Positions 1 through 64,000 of a stretch of DNA of 64,000 nucleotides are shown in pieces. A program made the position numbers and the translations under genes. Numbering within the stretch: position 1 is the first letter of the stretch; every line of letters begins with the position of its first letter. The stretch lies in the NCBI RefSeq assembly GCF_038502225.1, contig NC_091382.1, forward strand, positions 11,188,243-11,252,242. The letters run 5' to 3'. The DNA is from Cherax quadricarinatus (taxonomy: Eukaryota; Arthropoda; Malacostraca; Decapoda; Parastacidae). The notes beneath the pieces are model-generated. The model saw nothing but the letters and a program-made list of their open reading frames with translations. It was not told the DNA's origin and did not search any database.

Positions 1-285
1 GGAGACAAAGGTTTATAATACTTGACGTGCTGTTGGAGTGTGAGCAAAGTAACATTTATGAAGGAATTCAGGGAAACCAGTAGGCCGGACTTGAGTCCTG
101 GAGATGGGAAGTACAGTGCCTGCACTCTGAAGGAGGGGTGTTAATGCTGCAGTTTTATAACTGTAGTGTAAAGCACCCTTCTGGCAAGACAGTGATGGAG
201 TGAATGATAGTGAAAGTTTTTCTTTTTCGGGCCACCCTACCTTAGTGGGAATCGGCCAGTGTGTTAATAATAATAATAATAAAAG
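1..285 (+). mobile_element. RTE-like LINE 3' end
   Basis: 3' UTR of the RTE-like LINE family that dominates the window, cut by the window edge. It contains GGAGTGTGAGCAAAGTAAC, TTGAGTCCTGGAGATGGG and a final GGGCCACC...GGCCAGTGTGTTA followed by an (ATA)n run. The same order recurs on the minus strand at 21767-22016. Confidence 0.8.
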
Positions 286-1115
286 AACAAAAAGCAGGAA
301 ATTTGATGGAAAACTGATGAAACTACGTTTTTGCAAATTTTGCTGCATTTTGCTGTGTCGGCGATTTTGCTCACTTTGAGTTCTATTTCAGACCAATTAC
401 ATAGTTCTAGTTGAACAAATTCTTAGCTATTTCACTAGCATGTCTTTCATTTCATTGACTGCGCACAAGAAACCACGCAATCAACTACTTCAACTACCCA
501 ATAAAGTGATCAGAAATTGGAATTTGGCCAATTTCAATTTCAAAATATTCCAATTTCAAAATAGGGTCAAGAATAAATAATGAGGGCATTCCTGGCACTA
601 AAGTAAGATTACCTCTGTTGCATTCCCAGACTTTACACATAAATTCCATTTTGATTTTTTATTCATACAAAGAACTTTTATTCACACAAAAAATAGAAGA
701 TTTACCATTATGCAATACTGTAATAATTGCACAAATAATATCAGCACATTCGTGAGTGCAGATTAGATCCACCAGTTGGACATGTACTGGACGAGTGACA
801 TGATTTGTTTACTCTTGAATATTGGCAAAAATCAAACATTTCTGCTACTTTAAGCTCAATTTCGAGCTATTTTTAGTCCTGAAACCAATCAAAATCATTT
901 CTATGTGTGTGATATACCCTCCATTCTGTCAAATGAAATCAAGAAACTGAGAATACAACCATAAAAACGATACAAAAATACATTGCCAAGTCGATGTTTT
1001 CAACCAAAAACATGGTCACAGTTTTTTTTCTCATTATGCGCTGTGTGCTGTAGGATTTTTTTTATATGGTGCACACTTACATAGACCCATTCTCTCATAT
1101 CAGCCCAAATTTACT
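286..1115 (+). mobile_element. decayed, end-truncated TTAA-type element copy
   Basis: Resembles the internal part of the TTAA-flanked element at 44816-45886: the same order of AATTTGATGGAAAACTGA, CGGCGATTT, a stretch of short AT-rich words and TATATGGTGCACAC. The 5' terminus and the 3' GACTGT inverted end are missing. Without them no target duplication can be defined. It has no coding capacity. Confidence 0.6.
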
Positions 1116-1334
1116 GTTCACAGCTTATCTGTGTGAGCTAAGCTCATGGCATAGTAGTACAGCATGGCCTGTGAAATGGTTAATTTCCATCTTTTACATA
1201 CCTTGTCAAGACTGTCCAGGGCTGTGGAGGCAGCACATAAAACCTTCAACTCTGACTCTTTTATTTATGGCGCTTCTGACTCCAACTTTTTTAACTACAG
1301 TTTACCAACTCCAGTAACCCAAGAATTATTCCGA

Positions 1335-1690
1335 CTCCGACTCCAGAGCCCAAAATTTGTCTACCAACTTTTACAATTTCTCTTCAGAGATTCTCCCAAA
1401 AGAACCATGTCATCAGCAAAAAAGCAACTGTGACAACTCCCACTTTCCATTAGATTCAATATCTTTTAAATCCACACTTCCTCCTAACATCCTAACATTC
1501 GGCTGTTTTACAACCCCATCTATAAATATATTAAACAACAATGGTATATATATATAGAAATGATCCAATGAAGTATCTCATTAAATAAACAACCATGGTG
1601 ACATCATGCATGCCTAAGGACTACTCTTACTGGAAAATAATCTCCCACTCTCCTACATACCCTTACCTGAGTCTCATTATCCCTATAAGA
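1335..1690 (-). pseudogene. RTE-like reverse transcriptase fragment
   Basis: Minus-strand relic of the RTE-like reverse transcriptase, matching the part of the 22-25 kb copy that spans the FADDT catalytic box (ATCAGCA on plus) and the following VD.F region. Stops and a small internal duplication (around 1550-1590) disrupt it. It is abutted by an L2-like fragment on the other strand. Confidence 0.65.
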
Positions 1691-2440
1691 GGAGATAAAA
1701 AAAAAAAAAAGATCTGGAAGACACTCCCTCAGATCCTGAGCAACCAAAAGCTGAACAAAGCTTGAGATACTGTCCTAACTAACCCATATAAACCACAACT
1801 CCAGCCTTCTAAAACAGCTAACAAGATAAATGACTTGTCAACCATAGGATCAAGTCTTGCCAGCAAAATTTCAGGCACCAATACCCGAGCAAGTGATTAC
1901 TTAGGAGACTTCCCAACATCTCTCTATTTCGTTCCAACAGATCTCACTGAGGTCACTACAATTATTAATTCACTAAAAACAAATCAGGAAATCTAGCTCA
2001 TGTGTTTAAACAAGCAGTGTTTAAATGAGCAGTTCGTGTCCTCTCTCTAATGATTACATTTCTCTTCAACAAATCATTAGAAACCAGCACTTTCCCAACA
2101 TTACTCAAGACAGCAAAGGTTATTCCCATACACAAAGGTTGTGACCCAATAGATGTAAACAACTATAGGCCATTATCAAACTTGCCTCTACTATCCAAAA
2201 TCCTCGAGAAACTCATACAAAAGAGATCACATTTCTTTATAACATCACAAAGCATTCTTAATCCCTGCCAGGTTGGCTTCAGGAGAAACAAAAACACAGA
2301 TAACGATATTATAAAAATGCTAGACCTATTTTACACAGCACTGGAAAAAATAAATATCTACTAGAACCTTTTATCAACCTAAGAAAAGCTTTTCACACAG
2401 TAGACCACAGCATCCTATTTCACTATGGCAATACATCTCT
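1691..2440 (+). pseudogene. L2-like LINE reverse transcriptase fragment
   Basis: Plus-strand fragment parallel to 34620-35370. It includes the RT words KTAKVIPIHKG, NNYRPLSNLPLLSKI and NPCQVGFRRNKNT (residues from the open stretch 2050-2364). It is truncated at both ends and interrupted by stops before and after that stretch. The downstream catalytic Asp boxes are missing or broken. Confidence 0.7.
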
Positions 2441-2520
2441 ATTAATGATACAACCTCTTCAATGCAGGTGAACATACACGTTCTGCATTAAAAAAAAAAA
2501 AAAGCACAAAAGCTACTTAC

Positions 2521-2696
2521 TTCATAAATCTGAGATAGTCTGCCAGCTCTGGGATATGCATAATATCAGCAGGAGTTGAGGCCACATGGGAACCTTCCAG
2601 GGATATCTGTAGCTCATTCAAGGCACGGTCAATATCATCCTCGTTGCCACTGTTAATGTCAGGTTGTGGCTGATTTACTTGAAGTGTTACTTGCAG
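2521..2696 (-). CDS. FERMT-like: kindlin exon, F2 up to the PH insertion
   Basis: Minus-strand exon of 176 bp, phase 0 in and phase 2 out, with acceptor TTGTACAG and a consensus donor GTAAGT. It encodes LQVTLQVNQ, an acidic DDIDRALNELQISLEG block and IPELADYLRFMK. In kindlins the IPELADY motif directly precedes the PH domain that splits F2. The PH, F2 remainder and F3 (integrin-binding) exons should therefore lie left of position 1. Nothing like them was seen in 1-2520. Confidence 0.93.
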
Positions 2697-2804
2697 CTGT
2701 ACAAAGCAAGGAAAAGGTAAGCCAACTCAGATATATTATGACTACTTAAAAAACTAATATAATTAAAAGAACATCAATTAAAAAATGCAAATACAGTAGA
2801 TATG

Positions 2805-2891
2805 CACCTTTGACAGTGGTAGTGTGAATGATGGTGAAAGTTTTTCATTTGCAGGTCACCCTACCTCTGTGGGAGATGGCTAGTGTGTTAA
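2805..2891 (+). mobile_element. RTE-like 3' tail, left piece
   Basis: End of an RTE-like 3' UTR (GGTCACCCTACCTCTGTGGG, then GGCTAGTGTGTTAA). Its poly(A) tail resumes at 8216-8228, so the TTAA element at 2892-8215 landed inside it. Confidence 0.7.
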
Positions 2892-3260
2892 CCCTTTGAC
2901 TGTCGCAGGCCCCTTTCTGAAACTGTCATTCTATGTCAATAAATTTTTTGGAAAAAAAAAAAAATTATTTTTTTTCTTATGAAATGACAGAGAACCTTTT
3001 CCCGATGGTAATGACACCAAAAGTACGAAATTTGGCTGAAAACTCACAGAATTACGCTCCCACGAAGTTAGCAGTCTCGGCAACATATATGCATCGGCGA
3101 TTTCGCCGACTTTGAGCCCTGTTTTGGGCCAATTCCGTTGTTCAAGTTGACCAAACTCATAGCTATTTCTTTAGAACTCCACTTTTTCTATCCATTGAGT
3201 GGTGACGTGTACTTAGCTCTGTGAAGACCTGTTTGCGCGCTCTCTACGAATTGAAGCAAG

Positions 3261-4094
3261 ATGCCCTCCATCGAGCAACTTTACCAACAGCTTAAGGAAG
3301 AATTGAGGTTGGCGAAGATGGAGATTCGGCGACTGACCGAGGAAAAGAAGATTCGTAGTAGTCCTCCTGTTATGAGTCCTCAGGTCAAGAAGGGAAACTG
3401 GTCAGTGGCTGGACAGCAGGGAACGAAGTTGACGATCAAGAAGATGAATGGAAAGGTAGAAACGATGAAGAAGAAAGAGACTGCCGTGGAAACTGTTGTG
3501 GAAACATCTAATACATTCTCAGTGCTACCCGACGAATGTGAGTCGTCTACTGGGAACATCACGACGAACGACACCAAGGAAGGTAAGAATATTGTTGTTG
3601 TTGGGGATAGCCAAGTTAGATATATGGATAGGGTGTTCTGCTTGAAGGACAGGAGTAGGAGACAGAGAGTTTGCTTTCCTGGGGATGGGATAGAGGATAT
3701 TGTTAGCCGTCTGGATGACATCATGAGAGGTAATGGGAGCAATCCTATTATCTGTCTCAGTGCTGGAGGCAACGATGTTGGCAGACGTAAGAGTGAAGAC
3801 CTGATTAGCAGGTATAGGTCAGCAATAGAAATAATTAGGAGTAAGGGTGGGAACCCTGTCATATGTGGTATTTTGCCAAGGAGAGGAGTTGGAAATGAAT
3901 GGTTGTCCAGGGCAATTGGTGTCAATTGCTGGCTGGACAAATGCTGTAAGGAAAATGCGGTAACATTCATTGACAACTGGGACCTCTTCTATGGCAGAAA
4001 TGACATGTATGCCAGGGATGGGGTTCACTTATCTAGGTCTGGGGTGGTAGCACTGGCAACTGCAGTGGAGGGAGCAGTTAGGACTTTAAACTAG
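3261..4094 (+). CDS. CR1 ORF1 with SGNH/GDSL-esterase domain
   Basis: Intact 277-residue ORF. Residues 1-30 are charged and likely coiled-coil; residues 30-100 are Lys/Thr-rich. From about residue 110 an SGNH-hydrolase-like domain is visible: VVVGDSQVRYMD (block I, catalytic Ser), LSAGGNDVG (block III, GGND) and DGVHLSRSG near the C terminus (block V, Asp and His). Esterase-type ORF1 proteins are known from CR1-group LINEs and are thought to help bind nucleic acid or membranes. The first ATG after the 5' UTR was chosen. ORF2 begins 14 bp downstream in another frame. Confidence 0.85.
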   Translation: MPSIEQLYQQLKEELRLAKMEIRRLTEEKKIRSSPPVMSPQVKKGNWSVAGQQGTKLTIKKMNGKVETMKKKETAVETVVETSNTFSVLPDECESSTGNITTNDTKEGKNIVVVGDSQVRYMDRVFCLKDRSRRQRVCFPGDGIEDIVSRLDDIMRGNGSNPIICLSAGGNDVGRRKSEDLISRYRSAIEIIRSKGGNPVICGILPRRGVGNEWLSRAIGVNCWLDKCCKENAVTFIDNWDLFYGRNDMYARDGVHLSRSGVVALATAVEGAVRTLN

Positions 4095-4108
4095 GAATAG
4101 TTAGTGGT

Positions 4109-7044
4109 ATGGGTTTTGGCAGGAAAACAGTGAAGTCCCAGTGTAGTAATATTACGAGTTCTAGGGGAACTAGTAATAAGCAGAACAAGGTAGATATTGA
4201 AAAGCCAGGGACTTTGGGTGATAAGGACAGTAATAGGTTTAGTAGAAAAACAGAAATGAGCAGGAAGGGTAAAGAGAAAGGAGAGTCTTTCAATGTTTAT
4301 TATGCTAATTGCCGTAGTGCTAGGAATAAGATGGACGAGTTGAGATTAGTTGCTAGTGCAGGTAACATTGATGTATTTGCCTTAACTGAGACGTGGTTTA
4401 ATTCAAAAAGTCGGGACATGCCTGCGGAATGTCATATTCAGGGCTTTAAATTGTTCCAAGTAGATAGAAGTATCGGGAAGGGGGGTGGGGTGGCATTGTA
4501 TGTCCGAGATCGCTTGAACTGTTGCATAAAAACGGGTATTAAGTCTGGAGTAACACATACAGAGTCTGTTTGGATAGAATTTTCAGAGGGGCATGAAAAA
4601 CTGATTTTAGGAGTGATATACCGTCCCCCAAACTTAGATAGGGACCAAGGGAGACTACTATGAGAGGAAATTGTTAGGGCCACAAGGCACGATAATGTAG
4701 TAATTCTAGGAGACTAACTTCAGTCATATTGATTGGAATTTCTTGACTGGGAATTTAGAATCATACGACTTCTTAGAAGTAGTTCAGGATTTTTTGAAGC
4801 AGTTTGTGACAGAACCTACAAGGGGAAATAACCTGCTTGACTTAGTTATGGCAAACAATGAATCCCTTGTTAATAATTTAGAAATTTCAGATGAACTGGG
4901 TGCTAGCGGCCACAAATCAATTACATTTAGCATTGAATGGAAGTACGATAGTAGCAATAACTCAGTAACAGTCCCAGATTTTCGCTTAGCAGATTACGAT
5001 GGGCTTAGAGAACACTTATCATCTGTTGACTGGGGTAACGAAGTGAGCTATCAATATGACAGTTTTCTGAACACTATACATGCTGCTCAAAGAACGTTTA
5101 TCCCATATAAAGAAATTAGATCAAATAGAAATGACCCAAAATGGATGAATAATAGGCTCAAATATCTACTAGGGCATAAGAAAGGAATTTATAGGCGTAT
5201 CAAAAGAGGTGAGGGTCATCTTATGAATCAGTATATTGACATTAAGAGGGACATTAAAAAGGGGATAAGAAAAGCTAAAAGGGACTATGAAATTAAAGTT
5301 GCTAGGGATTCTAAAACTAACCCAAAAAGTTTTTTCCAGGTCTATAGAACAAAAGTTAGAGATAAGATAGGTCCCCTTAAAAATAACTATGGGCACCTTA
5401 CTGACAAAGAGAATGAAATGTGCTCGATTTTAAATAATTATTTTCTCTCAGGTTTTACACAGGAAGACACTAACAATATTCCAGTAATTAATTTTTATAG
5501 TGGGCTAGAAGAAGATAAATTATGTAACATCACAGTCACTAGTGAAATGGTTGTGAAGCAGATAGACAGACTGAAGCAAAATAAGTCGCCGGGTCCTGAT
5601 GAGGTTTTTTCAAGGGTTCTTAAGGAATGCAAAATGGAACTCTGTGAACCATTAACTAATATTTTTAATTCATCTCTTCAAACAGGTGTAGTGTCTGATA
5701 TGTGGAAGATGGCTAATGTAATTCCTATTTTTAAAACAGGGGACAAGTCGTTACAGTCAAATTACCGCCCAATAAGCCTGACCTCAATTGTAGGCAAATT
5801 ACTAGAGACAATTATAGATGAGATTATAAGAAGCCATCTCGATAAGCATAGCTTGATTAATGATACTCAGCATGGATTCACAAGAGGCCGGTCTTGTCTA
5901 ACTAATTTATTAACTTTCTTCAGTAAAGCTTTTGAGGCTGTTGACCACGATAAAGAATTTGATATTATTTACTTAGATTTTAGTAAGGCTTTTGATAAGA
6001 GTTCCGCACCATAGACTGTTAAAGAAAGTGGCAGCTCATGGCATTGGGGGAAAAGTGCTCTCGTGGATCGAGTCATGGCTCACTGACAGGAAGCAGAGTG
6101 TGTCCATAAATGGGGTTAAATCCGAGTGGGGATCTGTCACAAGTGGCGTTCCACAGGGATCAGTCTTGGGCCCGTTGTTGTTTATAATATATATCAATGA
6201 TCTTGATGAGGGAATTACTAGTGAAATGAGCAAATTCGCCGATGACACAAAGATAGGTAGGATAATTGATTCAAACGTAGATGTTATGGAACTTCAGGAA
6301 GATTTAAACAAGCTCTATTCTTGGTCAGAAAAGTGGCAGATGCAGTTCAATGTAGATAAATGCAAGGTTCTGAAGCTTGGGAGTGCCCATAACCCTAGTA
6401 CTTATAAGTTAAATGATGTAGAACTTAGCCATACAGATTGCGAAAAGGACTTGGGGGTTATGGTGAGCAGCAACCTTAAACCAAGACAGCAATGCCTAAG
6501 CGTACGTAATAAGGCAAATAGATTACTGGGATTTATATCAAGAAGTGTAAGCAACAGAAGTCCAGAGGTCATACTGCAGCTTTATACATCATTATTAAGG
6601 CCTCACCTAGATTATGAAGCTCAGTTCTGGTCTCCATATTACAGAATGGACATAAATTCGTTAGAAAACATTCAGCGTAGGATGACTAAAATAATACATA
6701 GCATTAGAAATCTTCCTTATGAAGAAAGATTGAAGACTCTTAAGTTACATTCACTTGTTAGACGAAGAATGAGGGGAGACCTGATCGAAGTGTATAAGTG
6801 GAAGATAGGTATTAATAAAGGGGATATTAATAAGGTCTTGAGGATGTCTCTCCAAGAGAGAACCCGCAGTAATGGATTTAAATTAGATAAGTTTAGATTT
6901 AGAAAGGACATAGGAAAGTATTGGTTTGGAAATAGGGTAGTTGATGAGTGGAACAGTCTACCTAGTTGGGTTATTGAGGCTGGGACTTCTGGTAGTTTCA
7001 AATTTAGGTTGGATAAGTACATGAGTGGGAGGGGTTGGATTTGA
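4109..7044 (+). pseudogene. CR1 ORF2 (endonuclease-reverse transcriptase), frameshifted
   Basis: Three pieces in three frames: 4109-4663 (start of the APE-like endonuclease, NVYYANCRSARNKMDEL, ALTETWF), 4743-6014 (endonuclease C terminus, then RT: KSPGPDEV, NVIPIFKTGDK, NYRPISLTSIVGKLLE, DFSKAFD) and 5992-7044 (GVPQGSVLGPLLF, KFADDTK and the C-terminal ICR region). A stop and frame change fall near 4663-4743. An extra base just after AFDK near 6000 causes the second break. The catalytic Asp boxes remain recognisable. The 49230-51641 copy shows the uninterrupted frame. Confidence 0.85.
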
Positions 7045-7390
7045 GTGGGACTTTCACATCAGAGCTTATTTCTTGGGTGGCATTGAAAATTGGGTTGGGC
7101 AAATGTTTTGTTAGTGGGATGAATTGTAAAGGACCTGCCTAGTATGGGCCAACAGGCCTCCTGCAGTGTTCCTCCTTTCTTATGTTATGTTCTTATGAGT
7201 GAGAGAGGTTGGATTTTAGTGGGAGTTGCATATGAGAGTGGATAGAGTTATCAGAGCTTATTTCTTGGGTGGCATTGAAAATTGGGTTGGGCAAATGTTT
7301 TGTTAGTGGGATGGATTGTAAAGGACCTGCCAAGTATGGGTCAACAGGCCTGCTGCAGTGTTCTTCCTTTCTTATGTTCTTATGTTCTTA
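7030..7390 (+). repeat. duplicated CR1 3' UTR
   Basis: Two successive copies of the same 3' UTR sit at about 7030-7198 and 7205-7390. Each contains AGAGCTTATTTCTTGGGTGG and GGACCTGCC...AGTATGGG, and ends in TTATGTTC-like repeats. The second is cleaner at the 3' microsatellite. It may be a tandem gain or two nested insertions. Confidence 0.7.
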
Positions 7391-8393
7391 CAAGAAATCG
7401 CCCATTTACTGATCTGAACTGCCCAATAAAGTGGTCAGAAATCGGCAATTTGGCCAATTTCACGCAAATTAAAAAAGATGCCAATTTCAAAATAGGGTCC
7501 AGAATAAACAATGTAGACATTCTTGGCACTAAAATAACATATCCTCTGTTCATTAGTCACGTCTCTAGGCCCCTCTTATATTACTATTGCTTTCTAGTTT
7601 GATTTTTTATTCATACAAAAAAATACAAAATTTACTGTTATGCAGACTAGTGCATTATTGTAAAAATTGTATAAATAATATCAGTGCACTAGTGAAAGAA
7701 TATCAGACTCCCCAGTTGAAGTGTATTGGACGTGTGGTGTGATTTGCTTATTCCTGAACATTGGTAAAAATTGAACATTTCCACTACTTTGAGCTCAATT
7801 TCAAGGTCGTTTTCATCGTGAAAGTAATGAAAATCATCTCTATTCCTGTAATATGCTTTCCGTTTTATCCCGAGACCATAAAAACGAGAATACAATGATA
7901 AATACTATATGAAAATACACCTCAAAGGCGGCGTTTTAATCCCAAAAAAAACGGTCAGAGCTTTTTTTTTCTCATTACACACTGCGTGCTGCAGCATTTT
8001 TTAGAAATGCTAGTGGTGCATTTTTCACATTGGGCCTATGTGGTGCACACTGAAGATGTATATTATGTTAATATACCACACAGACCCATTCTCTCACATG
8101 TGGGCCTACCAGCTTTCTCCCACTAGATTTGAAGCCGCTAGAATTTACGCGTATAAATACGTCAGAAACAGTGGCGTGTAAGATGTATATACATACGACT
8201 GAAACAGTCAAAAGGTTAAAAAAAAATGCATGACAAGTCTTCAGGGTTTCAATGGCAGCTGTCTTGCCAGAAGTGTGATGACATAACATTTTCAATCACC
8301 CTGTAAACCTGACAACACACAACAAATGTTGACAAGACAGCAATGAAGTGACTGTATATCCTCTTTCATAGACCATCCTCTGTCTTGATGGTG

Positions 8394-8500
8394 TGTTAAA
8401 GGTTAGGTAAGGTTCGTCAGGAAACAGGACAAGTACTGTTTCCTGATACAGGTCTTAGTCATATGATGAACCATAGTGGTATGTTAAAGAAATATTAAAT
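8394..8500 (+). repeat. short TTAGG-led dispersed repeat, partial
   Basis: Begins AAGGTTAGGTAAGGTTCGTC, then AGGAAACAGGACAAG and CTTAGTCATATGATGA. Longer copies of the same order are at 10247-10405 and 54885-55035. Confidence 0.5.
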
Positions 8501-8576
8501 ACACCCTACTTGTATGATAACAATACTGACTTTTTTCTCTTATCAAATATATCTTAGCTGCAGTTATATAATAAGA

Positions 8577-9486
8577 CAGTGGACCCCCGCCTTACAAACG
8601 CATTGTGTTACGTTAAATCTGCCATATGAAGCATTTGAACACAAAAATTTTGCCCCGCCTCACGATAAAAAACTCGTCCTACGTGATTTGTCTGGGACAC
8701 GTCCCGTGTGGCGCCAGTGTTTACAAGCCAGCCAGTGCGGCCGCATCTACGCATACATTCGGAACATTTCACATTATCCCAGTGTTTTTAGTGCTTATAA
8801 CTGCAAAATAAGTCACCATGGACCCCAAGAAAGCTTCTAGTGCCATCTCTGTGGTAAAAAGGGCAAGAATTAGTATGGAATTGAAAAAAGAGATTAAGGA
8901 AATGTGTGCAAAAGTGGGTTGAACTGCAAACCTTTACAGATGAAAATCACCCTGACACAGCTACTGCAAGCCGTGTTGACAACCTGTACAATGACAATGT
9001 TATAGCCAATTTTAGGAAAATCTTAAAGGAACGGGAGGTACAGAGCTCTATGGACAGATTTGTTGTGCAGCAGAGGTCCAGTGACTCTCAACCTGGTCCT
9101 AGTGGCATTAAAGAAGAAGGGAAGTAACCCCGGAAAAGGACTTGATACCTCAAGTCCTAATGGAAGGGGATTTCCCTTCTAAACAATAACTTCCACACTC
9201 TCCCCTCCTCCCATCCCATCAATCATCATCAGATCTTCAATAAAGGTAAGTGTCATGTATTCTATTCTTAGTAGAGTAGTAATTGTGCATGTCTTCTTCA
9301 GTTTGTGTGTACTAAAATTAATATTTCATGTGGTAAAAAAATTTTTTTTTTCATACTTTGAGGTGTCAGGAACCGATTAATTTGTTTCCATTATTTCTTA
9401 TGGGGAAAATTAATTCGGCTAACGATAATTTCGGCTTACGATGAGCTCTCAGGAAAGGATTAATATCGTAAGGCAGAGGTCCACTG
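8577..9486 (+). mobile_element. Tigger/pogo-type DNA transposon deletion derivative
   Basis: Ends are CAGTGGACCCCCGCCTTAC on the left and GTAAGGCAGAGGTCCACTG on the right: inverted repeats in the Tigger style (Tc1/mariner group). Inside are a start-codon region and a transposase C terminus without the DDE core, so the catalytic middle was deleted. TA duplications are expected; TA follows the right end, but the left flank reads GA. Confidence 0.7.
8818..9126 (+). pseudogene. internally deleted Tigger-like transposase
   Basis: The frame from ATG at 8818 starts MDPKKASSAISVVKRARIS, like the N terminus of pogo/Tigger proteins just before the DNA-binding HTH. It stops at about 8922. Another frame (8906-9127) reads a transposase-like C-terminal tail with SSMDRFVVQQRSS. 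The HTH remainder and DDE domain are missing between them. Confidence 0.6.
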
Positions 9487-9825
9487 TATTACTTTTTAAT
9501 GCCTTCAAAGGCACTTGTAAATAATTTACTGAATTATTTTGTGCATAATTCACTTAAATACAAAAAACAGGCAAAAAATTCTGATTAGTCTAAATTCTAG
9601 AATGTTGTAAACTTCCTATCAACCAATTCATCAGAATAAGGGTTTGTTGCATAATAAAAGAACACTCCATACCAGTTACCTCTTTTCTGGTATAAAAAAT
9701 AACTGTGATAAAAATGCACCTGTATGAACTGGCTTTAGAGTTACTTCATATTTTTTGCATGTTCAATGTCAGTTAACTCAGTTTTATCATACAACAATAC
9801 CTAATTTGTTTCTATTTTCCATAAC
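9487..9825. other. unassigned intron sequence
   Basis: AT-rich kindlin intron sequence. I see no exon, clear repeat family or RNA motif here. Confidence 0.5.
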
Positions 9826-10012
9826 AATTGAGTCCTGGAGGTGGGAAGTACAGTGCCTGCACTCTAAAGGAGGGGTTTGGGATATTGTTGTTTGGAGGGA
9901 GATCTGAACTATCATATCTGTGCACCTCTGGCAAGACAGTGAAAGTGTAAATGATGGTGAAAGTGATTCATTTTTGGGTCACCCTGCCAGTATGTTAAAA
10001 AAAAAAAAAGTA
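9826..10012 (+). mobile_element. RTE-like 3' tail with poly(A)
   Basis: Contains GAGTCCTGGAGGTGGGAAGT, AAAGGAGGGGTTTGGGATAT and GGGTCACCCTGCC...GTATGTT, then a 13-A run. A short 3' end of the RTE-like family, probably inserted as a 5'-truncated copy. Confidence 0.7.
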
Positions 10013-10109
10013 TTCATCGGCACATTGTTAAGAGTGTGGTAATCATGTTCTATGTAGAGAAGTTAAAAATGAGGAGAGGAGGAAATGGTTACATCATCTT
10101 TCCATGATT

Positions 10110-10235
10110 GCAAACAAACTACAGAATAGGTAGGGTTTGAACCCAAGGCAAGTGAGTTCTAAAACTCCAGGCCAGTGCATAAGCCACTCAACCAGCTGGC
10201 TGCAATAAGATTCATCTAACTAGGTTTAATACTGA
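10110..10235 (-). mobile_element. tRNA-derived SINE, decayed
   Basis: On the minus strand an A-box-like segment (GCCAGCTGGTTGAGTGGC) is followed about 45 nt later by a B-box-like GGGTTCAAACC. The flanking words (AATAAGATTCATC...ACTAGGT on plus) are shared with the SINE at 37718-38004, so this is a SINE head rather than a tRNA gene. Confidence 0.6.
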
Positions 10236-10246
10236 TAATGAGCATG

Positions 10247-10405
10247 GTTAGGTTAGGTTAGGCTAGGTATGGTTTGTTAGGAAACAAGACAAGTGTTTCT
10301 GATGCAGGTCTCAGTCACATGATGACCTGCAGCTGGAGCTTTTGATCATCTGACTGAGGCCTTCCACTGGATTACTAGTGCACCCCTTTAAAAATTATTG
10401 ATCAG
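10247..10405 (+). repeat. TTAGG-led dispersed repeat
   Basis: Starts with GGTTAGGTTAGGTTAGGCTA, then GGTTTGTTAGGAAAC, CAGTCACATGATGACC, GGAGCTTTTGATCATCTGAC and GAGGCCTTCCACTGG, ending CACCCCTTTAAAAATTAT. A copy with the same order lies at 54885-55035. TTAGG is the usual arthropod telomere unit, but here it is short, degenerate and part of a larger dispersed repeat. Confidence 0.55.
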
Positions 10406-11532
10406 CATGGTTGTTTAACATATCTATAGATAGGTGGTAAATGAAGAGATTATGAAGAGAAGTTGTAAAAATGGTGGTATAATTTAAGAAAGAATGTAAA
10501 AGAAAGAAATTAAAAGTAAACTTAGAAAAGAGCACAGTGGCGTCATAAGGAAGGGTAGGGCCCGGCTGACACCACCAAGGGGTGACACCATAGAGCCTCT
10601 AAAGAAGGTGGTACTAACACCCAAAACAATGCTCCAGCAACATAGAGAAAAATCCTTCGTTTCTATATAGCCTATTAACTGATTACAGAGTACAAATAGG
10701 CCTATATAGGGAAAATCATTGATTTTGATAATGTGATAGATGATTTTGCAGGATTGAAATCAAGGAAATGTAAGATCAGCTTCATTGAGATGTTACCTGT
10801 ACTCAAGGTGAAATCAAAACTAGTATTTCTCTGATATTGCAATGTTTTTCTTTATTTTTCATTTTTTTTTTTTTTGCACTGCTGTAGATGAATAAATGTA
10901 GGATCTGTTGCCTGTACTCAAAGTGGTATTTGAGTTTATGTTTTCTCAATATTACTGTGATTATATATTTTATCATTAATAAAGCTGAGAAGTATTCTCC
11001 TGTTCGGTGTATGGCGTTTAAATGTTCTCGGTGCTAAACATTAGTCACTGGTCATGCAGTAGTGACATAACTGAATTTACTCCCCCCATCCTCCCACCCT
11101 TGGATTTCATGGGCGTGACACCCAAGATGCCGCCCCGGGTGACACCAACCCTAGCAACACCACTAAAAGAGCACAATGATAAGAGCAACAGAGCAACAAA
11201 AAGTATAGGCAATGAGATACTGAATATCAGATCAGAGGAAGGGAGTGAAGGAAATGAATGTATTCAGATATTTGGAGTGGACATGTCTATAGATGGGTCT
11301 ATGAAAGACAAGGTGAAATACATAATGGACGAGGAGGAAAAATGGTAAGTGATGTGTTGAGGTTTCTGTGGGATGAAAGAAGTTTGTTTATGGAGGCAGA
11401 AAGAAGAATGTACCCAAGTATAATGGTACCAACACTGTTATATGGGTGTGAAGCAAGGGCTTTAAATGTTGAAAAATTAGGAAATTACAGAAATCAATTA
11501 ATTTTACAGCTCTGGCTACAAATCACTGCTTA
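10406..11532 (+). pseudogene. RTE-like LINE fragment, split by a DNA transposon
   Basis: C-terminal part of the RTE-like ORF. The region corresponding to LQRLVDEFGR..KLKV before 10534 resumes at 11166 with IFGVDMSIDGSMKDKVKY and the LLYGCEA block (near 11440). The insert at 10535-11165 separates them. Several stops are present. Confidence 0.65.
10535..11165. mobile_element. hAT-like non-autonomous DNA transposon
   Basis: Starts CAGTGGCGTCATAAGG and ends GCAACACCACTA, imperfect inverted ends. It is flanked by an exact 8-bp duplication AAAGAGCA (10527-10534 and 11166-11173); an 8-bp duplication is typical of hAT. Inside each end are GACACCACC/GGGTGACACC words. No transposase frame is evident. 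Confidence 0.7.
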
Positions 11533-11561
11533 GAAAGGCTGAAAATGAGGGAGAAGATAAA

Positions 11562-11725
11562 AGTGCAGTTTTTTAACACGCTGACCGTCTCCCACCAAGG
11601 CAGTGTGACCCGAAAAAGACACACTTTCACAATCATTCACACTATCAATGTCTTGCAAGAGGTGCACAGATGACAGTTCAGATGTCCCTCCAAACAGCAA
11701 ATATCCCAAACCCCTCCTTTAGAAT
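11562..11725 (-). mobile_element. RTE-like 3' tail
   Basis: Reverse-complement 3' UTR: TTTTTTAACACGCTGACCG (tail end), then CACCAAGGCAGTGTGACCC and CCAAACCCCTCCTTTAGA. The poly(A) side is at the left end. Confidence 0.65.
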
Positions 11726-11884
11726 GCAGATGCTGAAACTAAATTATAATCTATATTGATAATACAGTGTAAATTCTCTCTTGTAAAATATCCAAATTCA
11801 ACTTCATAGCTTTAAATGTATCATACACACAAAAAAATGTCTCCATTCTACAACAGCTTTCTTGAGAGCTTCAACTAAGTTACA

Positions 11885-12016
11885 TTACCACTACAGTAAT
11901 ATTGTGACTGACCTGACTAGGTCAAGGCATTGGCTTAAGCTGGTGGGAGAACTGGACTTGCCTTGCATGGGCCAGTAGGCCTGCTGCAGTGTTCCTTCTT
12001 TGTTATGTTTTTATGT
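11885..12016 (+). mobile_element. CR1 3' end
   Basis: Matches the 3' UTR of the CR1 copy at 49045-51640 read on its sense strand: GGCATTGGCTTAAGC, GCCAGTAGGCCTGCTGC and AGTGTTCC, then TTATGTTTTTATG. A short 5'-truncated insertion. Confidence 0.7.
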
Positions 12017-12404
12017 ACATATACATTTATATAAACTTATGATCAATTTAATCCTAGAAAGTCTGATCCCAAATCTGCAGACATAACTCCCCTTGAAAGC
12101 ACAAGGCTCAGCAGATGAAGCTATGAGTAATTGGCAGGGGTGTTCCTGCGTGCTTCTCCCATGTTTGAATTCGGCACTTATTTTCTTCTGTCATGCAATG
12201 CCTCTTATGAAATGTACACTTGTCAAGGCTTTGTTCAGCTGTTAATGCACTAAATATTCTCTACTGACATTTGCCGTGTTGATTCTGTACAATCTGAACC
12301 TCAGAGGATAATAAAAGTCTTGAAAAACATAATCATGGCCCTTTCAAAAAATGTACACAGAATTCTGTAACATTCATGCATTTTTAAATAAATATGTTCA
12401 ATGT
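12017..12404. other. unassigned intron sequence
   Basis: No repeat or coding signal recognised in this stretch of the kindlin intron. Confidence 0.5.
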
Positions 12405-12800
12405 TATCCATGGAGGCAAAGAAGGGAATGTATGGGATTATAGTGGTACCAACACTCTTATGTGGGTGTGAAGCATGGGTTGCAAATGCTGCAGCAAGGA
12501 GGAGGCAGTGAGATGTCATGTCTAGGGGCAATGCAGAGATTCTGTAGTGTGGAAATTAGGAGGTGTGGAGTTGCTAAAAGTATTAGCCAGAGGGTTGAAG
12601 AGGAGTTGTTGAGGTGGACTGGTCATTTAGAGAGAATGGAACAAAGTAGAATGACTTGGAGAGTGTGTAAATCTATAGGACAGGGAAGGCAAGGTAGGGG
12701 TCAGCCTAGGAAAGGTTGGAGGGAAGGGGTGAGGAAAGTTTTGTGGGAAAGGGGCTTGGACTTCCAGCAAGTGAGTGTGTGAGAGTGAGAGTGTGAAGGA
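12405..12800 (+). pseudogene. RTE-like LINE C-terminal fragment
   Basis: Encodes the post-RT C-terminal region of the RTE-like ORF, including RWTGHLERMEQ and GRGQPRKGW, a basic segment typical of this family. It joins a jockey-like LINE at about 12800. The LLYGCEA block keeps the GGGTTGCAAATGCTGCA segment that is partly deleted in the 22 kb copy. Confidence 0.7.
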
Positions 12801-15210
12801 CTTTGATGACCTTCTTGCAGTGTTTGACATGAGAAATTTTGTTGATTTCCCTACTCACATCTCTGGCTCCTCCCTTGACCCCGAGTGAGTGATCTGGCAG
12901 AAGGCATAGTCACTTATCAACCCCTCGGCTATGTTGGATCGTCTGACCACAAGGCTGTTTTTACGACACTTAAGATCCCAACAGAACGAGGTGAGGAGTC
13001 CACACGCACAACCTGGCTATAGGAAAGTGGTAATTGGCCAGCCCTTCGCTCTGAGCTCACCATCACTGACTGGAATGCTCTTCTCCAAGGGGATGTTGAC
13101 AACCAAGTGAAAGCCTTCACTGGACACATCCTTAATCTACAACAAGAACACATTCCTCACTGGCAATATGTGACGAAGCCTACGGATCAGCCTTGGTTTG
13201 GCTTTCGTTGTAGAGAGGCTGCTACTGCTAAGTACAAAGCATGGCGAAGGTATAAGAGACATCCTACCACCTATAACAGGAACTTGCACAGGCAAGCCTG
13301 TAGACATATGGGTGACGTTCAAAAGTGGGCCATTGCTAAATGGGAGGTGGACACTAAAAGAAAGCTAGCATCAGGTAGGGTAGGCTCCAAAACCTGGTGG
13401 TCCCTGGTCAAGGACAGACAAGGTTATCTGCCTGATGAACTCATTCCACCTCTAAATCGACAGGATGGGACCACCTCTACTAGTAGTCAAGAGTAGGCGG
13501 ACCTCTTTGCTGAACACTTTGCTACCAAAATGCAAGTTCCTGATCCAGCAAGGGACCCTCCTTGGCTAGCTGCAAGAACTGTGTCAAAACTGTCAGTGGT
13601 GACAATAAGGCAGGAGGAGGTGCATTTCCTTCTTAAATCGCTTGACCAAGAAAAGGCTGTGGGCCCAGACAAGTTGAGCCCAAGATTGCTGAGATGTGCA
13701 GACCAGCTAGCAGCACCTCTAACTCGCATCTTTCAGCACTGCCTAGTACAGTGTAAATGGCTCTCTCTATGGAAAGAGGCAAGTGTAGTCCCTGTTCACA
13801 AAAAGAAGAGCAGAGCAGAAATCAGCAACTACAGACCAGTGTCACTCCTGTCAATCACTGGTAAGATCCTTGAGACAATCTCAAGACAAATGACAGAGTT
13901 TTTTGACCATCACTCACTACTTTGTGATCGTCAATATGGCTTCAGGAAAGGTTACTCTGCTGCTGATCTGTTGTTAAACCTCTCCACTAAGTGGCACCAG
14001 TCACTGCATGAATCCAAAGTCAGCTGTGTGGTAGCACTGGACATTGCTGGCATTTTCAACCAGGTGTGGCACCAGGGCCTCTTAGCAAAACTTCAAGCAC
14101 TGGGAATTGCAGGCTCTACGCCATGTCTCCTCAGTGATTACCTTCATGGTAGATTTCTAAGTGTAGTTCTCAATGGAACGGAATCAGCAAGACATCCTAT
14201 TGGGGCAAGTGTTCCACAAGGAAGCGTGCTGGGACCATTGGAATGTCTACTTCAACGACCTTCTTCATCTCATCCCAGAATCACATGCATATGCAGACGA
14301 CTGCACACTGACATTCACTTATCCAAGAGAAGAAATGCCAGCTGCTCTAAGCTACATCAATCACCAGCTGAGAGCTATATCAGCTTGGGGAAATAGATGG
14401 CAAGTAACATTTGCACCTGAGAAAACGCAAATGATGATCATCTCTAGGCACCATGATGGTAATGCTGGTGCAGTAGCAAGGATGAATGGGAGGGTGCTGG
14501 CACCTGGAGAAGAAGTTGATATCCTTGGGGTGAAATTTGACTCCAAACTAACCATGAAGAACCATGATGTAAATCTTGCAAACAAGGCAGCCAGGAAGCT
14601 TACAGCACTTCGCCATATCTCGCATCTACTTGACAGTAGGTGATGCAAGATTCTGTACGAGGCATAAGTACGCTCGCACCTTGAGTATGCTCCACTTTCT
14701 TGGTTTGCCTGCCCCCCCTCTCATCTGCGACTGCTTGACAGAGTAGAGAACAGAGCAAGACGTCTCATCTCTCGCCTGGACCCATCCTGGATAGATCTGT
14801 CATTTCAGCAGAGCCTTCAACATAGGAGGGATGTGGGTGGCCTTACTGTTATGTACAAGGCCAATATTGTCAAAGTACCACACTTGGATCCACTTTGAGG
14901 ACAGCGTGAAGCAAGATTCTATAAAACAAGACGGGCAGAAAGCAGCAACTTCACTCTGGCTGTACCCTTCTCCAGAACTTCACTCCATCTGAGATCCTAT
15001 ATACCCAGGATGACTCGAGTATGGAACACATTCGTACAGCATAATGATGTCAACGAGATAAAGTCAGTTGATCAAATGAAAATGCTGGCCCACAGATGGC
15101 TCCAACTTCATCCTGTTCTCTAATTGTATGTCTCATAACAATAAAAATGCTTTCAAATGAGCTGATGTAGGTAACAGCTCTTAGCTTGCCAATATGAGAG
15201 TGAAAGGTTA
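12801..15210 (+). pseudogene. jockey-like LINE, 5'-truncated and broken
   Basis: Starts within the endonuclease C terminus (NFVDFPTHISGS, GYVGSSDHKA). A linker follows (13107-13496, ending in a stop), then RT from 13530: EKAVGPDKLSPRLL, NYRPVSLLSITGKILE, QYGFRKGYS, SVPQGSVLGPL. A frame change near 14240 moves to 14173-14643, which has HAYADDCTLTF (catalytic box) and GNRWQVTFAPEKTQ. In motif A the usual AGAFDRV reads AGIFNQV. A C-terminal relic continues to about 15120. Assignment to jockey versus a neighbouring clade is tentative. Confidence 0.75.
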
Positions 15211-15239
15211 TTTCAGGACACTGCCTGTAAAATTTACCC

Positions 15240-17132
15240 ACATAATTGGAGTGAAGAAGAGCAGGATGTGAGTGTTGGGGAGATGCGAGAGGCATTATGT
15301 AGAATGAAAGGGGGTACAGCAGCTGGAACTGACGAAATCATGACAGAAATGTTAAAAGCATGGGGGGATATTAAGTTGGAGTGGTTGGTATTTTTGTTTA
15401 ATAAATGTATGAAAGAGGGGAAGGTACCTAGAGATTGGCAGAGAGCGTGTATAGTTCCTTTATATAAAGGGAAGGGGGACAAAAGAGACTGTAAAAATTA
15501 TAGGGGAATAAGTTTACTGAGTATACCAGGAAAAGTGTACAGTAGGGTTATTATTGAAAGAAATAGAGGTAGGATAGAGAGTAGGACTGCAGATCAGCAA
15601 GGAGGCTTTAGAGTGGGTAGGGGATGTGTAGGTAGAGTGTTTACATTGAAGCATATATGTGAACAGTATTTAGATAAAGATACAGAAGTTTTCATTGCAT
15701 TTATGGATTTAGAAAAGGAATATGATAGAGTGGATAGAGGAGCAATGTGACAGATGTTGCAAGTATATGGAATAGGTGGTAAGTTACTAAATGCTGTAAA
15801 GAGTTTTTATGAGGACAGTGAGGCTCAGGTTAGGGCACGTAGGAGAGAGTAAGATTAGTTCCCAGTAAAAGTAGGTCTTAGACAGGGATGTGTAATGTTA
15901 CCATGGTTGTTTAATATATTTATAGATGGGGGTTGTAAAAGAAATAAATACTAGGGTGTTGGGGAGAGGGGTGGGATTAAATTATGGGGAATAAAGTACA
16001 AAATGGGAGTTGACACAGTTACTTTTTGCTGATGATACTGTGCTTATGAGAGATTCTAAAGAAAAGTTGCAAAGGTTAGTGGACAAGTATGGGAAGGTGT
16101 GTAAAGGCAGAAAGTTTAAAGTGAATATAGATAAGAGTAAGGTGATGAGGGTATCAAACGATTTAGATAAAGAAATTAATTGGATATCACATTGTAGAGA
16201 GGGAGTATGGAAGAAGTGAGTGTGTTGATTCGCCGGTACTTCCGGCCCGGGTCTTCTCCAGATGGTGACCCGGCGATTTGGGAGATGACTTGTCAGCGGA
16301 TGGGTATATGAAAGATAAGGTTAACCATAGAACTGATGAAGGAAAAAAAAAAGGCGAGTGGTGCGTTGAGGTATCTGTGGAGACAAAAAACATTATCTGT
16401 TGAGGCAAAGAAGGGAATGTATGAAAATATAGTGGTACCAACACTCTTACATGGGTGTGAAGCTTGGGTTGTAAATACTGCAGCGAAGAGGCAGTTGGAG
16501 GCGGTGGAGATGCCGTGTCTAAGGACAACGTGTGGTGTAAATATTATGCAGAGAATTCAGAGTATGGAAATTAGGAGGTGTGGAGTTATTAAAAGTATTA
16601 GTCACAGGGCTGAAGAGGGGTTGTTGAGGTCATTTGGCCATTTAGAGAGAATGGATCAAACTAGAATGACTTGGAGAGCGTAAAAATCTGTAGGGGAAGG
16701 AAGGAGAGAGAGGGGTCATCCTCAAAAAGGTTGGAGGGAGGGGGTAAAGGTTATGTGGGCGAGGGGTTTAGACATCCATCAAGCGTGTTAGATAGGAGTG
16801 AATGGAGACGAATGTTTTTGGGACCTGAGAAGCTGTTGGAGTGTGAGCAAGGTAATATTTAGTGAAGGGATTTAGGGAAACCAGTTAGCCGGACTTGAGT
16901 CCTGGAAATGGGATGTGCAATGCCTGCACTTTAAAGGAGGGGTCTGGGATACTGACAGTTTGGAGGGACTTCTGAACTGTCACATCTGAGCGCCTCTGCA
17001 AAGACAGTGATTATGTGTGAGTGAGGTGAAAGTGTCGAATGATGATGAAAGTACTTTATTTGGGGGGATTTTCTTTCTTTTTGGGTCACCCTGCATCGGT
17101 GGGAGATGATCGACTTGTTGGAAAAAAAAAAA
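15240..17132 (+). pseudogene. RTE-like LINE 3' half with UTR and poly(A)
   Basis: Covers RT from the EMREALCRMKGGTAAG block (15280) through LLFADDTVL (16019) and the C-terminal FGHLERM region (about 16640), then the complete 3' UTR and an A-run at 17121-17132. At least four frame breaks or stops occur. A GC-rich insert of about 45 bp interrupts it at 16231-16278. The copy is 5'-truncated and dead. Confidence 0.8.
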
Positions 17133-17859
17133 ATTGCTCAAGATCCATAACAGTATAAAGTAACTAAGGACTGCAGTCTTTTGAAGACGCAAGAGGATGA
17201 CCATCAGTTTCGACATAAAATAGGCTATTTTACATAAGACTGATGCAAGCGAGAAACCAGGTGCAGTGATAAGTGCTCAGTGTATGAATATTATCACCAT
17301 CTCCTGAGTATATGTGGCTTTATTTCCATAAATATTGCTCTAATAGCAATATTATTGAAATTTCTGGAGAAGCAAACCATTTGGGGTCTAGGTAAAAAAC
17401 CAATGAGCTTGTTTTCAAGCATCCTATTGCTAGCTTGGAATTTAAAAGGCTGAATTTTCTTCAACATCACACTAATGGCACAAGTACTGTACGGAAAATC
17501 TGTAAGAAATCTTCCTCTATCAGTGCCTGAAAAAAAAAAATTAATGAAGTACACGTCACTAGATGTTTTACTTCTCCTTTCCGGTGAATAAGACATGTAC
17601 ACCACCAGGCTATCTTTATCCCAGAGATGTCTTGCCAATCAATGGCTTTATCAACCCAATAGATAGAATAATTACTTTGAGATGGTTGAAGATATGAAGA
17701 AGTCTCAAGTGACCAGTCCCTCAACCTCGATAGCAAACATTCTGCTTATTCATTAATAATTTCTTCTTTCTGTTTTTTGATGAAGAGAAGGTTAATATAT
17801 GTTGTTCACTCTTTGTAAAAATGCTGTTTGTGCATATGTGATGCTCCAATAAAACGTTC
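17133..17859. other. unassigned intron sequence
   Basis: Reading frames here are short and low-complexity. I see no family signature, splice-bounded exon or RNA motif. Confidence 0.5.
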
Positions 17860-17982
17860 TCAATGGATTTTTTTTTCACCATCATTCAAAACTTTTACCA
17901 TCATTCAAATAACATCACTACCTTTGCAGAGGCACCCAGATGTGAAAGTTTAGGTGTCACTCCAAACAGCCAATATCCCAAA
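17860..17982 (-). mobile_element. RTE-like 3' tail
   Basis: Reverse-complement tail: TTTTTTTTTCACCATCATTC, GCAGAGGCACCCAGATGTG and CAGCCAATATCCCAAAC. It ends where a plus-strand LINE begins. Confidence 0.6.
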
Positions 17983-19065
17983 CAGGCCAAGATCCAGCAT
18001 CAGCGAGGTCAAAAGCTCACTGCCCCAGGGCACTGTCCTGGCACCTCTGCTGTTCCTCATCCTCATAGCAGACATAGACAAAAACACCCAGCACACTTTT
18101 GCATCATCATTTGCAGATGACACTAAAATAAGCATGAAAGTCACTACGGTAGAGGACACTGAAAAAGTACAGGAAGACATAAACAGAGTTTTCCAGTGGG
18201 CAGTGGAGAACAACATGACGTTCAATGGTGGTAAGTTCCAGCTGCTTAGGTATGGAAAAAGTGAAGAACTCAAAAGGAGCACTATATACAAAACTCAAGA
18301 GGGTCACCAAATAGAACGTAAGGAACACGTAAAAGACCTAGGAAAAATTATGTCAACGGACCTTTCTTTTAAAGACCATAACAAGACAAAGATCATGACA
18401 GCCAGGAAGATGACGGGGTGGATATTGAGAACTTTCAAAACAAGGGGAAATAATGCCGATGGTGACACTCTTCAAATCGCTAGTGCTCCCTCACTCAGAA
18501 TATTGCTCTGTGCTGACAGCCCTGTTCAAGGCAGGAGAAATATTGGAGCTGGAAAAAATACAGAGATCATTTACGGCTCACACTGAGCCAGTAAAGCACC
18601 TAAACTACTGGGAACGCCTGCAAGTCTTGAACATGTACTCATTGGAGTGGAGGAGAGAGAGGTACATGATAATATATACCTGGAAGGTACTCGAGGGCTT
18701 GGTCCCAAATCTGCACACTGCCATAACAATATATTGGAGTGAGAGATATGGGAGGAAGTGTAAAATAAACCCAGTGAGGAGCAGGGGTGCAGTGGGGACA
18801 ATAAGGGAACACTGTATCAACATCCGGGGTCCCAGACTTTTCAACATTTTACCAGAAGATATCAGAAACACTGCTGGAACAAGTGTAGAAGCCTTCAGGA
18901 GGAAACTAGACAAGTATCTTCACCAGATGCCAGATCAACCAGGCTGTGATGGATATGTGGGGCAGCAGGTCTCCAGCAGCAACAGCCTGGTTGGCCAGGC
19001 AAGCACCAGATGAGCCTAGCCCATGGCCAGGCTCAGAGTAGACAAACTCTCGAAACTCTTCAAAG
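17983..19065 (+). pseudogene. LINE family P, 3' part of RT ORF
   Basis: RT from LPQGTVLAPLLFLILI and SFADDTKI (catalytic Asp pair) to the C terminus with HLNYWERLQVLNMYSLEWRR, RGPRLFNILPEDIRN, RRKLDKYLHQMPDQPG and SSSNSLVGQAS. One frame break falls near 18450 (17954-18586 to 18453-19013). This family is named P here for its PDQPG motif. Several 3' ends of it occur in the window. The clade within the CR1/jockey group is unresolved. Confidence 0.75.
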
Positions 19066-19077
19066 GTATATCAAAGG

Positions 19078-19565
19078 TATCCTCCTTTAAGGTGCAGGCA
19101 TTGTACTTCCCACCTCCAGGACTCAAGTCTGGCTAACTGGTTTCCCTGAATCCCTTCACAAAATATTACCTTGCTCACACTAGCTCATCAAGTCTCAAAA
19201 ACCATTAGTCCCCATTCAATTACAGTATATCTAACATGCTCACACATGTCAGCAGCATGTCCAAGCCCCATGCATGCTAAACTTCTTTCACCCCCTCAAT
19301 CCATCCTTTTCTGGAATGACCTCTACCTTTCCTCCCCTTCACTACAAATTTATACACCCTCCAACTCATCCTATTTTGTTCCAACCTCTCTAAATGACCA
19401 AACCACCTCAACAACCCCTCCTCAGACCTCTCAATAATAATTTTAGTAATTCCACACCTCCTCCTAATTTCCAAACTATGAATACTCTGTATAATATTTA
19501 CACCACACATTACCCTTTGACTCGACATCTCCACTGCCTCCAGCCACCTTCTTGAAGTTTTTCCA
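19078..19565 (-). pseudogene. RTE-like LINE 3' end (C-terminal coding plus UTR)
   Basis: Minus strand: LRWFGHLERLEQNRMSW and RGHSRKGWIEG encode the family C terminus, followed by the 3' UTR toward 19078. It lies tail to tail with the family P LINE ending at 19065. Confidence 0.7.
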
Positions 19566-19679
19566 ATAGTGAATGAGTTAAGTGGGGTTATTTGCAGCAG
19601 CAAGTTTGTCTTATTTCTCTACCCTTTTAGTTCTGATTTCCACCCACTCTTTCATCATACATATTCTTGATACATTCTT

Positions 19680-19840
19680 ATTATTACTTTTTAACACATC
19701 TGTCCCCCATCGAGGCAGAGTGAACCAAAAAGAAAGAAAAAAAAAACTTTCATCACTGTTCAACACTTTCACCATCATTTGTACATAATCACTGTCTCTG
19801 CAGAGGCACTCAGATACAGCAGCTTAGATGTCACTCCTAA
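19680..19840 (-). mobile_element. RTE-like 3' tail
   Basis: Reverse-complement tail words TTTTTAACACATCTGTCCC, CGAGGCAGAGTGAACC and CTCTGCAGAGGCACTCAGAT. Confidence 0.6.
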
Positions 19841-19929
19841 CATAACTAGATTTATTCACAATGGCACACAGTTTTGAAAGACATTTGAATGAAATAATTT
19901 ATCATTACTGTAGTGTTAATTAACAATGA

Positions 19930-20100
19930 ACCGAGGCAGGGTGACCCTAAAAAGAAGAAATGAAGTTTTTCTTCTTTTTACATTTAGTAATTTAAACAGA
20001 AGGGGTTACTAACTCCTTGCTCCCAGCATTTTTGTTGCCTCTTACGACATGCATGCATTACTGAGGAAGGATTCTTCTCCACTTCCCCATGGAGTTACCT
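19930..20100 (-). mobile_element. RTE-derived SINE (5' UTR module joined to 3' tail)
   Basis: Minus strand: CATGGGGAAGTGGAGAAG, CTCAGTAATGCATGCATGTC, GGGAGCAAGGAGTTAGTAAC, then the RTE tail GGGTCACCCTGCCTC. The first module equals part of the 5' UTR of the RTE-like element (24950-25075) and the last its 3' tail. Similar copies: 20886-21070, 29040-29185, 43480-43640. Confidence 0.65.
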
Positions 20101-20124
20101 TATTTACCTACAACAATTATATTG

Positions 20125-20507
20125 TTCCCTGGAAATGGGAAGTACAATGCCTGCAATTAAACCCTTAAACTGTCCAAATATAGATCTACGTTCACTCACG
20201 TCGCGCTCCGAATGTAGATGTATGTTCGATTTTACATGCTTTCTTATGTAAAAAAAAAGTAGATCTATGCTCGTAGTGCTACGTAATTGAACATAGATCT
20301 ACGTTTGGACAGTTTAAGGGTTAAAAGAGAGGTTTAGGATATTGGCAGTTAGGAGGGACATCTAAACTGTTGTATCTGAGCGCCTCTGCAAAGACAGTAA
20401 TTATGTATGAATGACAGTAAAAGTGTTGAATGACTAAAGTTTTTTTTTCTTTCTTTTTGGGTCAACTTGCCTCAGTGGGAAATAGCTGATGTGTTAAAAA
20501 AAAAAAA
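20125..20507 (+). mobile_element. RTE-like 3' tail interrupted by a TTAA MITE
   Basis: Tail words GGAAATGGGAAGTACAATGC before, and AGAGAGGTTTAGGATATTGG to GGGTCAACTTGCCTCAGTG after, the MITE at 20161-20320. It ends with an A-run at 20496-20507, only about 18 bp from the kindlin donor site at 20524, so it lies almost on the exon. Confidence 0.7.
20161..20320. mobile_element. 160-bp TTAA MITE
   Basis: Inverted ends CCCTTAAACTGTCCAAA and TTTGGACAGTTTAAGGG with TTAA on both sides (20157-20160, 20321-20324; one extra A on the left). An inner inverted block TAGATCTACGTT is repeated. The family resembles but differs from the longer CCCTTTGACTGT elements. Confidence 0.75.
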
Positions 20508-20524
20508 TTATATTGTACACTAAC

Positions 20525-20735
20525 CTGAAGAGCAGCAAACATTAGCATCTCCTCCTCAGTACAATCAATTTCTTCATTCATAATGGCCCACTTGGCCTGT
20601 TCAAAGATCAGGTTAATGCGGACTGCATCATATTTGGGGTTTAAATCATAAAAGGAGAAAAACTTGAAACGAAGTAAGAGTGTATCAAAGTCTCGTATAC
20701 CTTGTTCCATTATTGAGAGTGATGAATCGAGCCAT
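20525..20735 (-). CDS. FERMT-like: kindlin exon, first half of F2
   Basis: Minus-strand exon of 211 bp: one base to finish a codon plus 70 codons, leaving in phase 0. Landmarks are [39 protein letters not shown] and the very conserved [16 protein letters not shown] of F2. The acceptor is TTTCAG and the donor CAG|GTTAGT. The intron to the next exon is about 17.8 kb, the longest in the window, and almost all of it is transposons. Confidence 0.95.
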
Positions 20736-20885
20736 CTGAAAGTTAATAAAGAAATGTGAATGCAAAACTTAAAAAGGATGTCAATAATTAAAACACAGTA
20801 AATGTAGAAATTAAGTGCCAGAAACAAAAAAACTGAAGAAAAACCTTTAAGATACAGCACTACATAGATACAACTCTTTCTTTCG

Positions 20886-21075
20886 AAACACCGGCCATAT
20901 CCCACTGAGACAGGGTGGCCCAAAAAGAAAAACATAAGTTTTTCTTTTGAAATTTAGCAATATACACAAGAGAAGGGGTTACCAGCCCTTTGCTCCCCAC
21001 ATTTTAGTTGCCTCTTACAACACACATGGCTTACAGAGGAAGAATTCTTTTCCACTTCCCCATGGAGATGCATAC
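20886..21075 (-). mobile_element. RTE-derived SINE
   Basis: Minus strand: CCATGGGGAAGTGGAAAAG, GTAAGCCATGTGTGTTGTAA, GGGAGCAAAGGGCTGGTAAC, then the tail GGGCCACCCTGTCTCAGTGG and GGCCGGTGTTTCG. Confidence 0.7.
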
Positions 21076-21394
21076 AATTTTTTTTTTTTTCATACAAATA
21101 TAAATAATTTATTTCTTTTCTGCAGTATACAGCTAATGTACTCTACACATAATAAAATATTGCTAGGCACATAAAGCCACTAATATGGAGAACATTTTGA
21201 GCAGAATGCTGCAAGTCTATTAGCAGAAATACAATACATATATCATAACTGTCAATGCCAAAAAACTCCACTGTTAATTTCTCCCTTTTACATCATCTAA
21301 TATAGCTGTAGAAATGAGGAAGAAAACATTTTGTTTCAGAGGCCATCTCTGCTTAATAAATTCACAAATCTCAATAATATTTACACTTACCTGG

Positions 21395-21650
21395 AGTTTA
21401 CCTGGAGAGAGTTCCGGGGGTCAACGCCCCCGCAGCCCGGTCTGTGACCAGGCCTCCTTAGGTCAGTGTCCCAGGATGCGACCCACACCAGTCGACTAAC
21501 ACCCAGGTACCCATTTTACTGATGGGGAACATAGACAACAGGTGGAAAGAAACACGTCCAATGTTTCTACTCTGGCTGGGAATCGAACCCAGGCCCTCAC
21601 CATGTGAAGCGAGAGCGTTAACCACCAGGCCACCAGAGCCCAAGACAATC
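21395..21650 (-). mobile_element. tRNA-headed SINE with LINE P 3' tail
   Basis: Read on minus: a tRNA-like head with A box TGGCCTGGTGGTTAACGC and B box GGTTCGATTCCC about 35 nt apart, a unique middle, then a tail (ACCGGGCTGCGGGGGCGTTG, CCCCGGAACTCTCTCCAGGT). The tail matches the 3' end of family P LINEs at 60475-60530 and 54540-54600. A shared 3' tail is how many SINEs borrow a LINE reverse transcriptase. It is not a functional tRNA: the acceptor stem is not closed. Confidence 0.8.
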
Positions 21651-21655
21651 ACTGA

Positions 21656-21745
21656 ACTAAAGAGGGTGAAGGTGTATCATCTTTTTTTCTTGGGCCTCCC
21701 CCACCTCGGTGGTATATGGCCAGTGTGTTAAAAAAATAAATAGAC
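21656..21745 (+). mobile_element. RTE-like 3' tail fragment
   Basis: GGGTGAAGGTGTATCATC, CACCTCGGTGGTATATGGCC and AGTGTGTTAAAAAAATAAAT, facing the minus-strand RTE copy that ends at 21767. Confidence 0.55.
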
Positions 21746-21766
21746 AGAAAAGCAATTTTTTTTATT

Positions 21767-24700
21767 ATTATTATTATCACACTGGCCGATTCCCACCAAG
21801 GCAGGGTGGCCAGAAAAAGAAAAACTTCCACCATCATTCACTCCATCATTGTCTTGCCAGAAGGGTGCTTTACACTACAGTTTTTAAACTGCAACATTAA
21901 CACCCCTCCTTCAGAGTGCAGGCACTGTACTTCCCATCTCCAGGACTCAAGTCTGGCCTGCCGGTTTCCCTGAACCCCTTCATAAATGTTACTTTGCTCA
22001 CACTCCAACAGCACGTCAAGTATTAAAAACCATTAGTCTCCATTCACTCCTATCAAACACGCTCACGCATGCCTGCTGGAAGTCCAAGCCCCTCGCACAC
22101 AAAACCTCCTTTACCCACTCCCTCCAACCTTTCCTAGGCCGACCCCTACCCCGCCTTCCTTCCACTACAGACTGATACAATCTTGAAGTCACTTTGTTTC
22201 GCTCCATTCTCTCTACATGTCCGAACCACCTCAACAACCCTTCCTCAGCCCTCTGGACAACAGTTTTGGTAATCCCGCACCTCCTCCTAACTTCCAAACC
22301 ACGAATTCTCTGCATTATATTCACACCACACATTGCCCTCAGACATGACATCTCCACTGCCTCCAGCCTTCTCCTCGCTGCAACATGCTTCACACCCATA
22401 TAAGAGCATTGGTAAAACTATACTCTCATACATTCCCCTCTTTGCCTCCAAGGACAAAGTTCTTTGTCTCCACAGACTCCTGAGTGCACCACTCACCCTT
22501 TTCCCCTCATCAATTCTATGATTCACCTCATCTTTCATAGACCGATCCGCTGACACGTCCACTCCCAAATATCTGAATACATTCACCTCCTCCATACTCT
22601 CTCCCTCCAATCTGATATCCAATCTTTCATCACCTAATCTTTTTGTTATCCTCATAACCTTACTCTTTCCTGTATTCACTTTTAATTTTCTTCTTTTGCA
22701 CAACCTACCAAATTCATCCACCAATCTCTGCAACTTCTCTTCAGAATCTCCCAAAAGCACAGTGTCATCAGCAAAGAGAAACTGTGACAACTCCCACTTT
22801 ATGTGTGATTCTTTATCTTTTAACTCCACGCCTTTTGTCAAGACCCTCGCATTTACTTCTCTTACAACCCCATCTATAAATATATTAAACAACCATGGTG
22901 ACATCACACATCCTTGTCTAAGGCCTACTTTTACTGGGAAATAATTTCCCTCTTTCCTACATACTCTAACTTGAGCCTCACTATCCTCGTAAAAACTCTT
23001 CACTGCTTTCAGTAACCTACCTCCTACACCATACACCTGCAACATCTGCCACAATGCCCCCCTATCCACCCTGTCACACGCCTTTTCCAAATCCATAAAT
23101 GCCACAAAGACCTCTTTAGCCTTATCTAAATATTGTTCACTTATATGTTTCACTGTAAACACCTGGTCCACACACCCCCTACCTTTCTTAAAGCCTCCTT
23201 GTTCATCTGCTATCCTATTCTCCGTCTTACTCTTAATTCTTTTAATAATACCTCTACCATACACTTTACCAGGTATACTCAACAGACTTATCCCCCTATA
23301 ATTTTCGCACTCTCTTTTGTCCCCTTTGCCTTTATACAAAGGAGCTATGCATGCTCTCTGCCAATCCCTAGGTACCTTACCCTCTTCCATACATTTATTA
23401 AATAATTGCACCAACCACTCCAAAACTATATCCCCACCTTCTTTTAACATTTCTATCTTTATCCCATCAATCCCGGCTGCCTTACCCCCTTTCATTTTAC
23501 CTACTGCCTCACGAACTTCCCCCACACTCACAAGTGGCTCTTCCTCACTCCTACAAGATGTTATTCCTCCTTGCCCTATACACGAAATCACAGCTTCCCT
23601 ATCTTCATCAACATTTAACAATTCCTCAAAATATTCCCTCCATCTTCCCAATACCTCTAACTCTCCATTTAATAACTCTCCTCTTCTATTTTTAACTGAC
23701 AAATCCATTTGTTCTCTAGGCTTCCTTAACTTGTTAATCTCACTCCAAAGCTTTTTCTTATTTTCAACAAAATTTGTTGATAACATCTCACCCACTCTCT
23801 CATTTGCTCTCTTTTTACATTGCTTCACCACTCTCTTAACCTCTCTCTTTTTCTCCATATACTCTTCCCTCCTTGCATCACTTCTACTTTGTAAAAACTT
23901 CTCATATGCTAACTTTTTCTCCCTTACTGCTCTCTTTACATCATCATTCCACCAATCGCTCCTCTTCCCTCCCGCACCCACGTTCCTGTAACCACAAACT
24001 TCTGCTGAACACTCTAACACTACATTTTTAAACCTACCCCATACCTCTTCGACCCCATTGCCTATGCTCTCATTAGCCCATCTATCCTCCAATAGCTGTT
24101 TATATCTTACCCTAACTGCCTCCTCTTTTAGTTTATAAACCTTCACCTCTCTCTTCCCTGATGCTTCTATTCTCCTTGTATCCCATCTACCTTTTACTCT
24201 CAGTGTAGCTACAACTAGAAAGTGATCTGATATATCTGTGGCCCCTCTATAAACATGTACATCCTGAAGTCTACTCAACAGTCTTTTATCTACCAATACA
24301 TAATCCAACAAACTACTGTCATTTCGCCCTACATCATATCTTGTATACTTATTTATCCTCTTTTTCTTAAAATATGTATTACCTATAACTAAACCCCTTT
24401 CTATACAAAGTTCAATCAAAGGGCTCCCATCATCATTTACACCTGGCACCCCAAACTTACCTACCACACCCTCTCTAAAAGTTTCTCCTACTTTAGCATT
24501 CAGATCCCCTACCACAATTACTCTCTCACTTGGTTCAAAGGCTCCTATACATTCACTTAACATCTCCCAAAATCTCTCTCTCTCCTCTACATTCCTCTCT
24601 TCTCCAGGTGCATACACGCTTATTATGACCCACTTTTCACATCCAACCTTTACTTTAATCCACATAATTCTTGAATTTACACATTCATATTCTCTTTTCT

Positions 24701-25345
24701 CCTTCCATAACTGATCCTTCAACATTACGGCTACCCCTTCCTTTGCTCTAACTCTCTCAGATACTCCAGATTTAATCCCATTTATTTCCCCCCACCAAAA
24801 CTTCCCTACCCCCTTCAGCTTTGTTTCGCTAAGGGCCAGGACATCCAACTTCTTTTCATTCATAACATCAGCAATCATCTGTTTCTTGTCATCCGCACTA
24901 CATCCACGCACATTCAAGCATCCCAGTTTTATAAAGTTTTTCTTCTTCTCTTTTTTAGTAAATGTCTACAGGAGAAGGGGTTACTAGCCCATTGCTCCCG
25001 GCATTTTAGTCGCCTCATACGACACGCATAGCTTACGGAGGAAAGATTCTTTTCCACTTCCCCATGGACAATAGAAGAAATAAAGAAGAACAAGAGCTAT
25101 TTAGAAAAAGGGGAAAAACCTAGATGTATGTATATATATATGCATGTGCGTGTCTGTGAAGTGTGACCAAAGTGTAAGTAGGAGTAGCAAGATATCCCTG
25201 TTATCTAGCATGTTCATGAGACAGAAAAAGAAACCAGCAATCCTACCATCATGCAAAACAGTTACAGGTTTCTGTTTCACAGTCATCTGGCAGGACGCTA
25301 GTACTTCCCTGGGTGGTTGCTGTCTACCAACCTACTACCTGCAAT
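21767..25345 (-). mobile_element. near full-length RTE-like LINE
   Basis: About 3.6 kb on minus. The 5' end is near 25345 (GGTAGTAGGTTGGTAGACAG, shared with the start of the copy at 43197), the 5' UTR runs to 24918, one long endonuclease-RT ORF follows (24917 to about 22016), then a 3' UTR and a terminal (ATA)n at 21767-21779. No ORF1 was seen, as in many RTE elements. This is the reference copy for the many fragments in the window. Confidence 0.85.
22016..24917 (-). pseudogene. RTE-like endonuclease-reverse transcriptase, one frameshift
   Basis: An 876-residue frame (24917-22287) plus a C-terminal continuation in another frame (22399-22016). The APE-like endonuclease occupies about residues 1-235: LALSETKLKG, VYAPGEER, VVGDLNAKVG, ISDHFLV. 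RT spans about 440-760: APLYKGKGDK, NYRGISLLSIPGKVY, EQGGFKKGRG, FMDLEKACDRV, GLRQGCVMSPWLFNIFID, FLFADDTVLLG. The usual KAFDRV reads KACDRV. After LLYGCEA a short deletion near 22385 shifts the frame into LRWFGHVERM and GRGRPRKGW. Otherwise open, so this copy is young. Confidence 0.9.
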
Positions 25346-25799
25346 TTGGGCATGGGAAATGCAGTGAGCACATATTGAACAAAATCCTATAACCTGTTTT
25401 CAATTTGGAGGACTGCTTCAGACATTGCTTCTAGATGTACCAGGGCTCTTCTCAATAAAAAAGACTGTAAGCTGGCTATTAATATATGCAGTGTCTTGCA
25501 TGTGTCTTGAGTATCAACTGCTTAAGTTCCAGTTTTTCCTCTTCTGTTATCTGCCTCCCTTCCATCTGGGAACTGAGCTACTCCAACATTTCTACCGCAG
25601 TTTTTTCTTCACCATTATCATCCTGTAAGGGTTCTTGCACATCTTCTGGTTGTATAACTTCACAGCCCTCACTTGGCACCCTCCTTGCCAAGATTAACAG
25701 CTTCCTGAACCTGACTCTCTACTGAGGAAAAAACCTGTGAAATTATTCACCACACTAGGCAATCGTTGTCCCCAATTTGAATTTATTATTGACTGAAGC
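25346..25799. other. unassigned intron sequence
   Basis: Probably the 3' continuation of the decayed Tigger-type copy at 25800-26645, but no motif supports that directly. Confidence 0.35.
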
Positions 25800-26645
25800 T
25801 TGTCATCTCATGCAATTTTGACAGGTATTGCACCTGCAATGTTAAATTTATGCCAGAACTCAAGCACTCCAAGGTCTGGGTCAGCATCCATTGTTGTGAG
25901 GAGTTTCTGCACCAACCTGCTTGTCTATATACCTTTGATGAGATCCGAGAGTCTTTCTACTCTTGGAGCCCATCCATGAGTTGGCTGTACCTAAATGTCT
26001 CAACAACTCTTTGATCCAGTTGCTGTAACAAAGATAATCATACTTAGTGGTAAAAACAAAACCTTCACATTTAGATGCAAATTCTGCAAGAGTTAAGGAT
26101 TACTACAGAAATTATCCAGAGAGACGAGAACCCTGAATGAACAGTTCGTTATGACCAGTTACATCCTGACTGAAGGAATAAACTATTTGAGCCACTCGAT
26201 AAACAAGGCCTCACTCATTCATGCTATTGGGTTAGACTACCAAATGACAGGCAAAGTGCTTGTGTCTTTCAGTTTAAAAGCACAGAAATTCTAAAAGTGG
26301 TAAAGAAGCCTGAGTATTTTTGGAGCAATAAAAAAGCATGGGGATTCTGGGAGTAATAAAGTACAGGGATTCTTGGAATGATATAGAAGCACAGGAATTC
26401 CTGGAGTGATAAAGAAACACAAGCTTGCAAATATAATCACCAGAAGTGAGCTCACACAATTCTCTGTGCCTTGAATCCAGGTGCACTTTTGTCTTGCTTG
26501 ATGAAAACATTTTCTACCAGTGTAATCCTGTCTCATCAACACTCAACACTTGTTCAGGCATGTGCCACCCTCAGAAATAAATTCTTGCAGCTCATGAGGA
26601 AAATCCCCTACAGCCATAGGGTTAGCAAAGGCACTTTTCCCAATG
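25800..26645 (-). pseudogene. decayed Tigger-type transposase
   Basis: Minus strand near 26540-26480 reads VLMRQDYTG...KMF in shifting frames, followed by KTKVHLDSRHRELCELTSG. This recalls the Tigger DDE block (VDETGL, KMPSRT, APGFKASKDRLT). The first catalytic Asp appears mutated or out of frame. Downstream the YHS.NP segment has expanded into a minisatellite (26272-26430). Many stops are present. Confidence 0.5.
26272..26430 (-). repeat. minisatellite inside transposase relic
   Basis: About five diverged copies of a 25-40 bp unit of the form CACAGGAATTCCTGGAGTG then ATAAAGAA (plus strand). On minus they stay in one frame and encode repeated YHSRN.C and FITP.IP words, derived from the transposase LLVYHSENP motif. 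Confidence 0.6.
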
Positions 26646-26654
26646 AACTTTGCG

Positions 26655-26885
26655 GTATGCAGTTACCTGGAGTCTACCTGGAGGGTATTCCAGGGATCAA
26701 CATCCCTGTGGCCAGGTCTATGACCATGCCTCCCAGTGGATCAGGGCCTAATCAACCAAGCTGTAACTACTAGTTGCATATAGTCCAACATACAAACCAC
26801 AGCCCAGCTGATCCGGCGTTGACTTTAGGTATCTGTCCAGCTCCCTCCTGAAGTAAATGTGCAGCTTTCGTCCTGACACACGCTG
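26655..26885 (-). mobile_element. LINE P 3' end fragment
   Basis: Plus-strand words CCTGGAGGGTATTCCAGGGA, GGCCAGGTCTATGACC and CAGCCCAGCTGATCCGGCG are the reverse complement of the family P C terminus and 3' tail. Confidence 0.6.
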
Positions 26886-27301
26886 TTTTGCAGTGCTATA
26901 GGGTTTTCTCCCTTACAATAAGCAAAGTAAATGGAGCACTTTCCTTTATTTTCTGCTGAATTCACAGATTGAGAAATTATTTCAGTCTTATTTGCATTCT
27001 CTGTTCCATTTTTTCAGTAGGTCCCAATCAGGGTTACTCATTACACAAGCTTTCACTGTCTCAAATTGAACGAATCATTCATGTTCTAACACCAAGAGCA
27101 CATGCTGTCTCCATAACATATGCAGCATTGGATTTCTTCACTAGAGGCATAGTTTCATGCTTAAACTTCTTGGCACCTTACCAATACTAAAATCCCTCTT
27201 TTAATGCCATGATTAATATCCAGGCATGAGATGGGGTGATGAAAAAATAAAAAAATGGAATGATAAACACAGGAGAGAGTAATTATATGCTACACTACAT
27301 A

Positions 27302-27440
27302 AATAACCCACACATAGGAGAAAGAAACTTATGGTGATGTTTTGGTCCGACTTGGACCATTAGTTTGTCATTTAACTAGTTAATGGCCCAAGTTGGACCG
27401 AAACGTCATCATAAGTTTCTTTCTACTGTGTGCTGGTTAT
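27302..27440. repeat. palindromic hammerhead-like repeat (family D)
   Basis: Imperfect inverted repeat. The left arm 27302-27363 and right arm 27377-27440 each carry GGTCC.AAGT..GGACC beside GAAACGTC (right: TTGGACCGAAACGTCATC). The 3' half of a hammerhead core (stem II, GAAAC, GTC) is recognisable; the CTGANGA half is not. It resembles the 30133-30323 insertion. Confidence 0.55.
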
Positions 27441-27757
27441 CTGTATATTATTCCACTCATGGTATTGTGCCTTTTTATTCTTGAACTATATATGATACAT
27501 GTCTATGAGGTTACTGGTGGCCCAAGGCATATGGGAGGGAAAATATCCTGCATGCAACAGGACAAAAATATAGGCATTTACAGAGAAAGGTAGTAAGAGG
27601 ACACACAAGTTAATCATGGTGTAATGGTTATGTAGCAACTGAATGTGCAGTTTACAGTAAGCTGTTAATTTGCTCTAAAGAAATTATAATCTTGAAATTA
27701 AATAAGTGGAAATAAAATGTAACTGAAACATTGAAAATAAATTATCAAAACACTAAC
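27441..27757. other. intron sequence next to kindlin exon
   Basis: The first ~60 bp (GGTATTGTGCCTTTTTATTC) continue the family D repeat. The rest shows no signal until the donor site at 27757. Confidence 0.5.
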
Positions 27758-27939
27758 CCAACATTTATACGAGCTCTTTCAAGGAGAGATTTAGGGCGAA
27801 GGAGCGAGTTGCGTGCCTCTTCTGATGGAAGCATCGGAGAGTTGGCAAGAGATGAGCTCAGATCATCAGCTCCATCAATGCTGTCCATGGTGCTGTTGTG
27901 GCTTCCCACACCATTGCTGTTGAATCTCCATGTTCCACC
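27758..27939 (-). CDS. FERMT-like: kindlin exon, end of F1 loop and entry to F2
   Basis: Minus-strand exon of 182 bp, phase 0 in and phase 2 out. It encodes a Ser/Asn/Gly/Asp-rich linker, then EEARNSLLRPKSLLERARIN. The last block matches the LLRPK(S/T)L(L/I)E(K/R)AR(I/M)N motif that closes the F1 loop in kindlins. The acceptor is TTGACAG and the donor GTTAGT. The final GG joins the A opening the next exon to make the Gly before WLDSS, a strong check on both boundaries. Confidence 0.92.
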
Positions 27940-28754
27940 CTGTCAAGAACATAATTTTATGATTTTTTTTTTTATTAACCAGTACAGTTATCATCAGAAT
28001 CCCAATTTTTAGGAAATAAATCAGGCTCTAAACAAAAAGATTAATAGCTAAACAATTCTACCCAACACTCCTGTTTATTGTGTATGGACATAAATGCACA
28101 CTAGGTGAATACATACTCTAACCATAGCACTATATGCTACACAATGAACTCTTAAATTGTTTCCAAAGTATGCCTGCATCAGAGCAGCCGAATATCCAAT
28201 ACATGCAGTACACCTAGTTGTATTTACCTCAAAAAATGCTTTTAACAAATTTGCCTTCAAAAAAAAAAAAATTGAATGAAATCACAAACTTTCTATGGGC
28301 TGGATTAACCAGCAACAGTGAGGAATGGAATTCTGAAAAGGATTTCTCTGGTTCTGAAGGAAAGCAGATTACTCACAGCACCACTCTAAGTGGTGGTGTC
28401 TAACACGAGATATAGCTGTAGCATCCACTGCCAGTGGATGCTATACTTGTGTGGTATACACCATGTGCCACCCCTATGTGGGCCTCTCTGTCCGTTACTC
28501 TAGTGTCACGTGACTCTGACCTGAACAGCGCCCAGCTGGGCCATAGGTCGATCAGTTAGATTCAGGAAAGGATTGGGACCAGATGTACAAGAAGGCTGGA
28601 CTTCATCTTATTCTGCCAATACATGAATAACAGTCCCTCCAATTGTGTCATTGCTACATGAAGACTGAAGGGAGAATGACTGAACTGAGTAGTCTGTGTA
28701 ACAACAGTGGACAGAAATGCAATTATAAGTTCAAAAGTGTTGATTCAGACATTA
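27940..28754. other. unassigned intron sequence
   Basis: Contains the polypyrimidine tract and acceptor for exon 27758-27939 at its left edge. A short local repeat AGCATCCACTGCCAGTGGATGCT near 28420 is self-complementary. Nothing else was recognised. Confidence 0.45.
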
Positions 28755-28855
28755 AACTTTTTTTTAACAAACTGGCCATCTCCCACTGAGGTAGGGTGAC
28801 CTGTAAAAGAAGGAACACTTTCACCATCACTCCATCACTGTCAACACAAAATGGT
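28755..28855 (-). mobile_element. RTE-like 3' tail
   Basis: TTTTTTTTAACAAACTGGCC, CTCCCACTGAGGTAGGGTG and ACTTTCACCATCACTCC: the reverse complement of the RTE tail. Confidence 0.65.
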
Positions 28856-28879
28856 AGTCTAAACCCTTGATGAGTGAGT

Positions 28880-28990
28880 GGTAAACTCCAGGCCAATGTG
28901 TAAGCCACTGTAGCCAGCTGGCCCAGTGGCTTACACACTGGCCTGGAGTTTTAGGTCTCACTTGCCATGGGTTCAAATCTCCACCCATTC
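28880..28990. repeat. foldback tRNA-SINE head
   Basis: Arms 28883-28911 and 28925-28952 are near-perfect inverted copies of the SINE head half CAGTGGCTTACACACTGG and CCTGGAGTTT. The right copy continues into a B box (GGGTTCAAATC at 28969). Confidence 0.7.
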
Positions 28991-29039
28991 TGTCCTTTGT
29001 TTCCTATTGTGTTATTACAATTTCGAGTGCAGGCCTTGT

Positions 29040-29185
29040 ACTTCCCACCTCCATGGGGAAGTGGAGAAGAATTCTTCCTTCCTAAGCCATACGTGTTGTA
29101 AGAGGTGGCTAAAATGCAGGGAGCAAGGGGCTAGTAATCCCTTCACTGTATTAATTGGTAAATGTAAAAAGAACAATTTTATATT
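29040..29185 (+). mobile_element. RTE-derived SINE
   Basis: CCATGGGGAAGTGGAGAAG, CTAAGCCATACGTGTTGTAA, GGGAGCAAGGGGCTAGTAAT, then AAATGTAAAAAGAACAA. The 3' RTE tail is missing. Confidence 0.65.
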
Positions 29186-29789
29186 AGACTATTAAGCATA
29201 AACCCATCTGCCATCAGAGAAGGTGTAGTAATGCCTCATTTGTCGTTTCATTATTCTATGGAAAATCTTCTGATAACGGAGATGAGGAAGAAAAATGGAG
29301 TGAAAATAAAATAACAGCAAAAGCGATTGTGCTGATGTTATTCTTAGTAATATACCAGCAGGAGCTGAAGTGCCACAATCTATTGCTCCACAAACACTAC
29401 AAGTTGCCATGACACCACCACCAGCCCTAACTCATCCAGGTGCCCTGTAAAACCACATGTGCCATCACCAATACCCCTAACACCACCAGCTTCCTTGCCA
29501 CCAAGTATCATAAACCAAATGTAATATTGTACCACTACCAAATGTCACAACACCATCAGGCGTTGGAGCTGGCAGGAAGATTTTTCATGTCCCAGAGGCA
29601 AACTGGCCATACAGGCACTTGGCCAATCCTCGGTGGGCCTCTGCGATGGTAAAAAAAAAAAAAGTTAAAGTTGCTGCACAAAGATTGAAACTAAAATGGA
29701 ATGTGCCTTAACTGAGCAGTGAAAACATGCTTCTGGCCCTCAGTCTGTTAGTCAGTGTGGCACTGACAGTGGTCGAGCACACTTGATAG
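29186..29789. other. unassigned intron sequence with one odd frame
   Basis: A minus-strand frame at 29410-29192 reads RYQKIFHRIMKRQMRHYYTF and then SDGRWVY, which looks protein-like, but I cannot name a family and see no splice context. The rest has a Thr/Pro-rich plus frame (29440-29652) with no signature. Confidence 0.35.
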
Positions 29790-30132
29790 GTGGCTTATTC
29801 CTCTATAATTTTTACAACCTCTTTTGTCCCCCTTTCCTTTATATAAAGGAACTATACATGCTCTCTGCCAATCCCTAGGTACCTTCCTCTCTTTCACACA
29901 TTTATTAAACAAAAATACCAGCCACTCCAACACTATATTCTCACTTGCTTTTAACATTTGTGTCATGACCCTATCAGTTCCAGCTGCTTTACCCCCTTTC
30001 ATTCTACGTAATGTCTCATGCACCTCCCCCACACTCACATCCTGCTCTTCTTCACTCCCAAAAGATGTTATACCCCCCCTCCCTGGCCAGTGCATGAAAT
30101 TACCGCCTCCCTTTCTTCATTGACATTTAAAA

Positions 30133-30323
30133 TACACAAATAACCCGCACATAGAAGAGAGGAGCTTACGACGACGTTTCGGTCCGACTTGGACCATTTA
30201 CAAAGTCACACTGTGACTTCGTAAATGGTCCAAGTCAGGCCGAAACATCGTCATAAGCTCCTCGCTTCTACATGCGGGTTATCTGTGTATCGTTCCAGTC
30301 ACGGTATTGTGCCTTTTTTTGTT
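30133..30323. mobile_element. palindromic hammerhead-like insertion with 14-bp TSD
   Basis: 191 bp flanked by exact ATTGACATTTAAAA duplications (30119-30132, 30324-30337). Left and right arms are inverted copies containing GGTCCAAGTCGGACC next to GAAACGTC (minus strand in the left arm; GGCCGAAACATC on plus in the right). It ends in GGTATTGTGCCTTTTTTT. The CTGANGA half of a hammerhead core is not clear. Confidence 0.75.
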
Positions 30324-30453
30324 ATTGACATTTAAAAGTTCCTCAAAATATTCCTGCCATCTACCCAAGACCAGCTCCCCATCTACTAACTCCCCTACTC
30401 TGTTTTTTAACTGATGAATCCATTCATTCCCTAGGCTTTCTTAACTTGTTTAA

Positions 30454-31691
30454 CCCTTTGAGGGTTTTGGTCGTACTAGTACGTCTTACGCGTAGGGGTT
30501 TTTAATGTACTAGTACGCATAAATTCTAGCGGCCTCAAATCTAGTGGGAGAAAGCTGGTAGGCCTTCATATGAAAGAATGGGTCTATGTGGTCAGTGTGC
30601 ACAGTCTATGAAAAAAATCATAGAATTGATGAGGGAAAATGAGTGAGTGGTGCACTGCAGCAAAAAATGAAGCATGGGTGAAAAAAAAAACAGTCCAGAG
30701 AATTTTTTTTAGGAATGCGGGATTAATCAGCACACAGGAAGGAAGGCGGGGTAGGGGTCGGCCTTAGAGAGGTTGTTGTGTGCGAGAGGCTTCTAGCAGG
30801 TAATGAGAAAAAAAAAACTTTGACCATTTTTTTTGAATAAATCAGCAACTTTGCAGTGTATGTTCGTATGGTATTTATTGTTGTATTCTAGTTTTCTTGG
30901 TCTCATTTTATAGAATGGAAGACATATTACAGAAATTGAGATGATTTTGACTGGTTTTACAATGAAAGGTGCCTTGAAATTGAGCTCAAAGTAGCAGAAA
31001 TGTTCGATTTTTACCAAACTTCAAAAGTAAACAAATCGTGCCAAGCGTGCAATACACGTCAACTGGTGAGTCTAATATTCTTTCACAAGTGCACCAATAA
31101 TATTTATACCATTTTTTACACTAATGCAGTAGTCTGCATAACAGTAAATCTTATATTTTTTGTGAGAATAAAAATTCAAAGTGGAAAGCAAAAGAATATA
31201 AGAGGGGCCTTGAGACGTGACTAATGACTAGAGGAAATGTCATTTTAGTGCCAGGAATGTCTTTCTTGTTTATTCTGGACCCTATTCGGAAATTGGCATC
31301 TTTTGAAATTTGTGTGAAATTGGCAAAATTGCTAAATTCTGACCACTGTACTGGATAGTTGAATTTCATAAATGGGTTGTTTCTTGCACCCATTCGATAG
31401 AAAAAATGGAGTTCTAGCGAAATATTCATGTTTTTTGTCGACTAGTACAGTGAAATTGGCCGAAAATGGGGCTCAAAGTGGGCAAAATCGCCGATGCGTA
31501 AACATTGCTGAGACCGCTAACTTTGCGAGAGCATAATTCCGTAAGTTTTCTATCAAATTTCAAACTTTTGATGTCTTTATGATCGGGAAAAGATTCTCTA
31601 TCTTTTCATAAGAGAAAATAATTTTTTTTTTTTTTAAATTTGGCCGACCCTGAGAACGAGTTTCGGAGAGGGCCTGTCGACCCTCAAAGTG
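30454..31691 (-). mobile_element. TTAA-flanked (piggyBac-like) element
   Basis: Ends CCCTTTGAGGGT and ACCCTCAAAGTG with TTAA at 30450-30453 and 31692-31695, inserted in the RTE linker. The middle matches 44816-45886 in reverse orientation (for example GTGCACA..., ...AATCGCCGATGC). No transposase frame. Confidence 0.8.
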
Positions 31692-33101
31692 TTAACTCGC
31701 TCCAAATTTTTTTCTTATTTTCGTCAAAATTTCTCAACAGTGCCTCTCCCATTCTATCATCTGCTCTGCTTTTGCACTCTCTTCACCTTTCTTTTACTCT
31801 CCATATACTCTACTCTTATTATAACACTTCTGCTTTGTAAAAACCTCTCATAAGCTACCTTTTTCTCTTTTATCACATCCTTTACTTCATCATTCCACCA
31901 ATCACTCCTCTTTCCTCCTGCACCCACCCTCCTATAACCACAAACTTCTGCCCCACATTCTAATATGGCATTTCTAAAATTATCCCATCCCTCTTCAACC
32001 CATCCACTACCCACAATTACTCCACTTTTTTGCCAATAGTTGCTTATATCTCACCCTAACTTCCTCCTCCCTAAGATTATAAACTTTCACCTCTCTCTTA
32101 CTTGTTGTTGCCATTTTCCTCTTTTCCCATCTGCCTCTTACTCTAACTGTAGCTACAACTAAATAATGATCTGATATATCCGTTGCCCATTTTTTACTAT
32201 CAGTACAATTTACTCTTAAGATTTTTGACATTATTTTAGTTACCATTACTTGTTTAATAACCATAACCTGTTTTAACACCACATTTACTATCTTGGAGTA
32301 GTTCCTTACTCTTAAATACCTTGTACTACCAATTAAGCACTAGTATAACTACCACTGCAATATTGAATCCAAATAACTGTTCTTAAAATTTAGTACTTGA
32401 TATAAACATTTCTTTTTTCATTTTATTTTTATTAATTAATATTTCTTGTAATCATTATTACTTACTACAATTTTATTAAACACCATATTTACTACCAGTC
32501 AACTTTACTTTTGTACATTAATCAATATTTTATACTTTTCTTAACCTTTTGTTGCCAAATTTTCAAGTTTGTATATTCAACTCCAACCTTTATACTGTAT
32601 TATCCTTTGTACCATCTTAATATCATATTATAACCAAGTCATTGCCATTTTTATTTTTCTATTTTATTCTTTTGGTACATTAATTTGTGTATTTTATCTT
32701 GTCAATTTCAATCTAGTTATACTCTTGTTCTTGTTAACAACTTATATTAGACCTTAGTGCAATTGCAAGTGAAAGTCTTGTACCATTTTAACTTGTATTC
32801 TTATTAGTTTATACCTAGTTGTACTTTAGCTCATTCTAGCTCAATACATAGACAACACAATTATAAGAGCGAGTCTGGTGCTATTTGTAATTTGTATTTT
32901 TATAGTATTAGTTTATACCTAGTTGTACTTGAGCTCATTCTAGCACAACACACAGACAATATCAACTTCATTATGTTTATTAGTGACTATACTCTATATG
33001 ACCAAAGTGCTTTAGCTATATACTTGTCCAACCTTCCCACTACTACAGATATCAGTATTAGAACTCACTGGATATAAATAACCACTATTTAAACCTAAAA
33101 G

Positions 33102-36100
33102 ATGAATAATCACATTGACCCTGATCTAAACCTCCATAATCTAACACACAATCAAAACTTATTGGAAAGTAACTGCTTTTATTACACAGCATCACAAGCC
33201 AGCACTATCCTGAATACTGCTCAAAGTCTATCAGTTCTTAACTACAACATCATGTCCTTAAGTAAACACTATGATGACCTCCTGGCACTCCTTGAGTCGC
33301 TAAAGACACCCTTCTCCTGCATTATTCTTACTGAGACCTGGCTTAAGCAGGACACAATAGATATCTACCCAATACCAGGATACACAGCAACCCACAACTG
33401 CAGACCATACCAAGTTGGGGGTGGTATTGCAATCTATTACTCTAACCAACTATCTTGTATTGGCACCACTTGCTTTAGTGATGAATATGGGGAATACATT
33501 TTTTCTAATTTTACTGTAAAAAACCTTAGGACACCTATAACAATCAGTGCCATTTACCAGATACCCCACACAAACATCCCAAATTTCAGTGAGAATCTAA
33601 AGGCATTAATAACAAACAGAAAAATGAACAAGCACCACCTTCTCTTAGCTGAAGACTTCAACATCAACCTCGGCCTACCAGATGATCAGCCTGTAACTGA
33701 TTTCATCAACAATATGAACAACACACTTCTCATACCAACAATAACTAAACCAACCAGGATGACTGAGGCAAGTGCAACCATAATAGACCACATATGGGCC
33801 AATATACTAGCCCCCCTTAAATCAGGGATAATCACAGACAGCACTACAGACCACTACCCAACCTTCCTCTTAACTAACATTAGTAAGTCACCAGTCGAAT
33901 ACAACAAAATTTCATTTAGACTCCATGACGAGACCTCAATAAGAAATTTCACAGCAGACCTAGAGACTGTTGACTGGCCTACAGAATTCTACAATGCCAA
34001 TGGTATTGACGATTGGACAGACGTTTTTCTTAACAAAATACTTAGACTATACAACAAACATTGTCCTATAAAAACGAAACAGATCATGAATAAATGGCTC
34101 GGTTGCCCATGGCTAACCAGCAACATTCTGAAATCCATTGATAAAAAACACCAATATGAAAAGCAATATAGACAGGCCTTAATACACAAAGATATTCTTA
34201 AACAATTTGTTGGAGTGTGAGCAGGGTAATGTTTAATGAAGGGATTCAGGGAAACCGGTTATTTTTATATAGCCAGATTTGAGTCCTGGAAATGGGAAGT
34301 ACAATGCCTGCACTCTAAAGGAGGGGTTCGGGATATTGGCAGTTTAGAGGGATACGTTGTGTATCTTTATACATATATGCTTCTAAGCTGTTGTGTTCTG
34401 AGCACCTCTGCAAAAACAGTGATTATGTGTGAGTGAAGTGAAAGAGTTGAATGATGATGAAAGTATTTTCTTTTGGGGGATTTTCTTTCTTTTTGGGTCA
34501 CCCTGCCTTGATGGGAGACAGCCGACTTGTTAAAAAAAATTAAACAATATTCATCAGTTCTCACCAAATTAATAAAAAAAGCCAAACAACTATACTACTC
34601 CAGCAGATTCACTGACACAAGAGGAGATATAAAAAAGATCTGGAAAACACTTTCCCAGATTCTGGGGACCCACAAACTAAAAAAAAGTCAAGAATATTGT
34701 CCGAACTAAACCTAATCAAACACCACTGAATCCCACTGATACAGCTAACAAGATAAACGACTTCTTCTCAAACATAGGATCTCATCTCGCTAGTAAAATC
34801 CCACGTACCAACACCCGTGCCGGGGACTACCTAGATGGGAATTTTCCAAATTCCTTCTATCTTGCACCAACTGAGCCCATGGAAGTCACCGCGATTATAA
34901 AGTCACTCAAAAATAACTCAGGGAATCTGTCTCACGTCCCACCATTATTGTACAAGCGAGCGGCCCATGTCCTTTCGCATGCTATTACATTACTTTTTAA
35001 CAAGTCACTAAAAACTAGCACTTTCCCGACACTACTCAAGACAGCAAGGGTTACACCAATACATAAAGGAGGTGACCCTACAGATGTAAACAACTATAGG
35101 CCAATATCAAACTTACCATTGCTATCTAAAATCTTCAAGAAACTCATGCACAGGAGACTATATTCATTTATAACGGCACAAAACATACTCAACCCCTGCC
35201 AATTTGGATTCAGGAAAAATAAAAACACTAATGATGCAATTGTAAATGATGCAATTGTAAAAATGCCAGATCTGCTTTACACAGCATTGGAAAATAGCGA
35301 ATATCCGCTAGGAATTTTTATTGACCTAAGAAAAGCGTTTGACACAGTAGACCACAGCATCCTACTCCACAAACTTGACCATTATGGTATAAGAGGCCAT
35401 GCACTTGCATATTTCAAATCCTACCTTACTAATAGGTATCAGTATGTCACCATTAAAGACACAGCCTCATCAACATGGCCACTTGATACTGAGTCCGCAG
35501 GGAAGTGTCCTTGGTCCCCAGCTCTTATTCATTTACATTAATGATCTTCCAAACGTATCCCAACACCTGAAACCCATTCTCTTTGCTGACGACACGACTT
35601 ACGTCATCTCCCACCCTGATCTTGCCACCCTCAACACCATTGTCAACGAGGAGCTACTCAAAATTCTGACTTGGATGACAGCCAATAAACTTACACTTAA
35701 CACTGACAAAACCTACTACATTATGTTTGGTAGCAGAGCAGGTGTTGCGCACCTTAACATTAAGATGGACAACACTTTAATTGTCATACACAATGAGGGC
35801 AAATTCCTAGGTCTGTACCTTGACAACAACCTAAATTTCAGCACCCATATCCAACACATAACAAAAAAAAAGTATCCAAAACGGTGGGGATCCTCTCCAA
35901 GATACAACATTACGTGCCGCAAACTGCCCTTCTCACACTATACCATTCACTCATTTATCCATACCTCACCTATGTTATTTGTGCTTGGGGATCAACTGCA
36001 GCAACACATCTAAAGCCAATAATAACCCAACAAAAAGCCGCAGTAAGAATAATCACTAAATCCCATCCCTGGCAACACCCCCCCCCCTTACTCTTCATAG

Positions 36101-36420
36101 ATCTAAACTTACTCCCTGTTCAGAACTTCCACACTTACTACTGTGCAATCTACATCTACAGGACCTTAAATTCCAATATTAACCTTGAGCTACAACGCTT
36201 TCTTGATAGTTGTGACAGGACCCACAGGCATAACACCAGACACAAACATCTCTATGACATTCCCCGTGTCCGACTAAACCTTTACAAAAATTCAATGTGT
36301 GTCAAAGGGCCTAAAATCTGGAACACCCTACCTGAAAACTCTAGAACTGCAGACACATTCATCACTTTCAAAACTACATTTAGAAAACATCTTATCTCCC
36401 TGATACACTCTGTCAACTAA
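33102..36420 (+). pseudogene. L2-like endonuclease-reverse transcriptase, interrupted
   Basis: Endonuclease at 33102-34206: NYNIMSLSKHYDDL, ILTETWLKQDT, YQVGGGIAIYY, EDFNINLG (usual GDFN reads EDFN), TIIDHIWAN, TDHYPTFL. After the RTE-tail insertion at 34207-34539 it resumes with SSVLTKLIKKAKQLYYSS. RT: KTARVTPIHKGGDP, NYRPISNLPLLSK, NPCQFGFRKNKNT, FIDLRKAFDTVDH, then a frame break to PQGSVLGPQLLFIYINDL and LFADDTTYVI. A second break near 35880 leads to the C terminus. A 15-bp tandem duplication (AATGATGCAATTGTA) sits at 35230-35260. Confidence 0.85.
34207..34539 (+). mobile_element. RTE-like 3' tail insertion with 9-bp TSD
   Basis: 333-bp 5'-truncated RTE 3' UTR with a short A-run, flanked by exact TTAAACAAT (34198-34206, 34540-34548). 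It splits the L2-like ORF and matches the family 3' UTR at 16830-17132 throughout. Confidence 0.85.
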
Positions 36421-37717
36421 CTACATGTAAACCACATGATGGTTCACACTTACACTCACTCACCCATCGACTATAAACACAGAAATACGAATCTTAAAAT
36501 AATGAACCCTAACTAGTCACAAGCTTGCCTATGATGCTCCAATATAGACACTATGTATTGTGCCAAAACAAAAGCATTCACATTGCTAAACTTACAAACT
36601 ATAATGTAGTCACTTAGCCTAAATACCATAATCTATAATAATTTAAAGATTTGAATTAATCTAAGTCTGCCCGAATTGCCTAGCCATGCTAGGTGTCCTA
36701 GTGGCCCACTCTGTAATTAGTATTTTAAAACATGTGAACCACACAATATCCAAAATCTGTAAACACCGCATTGTAATCCTTATAGAGAATAAACTTGATC
36801 GATTGATTCTATAAACATGTACATCCTGAAGCCTACATGTCAATCTTTTATCCACCAATACATAATCTGACAAATTACTATCATTATGTGCTATATCAGC
36901 CTTGTATAATTATTTATCCTCTTTTTCATAAAATACGTATTATTACCAAACCTCTTTCTACACATAGTTCAATTAAAGGCTGCTCATTTTCATTTACCCC
37001 TGGCACCCCAAATTTACCTACTACTCCCTCCACAACATTTTTGCCCACTCTAGCACTGAGATCCCCAACCACAATTACTTTCTCACTTGGTTCAAAACTC
37101 CTCACCCACACAATATTTCCCAAAATCTCTCTCTCTCTCCTCTACACTTCTCTCTATAACCCACTTTTCACATCCAACCCTTACTTTACTCCACATAATC
37201 CTTGAATTTATACATTAATATTCCCTCTTTTCCTGCCATAACTTACCCTTCAACATTATTGCTACTCCTTCCTTATCTCTAACTATAAGAAACCCCTGAC
37301 CTAACCCCATTTATTTCTCCCCACTGAAATTCTCCCACCCCCCTCAGCTTTGTTTCACTTAAAGCCAGGACATCCAGCTTCTTTTCATTCATAACATCCA
37401 CAATCATCTCTTTCTTATCATTCACACAATATCCACGAACATTCAAACATCCCACTTTGAAGGTTTCCTTCTTTTTCTTTTTAATAAGCTATACAGGAAA
37501 AGGGGTTACTAGCCCATTGCTCCTGGTATTTTAGTTGACCTTTACAACACGCATGGCTTATGGAGGAAAGATTCTTATTACACTTCCCCATGGATATGAA
37601 AGGAAAAGCAATAAAAACAAGAACTATTAAGATAAAATTAAAGAAAACTTAGATGGGTGTGTACATAAACGTGTACATGCATGTGTAGCGTGACCTAAGT
37701 GTAAGAAGAAGTAGCAA

Positions 37718-38004
37718 GACTTAAGAAATCGTAATGACACGATTGCAAATAAACCATACCCCCGGCCGGGATTGAACCCGCGGTCATAGAGTCTCAAAAC
37801 TCCAGCCCGTCGCGCTAACCACTAGACCAGCTAGCCACAATAAGATTCATCCAACTAGGTATATTTCTACACCATAGGAAAGTTAGCACAGGCACCTCTG
37901 TGACCACAAATGCAAGTTTTTACAGACGAATCTCCAGCTAGCGTGGCCGTGACGAACTCTAGCTCTATGACCGCGGGTTCAATCCCGGCCGGGGGTATGG
38001 TTTT
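37718..38004. mobile_element. inverted tRNA-SINE pair with 12-bp TSD
   Basis: 287 bp flanked by exact AAGAAGTAGCAA (37706-37717, 38005-38016). The minus-strand half has an A box (TAGCTGGTCTAGTGGTTAGC) and B box (GGGTTCAATCCC). The plus-strand half at the right has GCGGGTTCAATCCCGGCCGG, so the two outer ends are inverted copies ending CCATACCCCCGGCCGGG. A single insertion event is implied. Confidence 0.85.
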
Positions 38005-38164
38005 AAGAAGTAGCAATATATATACCCAGCAAAAGATACTGCTATTTGTTTTGTTTGACTGTAAAACTGCTCTAGTGTCAGACATTACAGATCAGTGTAG
38101 GTTTACCTGGTGCTGTCATGAAAATGAAGGTACTGTATCTTGGCAAGGGGAATACTACTTTTTT

Positions 38165-38403
38165 TCTTTTTAGCACATCGGCAGTTTCCCACCAAGGCAG
38201 GGCAACTCAAAAAAAAAAAAGAAACACTTCCATCATCACTCACTCCATCACTGTCTTTCCAGAGGCGTGTTGATACTAAAGTTCAAAAACTGCAACATAT
38301 CTCCACCTCTCCTTCGGAGTGCAGGCACTCTACTTCCCACCTCCAGGACTCAAGTCTGGCTAACTGGTTTCCCTAAATCCCTTCCTAAATGTTACTCTGC
38401 TCA
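38165..38403 (-). mobile_element. RTE-like 3' tail
   Basis: Reverse complement of the RTE 3' UTR: CACATCGGCAGTTTCCCACC at the tail, TCCTTCGGAGTGCAGGCACT and CCTCCAGGACTCAAGTCTGG further in, truncated at TTACTCTGCTCA. Confidence 0.7.
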
Positions 38404-38647
38404 CTTTATTTACAGATTACTGATACACAAGTCCTTTACTTTGTGATTTCTTAGGGGTAAATAATATAGAAATGTGTGGGAAAATGAGAGAAAATAGAAA
38501 ACATATGCCATCATTAAAAAACCATTGGTTAATATTGAAGTGTAGGTTTTCATTTTATGCTGACGACATGATGGTATTTCTGTAACATGATAAGACAGAC
38601 GGTATAACATTGATGACAACTCTATATAGGCATGAAATGAAATAAAC

Positions 38648-38920
38648 TGAAAAGATGGATGGACAAAAAGATGAACTTATTGAGAAACTACATGTGTTCC
38701 ACGATTACACAATCAATATGCATTTGGGTGACAAATCAAACATGAAAATTGGGTCTGTGGATTGTGTCAGAAGTTTCAAGTGGTATATGAAATTGTTTTT
38801 CCATCTCTTTCTTGTGGCAACATTAAATACATGCAATATGTTTCAAGTGACAACTGAAAAGAAACCAAAACTTGGTGACTTTCATTTATGTCATAAGGTA
38901 AAAAACCATCCTATGTAATA
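38648..38920 (+). pseudogene. piggyBac-like transposase fragment
   Basis: Plus frame from 38655 reads DKSNMKIGSVDCVRSFKWYM and KLFFHLFLVATLNTCNMF, then KKPKLGDFH. This resembles the late catalytic and post-catalytic region of PGBD4-type piggyBac transposases (VDKSDM, RKTVKWYKKLFFHL, GKKP.L.DF). Upstream catalytic Asp residues are not seen. It is the only piggyBac coding relic found, of interest because several TTAA-flanked elements lack a transposase. Confidence 0.6.
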
Positions 38921-38921
38921 C

Positions 38922-38922
<1 letters not shown>

Positions 38923-38950
<28 letters not shown>
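38923..38950 (+). repeat. poly(A) tract
   Basis: Uninterrupted run of more than 20 A residues. Confidence 0.8.
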
Positions 38951-38953
<3 letters not shown>

Positions 38954-39086
38954 GTAGATTACAAGACAGGAATGCAACTCATTCATGGGTTGGGACCCTT
39001 ATTATAAAAGGAAATTAAATCTGAAAATCAATACTGTGCACAAATATCTCTTAGGCCTATACAACCTCCTGGAAGTTTGATATTAC

Positions 39087-39319
39087 CGGAGAGCTTATAG
39101 GAGTCTTGTTAGGCGAGTGGTGGGATGCTGCTGAGCGATCCAAGGATCCATTACTGGAGTTATGGTACTTGTTGGCAACAAATGAATTTGTATCAGCCGG
39201 AGTGCCATTCTTCACCGCAGCCGTGCTCTTTTTCTTCATCTGTTTCTCAGAGTAATTATGCTTCAGGTCTTCTGGAGTCAGGGGCTTACAGAAAGATAGT
39301 TCCTCTGGATATCGAACAC
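39087..39319 (-). CDS. FERMT-like: kindlin exon, F1 and its variable loop
   Basis: Minus-strand exon of 233 bp, phase 1 in and phase 0 out. It opens with [13 protein letters not shown], the counterpart of the conserved RHPEELSLL stretch of kindlins. A Lys-containing segment (EKQMKKKS) and a Ser/Asn/Pro-rich stretch follow, as expected for the long disordered F1 loop. Vertebrate kindlins carry a lysine run there that helps bind membranes; here only three consecutive lysines remain. The acceptor is ATGCAG above 39319. The donor is CCG|GTAATA, weaker than consensus; reading on would reach a stop about 30 bases later, so this donor is preferred. Confidence 0.9.
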
Positions 39320-39415
39320 CTGCATAACAAAAAAAAAAAATCGTGAGTTTAAACAACTAGGAGTAAAAATTTATTCTTGTTGATTTTAGGAGAATCATCA
39401 TTCTCCCCCTTGATT

Positions 39416-40479
39416 TAATCTTTTTTCATAACTGCATGGAGAACCAAAGTATACTAGCAAATTTTTTAATTTAATAATGGGTCCAGGTGAAGATGATACA
39501 ACAGAGGCACTAGGAGAATCATCATTCTCCCCCTTGTCCCCTGCAGATATGACAGGGACTGAAGGCAAGAACATGTCAATGAAAGGAAATGAAATGCCTC
39601 AGAGGAAGCAGATGGAGACTCAGTGGGAGGAGGAAAGGGCGAGGTCAGTTTTTGTGTACGGGCTCCAAGAAGCCAAGGGGGCCAACTTTGAAGAAATAAA
39701 ACAGGAGGAGAAAAAAATGATTGAAGGCATCATGAAAACAATAGGGGAGGGCAATATGACCCAGGTGACAAATTTTCAGAGAATTGGGTGGTTTGCGAGT
39801 GGAAGGATACGGCCTGTCAGAGTAACTTTCAAGGAAGAATCAGTTCGAACCAGGATTCTGCAAGAGAAAGCAAGACTGAGTATACCTCGACCGCGACAGA
39901 ACACAAGAAGAAAGGACTACACTGAAAGAGAGGGTACAGAGACGCAAGGAGGAACGAGAAGCAATGAAAATGAGCAGGACCCAGACACAGGAGGAAGGGC
40001 AAACACACCCCACAGAATCTCCCGCCAAAAGACTCCACCCGCGAAGTCCCAGACCAGCCTTGTTGTTGATGGCCTTGAAAACCTCATGCATCAACATGTC
40101 AGGGACACAAACAGAGAGAGAGGGGAGGATGAGCCAGCAAGACTGGATCTTGTGTTCACCATGAGCAGTTCAGACATCGAGGACATCACTTACGAGAGGC
40201 CCCTTGGAGCTAGCGATCATGTGGTTCTGAGTTTTGACTATATAGTAGAGTTACTAGTGGAGAAGGTAACAGGAACTGAAGGGGACAGGCCAAACTATAA
40301 AAGGGGGGACTACACAGGTATGAGAAACTTTCTGCAGACATCAATCAGGCTGTAATAGTCTAATCTTTTTTCATAACTGCATGGAGAATCTAATCTTTTT
40401 TCATAATTGCATGGAGAACCAAAGTATACTAGCAAATTTTTTAATTTAATAATGGGTCCAGGTGAAGATGATACAACAG
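39416..40479 (+). repeat. 89-bp direct repeats flanking a LINE fragment
   Basis: 39416-39504 and 40391-40479 are the same 89 bp with one mismatch; a third 30-bp partial copy sits at 40361-40390. A separate 24-bp repeat occurs at 39388-39411 and 39512-39535. They enclose or overlap the LINE fragments of family E. Confidence 0.8.
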
Positions 40480-41080
40480 CCAAATGCAAAGTCATGAAGA
40501 TAGGGGAAGGGCACAGAAGACCACAGACAGAGTATAGGCTAGGTGGCCAAAGACTGCAAACCTCACTCAAGGAGAAAGATCTTGGGGTGAGTATAACACA
40601 CGTCAAGAAACTAGAGAAAGTACAAAGGTTTAAGGAATCATTCAAGACACTGTACACCGTGTATGTCAGCAACAAGGGAATGTCCTATGAAGAAAGATTA
40701 AGGGAAATCGGCCTGACGACACTGGAGGACAGGAGGGTCAGGGGAGACATGATAACGACATATAAAATACTGCGTGGAATAGACAAGGTGGACAAGGACA
40801 GGATGTTCCAGGGAGGGGACACAGAAACAAGAGGCCACAATTGGAAGTTGAAGACACAAATGAGTCAGAAGTATTTCTTCAGTCATAGAGTTGTAAGGCA
40901 GTGGAATAGCCTAGAAAATGACGTAGTGGAGGCAGGAACCATACACAGTTTTAAGACGAGGTTTGATAAAGCTCATGGAGCGGGGAGAGAGAGGGTCTAG
41001 TAGCAACCGGTGAAGAGGCGGGGCCAGGAGCTAGGACTCGACCCCTGCAACCACAAATAGGCGAGTACAAATAGGTGAGT
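39505..41080 (+). pseudogene. LINE family E, internally deleted
   Basis: A mosaic frame (39477-40355) joins an ORF1-like part (RSVFVYGLQEAKG, RIGWF, RPVRVTFKEE) to an endonuclease C terminus (RLDLVFTMSSSDIEDI, LGASDHVVLSFD). A second frame (40407-41000) has the RT C-terminal region (KDLGVSIT, SYEERLREIGLTTLEDRR, RGDMITTYKIL, FFSHRVVRQWNSL). The RT catalytic core is absent. The 3' end, GAAGAGGCGGGGCCAGGAGC then GGTGAGTACA, recurs at 61 kb. Confidence 0.75.
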
Positions 41081-41134
41081 ACAGTACTGTCCTAACAAAA
41101 ACCCAGTGAATAATAAAAACCATGGATGTACATA

Positions 41135-41481
41135 CAGGTGGGTCCTGTTCATATGGCTCCTAAGGTTTGTGACCCCAAACGATAAACGACACATTCGTAA
41201 ACGAATGTGTCTAAAACGCCTGATAACGTATTTAAACTATCATGCAATATAGCTAGGCACAAAAAAAAACGATAAAAAAAAATAAACACACAGTACGTAC
41301 ATACAATACTTACCTTAAAATATGACACTGTTCGTCCTTCCCGTATGCAACTGTTGTATGAAAACGGTAACAACAGCAGAAAAGCAGTAAAAGCACTGAA
41401 TATAAAGAACAATGGTTCAATTGAAAGCCAACAAAAATGTAAAACACCGAAAGTGGAACTACATACGAGGGAGCCCTCCTG
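41135..41481. mobile_element. mariner-type MITE
   Basis: Ends CAGGTGGGTCCTG and GGGAGCCCTCCTG are imperfect inverted repeats with TA on both sides (41133-41134, 41482-41483). About 347 bp, no coding capacity. Confidence 0.6.
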
Positions 41482-43196
41482 TATTATCTAATGAATAGTT
41501 TTTCCTCTTACAAAATGTGTTGGTTATAATAAGAGCAATGTGATCCATATATGGGGTTATATACATAGTCCAAAATAAATAAAATCTCTCACAAACTCTA
41601 CATTACATTTCAAATTTGTTATAGGTTAACTCAAGAACAGTCAACAAGTAATCAGATTAGTGTATTATCTGCACCATTAAGCAGGAATTTCTTTCACTAA
41701 GTTTCTCCTATCCAGAAAGCAGCAGCCAGACTTCCTACAATAAATATATTCACCACTCACTACAAGCTAAGGACACAAATATTTTAAGGTAAGTAATGTG
41801 TACTGTATATGCATTTTTTAGGCCTAGCTTTATGCTCACTTAATATATGATTAAACATGTTATCAGGCTTTAATATGTATTTGAAAGTGAAAAAAAAAAC
41901 TATGTTTCACTTTTTGTCGATTTTTGCTTTTAGGCAGTAACACAGAACCTAACCTGCTGTATAAGTGAAGCCTTACTGTATTATCTCAATTATATAGATT
42001 AAATGACAACTTTTAATGATTGGCAATTCACCTGAGTGAAAAATCTGAAATTAACTAAATGCCGAGAACAACAAAATAATCATTTTACACTTGAGAAAAC
42101 AAGTTAAGTTTTTTCACAACAAATCCACAAATTGAAAAACAAAACTTCATAAAGTTTCAGTTCATCTTAGACTATTATCTGTTATGTGTGATTATCTTGG
42201 TCAGCAATGAGTGAAGCAGAACAAGGGAAACACGTCGACACTCAGCTAGACCAAGTGCGCCCACCAGATGGTGTTTCACTCACACAGAAGCAGATATTAA
42301 ACTGCACAGTAGGATTACATATCATTATTCTGTCAGAGTATGACTATAAAGTGACAAGTGGTGGAAAAAAAATCTGTATAGAAGACACTTTTGCACAGAA
42401 GCCTCCTCCTGCTGGCCTGGTACCATAGCCAGATCAAGAATGATTCTGCTTCTTTGTTGGACTTCCTAAGTTCAAACCTATAGTGATTCACATATATACA
42501 GTCTAAGCAGAAAGCTATGCCACCACCAAAACAATGTCATGAGTTTTCACATAACTCATTTCTCGTACTTATGTGGACCTCATGGGATGTGAAATGATGT
42601 AACGATCATCTGGCTGCATTGTATAAACACTCAGCAATGCAGCATATATCATGAGATTCATCCCATAACCTTGTAGCTGTTGTGAGGGATGAGTTTCTTT
42701 TTGTGTGTGTGTGAATGCATTGGAAGGCCATATTTTCATCTGTGTGCATTCACTAATCCCTCTTTTGCAACCAATAGTAATTTCTAGGAAAGTGCAAATA
42801 AGGATGATATATCATCTATGATTGGCCTTGCATAAGAGTGGCCATGATACACACTTATTTTTCTGTTCAAACGGGACTGTAATTGCTTTCAGTGCAGCAT
42901 CTCATCAAACATTATGACCAGAAAGAGACCCACCTTCCAGTCCCTCTTCCCAAGACTGACAGGCCATATTTCCCAAGGACTCTGAATGCTATTGCTGGCT
43001 ATTTCCTCTATATTCCATAGAATGGGAAGTGAAGGAGAAAAATTCTCAGTTACTGAAGCATGTGTCCCTCAGATGTCTTCAGCCGTCACTCCACAATGAC
43101 TTGCAATTTAAAAGCTTTCATTCCCACAGTAAAACTGTCCTCCTCACAGAGCAGTAAAAGAAGAGAGTAAATTTTTGCAAAAAATAACTTGGTGTG
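41482..43196. other. largely unassigned intron sequence
   Basis: Near 41940-41985 a MITE-like end (CTGTATAAGTGAAGCCTTAC then TGTA) is visible. An open frame at 42207-42428 (MSEAEQGKHVDTQLDQVRPP...) has no family I recognise and no splice context. The remainder gives no signal. Confidence 0.4.
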
Positions 43197-43640
43197 TCTT
43201 AGGTAGTAGGTTGGTAGACAGCAACCACCAAAGGAGGTACTACCGTCCTGCCAAGTGAGTGTAAAATGGAAGTCTGTAATTGTTTTACAAATGGTAGGAT
43301 TGCTGGTGTCTTTTTTTCTCTCTCATAAACATGCAAGATTTCAAGTACATCTTGCTACTTCTACTTACACTTTGGTCATGTACAAACATACGTATATATA
43401 CACACCCCTTTGGGTTTTCTTCTATTTTCTTACTAGTTCTTGTTCTTCTTTATTTCCTCTTATCTCCATGGAACAGAATTCTTCCTCCGTAAGCCATGCA
43501 TGTTGTAAGAGGCGACTAACATGCCAAGGACAAGGAGATAGTAACCCCTTCTCCTCTGTACATTACTAAAGTTAAAAAGAGAAACTTTCATTTTTCTTTG
43601 TGGGCCACTCTGCCTCAGTGGGATACAGCCAGTTTGTTAC
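43197..43640 (+). mobile_element. RTE-like element deleted between 5' UTR and 3' tail
   Basis: Begins GGTAGTAGGTTGGTAGACAG (the RTE 5' end), follows the 5' UTR (TGGTAGGATTGCTGG, CCGTAAGCCATGCATGTTGT), then jumps to the RTE tail GGGCCACTCTGCCTCAGTGG. It has lost the whole ORF and explains how the shorter RTE-derived SINEs could have formed. Confidence 0.75.
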
Positions 43641-43944
43641 TGAAAGAACTTAGATACCCAAATGTGCAACATTTGGGTCTTTAATGAGGAAGCATTTTGC
43701 CACACAGTGGCTTCATCAGTCCATACAAAGGAGAATGGTGAAGAACAGGAGTAGTTTTAGGTAATCAGTCCCTCAGCCTTGAGTCAATGTGGTCAGTCCA
43801 TCAATCTTGAAAAGTATACAGCATATGTGCTGAGAAGTAGCTTATATACCGTAGGCAGGAGGGGTGCAGCAGTCGTAGGTGGTATCACATTTGTCCAATG
43901 TGGAAGTAGGTCATGCCCAAGGGTTAGGCAAGTGAAGAATTGCC
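43641..43944 (-). mobile_element. ribozyme repeat unit, family B
   Basis: Minus-strand unit parallel to 58325-58600. In order: CTTGGGCATGACCTACTTCC, a TATA-like GGTATATAAGC (about 43840-43853), repeated GGACTGA words, the hammerhead-like core, then ATTAAAG. It abuts an RTE copy at 43945. Confidence 0.75.
43688..43722 (-). ncRNA. hammerhead-like ribozyme motif, probably inactive
   Basis: Minus strand: stem I GGA, CTGATGA, A, stem II GCCAC-TGT-GTGGC, then AAAA instead of GAAA (core G12 lost), TGCT, and stem I partner TCC. Stems are intact; the core substitution should abolish cleavage. Confidence 0.65.
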
Positions 43945-46900
43945 TAACCCTTCACCTCATCCTTCATAGACCCATCTGCTGTCAAGTCCACTCCTAAATA
44001 TCTGAGTACATTCACCTCCTCCATACTCTCTCCCTCCAATCTGATATCCAATCTTATGACACCTAATATTTTCGTTATCCTCATCATCTTACTTTTTCCT
44101 ATATTCATTTTAATTTTCTTCTTTAACATACCCTACCAAATTCATCCACCAACCTCTGCAACTTCTCTTCAGAATCTCCCAAAAGCACAGTGTCATCAGC
44201 AAAGAGCAACTGTGACAGCTCCCACTTTGTGTTTGATTCTTTACCTCTTGCCAAGACCCTCGCATTCACTTCTCTTACAATCCCATCTATAAATATATTG
44301 AACAGCCATGGTGACATCACACATCCTTGTCTAAGGCCTACTTTTACTGGGAAACAATCTCCTTTTCTCCTACATACTCTAACCTGCACCTCACTATCCT
44401 CATAAAAACTCTTCACAGCTTTCAGTAACCTACCTCCTATACCATACACCTGCAACATCTACCACATTGCCCCCCTATCCACCCTGTCAAATGCCTTTTC
44501 CAAATCCATAAATGCCACAAAAACCTCTTTAGCCTTATCTAAATACTGTTCGTCTATATTTTTCACTGTAAACACTTGGTCTACACACCCCCTTCCTTTC
44601 CTAAAACTTCCTTGTTCATCTGCTATCCTACTCTCTGTTATAACTCTGTAATAACTCAATAATAACTCTACCATACACTTTTCCAGGTATACTCAGCAGA
44701 CTTATTCCCTTATAATTTTTGAACTCTCTTTTATCCCCTTTGCCTTTATACAAAGGAACTATGCATGCTCTCTGCCAATCCCTAGGTACTTTACCCTCTT
44801 CCATACATTTATTAACCCCTTGACTGTTGCGACCCCCAATCCTGAGGTGTCTCCTGGTGTCGCAAAACTTAAAAAAAAAAAATTATTTTCTCTTATGAAA
44901 TGATAGAGAATCCTTTCCCGATTGTAATGACACCAACAGAACAAAATTTGATGGAAAACTGACGGAATTACGCTCTTGCGAAGTTAGCGACCTCGGCGAT
45001 ATTTACAAATCGGCGATTTCGCCCACTTTGAGCCCTATTTTCGGCTAATTTCATTGTTCCAGCCGACCAAACTCATAGCTATTTCTTTAGAACTCCATTC
45101 TTTTTTCTATCGATTGAGTACAAGAAACTGCCCATTTACCGATTTCAACTACCCAGTAACGTGGTCAGAAATTTGCAATTTGGCCAATTTCACGAAATTT
45201 AAAAAATATGACAATTTGAAAATAAGGTCCAGAATGAACAATGCAGACATTCCTGGCTCTAAAATAACATTTTCTTTTTCATCAGTCATGTCTCCAGGCC
45301 CCTCTGATATTACTCTTGCTTTCTATTTTGAATTTTTATTCAAACAAAAAATAGAAGATTTACTGTTATGCAGACTACTGCAATACTGTAATAATTGTAC
45401 AAATAATGTCAACCCATTCATGACTGCATATTAGAATGGCTAGTTGGACATTTATTGGACAATGACATCATTTGTTTACTTTTGAACATCGGCAAAAATC
45501 AAACATTTCCCCTACTTTGAGCTCCATTTCCAGGTTCTTTTTATAGCAAAACCAATCAAAATGACCTCTATTTCTATAATATGTTTTCCATTCTATCAAA
45601 TGAGACCAAGAAAACGAGAATACAATCATCAATACTATACGAAAATAGACCACAAAGTCTGCATTTTAATTAAAAAAAAAAAGGTTGGAGTTTTTTTTTC
45701 TCATTATGCACTGCATGCTCCAGGATTTTTTTATATGGTGCACACTGACCATACAGACCCATTCTCTCTCATGTGGGCCTACCAGCTTTCTCCTGCTTGA
45801 TTTGAAGCCGCTAGAATTTATGAGAATATATACGTCAAACACGGTGGCTCGTAAGATGTATATATACGACCGAAACAGTCAAAGGGTTAAATAATAGCAC
45901 CAACCACTCCAAAACTATATCCCCACCTGCTTTCAACATTTCTATCTTTATCCCATCAATCCCAGCTGCCTTACCCCCTTTCATTCTTCCAACTGCTTCA
46001 CGAACTTCCCCCACACTCACAACTGGCTCTTCCTCACTCCTGCAAGATGTTATTCCTCCTTGCTCTATACACGAAATCACAGCTTCCCTATCTTCATCAA
46101 CATTTAACAATTCCTCAAAATATTCCTTTCATCTTCCCGATACCCCTAACTCTCCATTTAATAACTCTCCTCTCCTATTTTTAACTGTCAAATCCATTTG
46201 TTCTCTAGGCTTCCTCAGCTTATTAATCTCACTCCAAAACTTTTTCTTATTTTCAACAAAATTTGTTGATAACATCTCGCCCACTCTCTCATCTGCTCTC
46301 TTTTTACATTGCTTCACCACTCTCTTAACCTCTTTTTCTCTACGTATACTCTTCCCTCCTTGCATCACTTCTACCTTGTAAAAATCTCTCATATGCTAAC
46401 TTTTTCTCCCTTACAACTCTCTTTACATCATCATTCTACCAATCGCTCTTCTTCCCTCCCGCACCTACTTTCCTGTAACCACAAACTTCTGCTGAACACT
46501 CTAATACTACATTCTTAAACCTACCCCATATGTCTTCAACCCCATTATCTATATCTATATCCAATAGTTGTTTATATCTTACCCTAACTGCTTCCTCTTT
46601 TAGTTTATACGCCTTCAACTCTCTCTTACTTGCTGCTTCTATTTTCCTTGTATCCCATCTACCTTTTACTCTCACTGTAGCTACAACTAAAAAATTATCT
46701 GATATATCTGTGGCCCCTCTACTCAACAGTCTTTTATCTACCAATACATAGTCCAACAAACTGTCATTTTGCCCTACATCATATCTTGTATACTTATTTA
46801 TCCTTTTTTTTCTTGAAATATGTATTACCTATAATTAAACCCCTTTCTATACAAAGTTCAATCAAAGGGCTCCCATTATCATTTACACCTGGCACCCCAA

Positions 46901-47415
46901 ACTTACCTACCACACCCTCTCTAAATGCTTCTCCTACTTTAGCATTTAGGTCCCCTTCCACAATTACTATCTCACTTGGTTCAAAGGTTCCTATACATTT
47001 GCTTAACATCTCCCAAAACTCTCTCTCTCCTCTACACTCCTCTCTTCTCCTGGTGCATACACACTTATTATGACCCACTTTTCACATCTGATCCTTTTTT
47101 TAATCCACATAATCCTTGAATTTAAACATTTATATTCCCTCTTCTCCTTCCATAACTGATCTTTCAACATTATTGCTACCCCTTCCATTGCTCTAACTCT
47201 TTCAGATACTCCTGACTTAATCCCATTTATTTCTCCCTACCCCTTTCAGCTTTGTTTCTCTTAGGGCCAGACATCCAATTTCTTTTCATTCATAACATCA
47301 GCAATCATCGGTTTCTTATCATCTGCACTACGTCCACACACATTCAAGCTTCCCAGTTTTATAAAGTTTTTCTTCTTCTCATTTTTAGTAAGTGTGTACA
47401 GAAGAAGGGGTTACT
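43945..47415 (-). pseudogene. RTE-like LINE copy split by a TTAA element
   Basis: Minus strand from the 5' UTR (about 47415) through endonuclease (VYAPGEER, VEGDLNAKVG, ISDNFLV), linker (KKSDWWNDDV region) and RT (AVGRMKGGKAAG, EQGSFRKGRG, FMDLEKAFDRV, GLRQGCVMSPWLFNIFID, LLFADDTVL). RT motif A keeps KAFDRV. Interrupted at 44816-45886 and by several stops and frameshifts. Truncated at 43945, losing the C terminus and 3' UTR. Confidence 0.85.
44816..45886 (+). mobile_element. TTAA-flanked (piggyBac-like) element, complete
   Basis: 1071 bp with ends CCCCTTGACTGT and ACAGTCAAAGGG, and TTAA at 44812-44815 and 45887-45890. The RTE sequence reads straight across once the element and one TTAA are removed. 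Best reference copy of the family; no transposase. Confidence 0.85.
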
Positions 47416-48169
47416 ATTATTATTATATTCATGGCTTCTCTTAGCCTTTGAAGATGTTCCACCATCACTACTTTTGCACTTTGAGGCAAAATTAAGGATT
47501 ATTTTTGGGCCACAGTAAACCGCAGGTAACTTAAACCGCGTATACTGGACTGGTGAATATGGGGGTCCTACTGTACTAGTAAAGTCTGATTAGATACCAT
47601 CTCATGTTAACATTGCACAGAATGAAAGTTAATGAGTTACCAAAAATAAAAGCATGTAGAGCAACAAAATGTAGACTACAATACTAAAATTTACTACACT
47701 TGAAAATACAGATTAAAAATCTATAGGAGAGTTCATTGAGATTAGTGTTTTAGATAACGAAACCATACAGCAATACAATATGGTTGCATTAGACAAAACA
47801 TGTTTAAGAAGGTGGTAATAGAAGAGTAAAGACAGCAGTGGTCATGATTTGTATAATTTACCTGAGTAAGTAGCAGACTGGTGTAGAAATTCATGTGAGG
47901 AAAGATAATGCAAAGTATATAGAGGAGGATAACCAAGCTGTCACTATATCTAAGAATATAACACAGTAGAGGTGTACAGAATTAATATCACAATGGTGAT
48001 AATATATGATAATGTATGTTTGGTACATATATGGTATGTCTGGTCACAAGGTGAGTGCTGGTGCATTATACACTGACCTCTGGAAGAAATATATGACAGA
48101 TAAAGCATTGCTTGAACCAAAGTTACCCCACAGTTAATCATTCTTTTAAGTAAACTTTAAAAGTCTTAC
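47416..48169. other. intron sequence, mostly unassigned
   Basis: At 47505-47580 a Tigger-like end fragment is visible (AAACCGCGTATACTGG, GGGGGTCCTACTGTA). The rest up to the kindlin donor at 48169 is AT-rich without a recognised signal. Confidence 0.45.
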
Positions 48170-48403
48170 CAATTTCTTTACAGAGCTGAACAACAGCATT
48201 AAATGTCTTCTTTGAGAAATCCACTCTGAAGTCCATGTAACGGAGATCAGGAAGCTGGACTCGGAGAGGCTTGTGCATGGGTGTGAACTCCAGTTGTGCT
48301 GCAGCTCCCACTCCATACTGATCCAGAGTGGAGCGTGTGTGTGTCAGCCACATGTTCTTCTTGGGCCACCATAGTGCATGATCTGACCAATCGATGGCAA
48401 TAT
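48170..48403 (-). CDS. FERMT-like: kindlin (fermitin) exon, F0 to F1
   Basis: Minus-strand exon of 234 bp and the most 5' coding exon recognised. The translation carries the kindlin F0 signature WSDHALWWP, then [16 protein letters not shown] and [10 protein letters not shown], which end F0 and open F1. Kindlins are cytoplasmic FERM-domain adaptors that bind integrin beta tails at focal adhesions. The acceptor is TTGCAG just above 48403 and the donor GTAAG just below 48170. The exon starts with two bases completing a codon and ends in phase 1, matching the next exon. Residues before WSDHALWWP (the start Met and first half of F0) must come from an upstream exon that I could not find up to position 64000. 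The assignment rests on remembered family motifs, not a search. Confidence 0.93.
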
Positions 48404-48518
48404 CTGCAATGTTAAGATTTTGGTTAACATAACTATGTACTGAGTATAAAAATAAATTAATTATGAAAAGCATGAGAAAATATTGTAACAAACAAGACTT
48501 CACAAAAAATACAAAATA

Positions 48519-48831
48519 CACCTACCATCCGACTTACGACCTGCTCGACATACGACCACTCGACTTACGACCGTGTTTTTTATGCCAAATTTCTGAGAAA
48601 TAAACAACTATTTGTGTTGTATACAGTGATTATCCTAAACCTTACAGTACAAAATACAGTACAAACAGCATAAAAAGTAAAGCAAAACATGAAATACCAA
48701 AATAAAACAATAAAATAAAGTCATTACAAAAATGTGATGTTGATATTCAGTAGTAAAGTTTGACTTGCGTCCATTTTGACTTACGACCGGTTTCTCGGAA
48801 CCGAACTCGGTCGTAAGTCGGATGGTAGGTG
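48519..48831. mobile_element. mariner/Tigger-type MITE
   Basis: 313 bp with ends CACCTACCATCCGACTTACG and CGTAAGTCGGATGGTAGGTG, perfect inverted repeats, and TA on both sides (48517-48518, 48832-48833). It lies about 115 bp upstream of the kindlin exon acceptor. Confidence 0.85.
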
Positions 48832-49044
48832 TATTCAGTCACATAGCAATATACACTGCCATTTCCCTAGTTGTACACCTTTCCTAAAACACAATCAATT
48901 TCAAAGACAAATGACTCAAAACTAACAATTAGATTAAAAATACACAATTGTAGAGAAGAGAAACTTTGTCGAGATATGTCACCTGTGAAACAGGCTTTTT
49001 CAATCAAGTAGAAGCCTCTTCCAAAATTGTGCTCTAGCTCAATA

Positions 49045-51640
49045 TAAGAACATAAGAACATAAGAACATAAGAACGAAGGAACACTGCAGAAGGCCTACT
49101 GGCCCATGCGAGGCAGGTCCAAGTCCCTACCGGCTTAAGCCAATGCACCCAACCTAGTCAGGTCAGGTCACATTGACTTAAGGGAGGAACACGGCAACCG
49201 ACCTGTTAGCACAAGCTATCAGGTCTAACTCACACCCACCCACATCTACTCATGTATTTATCCAACCTATTTTTAAAGCTACACAACGTTCTGGCCTCTA
49301 TAACGGTACTTGGGAGTTTGTTCCACTCATCCACAACTCTATTACCAAACCAGTACTTTCCTATATCCCTCCTGAATCTGAATTTTTCCAACTTAAAACC
49401 ATTGCTGCGAGTCCTGTCTAGGCTAGATATTTTCAGCACACTATTTACATCCCCTTTATTTATTCCTGTCTTCCACTTATAAACCTCAATCATATCCCCC
49501 CTAATTCTACGTCTTTCTAGAGAGTGCAGTTTCAGGGCCCTTAGTCTATCCTCATAGGGAAGGTTTCTGATACATGGGATCATCTTTGTCATCCTCCTTT
49601 GTACATTTTCCAGAGAATTTATATCCATTCTGTAATACGGTGACCAAAACTGTGCAGCATAATCTAAATGAGGCCTAACCAAGGATGTATAGAGTTGAAG
49701 AACAACCTGAGGACTCCTATTATTTATGCTTCTTGATATGAAGCCAAGGATTCTATTAGCTTTATTGCGAACACTTATGCACTGTTGTCTTGGTTTCAGA
49801 TTACTGCTAACCAGAACTCCTAAATCTTTTTCGCAATCCGTAATATTAAGATCTACATTATTTAGTTTATATGTGGCATGGTTATTGTCCTGTCCAACAT
49901 TTAGAACTTTGCATTTGTCTATATTAAACTGCATCTGCCACTTCTCCGACCACTGCATCAGTCTATTCAAATCTTCCTGGAGTGCTCGAATGTCCTCGTC
50001 AGAATGAATTCGACGGCCTATTTTGGTGTCATCGGCAAACTTGCCGATGTCGCTCTTTATGCCCTCATCTATGTCGTTTATGTAGATTGTGAACAGCAGG
50101 GGGCCCAACACTGACCCCTGTGGAACACCGCTCGTGACGCTTCCCCACTCTGATTTCTCCCCATTTATGCAAACTCTCTGCTGCCTATTTGTCAACCATG
50201 CCTCTATCCAGGAAAAAATTTCTCCTCCTATTCCATGTGCTTTAATTTTCCTCAATAGTCTCTGATGTGGGACCCTGTCAAAAGCCTTACTGAAGTCCAT
50301 ATACACAATATCATATTCATTACCATGATCTACCTCCTCAAATACCTTAGTGAAAAAAGTTAATAAATTCGTAAGGCAGGAACGCCCCTTTGTAAAACCA
50401 TGCTGAGATTCGTTGATTAATTTATGCTTTTCAAGGTGGCTACGAACTGCCTCGGCAATTATTGATTCCATAAATTTTCCCACTATGGAGGTTAGGCTTA
50501 TTGGTCTATAGTTCGAAGCTAAGGACCTGTCACCTGTTTTGAAAATAGGTATCACATTTGCCATTTTCCACTTATCTGGCACCATGCCAGTTTGTAGTGA
50601 TATGTTGAAAAGATTAGCCAAAGGTGTGCTAAGCTCCTCTTTACATTCCTTTAGAACCCTTGCATACAGTTCATCAGGGCCTGGGGATTTGTTAGGTTTT
50701 AATTTATCTATTTGCCTAAGGACCATGTCACTTGTGACCCTAATAGTGCACAGTTTATTATCGTCCTGTTCTACATAATTTATCATTACTGGAATATCGC
50801 TGGTATCCTCCTGTGTAAAAACTGAGAGGAAGTATGTGTTAAAAATTCTACACATTTCCTTATCACTGTCAGTGAGCTGACCCGAGGAACTTTTGAGTGG
50901 GCCTATCTTGTCCCTGATCTTACTTCTGTATACCTGAAAGAATCCTTTTGGGTTAGTCTTCGATTCTCTTGCAACTTTAACCTCATAATCTCTTTTTGCT
51001 TTTCTAATTCCCTTTTTTATTTCTCTCTTTAACTGAATATATCGATTTCTTAATTGCCCCTCTCCTCTTTTGATTTGCCTATATATGCCTCTCTTTTGAC
51101 CAATCAGATATTTTAATCTATTGTTCATCCATTTAGGATCATTTTTGTTTGATCTGATTTCCCTATTTGGAACATAATTTGACTGAGCAGCTAGAACTAT
51201 GCCCTGGAAAGCATCATATCGGCAACCATCACCACCTACCTGACCCCTAGTCAGGTCATTCCAGTTCAGCCCACCTAAGTAATTTTTCAGTCCTATGAAA
51301 TCAGCCAAGCGAAAGTCAGGGACGGAGACTTGATTGCCATTATTAGGGGAATTCCATGATATGTTAAAACTGAGTGATTTGTGATCACTCTCCCCAAGCT
51401 CATCATTAACCTCAAGATTATTAATTAGTGTTTCCCTACTGGCAAGAACCAAGTCAAGGAGGTTATTTCCCCTAGTTGGCTCTGTCACAAACTGTTTTAA
51501 AAAACAATCCTGGATCGTATCAAGAAAGTCACCCGACTCTAAATTTCCTGTCAAATTGCTCCAGTCAATCTGTCTATAGTTGAAATCTCCCATTAGCACA
51601 ACATTTTCGTATGTAGATGCCTTACGAATTTCGTAAGGCA
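49045..51640 (-). mobile_element. CR1 LINE, 5'-truncated
   Basis: Minus-strand copy of the family at 3200-7390. The 3' end is an 8-bp (TTATGTTC)n tract at 49045-49074. The 3' UTR then leads into ORF2. It starts inside the endonuclease, so ORF1 and the endonuclease N terminus are absent. The 5' junction carries a 31-bp palindrome. Confidence 0.9.
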
Positions 51641-51641
51641 T
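49230..51641 (-). pseudogene. CR1 ORF2, 5'-truncated but otherwise open
   Basis: 803 residues without a break. The endonuclease C-terminal half (VVLMGDFNYRQIDW, LGESDHKSL) occupies the first 100 residues. RT spans about residues 310-580 (NKSPGPDEL, NVIPIFKTGD, NYRPISLTSIVGKFME, QHGFTKGRSCLTNLL, YMDFSKAFDRV, GVPQGSVLGPLLF, KFADDTK). The C-terminal region (NLPYEDRLRALKLHSLERRR, RSNGFKLEKFRFRR, YWFGNRVVDEWNKLP) follows. The first Met is an accident of the 5' junction. The catalytic motifs are intact, indicating a recent insertion. Confidence 0.9.
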
Positions 51642-51644
51642 CTA
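51614..51644. repeat. palindrome at CR1 5' junction
   Basis: TAGATGCCTTACGAA, one T, then its exact reverse complement. The inner half belongs to the CR1 ORF2 and the outer half is its inverted copy. Confidence 0.85.
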
Positions 51645-52199
51645 TGAGAGCCAAGGCTATGATGCAAACTAATTTGCTTTATACACAAAGGAAACGAGAC
51701 ATCAGCCAAATGATTGCCAAATTGAATGTGGAACTGTGACCGTGCAGTCAGCACAGATGTAATTGGTGAAACAAGCAGAAAAGAAGGGCAAGAAATCCAT
51801 TATGGCTGCCTCCAGTAGCCAAAATGGATCAAAACAGTCAGTAACAGTCTCTCCAGAGCCACAGATATTATGACCAGCACAAAGCCTCCCAGCACAGCAA
51901 CTAACAACATAACATCTTTCATGTTTACATGCATACAAGGTCTTCATCCTAGTAAAACAAACAACCGTTTATCAGTAGTCTCACCGAGTCAAATGTGATG
52001 TTCGGAGCTTTTAGGGAGACCCATGTGAAAGACTAATTTGACAGTGAAATATGGATCAGTGAATACAAACTACTAAATTTAGACATCTGGTAAGGCACGG
52101 ATAGCATGGCCATGCATTCTTCTCCAGGCCCAGACTCCTGAACTCCATATTCACCAAAAATTACAAGAAACTAGTTTCATGCCTTTAACATTCTATGGA
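51645..52199. other. unassigned sequence
   Basis: No family signature. A minus-strand open frame (51947-51702) is Cys-rich but has no recognisable domain. Confidence 0.4.
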
Positions 52200-53202
52200 G
52201 AAGGAGCCTGGAAACAGTTGTTATCCCAGTCATTAAAAATCACCGATACTGTCCCAATCCACTAAGGTGGCAGTAAAGTAACTACAAAAAACTATTGACC
52301 AAAAGCACTAATGTCATGCATTATCAAAAATCATTCAAAGGGTTTTAAGAAGCAAGACTGCCAATCATATAAAATTACATCAGTTGCATAATCTGGAGCC
52401 CTATGGGTTTAGAGCATGTCATTCCTGTTTATCACAATTGCTAGACCATTACAACATGGTCTTGGATGCACCGAAGTATTTGCTCATTCCTGTGTACTTG
52501 ACAAGGCCCAGTCTTGGGCAAAACATTGTATTAAAAGGATCCTCTCCAATAAGTGTCTATATTCCCACTTGTCAGCAACTGCCATGATCTATCTACCCTT
52601 CACAACTTAACCTTCATAGTTATTCACATAATCAGGTCAATTACACCTCCTATGTTCCTCACTCTGCCTATATATTCTTATGTTTACCATGTACTCCAAG
52701 AATATGTACTTGAAAAAACTTGGTCTCCAAGCAAAACTGTGTTAATATAACATTCATCCTACCTTGATATCTAAATTCTGCACTGTTGATAAAAGTGAAG
52801 GGCTATATTCAATGTACCGAAACTGCTGTCCTCAGCATTATCATTCATTCCTCAGATACTGTATAACCCTATAATGCCTTCCCTTGAATATAATAATGGT
52901 TAATATTGAGTTTAGCTACAGTTCTGAATTAAGCAATATACATATTTCTTAAAATACAAGAAGGTTATCTATTCCCAAGCAAAAATAGTTATTTCTTATG
53001 CATACTTTTATGAGGAAGATTTTGTGGCAAAAAATGTGCACCACATCTAATCAGCTGCTAGCATTCAGTCATACAGCCCCTGTAATATACCTACTGCAAA
53101 AGTAAAATACGTATTTATAATCTTGTGTGTGATAAATGGTTTAGAAAACCGACAGCTTGAAGAATCGAGACACTTATGCAACATATGGGAATCCTTACTG
53201 AA

Positions 53203-53236
53203 GAAGTGTTTCACCACACAGTGGCTTCATCAGTCC
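53203..53236 (-). ncRNA. hammerhead-like ribozyme motif, cleavage site changed
   Basis: Minus strand: GGA, CTGATGA, A, GCCAC-TGT-GTGGT (last pair G-U), GAAAC, A, CTT, CTTC. Core boxes are intact, but the expected GTT before the cut reads CTT. Confidence 0.6.
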
Positions 53237-53495
53237 AATACAAAGCAGGAGAGTATAAGGAGAGGAGGAGTTGAGGTAATCAGTCCCTTAGCCTGGAATC
53301 GATGTGTTCAGTCCATCACTCTTGTATATAATAAGTATATAGGAAGTGGCTTATATACTGAAGTCAGATGAGTCGAAGCAGGAGGAGGCGGGATCACAGT
53401 GGGACCATCCACTAGTGTAAGTACATCTTCGTCCAAAGATTGGACAAGTGTTGAAGAATTCTTTGTATCAAGATCTCATGATGTTGCAGTGTATT

Positions 53496-53532
53496 AGACT
53501 GATGAAGCCACTGTGTGGCAAAACATTTCTTC
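53496..53532 (+). ncRNA. hammerhead-like ribozyme motif, probably inactive
   Basis: AGA, CTGATGA, A, GCCAC-TGT-GTGGC, then AAAAC in place of GAAAC, ATTTCTTC, AATAAAG. Core G12 is replaced by A. Confidence 0.6.
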
Positions 53533-54600
53533 AATAAAGATTCCCATATGTTGCATAAGTGTCTCAATTCTCCATTTATAATTTTGTTTCGGTTAGGTTA
53601 CCAGAAGCTTATCTCCCATCCTGTTCCTCATCCTCATAACAAACACAGACAGATATGTAAACCATAGTACCATGTCATCCTTTGCAGACAATACAAGGAT
53701 CTGCATGAGACTATCATCCATTGAGGACACGGCAAATCTCCAATAAGATATAAACCAAGATTTCCAATAAGCAACGGAAAACAATATGATGTTCAATGAG
53801 GACAAATTCCAATGACTCCATTATAGAAAACTGGAGGAAATAATAGCCAGCACTGAGTGTACTACAAACTCTAACCACATAATAGAGCAGAAAAGTAATG
53901 TGAAAGACCTGGGAGTGATAATGTCTGAGGATCTCACCTTCAAGGATCACAATAATGCACCTATCACATCTGCGAGGAAAATGACAGGATTGAGATGATC
54001 CTTTTTAAATCACTTGTCCTCTCTAGGCTGGAATACTGCTATACTTTAACATCCCCATTCAAGGCAAGTGAAATCACAGATCTAGAGAATGTACAGAGAA
54101 CCTTTACTGCATATACAAATTCTGTAAAACACCTTAACTACTGGGAATGCTTGAAGCACTTAACTTGTACTGGAGCACAGGTGAGATGTATCATAATCTA
54201 CACCTGGAAACTCCTAAAGGAACTGGTCCTTAATCTACACACAAATCACTCTCTACAAAAGCAAAAGACTTGGCAGACAATGCAACATGCCCCCAATAAA
54301 AAGTAAGGGTGTCATCAGTACACTAAGAGTAAACACAATAAGTGCCTTGGCCCCAAGACTGTTCAACAGCCTCCCACCAGGCATAAGGGAAATTATCAAT
54401 AGACCCCTGGTTACCTTTAATTAAGAGGAAGATGGACAGATACCTAGAGTCAGTGCTGGATCAACCAGGCTGTGGTTTGTACGTTGCACTACATGTGGCC
54501 AACAGTAACTGCCAAGTTGATCAGGCCCCGATCCACTGGGAAGCCTGGTCATGGACCGGGCCACGAAAGCGTTGATCCCCGGAATACCCTCCAGATAGGT

Positions 54601-54875
54601 AGGGGTTAATGCCCGGGCAGCCCAGTCCCAGACTAGGCCTGCTGGTGGACAAAGGCCTGATCAGCCAGGTTGTTTATGCAGCCAGCATGAACAACCTGGC
54701 TAGGCTGGTCAGGCACTGACTTCAAGAATTTATCAAGCTCCCTTTTGAAGATAGGCAGAGGTTTGTTGGCAGTTTCCCTTATGCATGGTGGAATAGCGCT
54801 GAAGAGCTGGGGACCTCTGACACTCATCGAGTTCTTAGTGTACTCATCACGCCCCTGTCTTGTAGTGGAAGTATT
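54601..54875 (-). mobile_element. LINE P 3' end, inverted against the previous copy
   Basis: Minus strand: MSVRGPQLFSAIPPCIRETA, FKRELDKFLKSVPDQPS, then the tail GGGCTGCCCGGGCATTAACC. It meets the plus-strand family P copy tail to tail at about 54600. Confidence 0.7.
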
Positions 54876-54884
54876 TTGCAGGTT

Positions 54885-55035
54885 AGCTTAGGTTTCGTAA
54901 GGTTTGTCAGGAAACTGTTCAGCTGTTTTCTAACACGGGTCTTAGTCATATGATGGCCCCCAGATGGAGCTTTTGGTTATCTGACCGAAGCCTTCCACTA
55001 GCTTATCGTTCCACCCCTTTAAAAATTATGGTCAT
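54885..55035 (+). repeat. TTAGG-led dispersed repeat
   Basis: AGGTTAGCTTAGGTTTCGTA, GGTTTGTCAGGAAAC, CTTAGTCATATGATGGCCC, GGAGCTTTTGGTTATCTGAC, GAAGCCTTCCACTAGC and CACCCCTTTAAAAATTAT: the same order as 10247-10405. Confidence 0.6.
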
Positions 55036-55388
55036 AACTGTAACTATTAGATTTCCAGTAGTAGAATTTTGCACCCTGTGTCAATTCTCTTGCCATATGA
55101 AGTGATTTTGGTGTTCAGGTAGGGGACCAATCCCTCCAGGATTTTTCGTGTGTACATTAATATGCATGTACCTTTTTCGCCTACCTTCCAAGGTTAGGTT
55201 AAATTATGGCACCCAATTTAACATATTAAATCTTTCTCTAATAAAAGTAAAGTATTTATAGGGCCAACATATCCCCCCCCCCTAAAAATATGCACAAGAA
55301 ATAACTTTTTGTCTAGGTATAGTTAGCTTGCTTGTATCTTAATACTATATAAAATGATGAGCTCACATCAGTTTAACTCAATATTGAC

Positions 55389-55419
<31 letters not shown>

Positions 55420-55420
55420 G
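55389..55420 (+). repeat. (AAT)n microsatellite
   Basis: About ten ATA units. Confidence 0.9.
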
Positions 55421-55588
55421 CCGATCAGGGGGACATACACCCTCCTCATTTAAAGATATATGTCTGTAGGCCGATAAATGGTAGCCGAGTAAAAAACATT
55501 TTTATGCCAGTGACCGATCAGCCACGCTTATGCTGAACACCATACAGCTAGCACGAACAGCCGGAATGGTCAGGTCATCCACCCGGAT

Positions 55589-55660
55589 GGTTTAGAGACA
55601 CGTAAGCAAACACTATAACATATTTATGTTATAGTGTTTGCTTACGTGTCTTTCTAAACC
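55589..55660. repeat. near-perfect palindrome
   Basis: Arms of 32 and 34 nt (GGTTTAGA.GACACGTAAGC...) around a 6-nt centre TATTTA; they differ by a 2-bp indel. It is adjacent to a minus-strand LINE P fragment. Confidence 0.85.
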
Positions 55661-55664
55661 AACT

Positions 55665-55935
55665 TTCGCTCTATTGTGTGGTTAAAATTTGTTTTATACT
55701 TCATATTGTTTTCTGCCGCCCATTTAAAGATTTGGCTGATGTCCACCTGGAGTCTTGCAGTGTCTTCAATGGAGGACACTGTCATGCAAATTCGGGTGTC
55801 ACCTGCAAAGGAAGACACGGTGCTGTGGCTTACATCCCTGTCTGTCAGATATGAGGAACAAGATATATACACAGCATATATATACACGGACATATACATT
55901 TCTTGGTGTATATATACACGAGTTTCCACTTAGCT
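55665..55935 (-). pseudogene. LINE P reverse transcriptase fragment
   Basis: Minus frame reads SSFAGDTRICMTVSSIEDTA and FKWAAENNMKY, parallel to SFADDTKISMKV...EDTEK in the 18 kb copy. The catalytic pair ADD reads AGD. Confidence 0.65.
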
Positions 55936-56374
55936 AACAAGCATTGTGATACGACTGGTTCTCATACTGTCACCACCATATCCATCAAGCAGCTTCTACT
56001 GTACACTCCTTGGTTGGGCTGCTCTCCTTGCTACACACGCCTCCACACGCTCGCTAACACACCTGTACACAATCACCTTGACCACATGTAAATATTGAGT
56101 GGCTACACCTATGTCATACCAAATGTGGTAGTTATCGTAAGGTGATGTCCAGATGTTCGTAAGAAACGTGATTGTAGCCGGGAGATGACGTCGGCACCTG
56201 AGGTGTGCGGGTAGCCATGATTTCAAGTTTTTATTTAGGCTTTATACACAATTTTCATCTTTTACTATTATTTTATATAGTAAATTATGCAGAATTTAGC
56301 CTAAAGTAACACAACAAAGTCAAGTAATGTGATTTATTTTCACTTTATGTACTGTCCACAACTAGACAGTACAG
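55936..56374. other. unassigned sequence
   Basis: No repeat family, exon or RNA motif recognised. Confidence 0.45.
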
Positions 56375-56575
56375 GTTGCTTCTAACCTCTGCCTTCCAAC
56401 AAGCGTCAAGTTCACTGACGCTCACGTGCCACAACTGAAACAATCTCACAAAGGCCTGAGAACTTGAGTGTTTCTATACCTTTAACGGCTTGACGAAGTT
56501 CCTGGAGAACGAAATGTTGCCACAATAAAATGTCGCATAAGTTGCACTCGTGTCCTTTTATTTAACATGTCGGTA
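56375..56575 (+). mobile_element. ribozyme repeat, family C
   Basis: A single plus-strand unit of uncertain 5' boundary. It includes a separate hairpin AGCGTCA-AGTTCAC-TGACGCT (56401-56421), a hammerhead-like core (56487-56521), AATAAAATG and the shared 3' box GTTGCACTCGTGTCC. Confidence 0.6.
56487..56521 (+). ncRNA. hammerhead-like ribozyme motif, variant stem II
   Basis: Stem I GGC (56487-56489) pairs with GCC (56519-56521). The core reads TTGACGA (one change from CTGANGA), A, stem II GTTC-CTGGA-GAAC, GAAA, T, GTT. Stem II differs completely in sequence from families A and B but remains paired. Confidence 0.6.
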
Positions 56576-56768
56576 ATTCTACCAATGAGTATTATCCATG
56601 TTAAGATTCGTGATCATGTGAACGAACAGTGCACATGGAAAAGCTATGCAGCAGGCATCATGTCAAGCAGGTCCTGCTCAAAGACAACCAGTCTTGAACA
56701 TTAAAATGGTATAAAATACCGACAGATTGTCAGGTAAGACACATATGCAACAGTTAGGTATCTTTATT

Positions 56769-56807
56769 TCGAAACGTTTCGCCTACACAGTAGGCTTCTT
56801 CAGTCGA
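56769..56807 (-). ncRNA. hammerhead-like ribozyme motif A1
   Basis: Minus strand: stem I TCGA, CTGAAGA, A, stem II GCCTAC-TGT-GTAGGC, GAAAC, GTT, stem I partner TCGA, then AATAAAG. Predicted cut after GTT (between 56773 and 56772). The stem III arm ACGT is self-complementary and would pair best between two copies. One extra A sits between CTGAAGA and stem II. Confidence 0.75.
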
Positions 56808-57167
56808 GTACAGAAAAGTTGATAGAAGCAGAAGATACTTGAAGACGATGTAATCAGTCCATCACCCTTAAAGTTTTGAGGTGGTCAGTCCCTCAGTCTG
56901 GAGAAGAGCATTGTTCCGTTGTCTGAAACAATATGAAGTTGAAGTGACAGGATGGAGCGTTTATATAGTGCCAGGAGGTGAGACGTAGGTTGCTTTGGGA
57001 GGGCAGGTCCCTCTCAAACTCAGCCGTTCTCACTAGTAGAGGTCGAAGTTGATGGTCTGTACCAAGATACCCTTGTGTTGCAGTGTCTGACAGAATGAAC
57101 ATTAAAATGGTATAAAATACCGACAGATTGTCAGGTAAGACACATGCAACAGTTAGGTATCTTTATT

Positions 57168-57206
57168 TCGAAACGTTTCGCCTACACAGTAGGCTTCTTC
57201 AGTCGA
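57168..57206 (-). ncRNA. hammerhead-like ribozyme motif A2
   Basis: Identical to A1 in core and stems. The predicted cut lies 399 nt from that of A1, so self-cleavage of a tandem transcript would release unit-length RNA. Confidence 0.75.
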
Positions 57207-57564
57207 GTACAGAAAAGTTGATAGAAGCAGAAGATACTTGAAGACGATGTAATCAGTCCATCACCCTTAAAGTTTTGAGGTGGTCAGTCCCTCAGTCTGG
57301 AGAAGAGCATTGTTCCGTTGTCTGAAACAATATGAAGTTGAAGTGACAGGATGGAGCGTTTATATAGTGCCAGGAGGTGAGACGTAGGTTGCTTTGGGAG
57401 GGCAGGTCCCTCTCAAACTCAGCCGTTCTCACTAGTAGAGGTCGAAGTTGATGGTCTGTACCAAGATACCCTTGTGTTGCAGTGTCTGACAGAATGAACA
57501 TTAAAATGGTATAAAATACCGACAGATTGTCAGGTATCTTCTGCTTCTATCAACTTTTCTGTAC

Positions 57565-57603
57565 TCGACTGAAGAAGCCTACTGTGTAGGCGAAACGTTT
57601 CGA
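57565..57603 (+). ncRNA. hammerhead-like ribozyme motif A3
   Basis: Plus-strand copy: TCGA 57565-57568, CTGAAGA 57569-57575, stem II 57577-57591, GAAA 57592-57595, GTT 57597-57599, TCGA 57600-57603. An outer pairing AGGTATCTT (57532-57540) with AAGATACCT (57608-57616) is also available. Confidence 0.75.
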
Positions 57604-57965
57604 AATAAAGATACCTAACTGTTGCATATGTGTCTTACCTGACAATCTGTCGGTATTTTATACCATTTTAATGTTCATTCTGTCAGACACTGCAACACAA
57701 GGGTATCTTGGTACAGACCATCAACTTCGACCTCTACTAGTGAGAACGGCTGAGTTTGAGAGGGACCTGCCCTCCCAAAGCAACCTACGTCTCACCTCCT
57801 GGCACTATATAAACGCTCCATCCTGTCACTTCAACTTCATATTGTTTCAGACAACGGAACAATGCTCTTCTCCAGACTGAGGGACTGACCACCTCAAAAC
57901 TTTAAGGGTGATGGACTGATTACATCGTCTTCAAGTATCTTCTGCTTCTATCAACTTTTCTGTAC

Positions 57966-58004
57966 TCGACTGAAGAAGCCTACTGTGTAGGCGAAACGTT
58001 TCGA
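57966..58004 (+). ncRNA. hammerhead-like ribozyme motif A4
   Basis: Plus strand, 401 nt downstream of A3 with the same core, stems and GTT site. The outer pairing GTATCTT with AAGATAC is retained. Confidence 0.75.
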
Positions 58005-58324
58005 AATAAAGATACCTAACTGTTGCATATGTGTCTTACCTGACACACAACCAGTCTTATCCCTGAATAACAACACTATCAACTCAAGAGCTACACCCGT
58101 AAGGGTCATACAGCGCTCCGGGAAGGAATGTGCGAGAGTTCAGAGTGAATGTGGGGTAGGGATGTGCGAACTAAGGGTTAGTGGCGGTGGGGAATTAGTG
58201 CAAGAGTAAAATTTAAATCAAAGTTGGTGCAATAGGTTAGTTTCCATTAAAATATCAAAGAGAGAGTACTCTGAAGTTAGGATTTTCAACAAAGTTAGTG
58301 AGCATGTTAGGGCGGTGTAAACAT

Positions 58325-58600
58325 CAATTCTTGGGCACAACCTACTTCCACACTGAACAAATGTAACACCACCTATGACTGCTGCACCTCTCCTGCCATA
58401 CGGTTTATAAGCTCCTTCTCCGCTCATCTGCCGTATTCTACTCAAGATTGATGGACTGAACACATCGACTCAAGGTTGAGGGACTGATTACCTCATTCTC
58501 CTCCTGTTCTTCAAGTTTCTCCTATGTATGGACTGATGAAGCCACTGTGTGGCGAAACAGTTTCCTCAATAAAGATACCCAAGAGTTGCACATGTGTCTA
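58325..58600 (+). mobile_element. ribozyme repeat unit, family B
   Basis: Plus unit: TTGGGCACAACCTACTTCCA, TTTATAAG box (58404-58411), GATGGACTGA and GAGGGACTGATTACC, ribozyme core, AATAAAGATACCC, GTTGCACATGTGTC. Left boundary uncertain. Confidence 0.75.
58530..58565 (+). ncRNA. hammerhead-like ribozyme motif B, core intact
   Basis: Stem I GGA (58530-58532) pairs with TCC (58563-58565). CTGATGA (58533-58539), A, stem II GCCAC-TGT-GTGGC (58541-58553), GAAA (58554-58557), C, A, GTT (58560-58562). All conserved core residues are present, apart from the extra A before stem II shared by every family here. Confidence 0.78.
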
Positions 58601-58727
58601 ATTTACAATAATCTTGAAAGTAATATACTGTGTTTGCTATTTTGCTTCAAACCCCTTCCCTTATAAATATAGTACTTAAATTAACGCTTTCCATAGCAGC
58701 CGCACGTCAATTTTCTATGTAGGACGA

Positions 58728-58852
58728 ACCATACCCCGGCTGGGATTGAACCCGCGGTCAGAGAGTCTCAAAACTCCAGCTCTCTGACCGCGGGTTCAAT
58801 CCCAGCCATGGTATGGTTTGTTTGCAATCGTGTCATTACGATTTCGTGAGTC
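58728..58852. mobile_element. foldback tRNA-SINE with 11-bp TSD
   Basis: Flanked by exact ATGTAGGACGA (58717-58727, 58853-58863). The arms are inverted copies of a SINE B-box half (GCGGGTTCAATCCCAGCC on plus at right), from ACCATACC inward to CAGAGAG, around a short centre TCTCAAAACTCCAG. The right arm continues into the SINE 3' part (TGCAATCGTGTCATTACG). Confidence 0.85.
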
Positions 58853-58863
58853 ATGTAGGACGA

Positions 58864-59389
58864 CCCACTAACTAGCCACTGGCGACAAAAAATTAATTTC
58901 AACTTTTTTATACCTTTGATATGCTTCGAGTATGTTCCTACTAGCCCATCCCTGGGCCAGGCTTGTAAATCCTAAAGATATCCGCTAAAACGAAAACGTT
59001 GGCGAAATGGAACAAGACTTTTAGTTATATACCAAGAGCGCTCTATGTCCAATTCAACCTGTTTATCTTATTTACGAGATGCTTAATTACAGTAGGCTCT
59101 GTTTATAACATTATTAAATTTACATTATCGCTACCTAATTACTGCTGTCATCCATAGCGACTAATTCACTCTCAAATTACATATTCACAATCACAAAGCA
59201 AGTAAAATGATTCAACGTTTATTTTTTTTTTTAACCTTCCACAATCCATATCTATATTTCGTTTAGTATCATCAGCTGTATTACTAAATTTAGACAGAAA
59301 GGGAAATATCCCTACCATTTATGCAGGATCAGATGTTGGGTTCTGGATTTCTCACATACCATTTTTCGGTATTTCTCGATGTACGTTCT
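58864..59389. other. unassigned sequence
   Basis: No family recognised. ACGAAAACGTTGGCGAAA near 59000 recalls a hammerhead 3' half but lacks a stem II. Confidence 0.4.
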
Positions 59390-59470
59390 TTAGGTTAGGT
59401 TATGCTAGGCTAAGTTAGGTTAGGCTAGACTGGGTTAAGTTAGGCTAACTTGCGTTAGAATATATTAGGC
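59390..59470 (+). repeat. degenerate TTAGG-like run
   Basis: TTTAGGTTAGGTTATGCTAG, then GTTAGGTTAGGCTAGAC and further variants. Close to the arthropod telomere motif but too degenerate and short to be a telomere. Confidence 0.6.
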
Positions 59471-59871
59471 TGAATTATCGTCTATTAATAAAAATGAACC
59501 AAGTATAACATACCACAAGCTTAATAAATAAAAAAATGAAACTGAGACCCATCAGCATAATGTACAATATAGAAGACGTTGCCATGGAAGAAACAAGCCT
59601 CACCACGGCCAAAATTTGGCTTAGGATTTTGGATTCTTTTGTTTTGTGTTTGTGGTAATGTGTAGTGTCTCCTGTATCTGCAAGTCTGGCTCAGAGCCCC
59701 ATAACAAAATAGGGTAACTTAAGCTCTATAGATCCGATTCCCTCATTTTCTGCCGCGTCCCTTTGATGTCTGTATACTGGGACTGAAGAAACCACTCATT
59801 GCAAAAGTTTTATTTAATATATATCATAATTGTCTTCTCTCTCTTCTAGTTAGTATCACCACACCCTGTAA
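59471..59871. other. mostly unassigned, one ribozyme-like trace
   Basis: At 59768-59810 CTGGGACTGAAGAAACCACT...GCAAAAGTTTTATTT resembles a family A/B core with a lost stem II. Nothing else was recognised. Confidence 0.35.
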
Positions 59872-60569
59872 TGTAGTTCAACTGGGCTTGGTAGGTCCCT
59901 AAGGGAGACCTAATTTAACCAATTATATGGTCACACCTTGCCTTGGCAAACAGCTGTCAGACATGCCTTTCAGCTTAAGTCTGAGATCTTTTGACCTTAC
60001 GCCGAGATCTGACGCCGTCCAGAACAAAAGACCTCAGACTTAAGCCGAAAGGCATGTCTGATAGCTATTTGCCAAGGCAAGGTGTGACCATATAATTGGT
60101 TAAGTTGGAGCGCAGGCGAGAGATTTCATAATCTACACCTGGAAGACTCTGGAGGGACTGGTCCCTAATATGCACACAGTAATCACTCCATACGAAAGCA
60201 GAGGACTTAGCAGGCGATGCAACATACCCCCTAGTGAAAGTAGGGGTCTCACTGGTACGCTGCAAGAAAACGCAATAAGTGCCCGGGGCCCAAGACTGTT
60301 CAACAGCCTCCCACCAGCAATAAGGGGCATTACGGGAAGACCCCTGGTTGTCTTCAAGAGGGAGCTGGACAGATACCTAAAGACGGTGCCGGATCAGCCG
60401 GACTGTGGTTCGTACGTTGGATTGCGTGCGGCCAGCAGCAACAGCCTCGTTGATCAGGCCCTGATCCACCGGGAGGCCTGGTCGTGGACAGGGCCGCGGG
60501 GGCGTTGATCCCCGGAATGCCCTCCAGGTAGGTCTCCCTTAGCGACCTACCAAGCCCAGTTGAACTACA
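59872..60569. repeat. nested palindromes enclosing a LINE P 3' end
   Basis: Outer inverted arms 59872-59911 and 60530-60569 (TGTAGTTCAACTGGGCTTGG). Inner inverted arms 59915-59993 and 60025-60103 (79 nt each; TTAACCAATTATATGG to CTTTTG) around a 31-nt centre. A family P LINE 3' end lies between the inner right arm and the outer right arm. Confidence 0.8.
60104..60529 (+). pseudogene. LINE P C terminus and 3' tail
   Basis: Plus frame 60170-60508: ARGPRLFNSLPPAIRGITG, VFKRELDRYLKTVPDQP, SSNSLVDQALIH, followed by GCGGGGGCGTTGATCCCCGG. This is the cleanest family P 3' end and the best match to the SINE tail at 21395-21460. Confidence 0.75.
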
Positions 60570-61012
60570 TCACAACCCAGTATAACTGAAATACAGTCAG
60601 ATAATCATTTTAAGGTTCGTGAACAGCCACCCCACTTGACTGTCTTAGAGACAGTGAAATACTGAATGTTATTAAGAGAATGAGAGGTATTCAGATAATG
60701 CACCACATGGCACCCTTTCCAGAGCAGTGGCCTCCACTACGCACCAACCACTCAACCACTACGTGACCCAGCGTCCTGGGAGGGGCATAGGAAAATTCGA
60801 CCTTGGGTGCGTGAGAGAATTTCCTACTGCACCAGCATCATGCATATCTCACTCAACTATGACACACTCACACCTGCCCCTTCTCTCAAGCTGGTACTCC
60901 CGGAGCCTAATAGTATTATTAATAAAACATTCATCAAAATAAAAAAAAATATTATTTAATGACATATCTTTTAGACTACATATTATCTTTACTTTTAGTA
61001 GAGGGGGCTCCA
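60570..61012. other. unassigned sequence
   Basis: No recognisable repeat or coding signal. Confidence 0.45.
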
Positions 61013-61077
61013 AGATGGTACTCACCTAATTGTGGTTGCAGGGATCGAGACTCAGCTCCTGGCCCCGCCTCTTCACT

Positions 61078-61160
<83 letters not shown>
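61013..61160 (-). repeat. LINE E 3' tail fused to (GT)n
   Basis: Reverse complement of the family E 3' end (GGTACTCACCTAATTGTGG, GCTCCTGGCCCCGCCTCTTC), directly followed by about 38 GT units (61079-61155). Confidence 0.75.
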
Positions 61161-61161
<1 letters not shown>

Positions 61162-61339
61162 CGACTTTAATCTCCCACATATTTATTTATCCAAGGAAGG
61201 TTTATTATGTGCTTAAGAAGCTTGTTTAAATCTTTATATAAACAACTTAAGCAAGCGAAGTTTCAATTGGTGATTAAAATTCCTGGATGAGCCATGCTTA
61301 CGCAATGACTGCAAAACACTTAGACTGCGGGCTACTGCG

Positions 61340-61372
61340 ACTTCTTCCCCCCCCCCTCCCCCCCCCCCCACA
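61340..61372 (+). repeat. poly(C) tract
   Basis: Two runs of about ten C residues separated by TCC-type interruptions. Confidence 0.8.
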
Positions 61373-61439
61373 CTCACATCATAGAATTGTCAGGAATATC
61401 AGGAAAGTGATGTAAGTTGAGGCAGGATCCATTCATATT

Positions 61440-61510
61440 TTAATCCTAGTAGCGACTAGAGAAGAGGCGGGACCAGGAACTGTGAACTAACCCTTGCAAC
61501 CACAAATATG

Positions 61511-61550
<40 letters not shown>

Positions 61551-61660
61551 GAGAGTGATCTAATAGCGATCAGTGAAGAGGCGGGGCCAGGAGTTCGGAC
61601 TCGACCCCTGCAACCTCAACTAGGTGAGTACTAGGTGAGTACACACACACACACACACGT
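61440..61660 (+). repeat. two LINE E 3' tails with (CA)n
   Basis: 61445-61548: GAAGAGGCGGGACCAGGAAC, CCCTTGCAACCACAAATATG, then (AC)n. 61556-61660: GAAGAGGCGGGGCCAGGAGT, CGACCCCTGCAACC, duplicated TAGGTGAGTAC, then (AC)n. Confidence 0.75.
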
Positions 61661-62026
61661 TGGCAGAACCATCTACCAGCATAACACTGCTCGACTACAG
61701 TATTACTATCACTAATCCTCAGTTTTACTAAGACAATATTAAAAATTAATTACAATCTAGAAGATTAGGCAGCTTTAAATTAATGCTGTTTAACGAGAAG
61801 TTCCCCAATTTTGGTGGGAAAATTAAAATTTATTAAAAATGTTAGATCCTATTTTCATTTTACGTTAGGCTAACAATTTGCATTGTTAAATTAGGTTGCA
61901 CATAACCTAATCTAACTAATTTTAAAACGGTTGCTATGCGTCAAGAAATATAAGCTAACATAAGGTATCACTGGTGTTGCGAGAATAAGATGAATACCAA
62001 CACAACACTGATACCAAAATTGTGAT
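61661..62026. other. unassigned sequence
   Basis: AT-rich; no signal recognised. Confidence 0.45.
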
Positions 62027-62364
62027 AGTTAGGCAACTTTATTCCGAAACGTTTCGCCTACACAGTAGGCTTTTTCAGTCGAATACACAAAGTAGGCAGG
62101 AACAGTAGAGATGTGAAGACGATGTAATCAGTCCATCACCCTTGAAGTCGAAGAACTTGAGGTTGTCAGTCCCTCAGCCTGGAGAAGTTCAGTTCCATAG
62201 TCAGGAACTATCTGAAGATCAAGCGACAGTGCAGAGACTTAAATACTGTCGGAAGGAGAGGTGCAGAGTAGTAGTAGTAGTGAGAATGTAGCCACTGAGA
62301 GTCCATGTCCCTCTCAGATCTAACATACATACAACCTGTCGGTATTGTATACCATTTTGATGTT
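62027..62364 (-). mobile_element. retrozyme-like monomer with 12-bp TSD
   Basis: 338 bp flanked by exact CAAAATTGTGAT (62015-62026, 62365-62376). It begins AGTTAGGCAAC and ends CCATTTTGATGTTC, the same terminus as the family A array. A TATTTAAG box, a single ribozyme motif and AATAAAG are present in the family A order on minus. Diverged from the 56.7 kb units, so an independent insertion. Confidence 0.85.
62041..62084 (-). ncRNA. hammerhead-like ribozyme motif, probably inactive
   Basis: Minus strand: ATTCGA, CTGAAAA (core G8 changed to A), A, GCCTAC-TGT-GTAGGC, GAAAC, GTT, TCGGAAT. Stem II and the GAAAC/GTT half are intact. Confidence 0.65.
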
Positions 62365-62559
62365 CAAAATTGTGATGGTTGAATTTGTACTCTCAAATTC
62401 ATACAGGGCTGTAGATGAATGGTGCAGCAGCAGTGTACAGTAAGTGCAACACTAACGCTGTGATTTGTAAGGAATTGAATTACTTTAACACTTCGTCTCG
62501 CACCTGCACCAACACACACTTGGAGGATAACTGAAGGATATTTCCGTGGTTCAACGCCC

Positions 62560-62850
62560 TGCCTGCCAGGTCTCACACCAGGCAGGGGTGCGGGGGGAAC
62601 AATCAGAGAACACCGTATCAACACTCGTGGCCTCAGACTATTCAACACTTTACCAGAATATATAAGAAACACTGCTGGAACAAATGTACAAGTCTTCAAG
62701 AGAAAACTGGACAAGTATCTTCACCAGGTGCCAGATCAACCATGCTGTGATGGATATGTGGGGCAGGGGGCCTCCAGCAGCAACAGCCTGGTTGACCAGG
62801 CTAGCACCAAACGAGCCTGGAGAGTAGTAAGATTCGAAACTCGTCAAATG
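62560..62850 (+). pseudogene. LINE P C-terminal fragment
   Basis: Parallel to 18780-19060: AGGGGTGCGGGGGGAACAAT, CAACACTTTACCAGAATATA, CAAGTATCTTCACCAGGTGC, GGCCTCCAGCAGCAACAGCC. Confidence 0.7.
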
Positions 62851-62865
62851 TAAATGTATATCAAT

Positions 62866-63080
62866 GGCAGCCTGGTGGAGCAACGTCTGATCAACCAGGC
62901 TGTTACTACTGGGCGCACGCACTGCAACATACAACCCACAGCCCAGCTGATCAGGCACTGACGACAACAAAGAGTTTGCTGATAATTCCCCCTCATGCAC
63001 GAAGGAATGGCGTTGAAGAATCGGGGACCCCTGACACTAGTCGACTTCTCTCGTAGAGACAGTTCTTTAACACATCTTGG
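62866..63080 (-). pseudogene. LINE P C-terminal fragment, inverted
   Basis: Minus strand: TSVRGPRFFNAIPSCMRG, then words for GLYV..R and the tail. Together with 62560-62850 it forms another tail-to-tail pair. Confidence 0.65.
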
Positions 63081-63378
63081 TAAGAACCCACGTCGACACA
63101 TCACTGACAGTTCAACACATCCTCCATTCATTTTCCCTGGTGGGAAAGAACCTAGCCGCCGTCCCTCACTCTTCTTTTGGGTTGCCCTACACTGACGTCT
63201 GTGCGTGGATCAGGAATAGCTTTATCGCATACCTCACCATGTTCTAATTAAAACCTTTCTCATGTCACGGCTATTCCTAACCTGTGAAAGAATTCCCTAT
63301 ATTTCTATATTATTATTATTTTATTAATTTGTAGTGTGTATTTGTTACTATATTTTGTATTGTTGATTATTAGATACT
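63081..63378. other. unassigned sequence
   Basis: 63140-63200 has CCCTGGTGGGAAAGAACCTA and TTGGGTTGCCCTACACTGAC, possibly an RTE tail relic. No other signal. Confidence 0.35.
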
Positions 63379-64000
63379 TAAGAGCATAAGAAAGAAAACT
63401 GCAGCAGGCCTACTGGCCCATGCGAGGCAGGTCCAAGTCTCCTACCGGCTTAAGCCAATGCCCCAACCTAGTCAGGTCAGGTCACATTCACTTAAGGAAG
63501 GAACACGGCAACTGATCTAGTAGCACAAGCTAGTCAGGTCCAACTCACATCCACCCACACCCACTCATGTATTTATCTAACCTATTTTTGAAACTACACA
63601 ACGTTTTAGCCTCTATAACTGTACTTGGGAGTTTGTTCCACTCATCCACAACTCTATTACCAAACCAGTGCTTTCCTATATCCTTCCTGAATCTGAATTT
63701 TTCCAACTTAAAACCACTGCTACGAGTCCTGTCTAGGCTAGATATTTTCAGCACGTTATTTACATCCCCCTTATTCCTGTCTTTCATTTATACACCTCAA
63801 TCATACCCCTCCTGATTCTACGCCTTTCTAGAGAGTGCAGATTCAGGGCCTCAGTCTATCCTCATAGGGAAGATTTCTGATACATGGGATCAACTTTGTC
63901 ATCCTCCTTCGTAAGTTTTCCAGAGCATTTATATCCATTCTGTAATACGGTGACTAAAACTGTGCAGCATAATCTAAATGAGGTCTAACCAAGGATATAC
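63379..64000 (-). pseudogene. CR1 LINE 3' part, cut by window edge
   Basis: Minus-strand copy parallel to 49045-49700: 3' end near 63379 (AAGAGCATAAGAAAG), 3' UTR, then the ORF2 C terminus SRTRSSGFKLEKFRFRK-like, HWFGNRVVDEWNKLPSTV. Small indels break the frame near 63790. Confidence 0.85.

Follow-up and report, generated by a model that had tools for sequence, protein, structure and literature searches.

A 400-bp element with minimal hammerhead motifs, probably a satellite of Penelope-like elements integrated by two-ended target-primed reverse transcription

How Penelope-like elements (PLEs) integrate is a long-open question. EN-containing PLEs of the Penelope/Poseidon clade are protein-coding elements with head-to-head arms, a tail of 30-40 nt, a minimal hammerhead, TATA and TCACT sequences in a pLTR-like part and two reverse transcription starts. 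Their head-to-head pLTRs are already in print (PMC3846280), and PMC3846280 and PMC11167929 both refer to the tail as 'optional'. A liking for AT-rich target sites is a further trait of autonomous PLEs. Minimal hammerheads of PLEs lack helix III (PMC6155905, PMC7761336), and the minimal hammerheads of animal genomes have been called dispersed, with an unknown role (PMC7761336). In vitro, an Anolis PLE protein cuts and extends both strands, with two internal starts that match the tail, and a PLE hammerhead is reported to cut only when protein is present and to be dispensable for insertion (PMC11167929).

Retrozymes are the other described systems that come close. Those of metazoans that lack LTRs are tandem, non-coding units of approximately 400 bp with canonical type I hammerheads, low GC and target site duplications (TSDs) of more than 4 bp, as described in PMC7229834. 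Loop contacts and a helix III in the hammerhead, and expression as circular RNA, also characterise this group. Plant LTR retrozymes are likewise non-autonomous and hammerhead-bearing, and a circular RNA has been suggested for them (PMC4918200); in the contrast drawn by PMC7229834 they have a pair of LTRs, a type III hammerhead and a 4-bp TSD, none of which is present in the element described here.

The window, a 64-kb stretch of the Cherax quadricarinatus genome, contains an insert of 1351 bp (56696-58046) bounded by two exact 12-bp TSDs, ACAACCAGTCTT, at 56684-56695 and 58047-58058 (neither assigned a strand). Its unit is 400 bp long with 43.25% GC and no LTR, is repeated in tandem at spacings of 399 and 401, and is too short for an ORF encoding RT and GIY-YIG domains. 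Unit positions, u1-u400, are counted along the strand that carries the hammerhead-like motif, with the predicted cut falling between u324 and u325. A minus arm of 2.1 units (56696-57536), with an outer end of what we term the long type (u399/400), is followed by a plus arm of 1.3 units (57530-58045) with an outer end of the short type (u367). The two arms have the sequence TCAGGTA (57530-57536) in common at their head-to-head junction, and the single C at 58046, before the right TSD, belongs to neither. Perfect inverted arms span 397-418 bp, and the two minus-arm units are told apart by an AT indel (CATATG/CATG) that looks like rare slippage. The outer long end carries a 'tail', u368-u399 (56696-56727, minus strand), within which lies the hairpin GGTAT/ATACC (56708-56721), while the outer short end has no tail. 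A box-like sequence, TATATAAA, is found at u130-137 (57806-57813 on the plus strand; minus-arm copies at 56960-56967 and 57359-57366), 12 bp from an Inr-like TCACT at u150. These resemble the PLE pLTR promoter described in PMC3846280, where the spacing is 20 bp rather than 12.

The insert contains four copies of the motif TCGA-CTGAAGA-A-GCCTAC-TGT-GTAGGC-GAAACGTT-TCGA. Two are on the minus strand, at 56769-56807 (predicted cut between 56773 and 56772) and 57168-57206 (between 57172 and 57171), and two on the plus strand, at 57565-57603 (predicted cut after 57599) and 57966-58004 (after 58000). The first-pass annotation had described four hammerhead-like motifs in units of about 400 bp between exact 12-bp TSDs, with an insertion ending at 58058, and all of this was confirmed in the sequence, 58058 being the last base of the right TSD; the parts it had named for each motif (CTGAAGA, a 6-bp stem II and a TCGA/TCGA stem I) are likewise present, with GAAACGTT following stem II. 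Its proposal of a multimer with ribozyme-like motifs that was retrotransposed as a single piece, akin to retrozymes and Penelope elements, is supported by what follows. It had also stressed that ribozymes lie on both strands; the motifs do so, with no special meaning, as their orientation merely mirrors that of the two arms.

A genome search with the unit gave 624 candidates, of which the best 40 were scored, yielding 112 matches at 34 loci (sample 1). The 33 loci besides the window were fetched, and 37 insertions were delimited from pieces of at least 92% identity and at least 150 bp summed. By this piece threshold 30 were two-armed and 7 one-armed, one of the latter (L053) having a plus arm of about 20 nt, and none of the 37 insertions among these best 40 of 624 candidates had the plus-then-minus order. 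A direct repeat of 11-16 bp flanks 22 of the 37, with lengths, which include bases common to the element ends, of 12 bp (seven), 13 bp (seven), 14 bp (six), 11 bp (one) and 16 bp (one). Every one of these 22 TSD-flanked insertions has one long and one short end. Once TSD-shared bases are set aside, long ends lie at about u398-u402 and short ends at u367-u371, except in L056 (u356), and in head-to-head insertions the tail is 32-33 nt long and present on one arm. The 15 insertions without such a TSD comprise four two-armed ones with a long and a short-like end at u353-u368 (L032, L033, L040 and the first of L042), five two-armed ones with one end at neither site (L035, the second of L042, L043, L045 and L060; 5/30) and six that are one-armed. 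L033 and L048 adjoin Ns, and L032 lies at the edge of the fetched stretch. No insertion in sample 1 (best 40 of 624) had two ends of one type.

The inner joins of the 21 two-armed TSD insertions have an overlap of 1-8 bp in 17 cases, none in one and 1-12 extra bases in three. None of the 42 inner ends is within 3 nt of the hammerhead cut, and all 42 arms, the longest of which in sample 1 is 1505 nt, cross the cut site. Arm length did not differ overall by end type (Mann-Whitney p 0.88), and arms of less than 300 nt numbered five with short ends against none with long ends; since the sample is biased towards near-complete units, we draw no inference from arm lengths.

A second search, with the L061 unit, gave 2928 candidates, of which the best 40 were scored; these yielded 158 matches, 150 of which were chained by coordinates into 36 loci (sample 2). 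Wherever both strands occur at these 36 loci the order is minus-then-plus. One end of each type was found at 12 of the 16 two-armed loci, including L061, already in sample 1, so that 11 were added. One locus, C2:42849-45897, typed from coordinates, is long/long with an internal short end at 43930 and is probably a composite of two insertions; the other three have one end at neither site, making eight such two-armed copies over both samples. The 69 loci of the two samples (34 and 36 with one in common, and a few possible duplicates) have different flanks, and junctions and TSDs differ among the sample 1 loci; the insert is not a one-place artefact. Since only the best 40 candidates (150 in the GIY-YIG search below) were scored, young, near-complete copies are over-represented. 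The stretch G000:C81:5248921-5254412 is a one-strand array of approximately 12.8 continuous units with one break before it. At G000:C853 34431-52815 four pieces lie on one strand; an unusual 3' end (q47) recurs in three of them, which are unevenly spaced and may reflect a segmental duplication.

The same layout is found in the resident PLEs. In a GIY-YIG search of the genome, in which the best 150 of 14992 candidates were scored, all 27 neighbouring pairs within 6 kb were minus-then-plus. The first-pass annotation had judged a mixed direct and inverted order to be less usual; it is in fact regular, both in the sampled satellite copies and in these elements. One locus, L083, has a 608-codon open frame with RVT_1 and GIY-YIG domains, the RT domain having been checked in this locus only. 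The unit was matched somewhere in 17 of 20 fetched GIY-YIG loci: the matches in L065, L067, L071 and L076 are satellite copies nearby, whereas in the remaining loci it is a segment lying beyond the end of the ORF that matches the hammerhead-to-tail part of the unit (within u282-u391) at 67-73%. When 13 such segments from 12 loci were aligned, eight had the tail and five stopped just before it, and these correspond to the two end sites of the satellite. Fourteen bases, CGGTATTTTATACC, are identical to the unit in seven of the eight tail-bearing segments. All 13 have a degenerate hammerhead core, with CTTGAAAAA or CTTGAGAAA instead of CTGAAGAA, and keep the stem II hairpin and GAAACGT, save one with CAAAACGT. 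Given this degenerate core, the PLEs aligned here are at most candidates for the exact helper.

Searches with PLE 3' regions (best 40 candidates scored in each) gave eight pairs with both ends typed by coordinates, and two more pairs (L073 and L081) were typed by sequence; all ten have one long and one short end, the two arms being assumed to form one insertion. Pairs with one end at neither site (C59:2.43M, C2290, C62, C6:70.9M and C3094) were not counted, nor were the complex locus C34:20.03M and loci with one arm among the matches listed. Pooling these pairs with the satellite copies gives 43 one-of-each against one same-type, and the chance of at most 1 in 44 is about 3e-12, a figure that assumes independent, evenly split ends, comes from loci that are non-random and leaves out copies with an end at neither site. 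The PLE insertion at L081 (1090-2514), with one short and one long end, has flanks that share about 11 bp, GGTAGCTGAGT, by eye. At L067 (1630-2903), near a GIY-YIG match, there is another satellite subfamily with a GGA-type stem I, a CTGATGA core and tandem units of approximately 362-378 bp.

The satellite thus resembles the EN-containing PLEs in its head-to-head arms with one tail (about 31 nt in PLEs), minimal hammerhead, TATATAAA and TCACT sequences, two starts and short TSD of variable sequence, and it has a cis module and ends in common with a resident PLE. It differs in being protein-free, with both arms a multimer of the 400-nt unit, and is not itself an autonomous PLE, as it does not have the single RT and GIY-YIG ORF found in L083. 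Its TSDs (11-16 bp, 20 of 22 being 12-14 bp) are somewhat longer than the 8-10 bp given for PLEs of A. vaga.

Taken together, we consider it likely that the insert is a non-autonomous, retrozyme-like 400-nt satellite of PLEs integrated by two-ended target-primed reverse transcription. The satellite RNA would carry the minimal hammerhead motif and two reverse transcription starts, u367 and u400, flanking the tail hairpin shared with PLEs. A PLE protein would make staggered cuts in the target, about 12-14 nt apart on the two strands, and both of the resulting 3' overhangs would act as primers for cDNA on satellite RNA, one at u367 and the other at u400. The copying would make one or more rounds of a template that is one unit long and most likely circular RNA, and the two cDNA 3' ends would then join, mostly via short homology, to give head-to-head arms between TSDs. 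The link between TSD and layout is that, if both strands are cut and each 12-14-nt 3' overhang primes, a TSD with inward-facing antisense cDNAs on both sides results. The model starts from what is seen in the sequences (the anatomy, the TSDs, the pairing of a long with a short end, the module and ends common to GIY-YIG PLEs, and a single haplotype within an insertion) and goes on to a presumed PLE enzyme, 3' overhangs, RNA circle and ribozyme activity.

What is new here, in genomic terms, is that both insertion ends are element 3' ends and that they use different start sites. The in vitro assay does not explain this one-of-each rule, because Frangieh et al. report that start sites did not differ between the top strand and the bottom one (PMC11167929). 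We found no statement of a one-tail-per-insertion rule in the titles and abstract openings of the literature searched, a scope outside which most subscription papers fall. As the two starts flank one hairpin, a PLE dimer, such as PMC11167929 predicts, might hold a primer at each of its two sides. That the satellite and the typed PLE pairs both follow the rule suggests that priming is coupled between the two ends, and the mirror-image layout of the insert is explained if copying began at each end of the break. The satellite also connects retrozymes with PLEs through their cis signals, and suggests an origin and a helper for many of the dispersed minimal hammerheads of animal genomes. We tentatively extend this to a more general proposal, in which PLE integration would be obligately two-ended (a dimer on one tail hairpin bringing the two 3' ends of a staggered break to starts on opposite sides of that hairpin, so that each insertion receives one tailed and one tail-less end) and minimal-hammerhead circles would be PLE satellites copied round, with both cDNAs coming from one circle.

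The nature of the template was addressed by comparing units. At nine diagnostic sites, comparing units pairwise showed a difference in 15 of 825 cases within insertions against 6291 of 18511 between them, with 23 cells fixed and five mixed. Forty-two variants are fixed in both arms and none only in one arm of at least two units, the others comprising 14 in a single-unit arm and 52 in some units. Over all sites, the difference within insertions is 0.59% in the same arm and 0.65% in opposite arms; in L032 and L057 internal differences are as large as those from other insertions. In a nearest-arm test only 15 of 36 arms had their partner as the closest arm or as one of several equally close, but this count is low because the young family differs by few bases, and the diagnostic-site test is the better one. 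As far as the data show, each insertion appears to be built from one unit haplotype, both arms included, which speaks for an RNA template that was circular or else a homogeneous multimer. Repeated reading of a circle accounts for this most simply, with the homogeneous multimer as a plausible alternative.

Measured from the predicted cut, the starts are 43 and 76 nt further downstream, and any longer arm would have been copied from RNA that was uncut or re-ligated at the cut. A linear monomer cleaved by the hammerhead was rejected as template: its starts would be 43-76 nt from the 5' end, yet arms reach 1505 nt and all 42 run through the cut site. We also dropped the idea of a common 5' end set by Pol II, inner ends being scattered (Rayleigh p 0.15 over the 21 insertions). 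It is a real possibility, if a somewhat doubtful one, that an older array was instead transcribed into a multimer that served as template without being cleaved, the hammerhead being a structural relic. The uncut passage of all 42 arms through the hammerhead site fits such a transcript, as does the independence of PLE insertion from ribozyme activity in vitro (PMC11167929), and the five mixed cells against 23 fixed leave it some room. L050, a one-armed copy without a TSD of 7 bp or more, begins exactly at u325, as the predicted cleavage product would, so that in this single case the template may have ended freely at that position. Against this, an array that has aged should pass on its unit differences when transferred repeatedly, whereas insertions appear to have one haplotype each, and the C81 array has 12 consecutive units of equal score, although equal score is not proof of identity.

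Two-ended priming also has to be weighed against self-priming or template switching, in which a single cDNA primed at the target would fold back, or change strand on circular, multimeric or antisense RNA, and be copied into the inverted arm. For the head-to-head repeats of PLEs, junction palindromes have led to a proposal of self-priming with an antisense template (PMC3846280), and the inner overlaps of 1-8 bp in 17 of 21 insertions could serve a switch as well as a join. A fold-back copy should, however, share the outer site or enter the flank, whereas the other start site was used in all 22 TSD-flanked copies, and the TSDs indicate that both strands were cut. We therefore regard this route as very unlikely; the template switching raised by the first-pass annotation is unneeded, the complementary long and short ends being a better fit to two separate target-primed starts.

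The form of the ribozyme bears on whether the satellite could be a canonical retrozyme. Its core pattern has four matches in the 64-kb window and none in 20 first-order shuffles. The predicted minimum-energy fold of the motif is the two-stem fold, but it is barely more stable than shuffled sequence (z -1.0, 33 of 200 shuffles at least as stable). The motif has one extra A before stem II relative to the textbook hammerhead consensus, and its helix III is just ACGU, which is unable to form a hairpin. By its predicted structure it is therefore a hammerhead of the minimal PLE type, with helix III reduced to a palindrome, and not the canonical type I of animal retrozymes. An Rfam search of the kind proposed in the first-pass annotation, run on the window and the element, found no hammerhead at gathering score or at E <= 10, the sole two matches at that threshold being to a microRNA family (E 9.4). 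A genome-wide RF00163 search gave no hammerhead match, but as its controls gave none either, this negative carries no weight.

In eight hand-picked distinct motifs from satellite subfamilies, a CUGANGA/GAAAC core with paired stems I and II has 93.3% of cells paired. All five double-changed cells are in stem I, where one position is C-G, G-C, U-A or G-U, and stem II pairs are invariant where present. Covariation in this set was 0.186 against 0.065 in shuffles, with one of 500 shuffles and no slid controls as high; double changes affect two pairs, a count that 200 of 500 shuffles reach and that is not unusual. The core is retained in most satellite copies matched by pattern search. Lunse and co-workers (2017) reportedly described small PLE hammerhead variants acting as dimers; these too reportedly have a palindromic ACGU for helix III, suited to pairing between motifs, and cleavage of the present motif is putative. 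Two motifs are predicted to associate via the palindrome around GAAACGTTTC, in an arrangement that differs from the active hammerhead fold, and, folded as a circle, the unit is only slightly more stable than its shuffles (z -1.9, 3/100).

A canonical animal retrozyme of the Cervera and de la Pena type would have a monomer-active type I hammerhead and use the machinery of some other retrotransposon. The 400-bp tandem unit, type I order of the hammerhead parts, 43% GC, TSD of more than 4 bp and absence of an LTR agree with the account in PMC7229834, and the unit falls within the range for retrozymes of tandem non-coding units of 150-450 bp with GC below 50%. The reduced helix III and the lack of an Rfam hammerhead match nevertheless set the satellite apart, as do the PLE tail module, the inverted arms and the two-ended layout, of which we found no mention in the description of PMC7229834. 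The young-looking satellite is thus not a canonical retrozyme by its ribozyme, and we hold this origin to be highly improbable. A chromosomal inverted duplication or assembly fold-back, of which perfect inverted arms of 397-418 bp are typical, has next to no probability given the offset ends, the varied unit numbers and the occurrence at dozens of sites unrelated to one another, 22 of them with exact TSDs.

The window also holds older pieces of the satellite superfamily, 69-92% alike, at 61993-62260 (minus), 62331-62367 (plus), 58437-58609 (plus), 53134-53322 (minus), 53490-53564 (plus) and 43665-43814 (minus); two sets among them are likewise minus-then-plus. A tRNA-like match of 35 bits with an odd anticodon call lies at 21568-21639 (minus). 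Long open frames at 22287-24965 (minus), 49230-51641 (minus), 4082-7044 (plus) and 33099-36420 (plus) resemble, by eye, LINE-type endonuclease/reverse transcriptase sequences.
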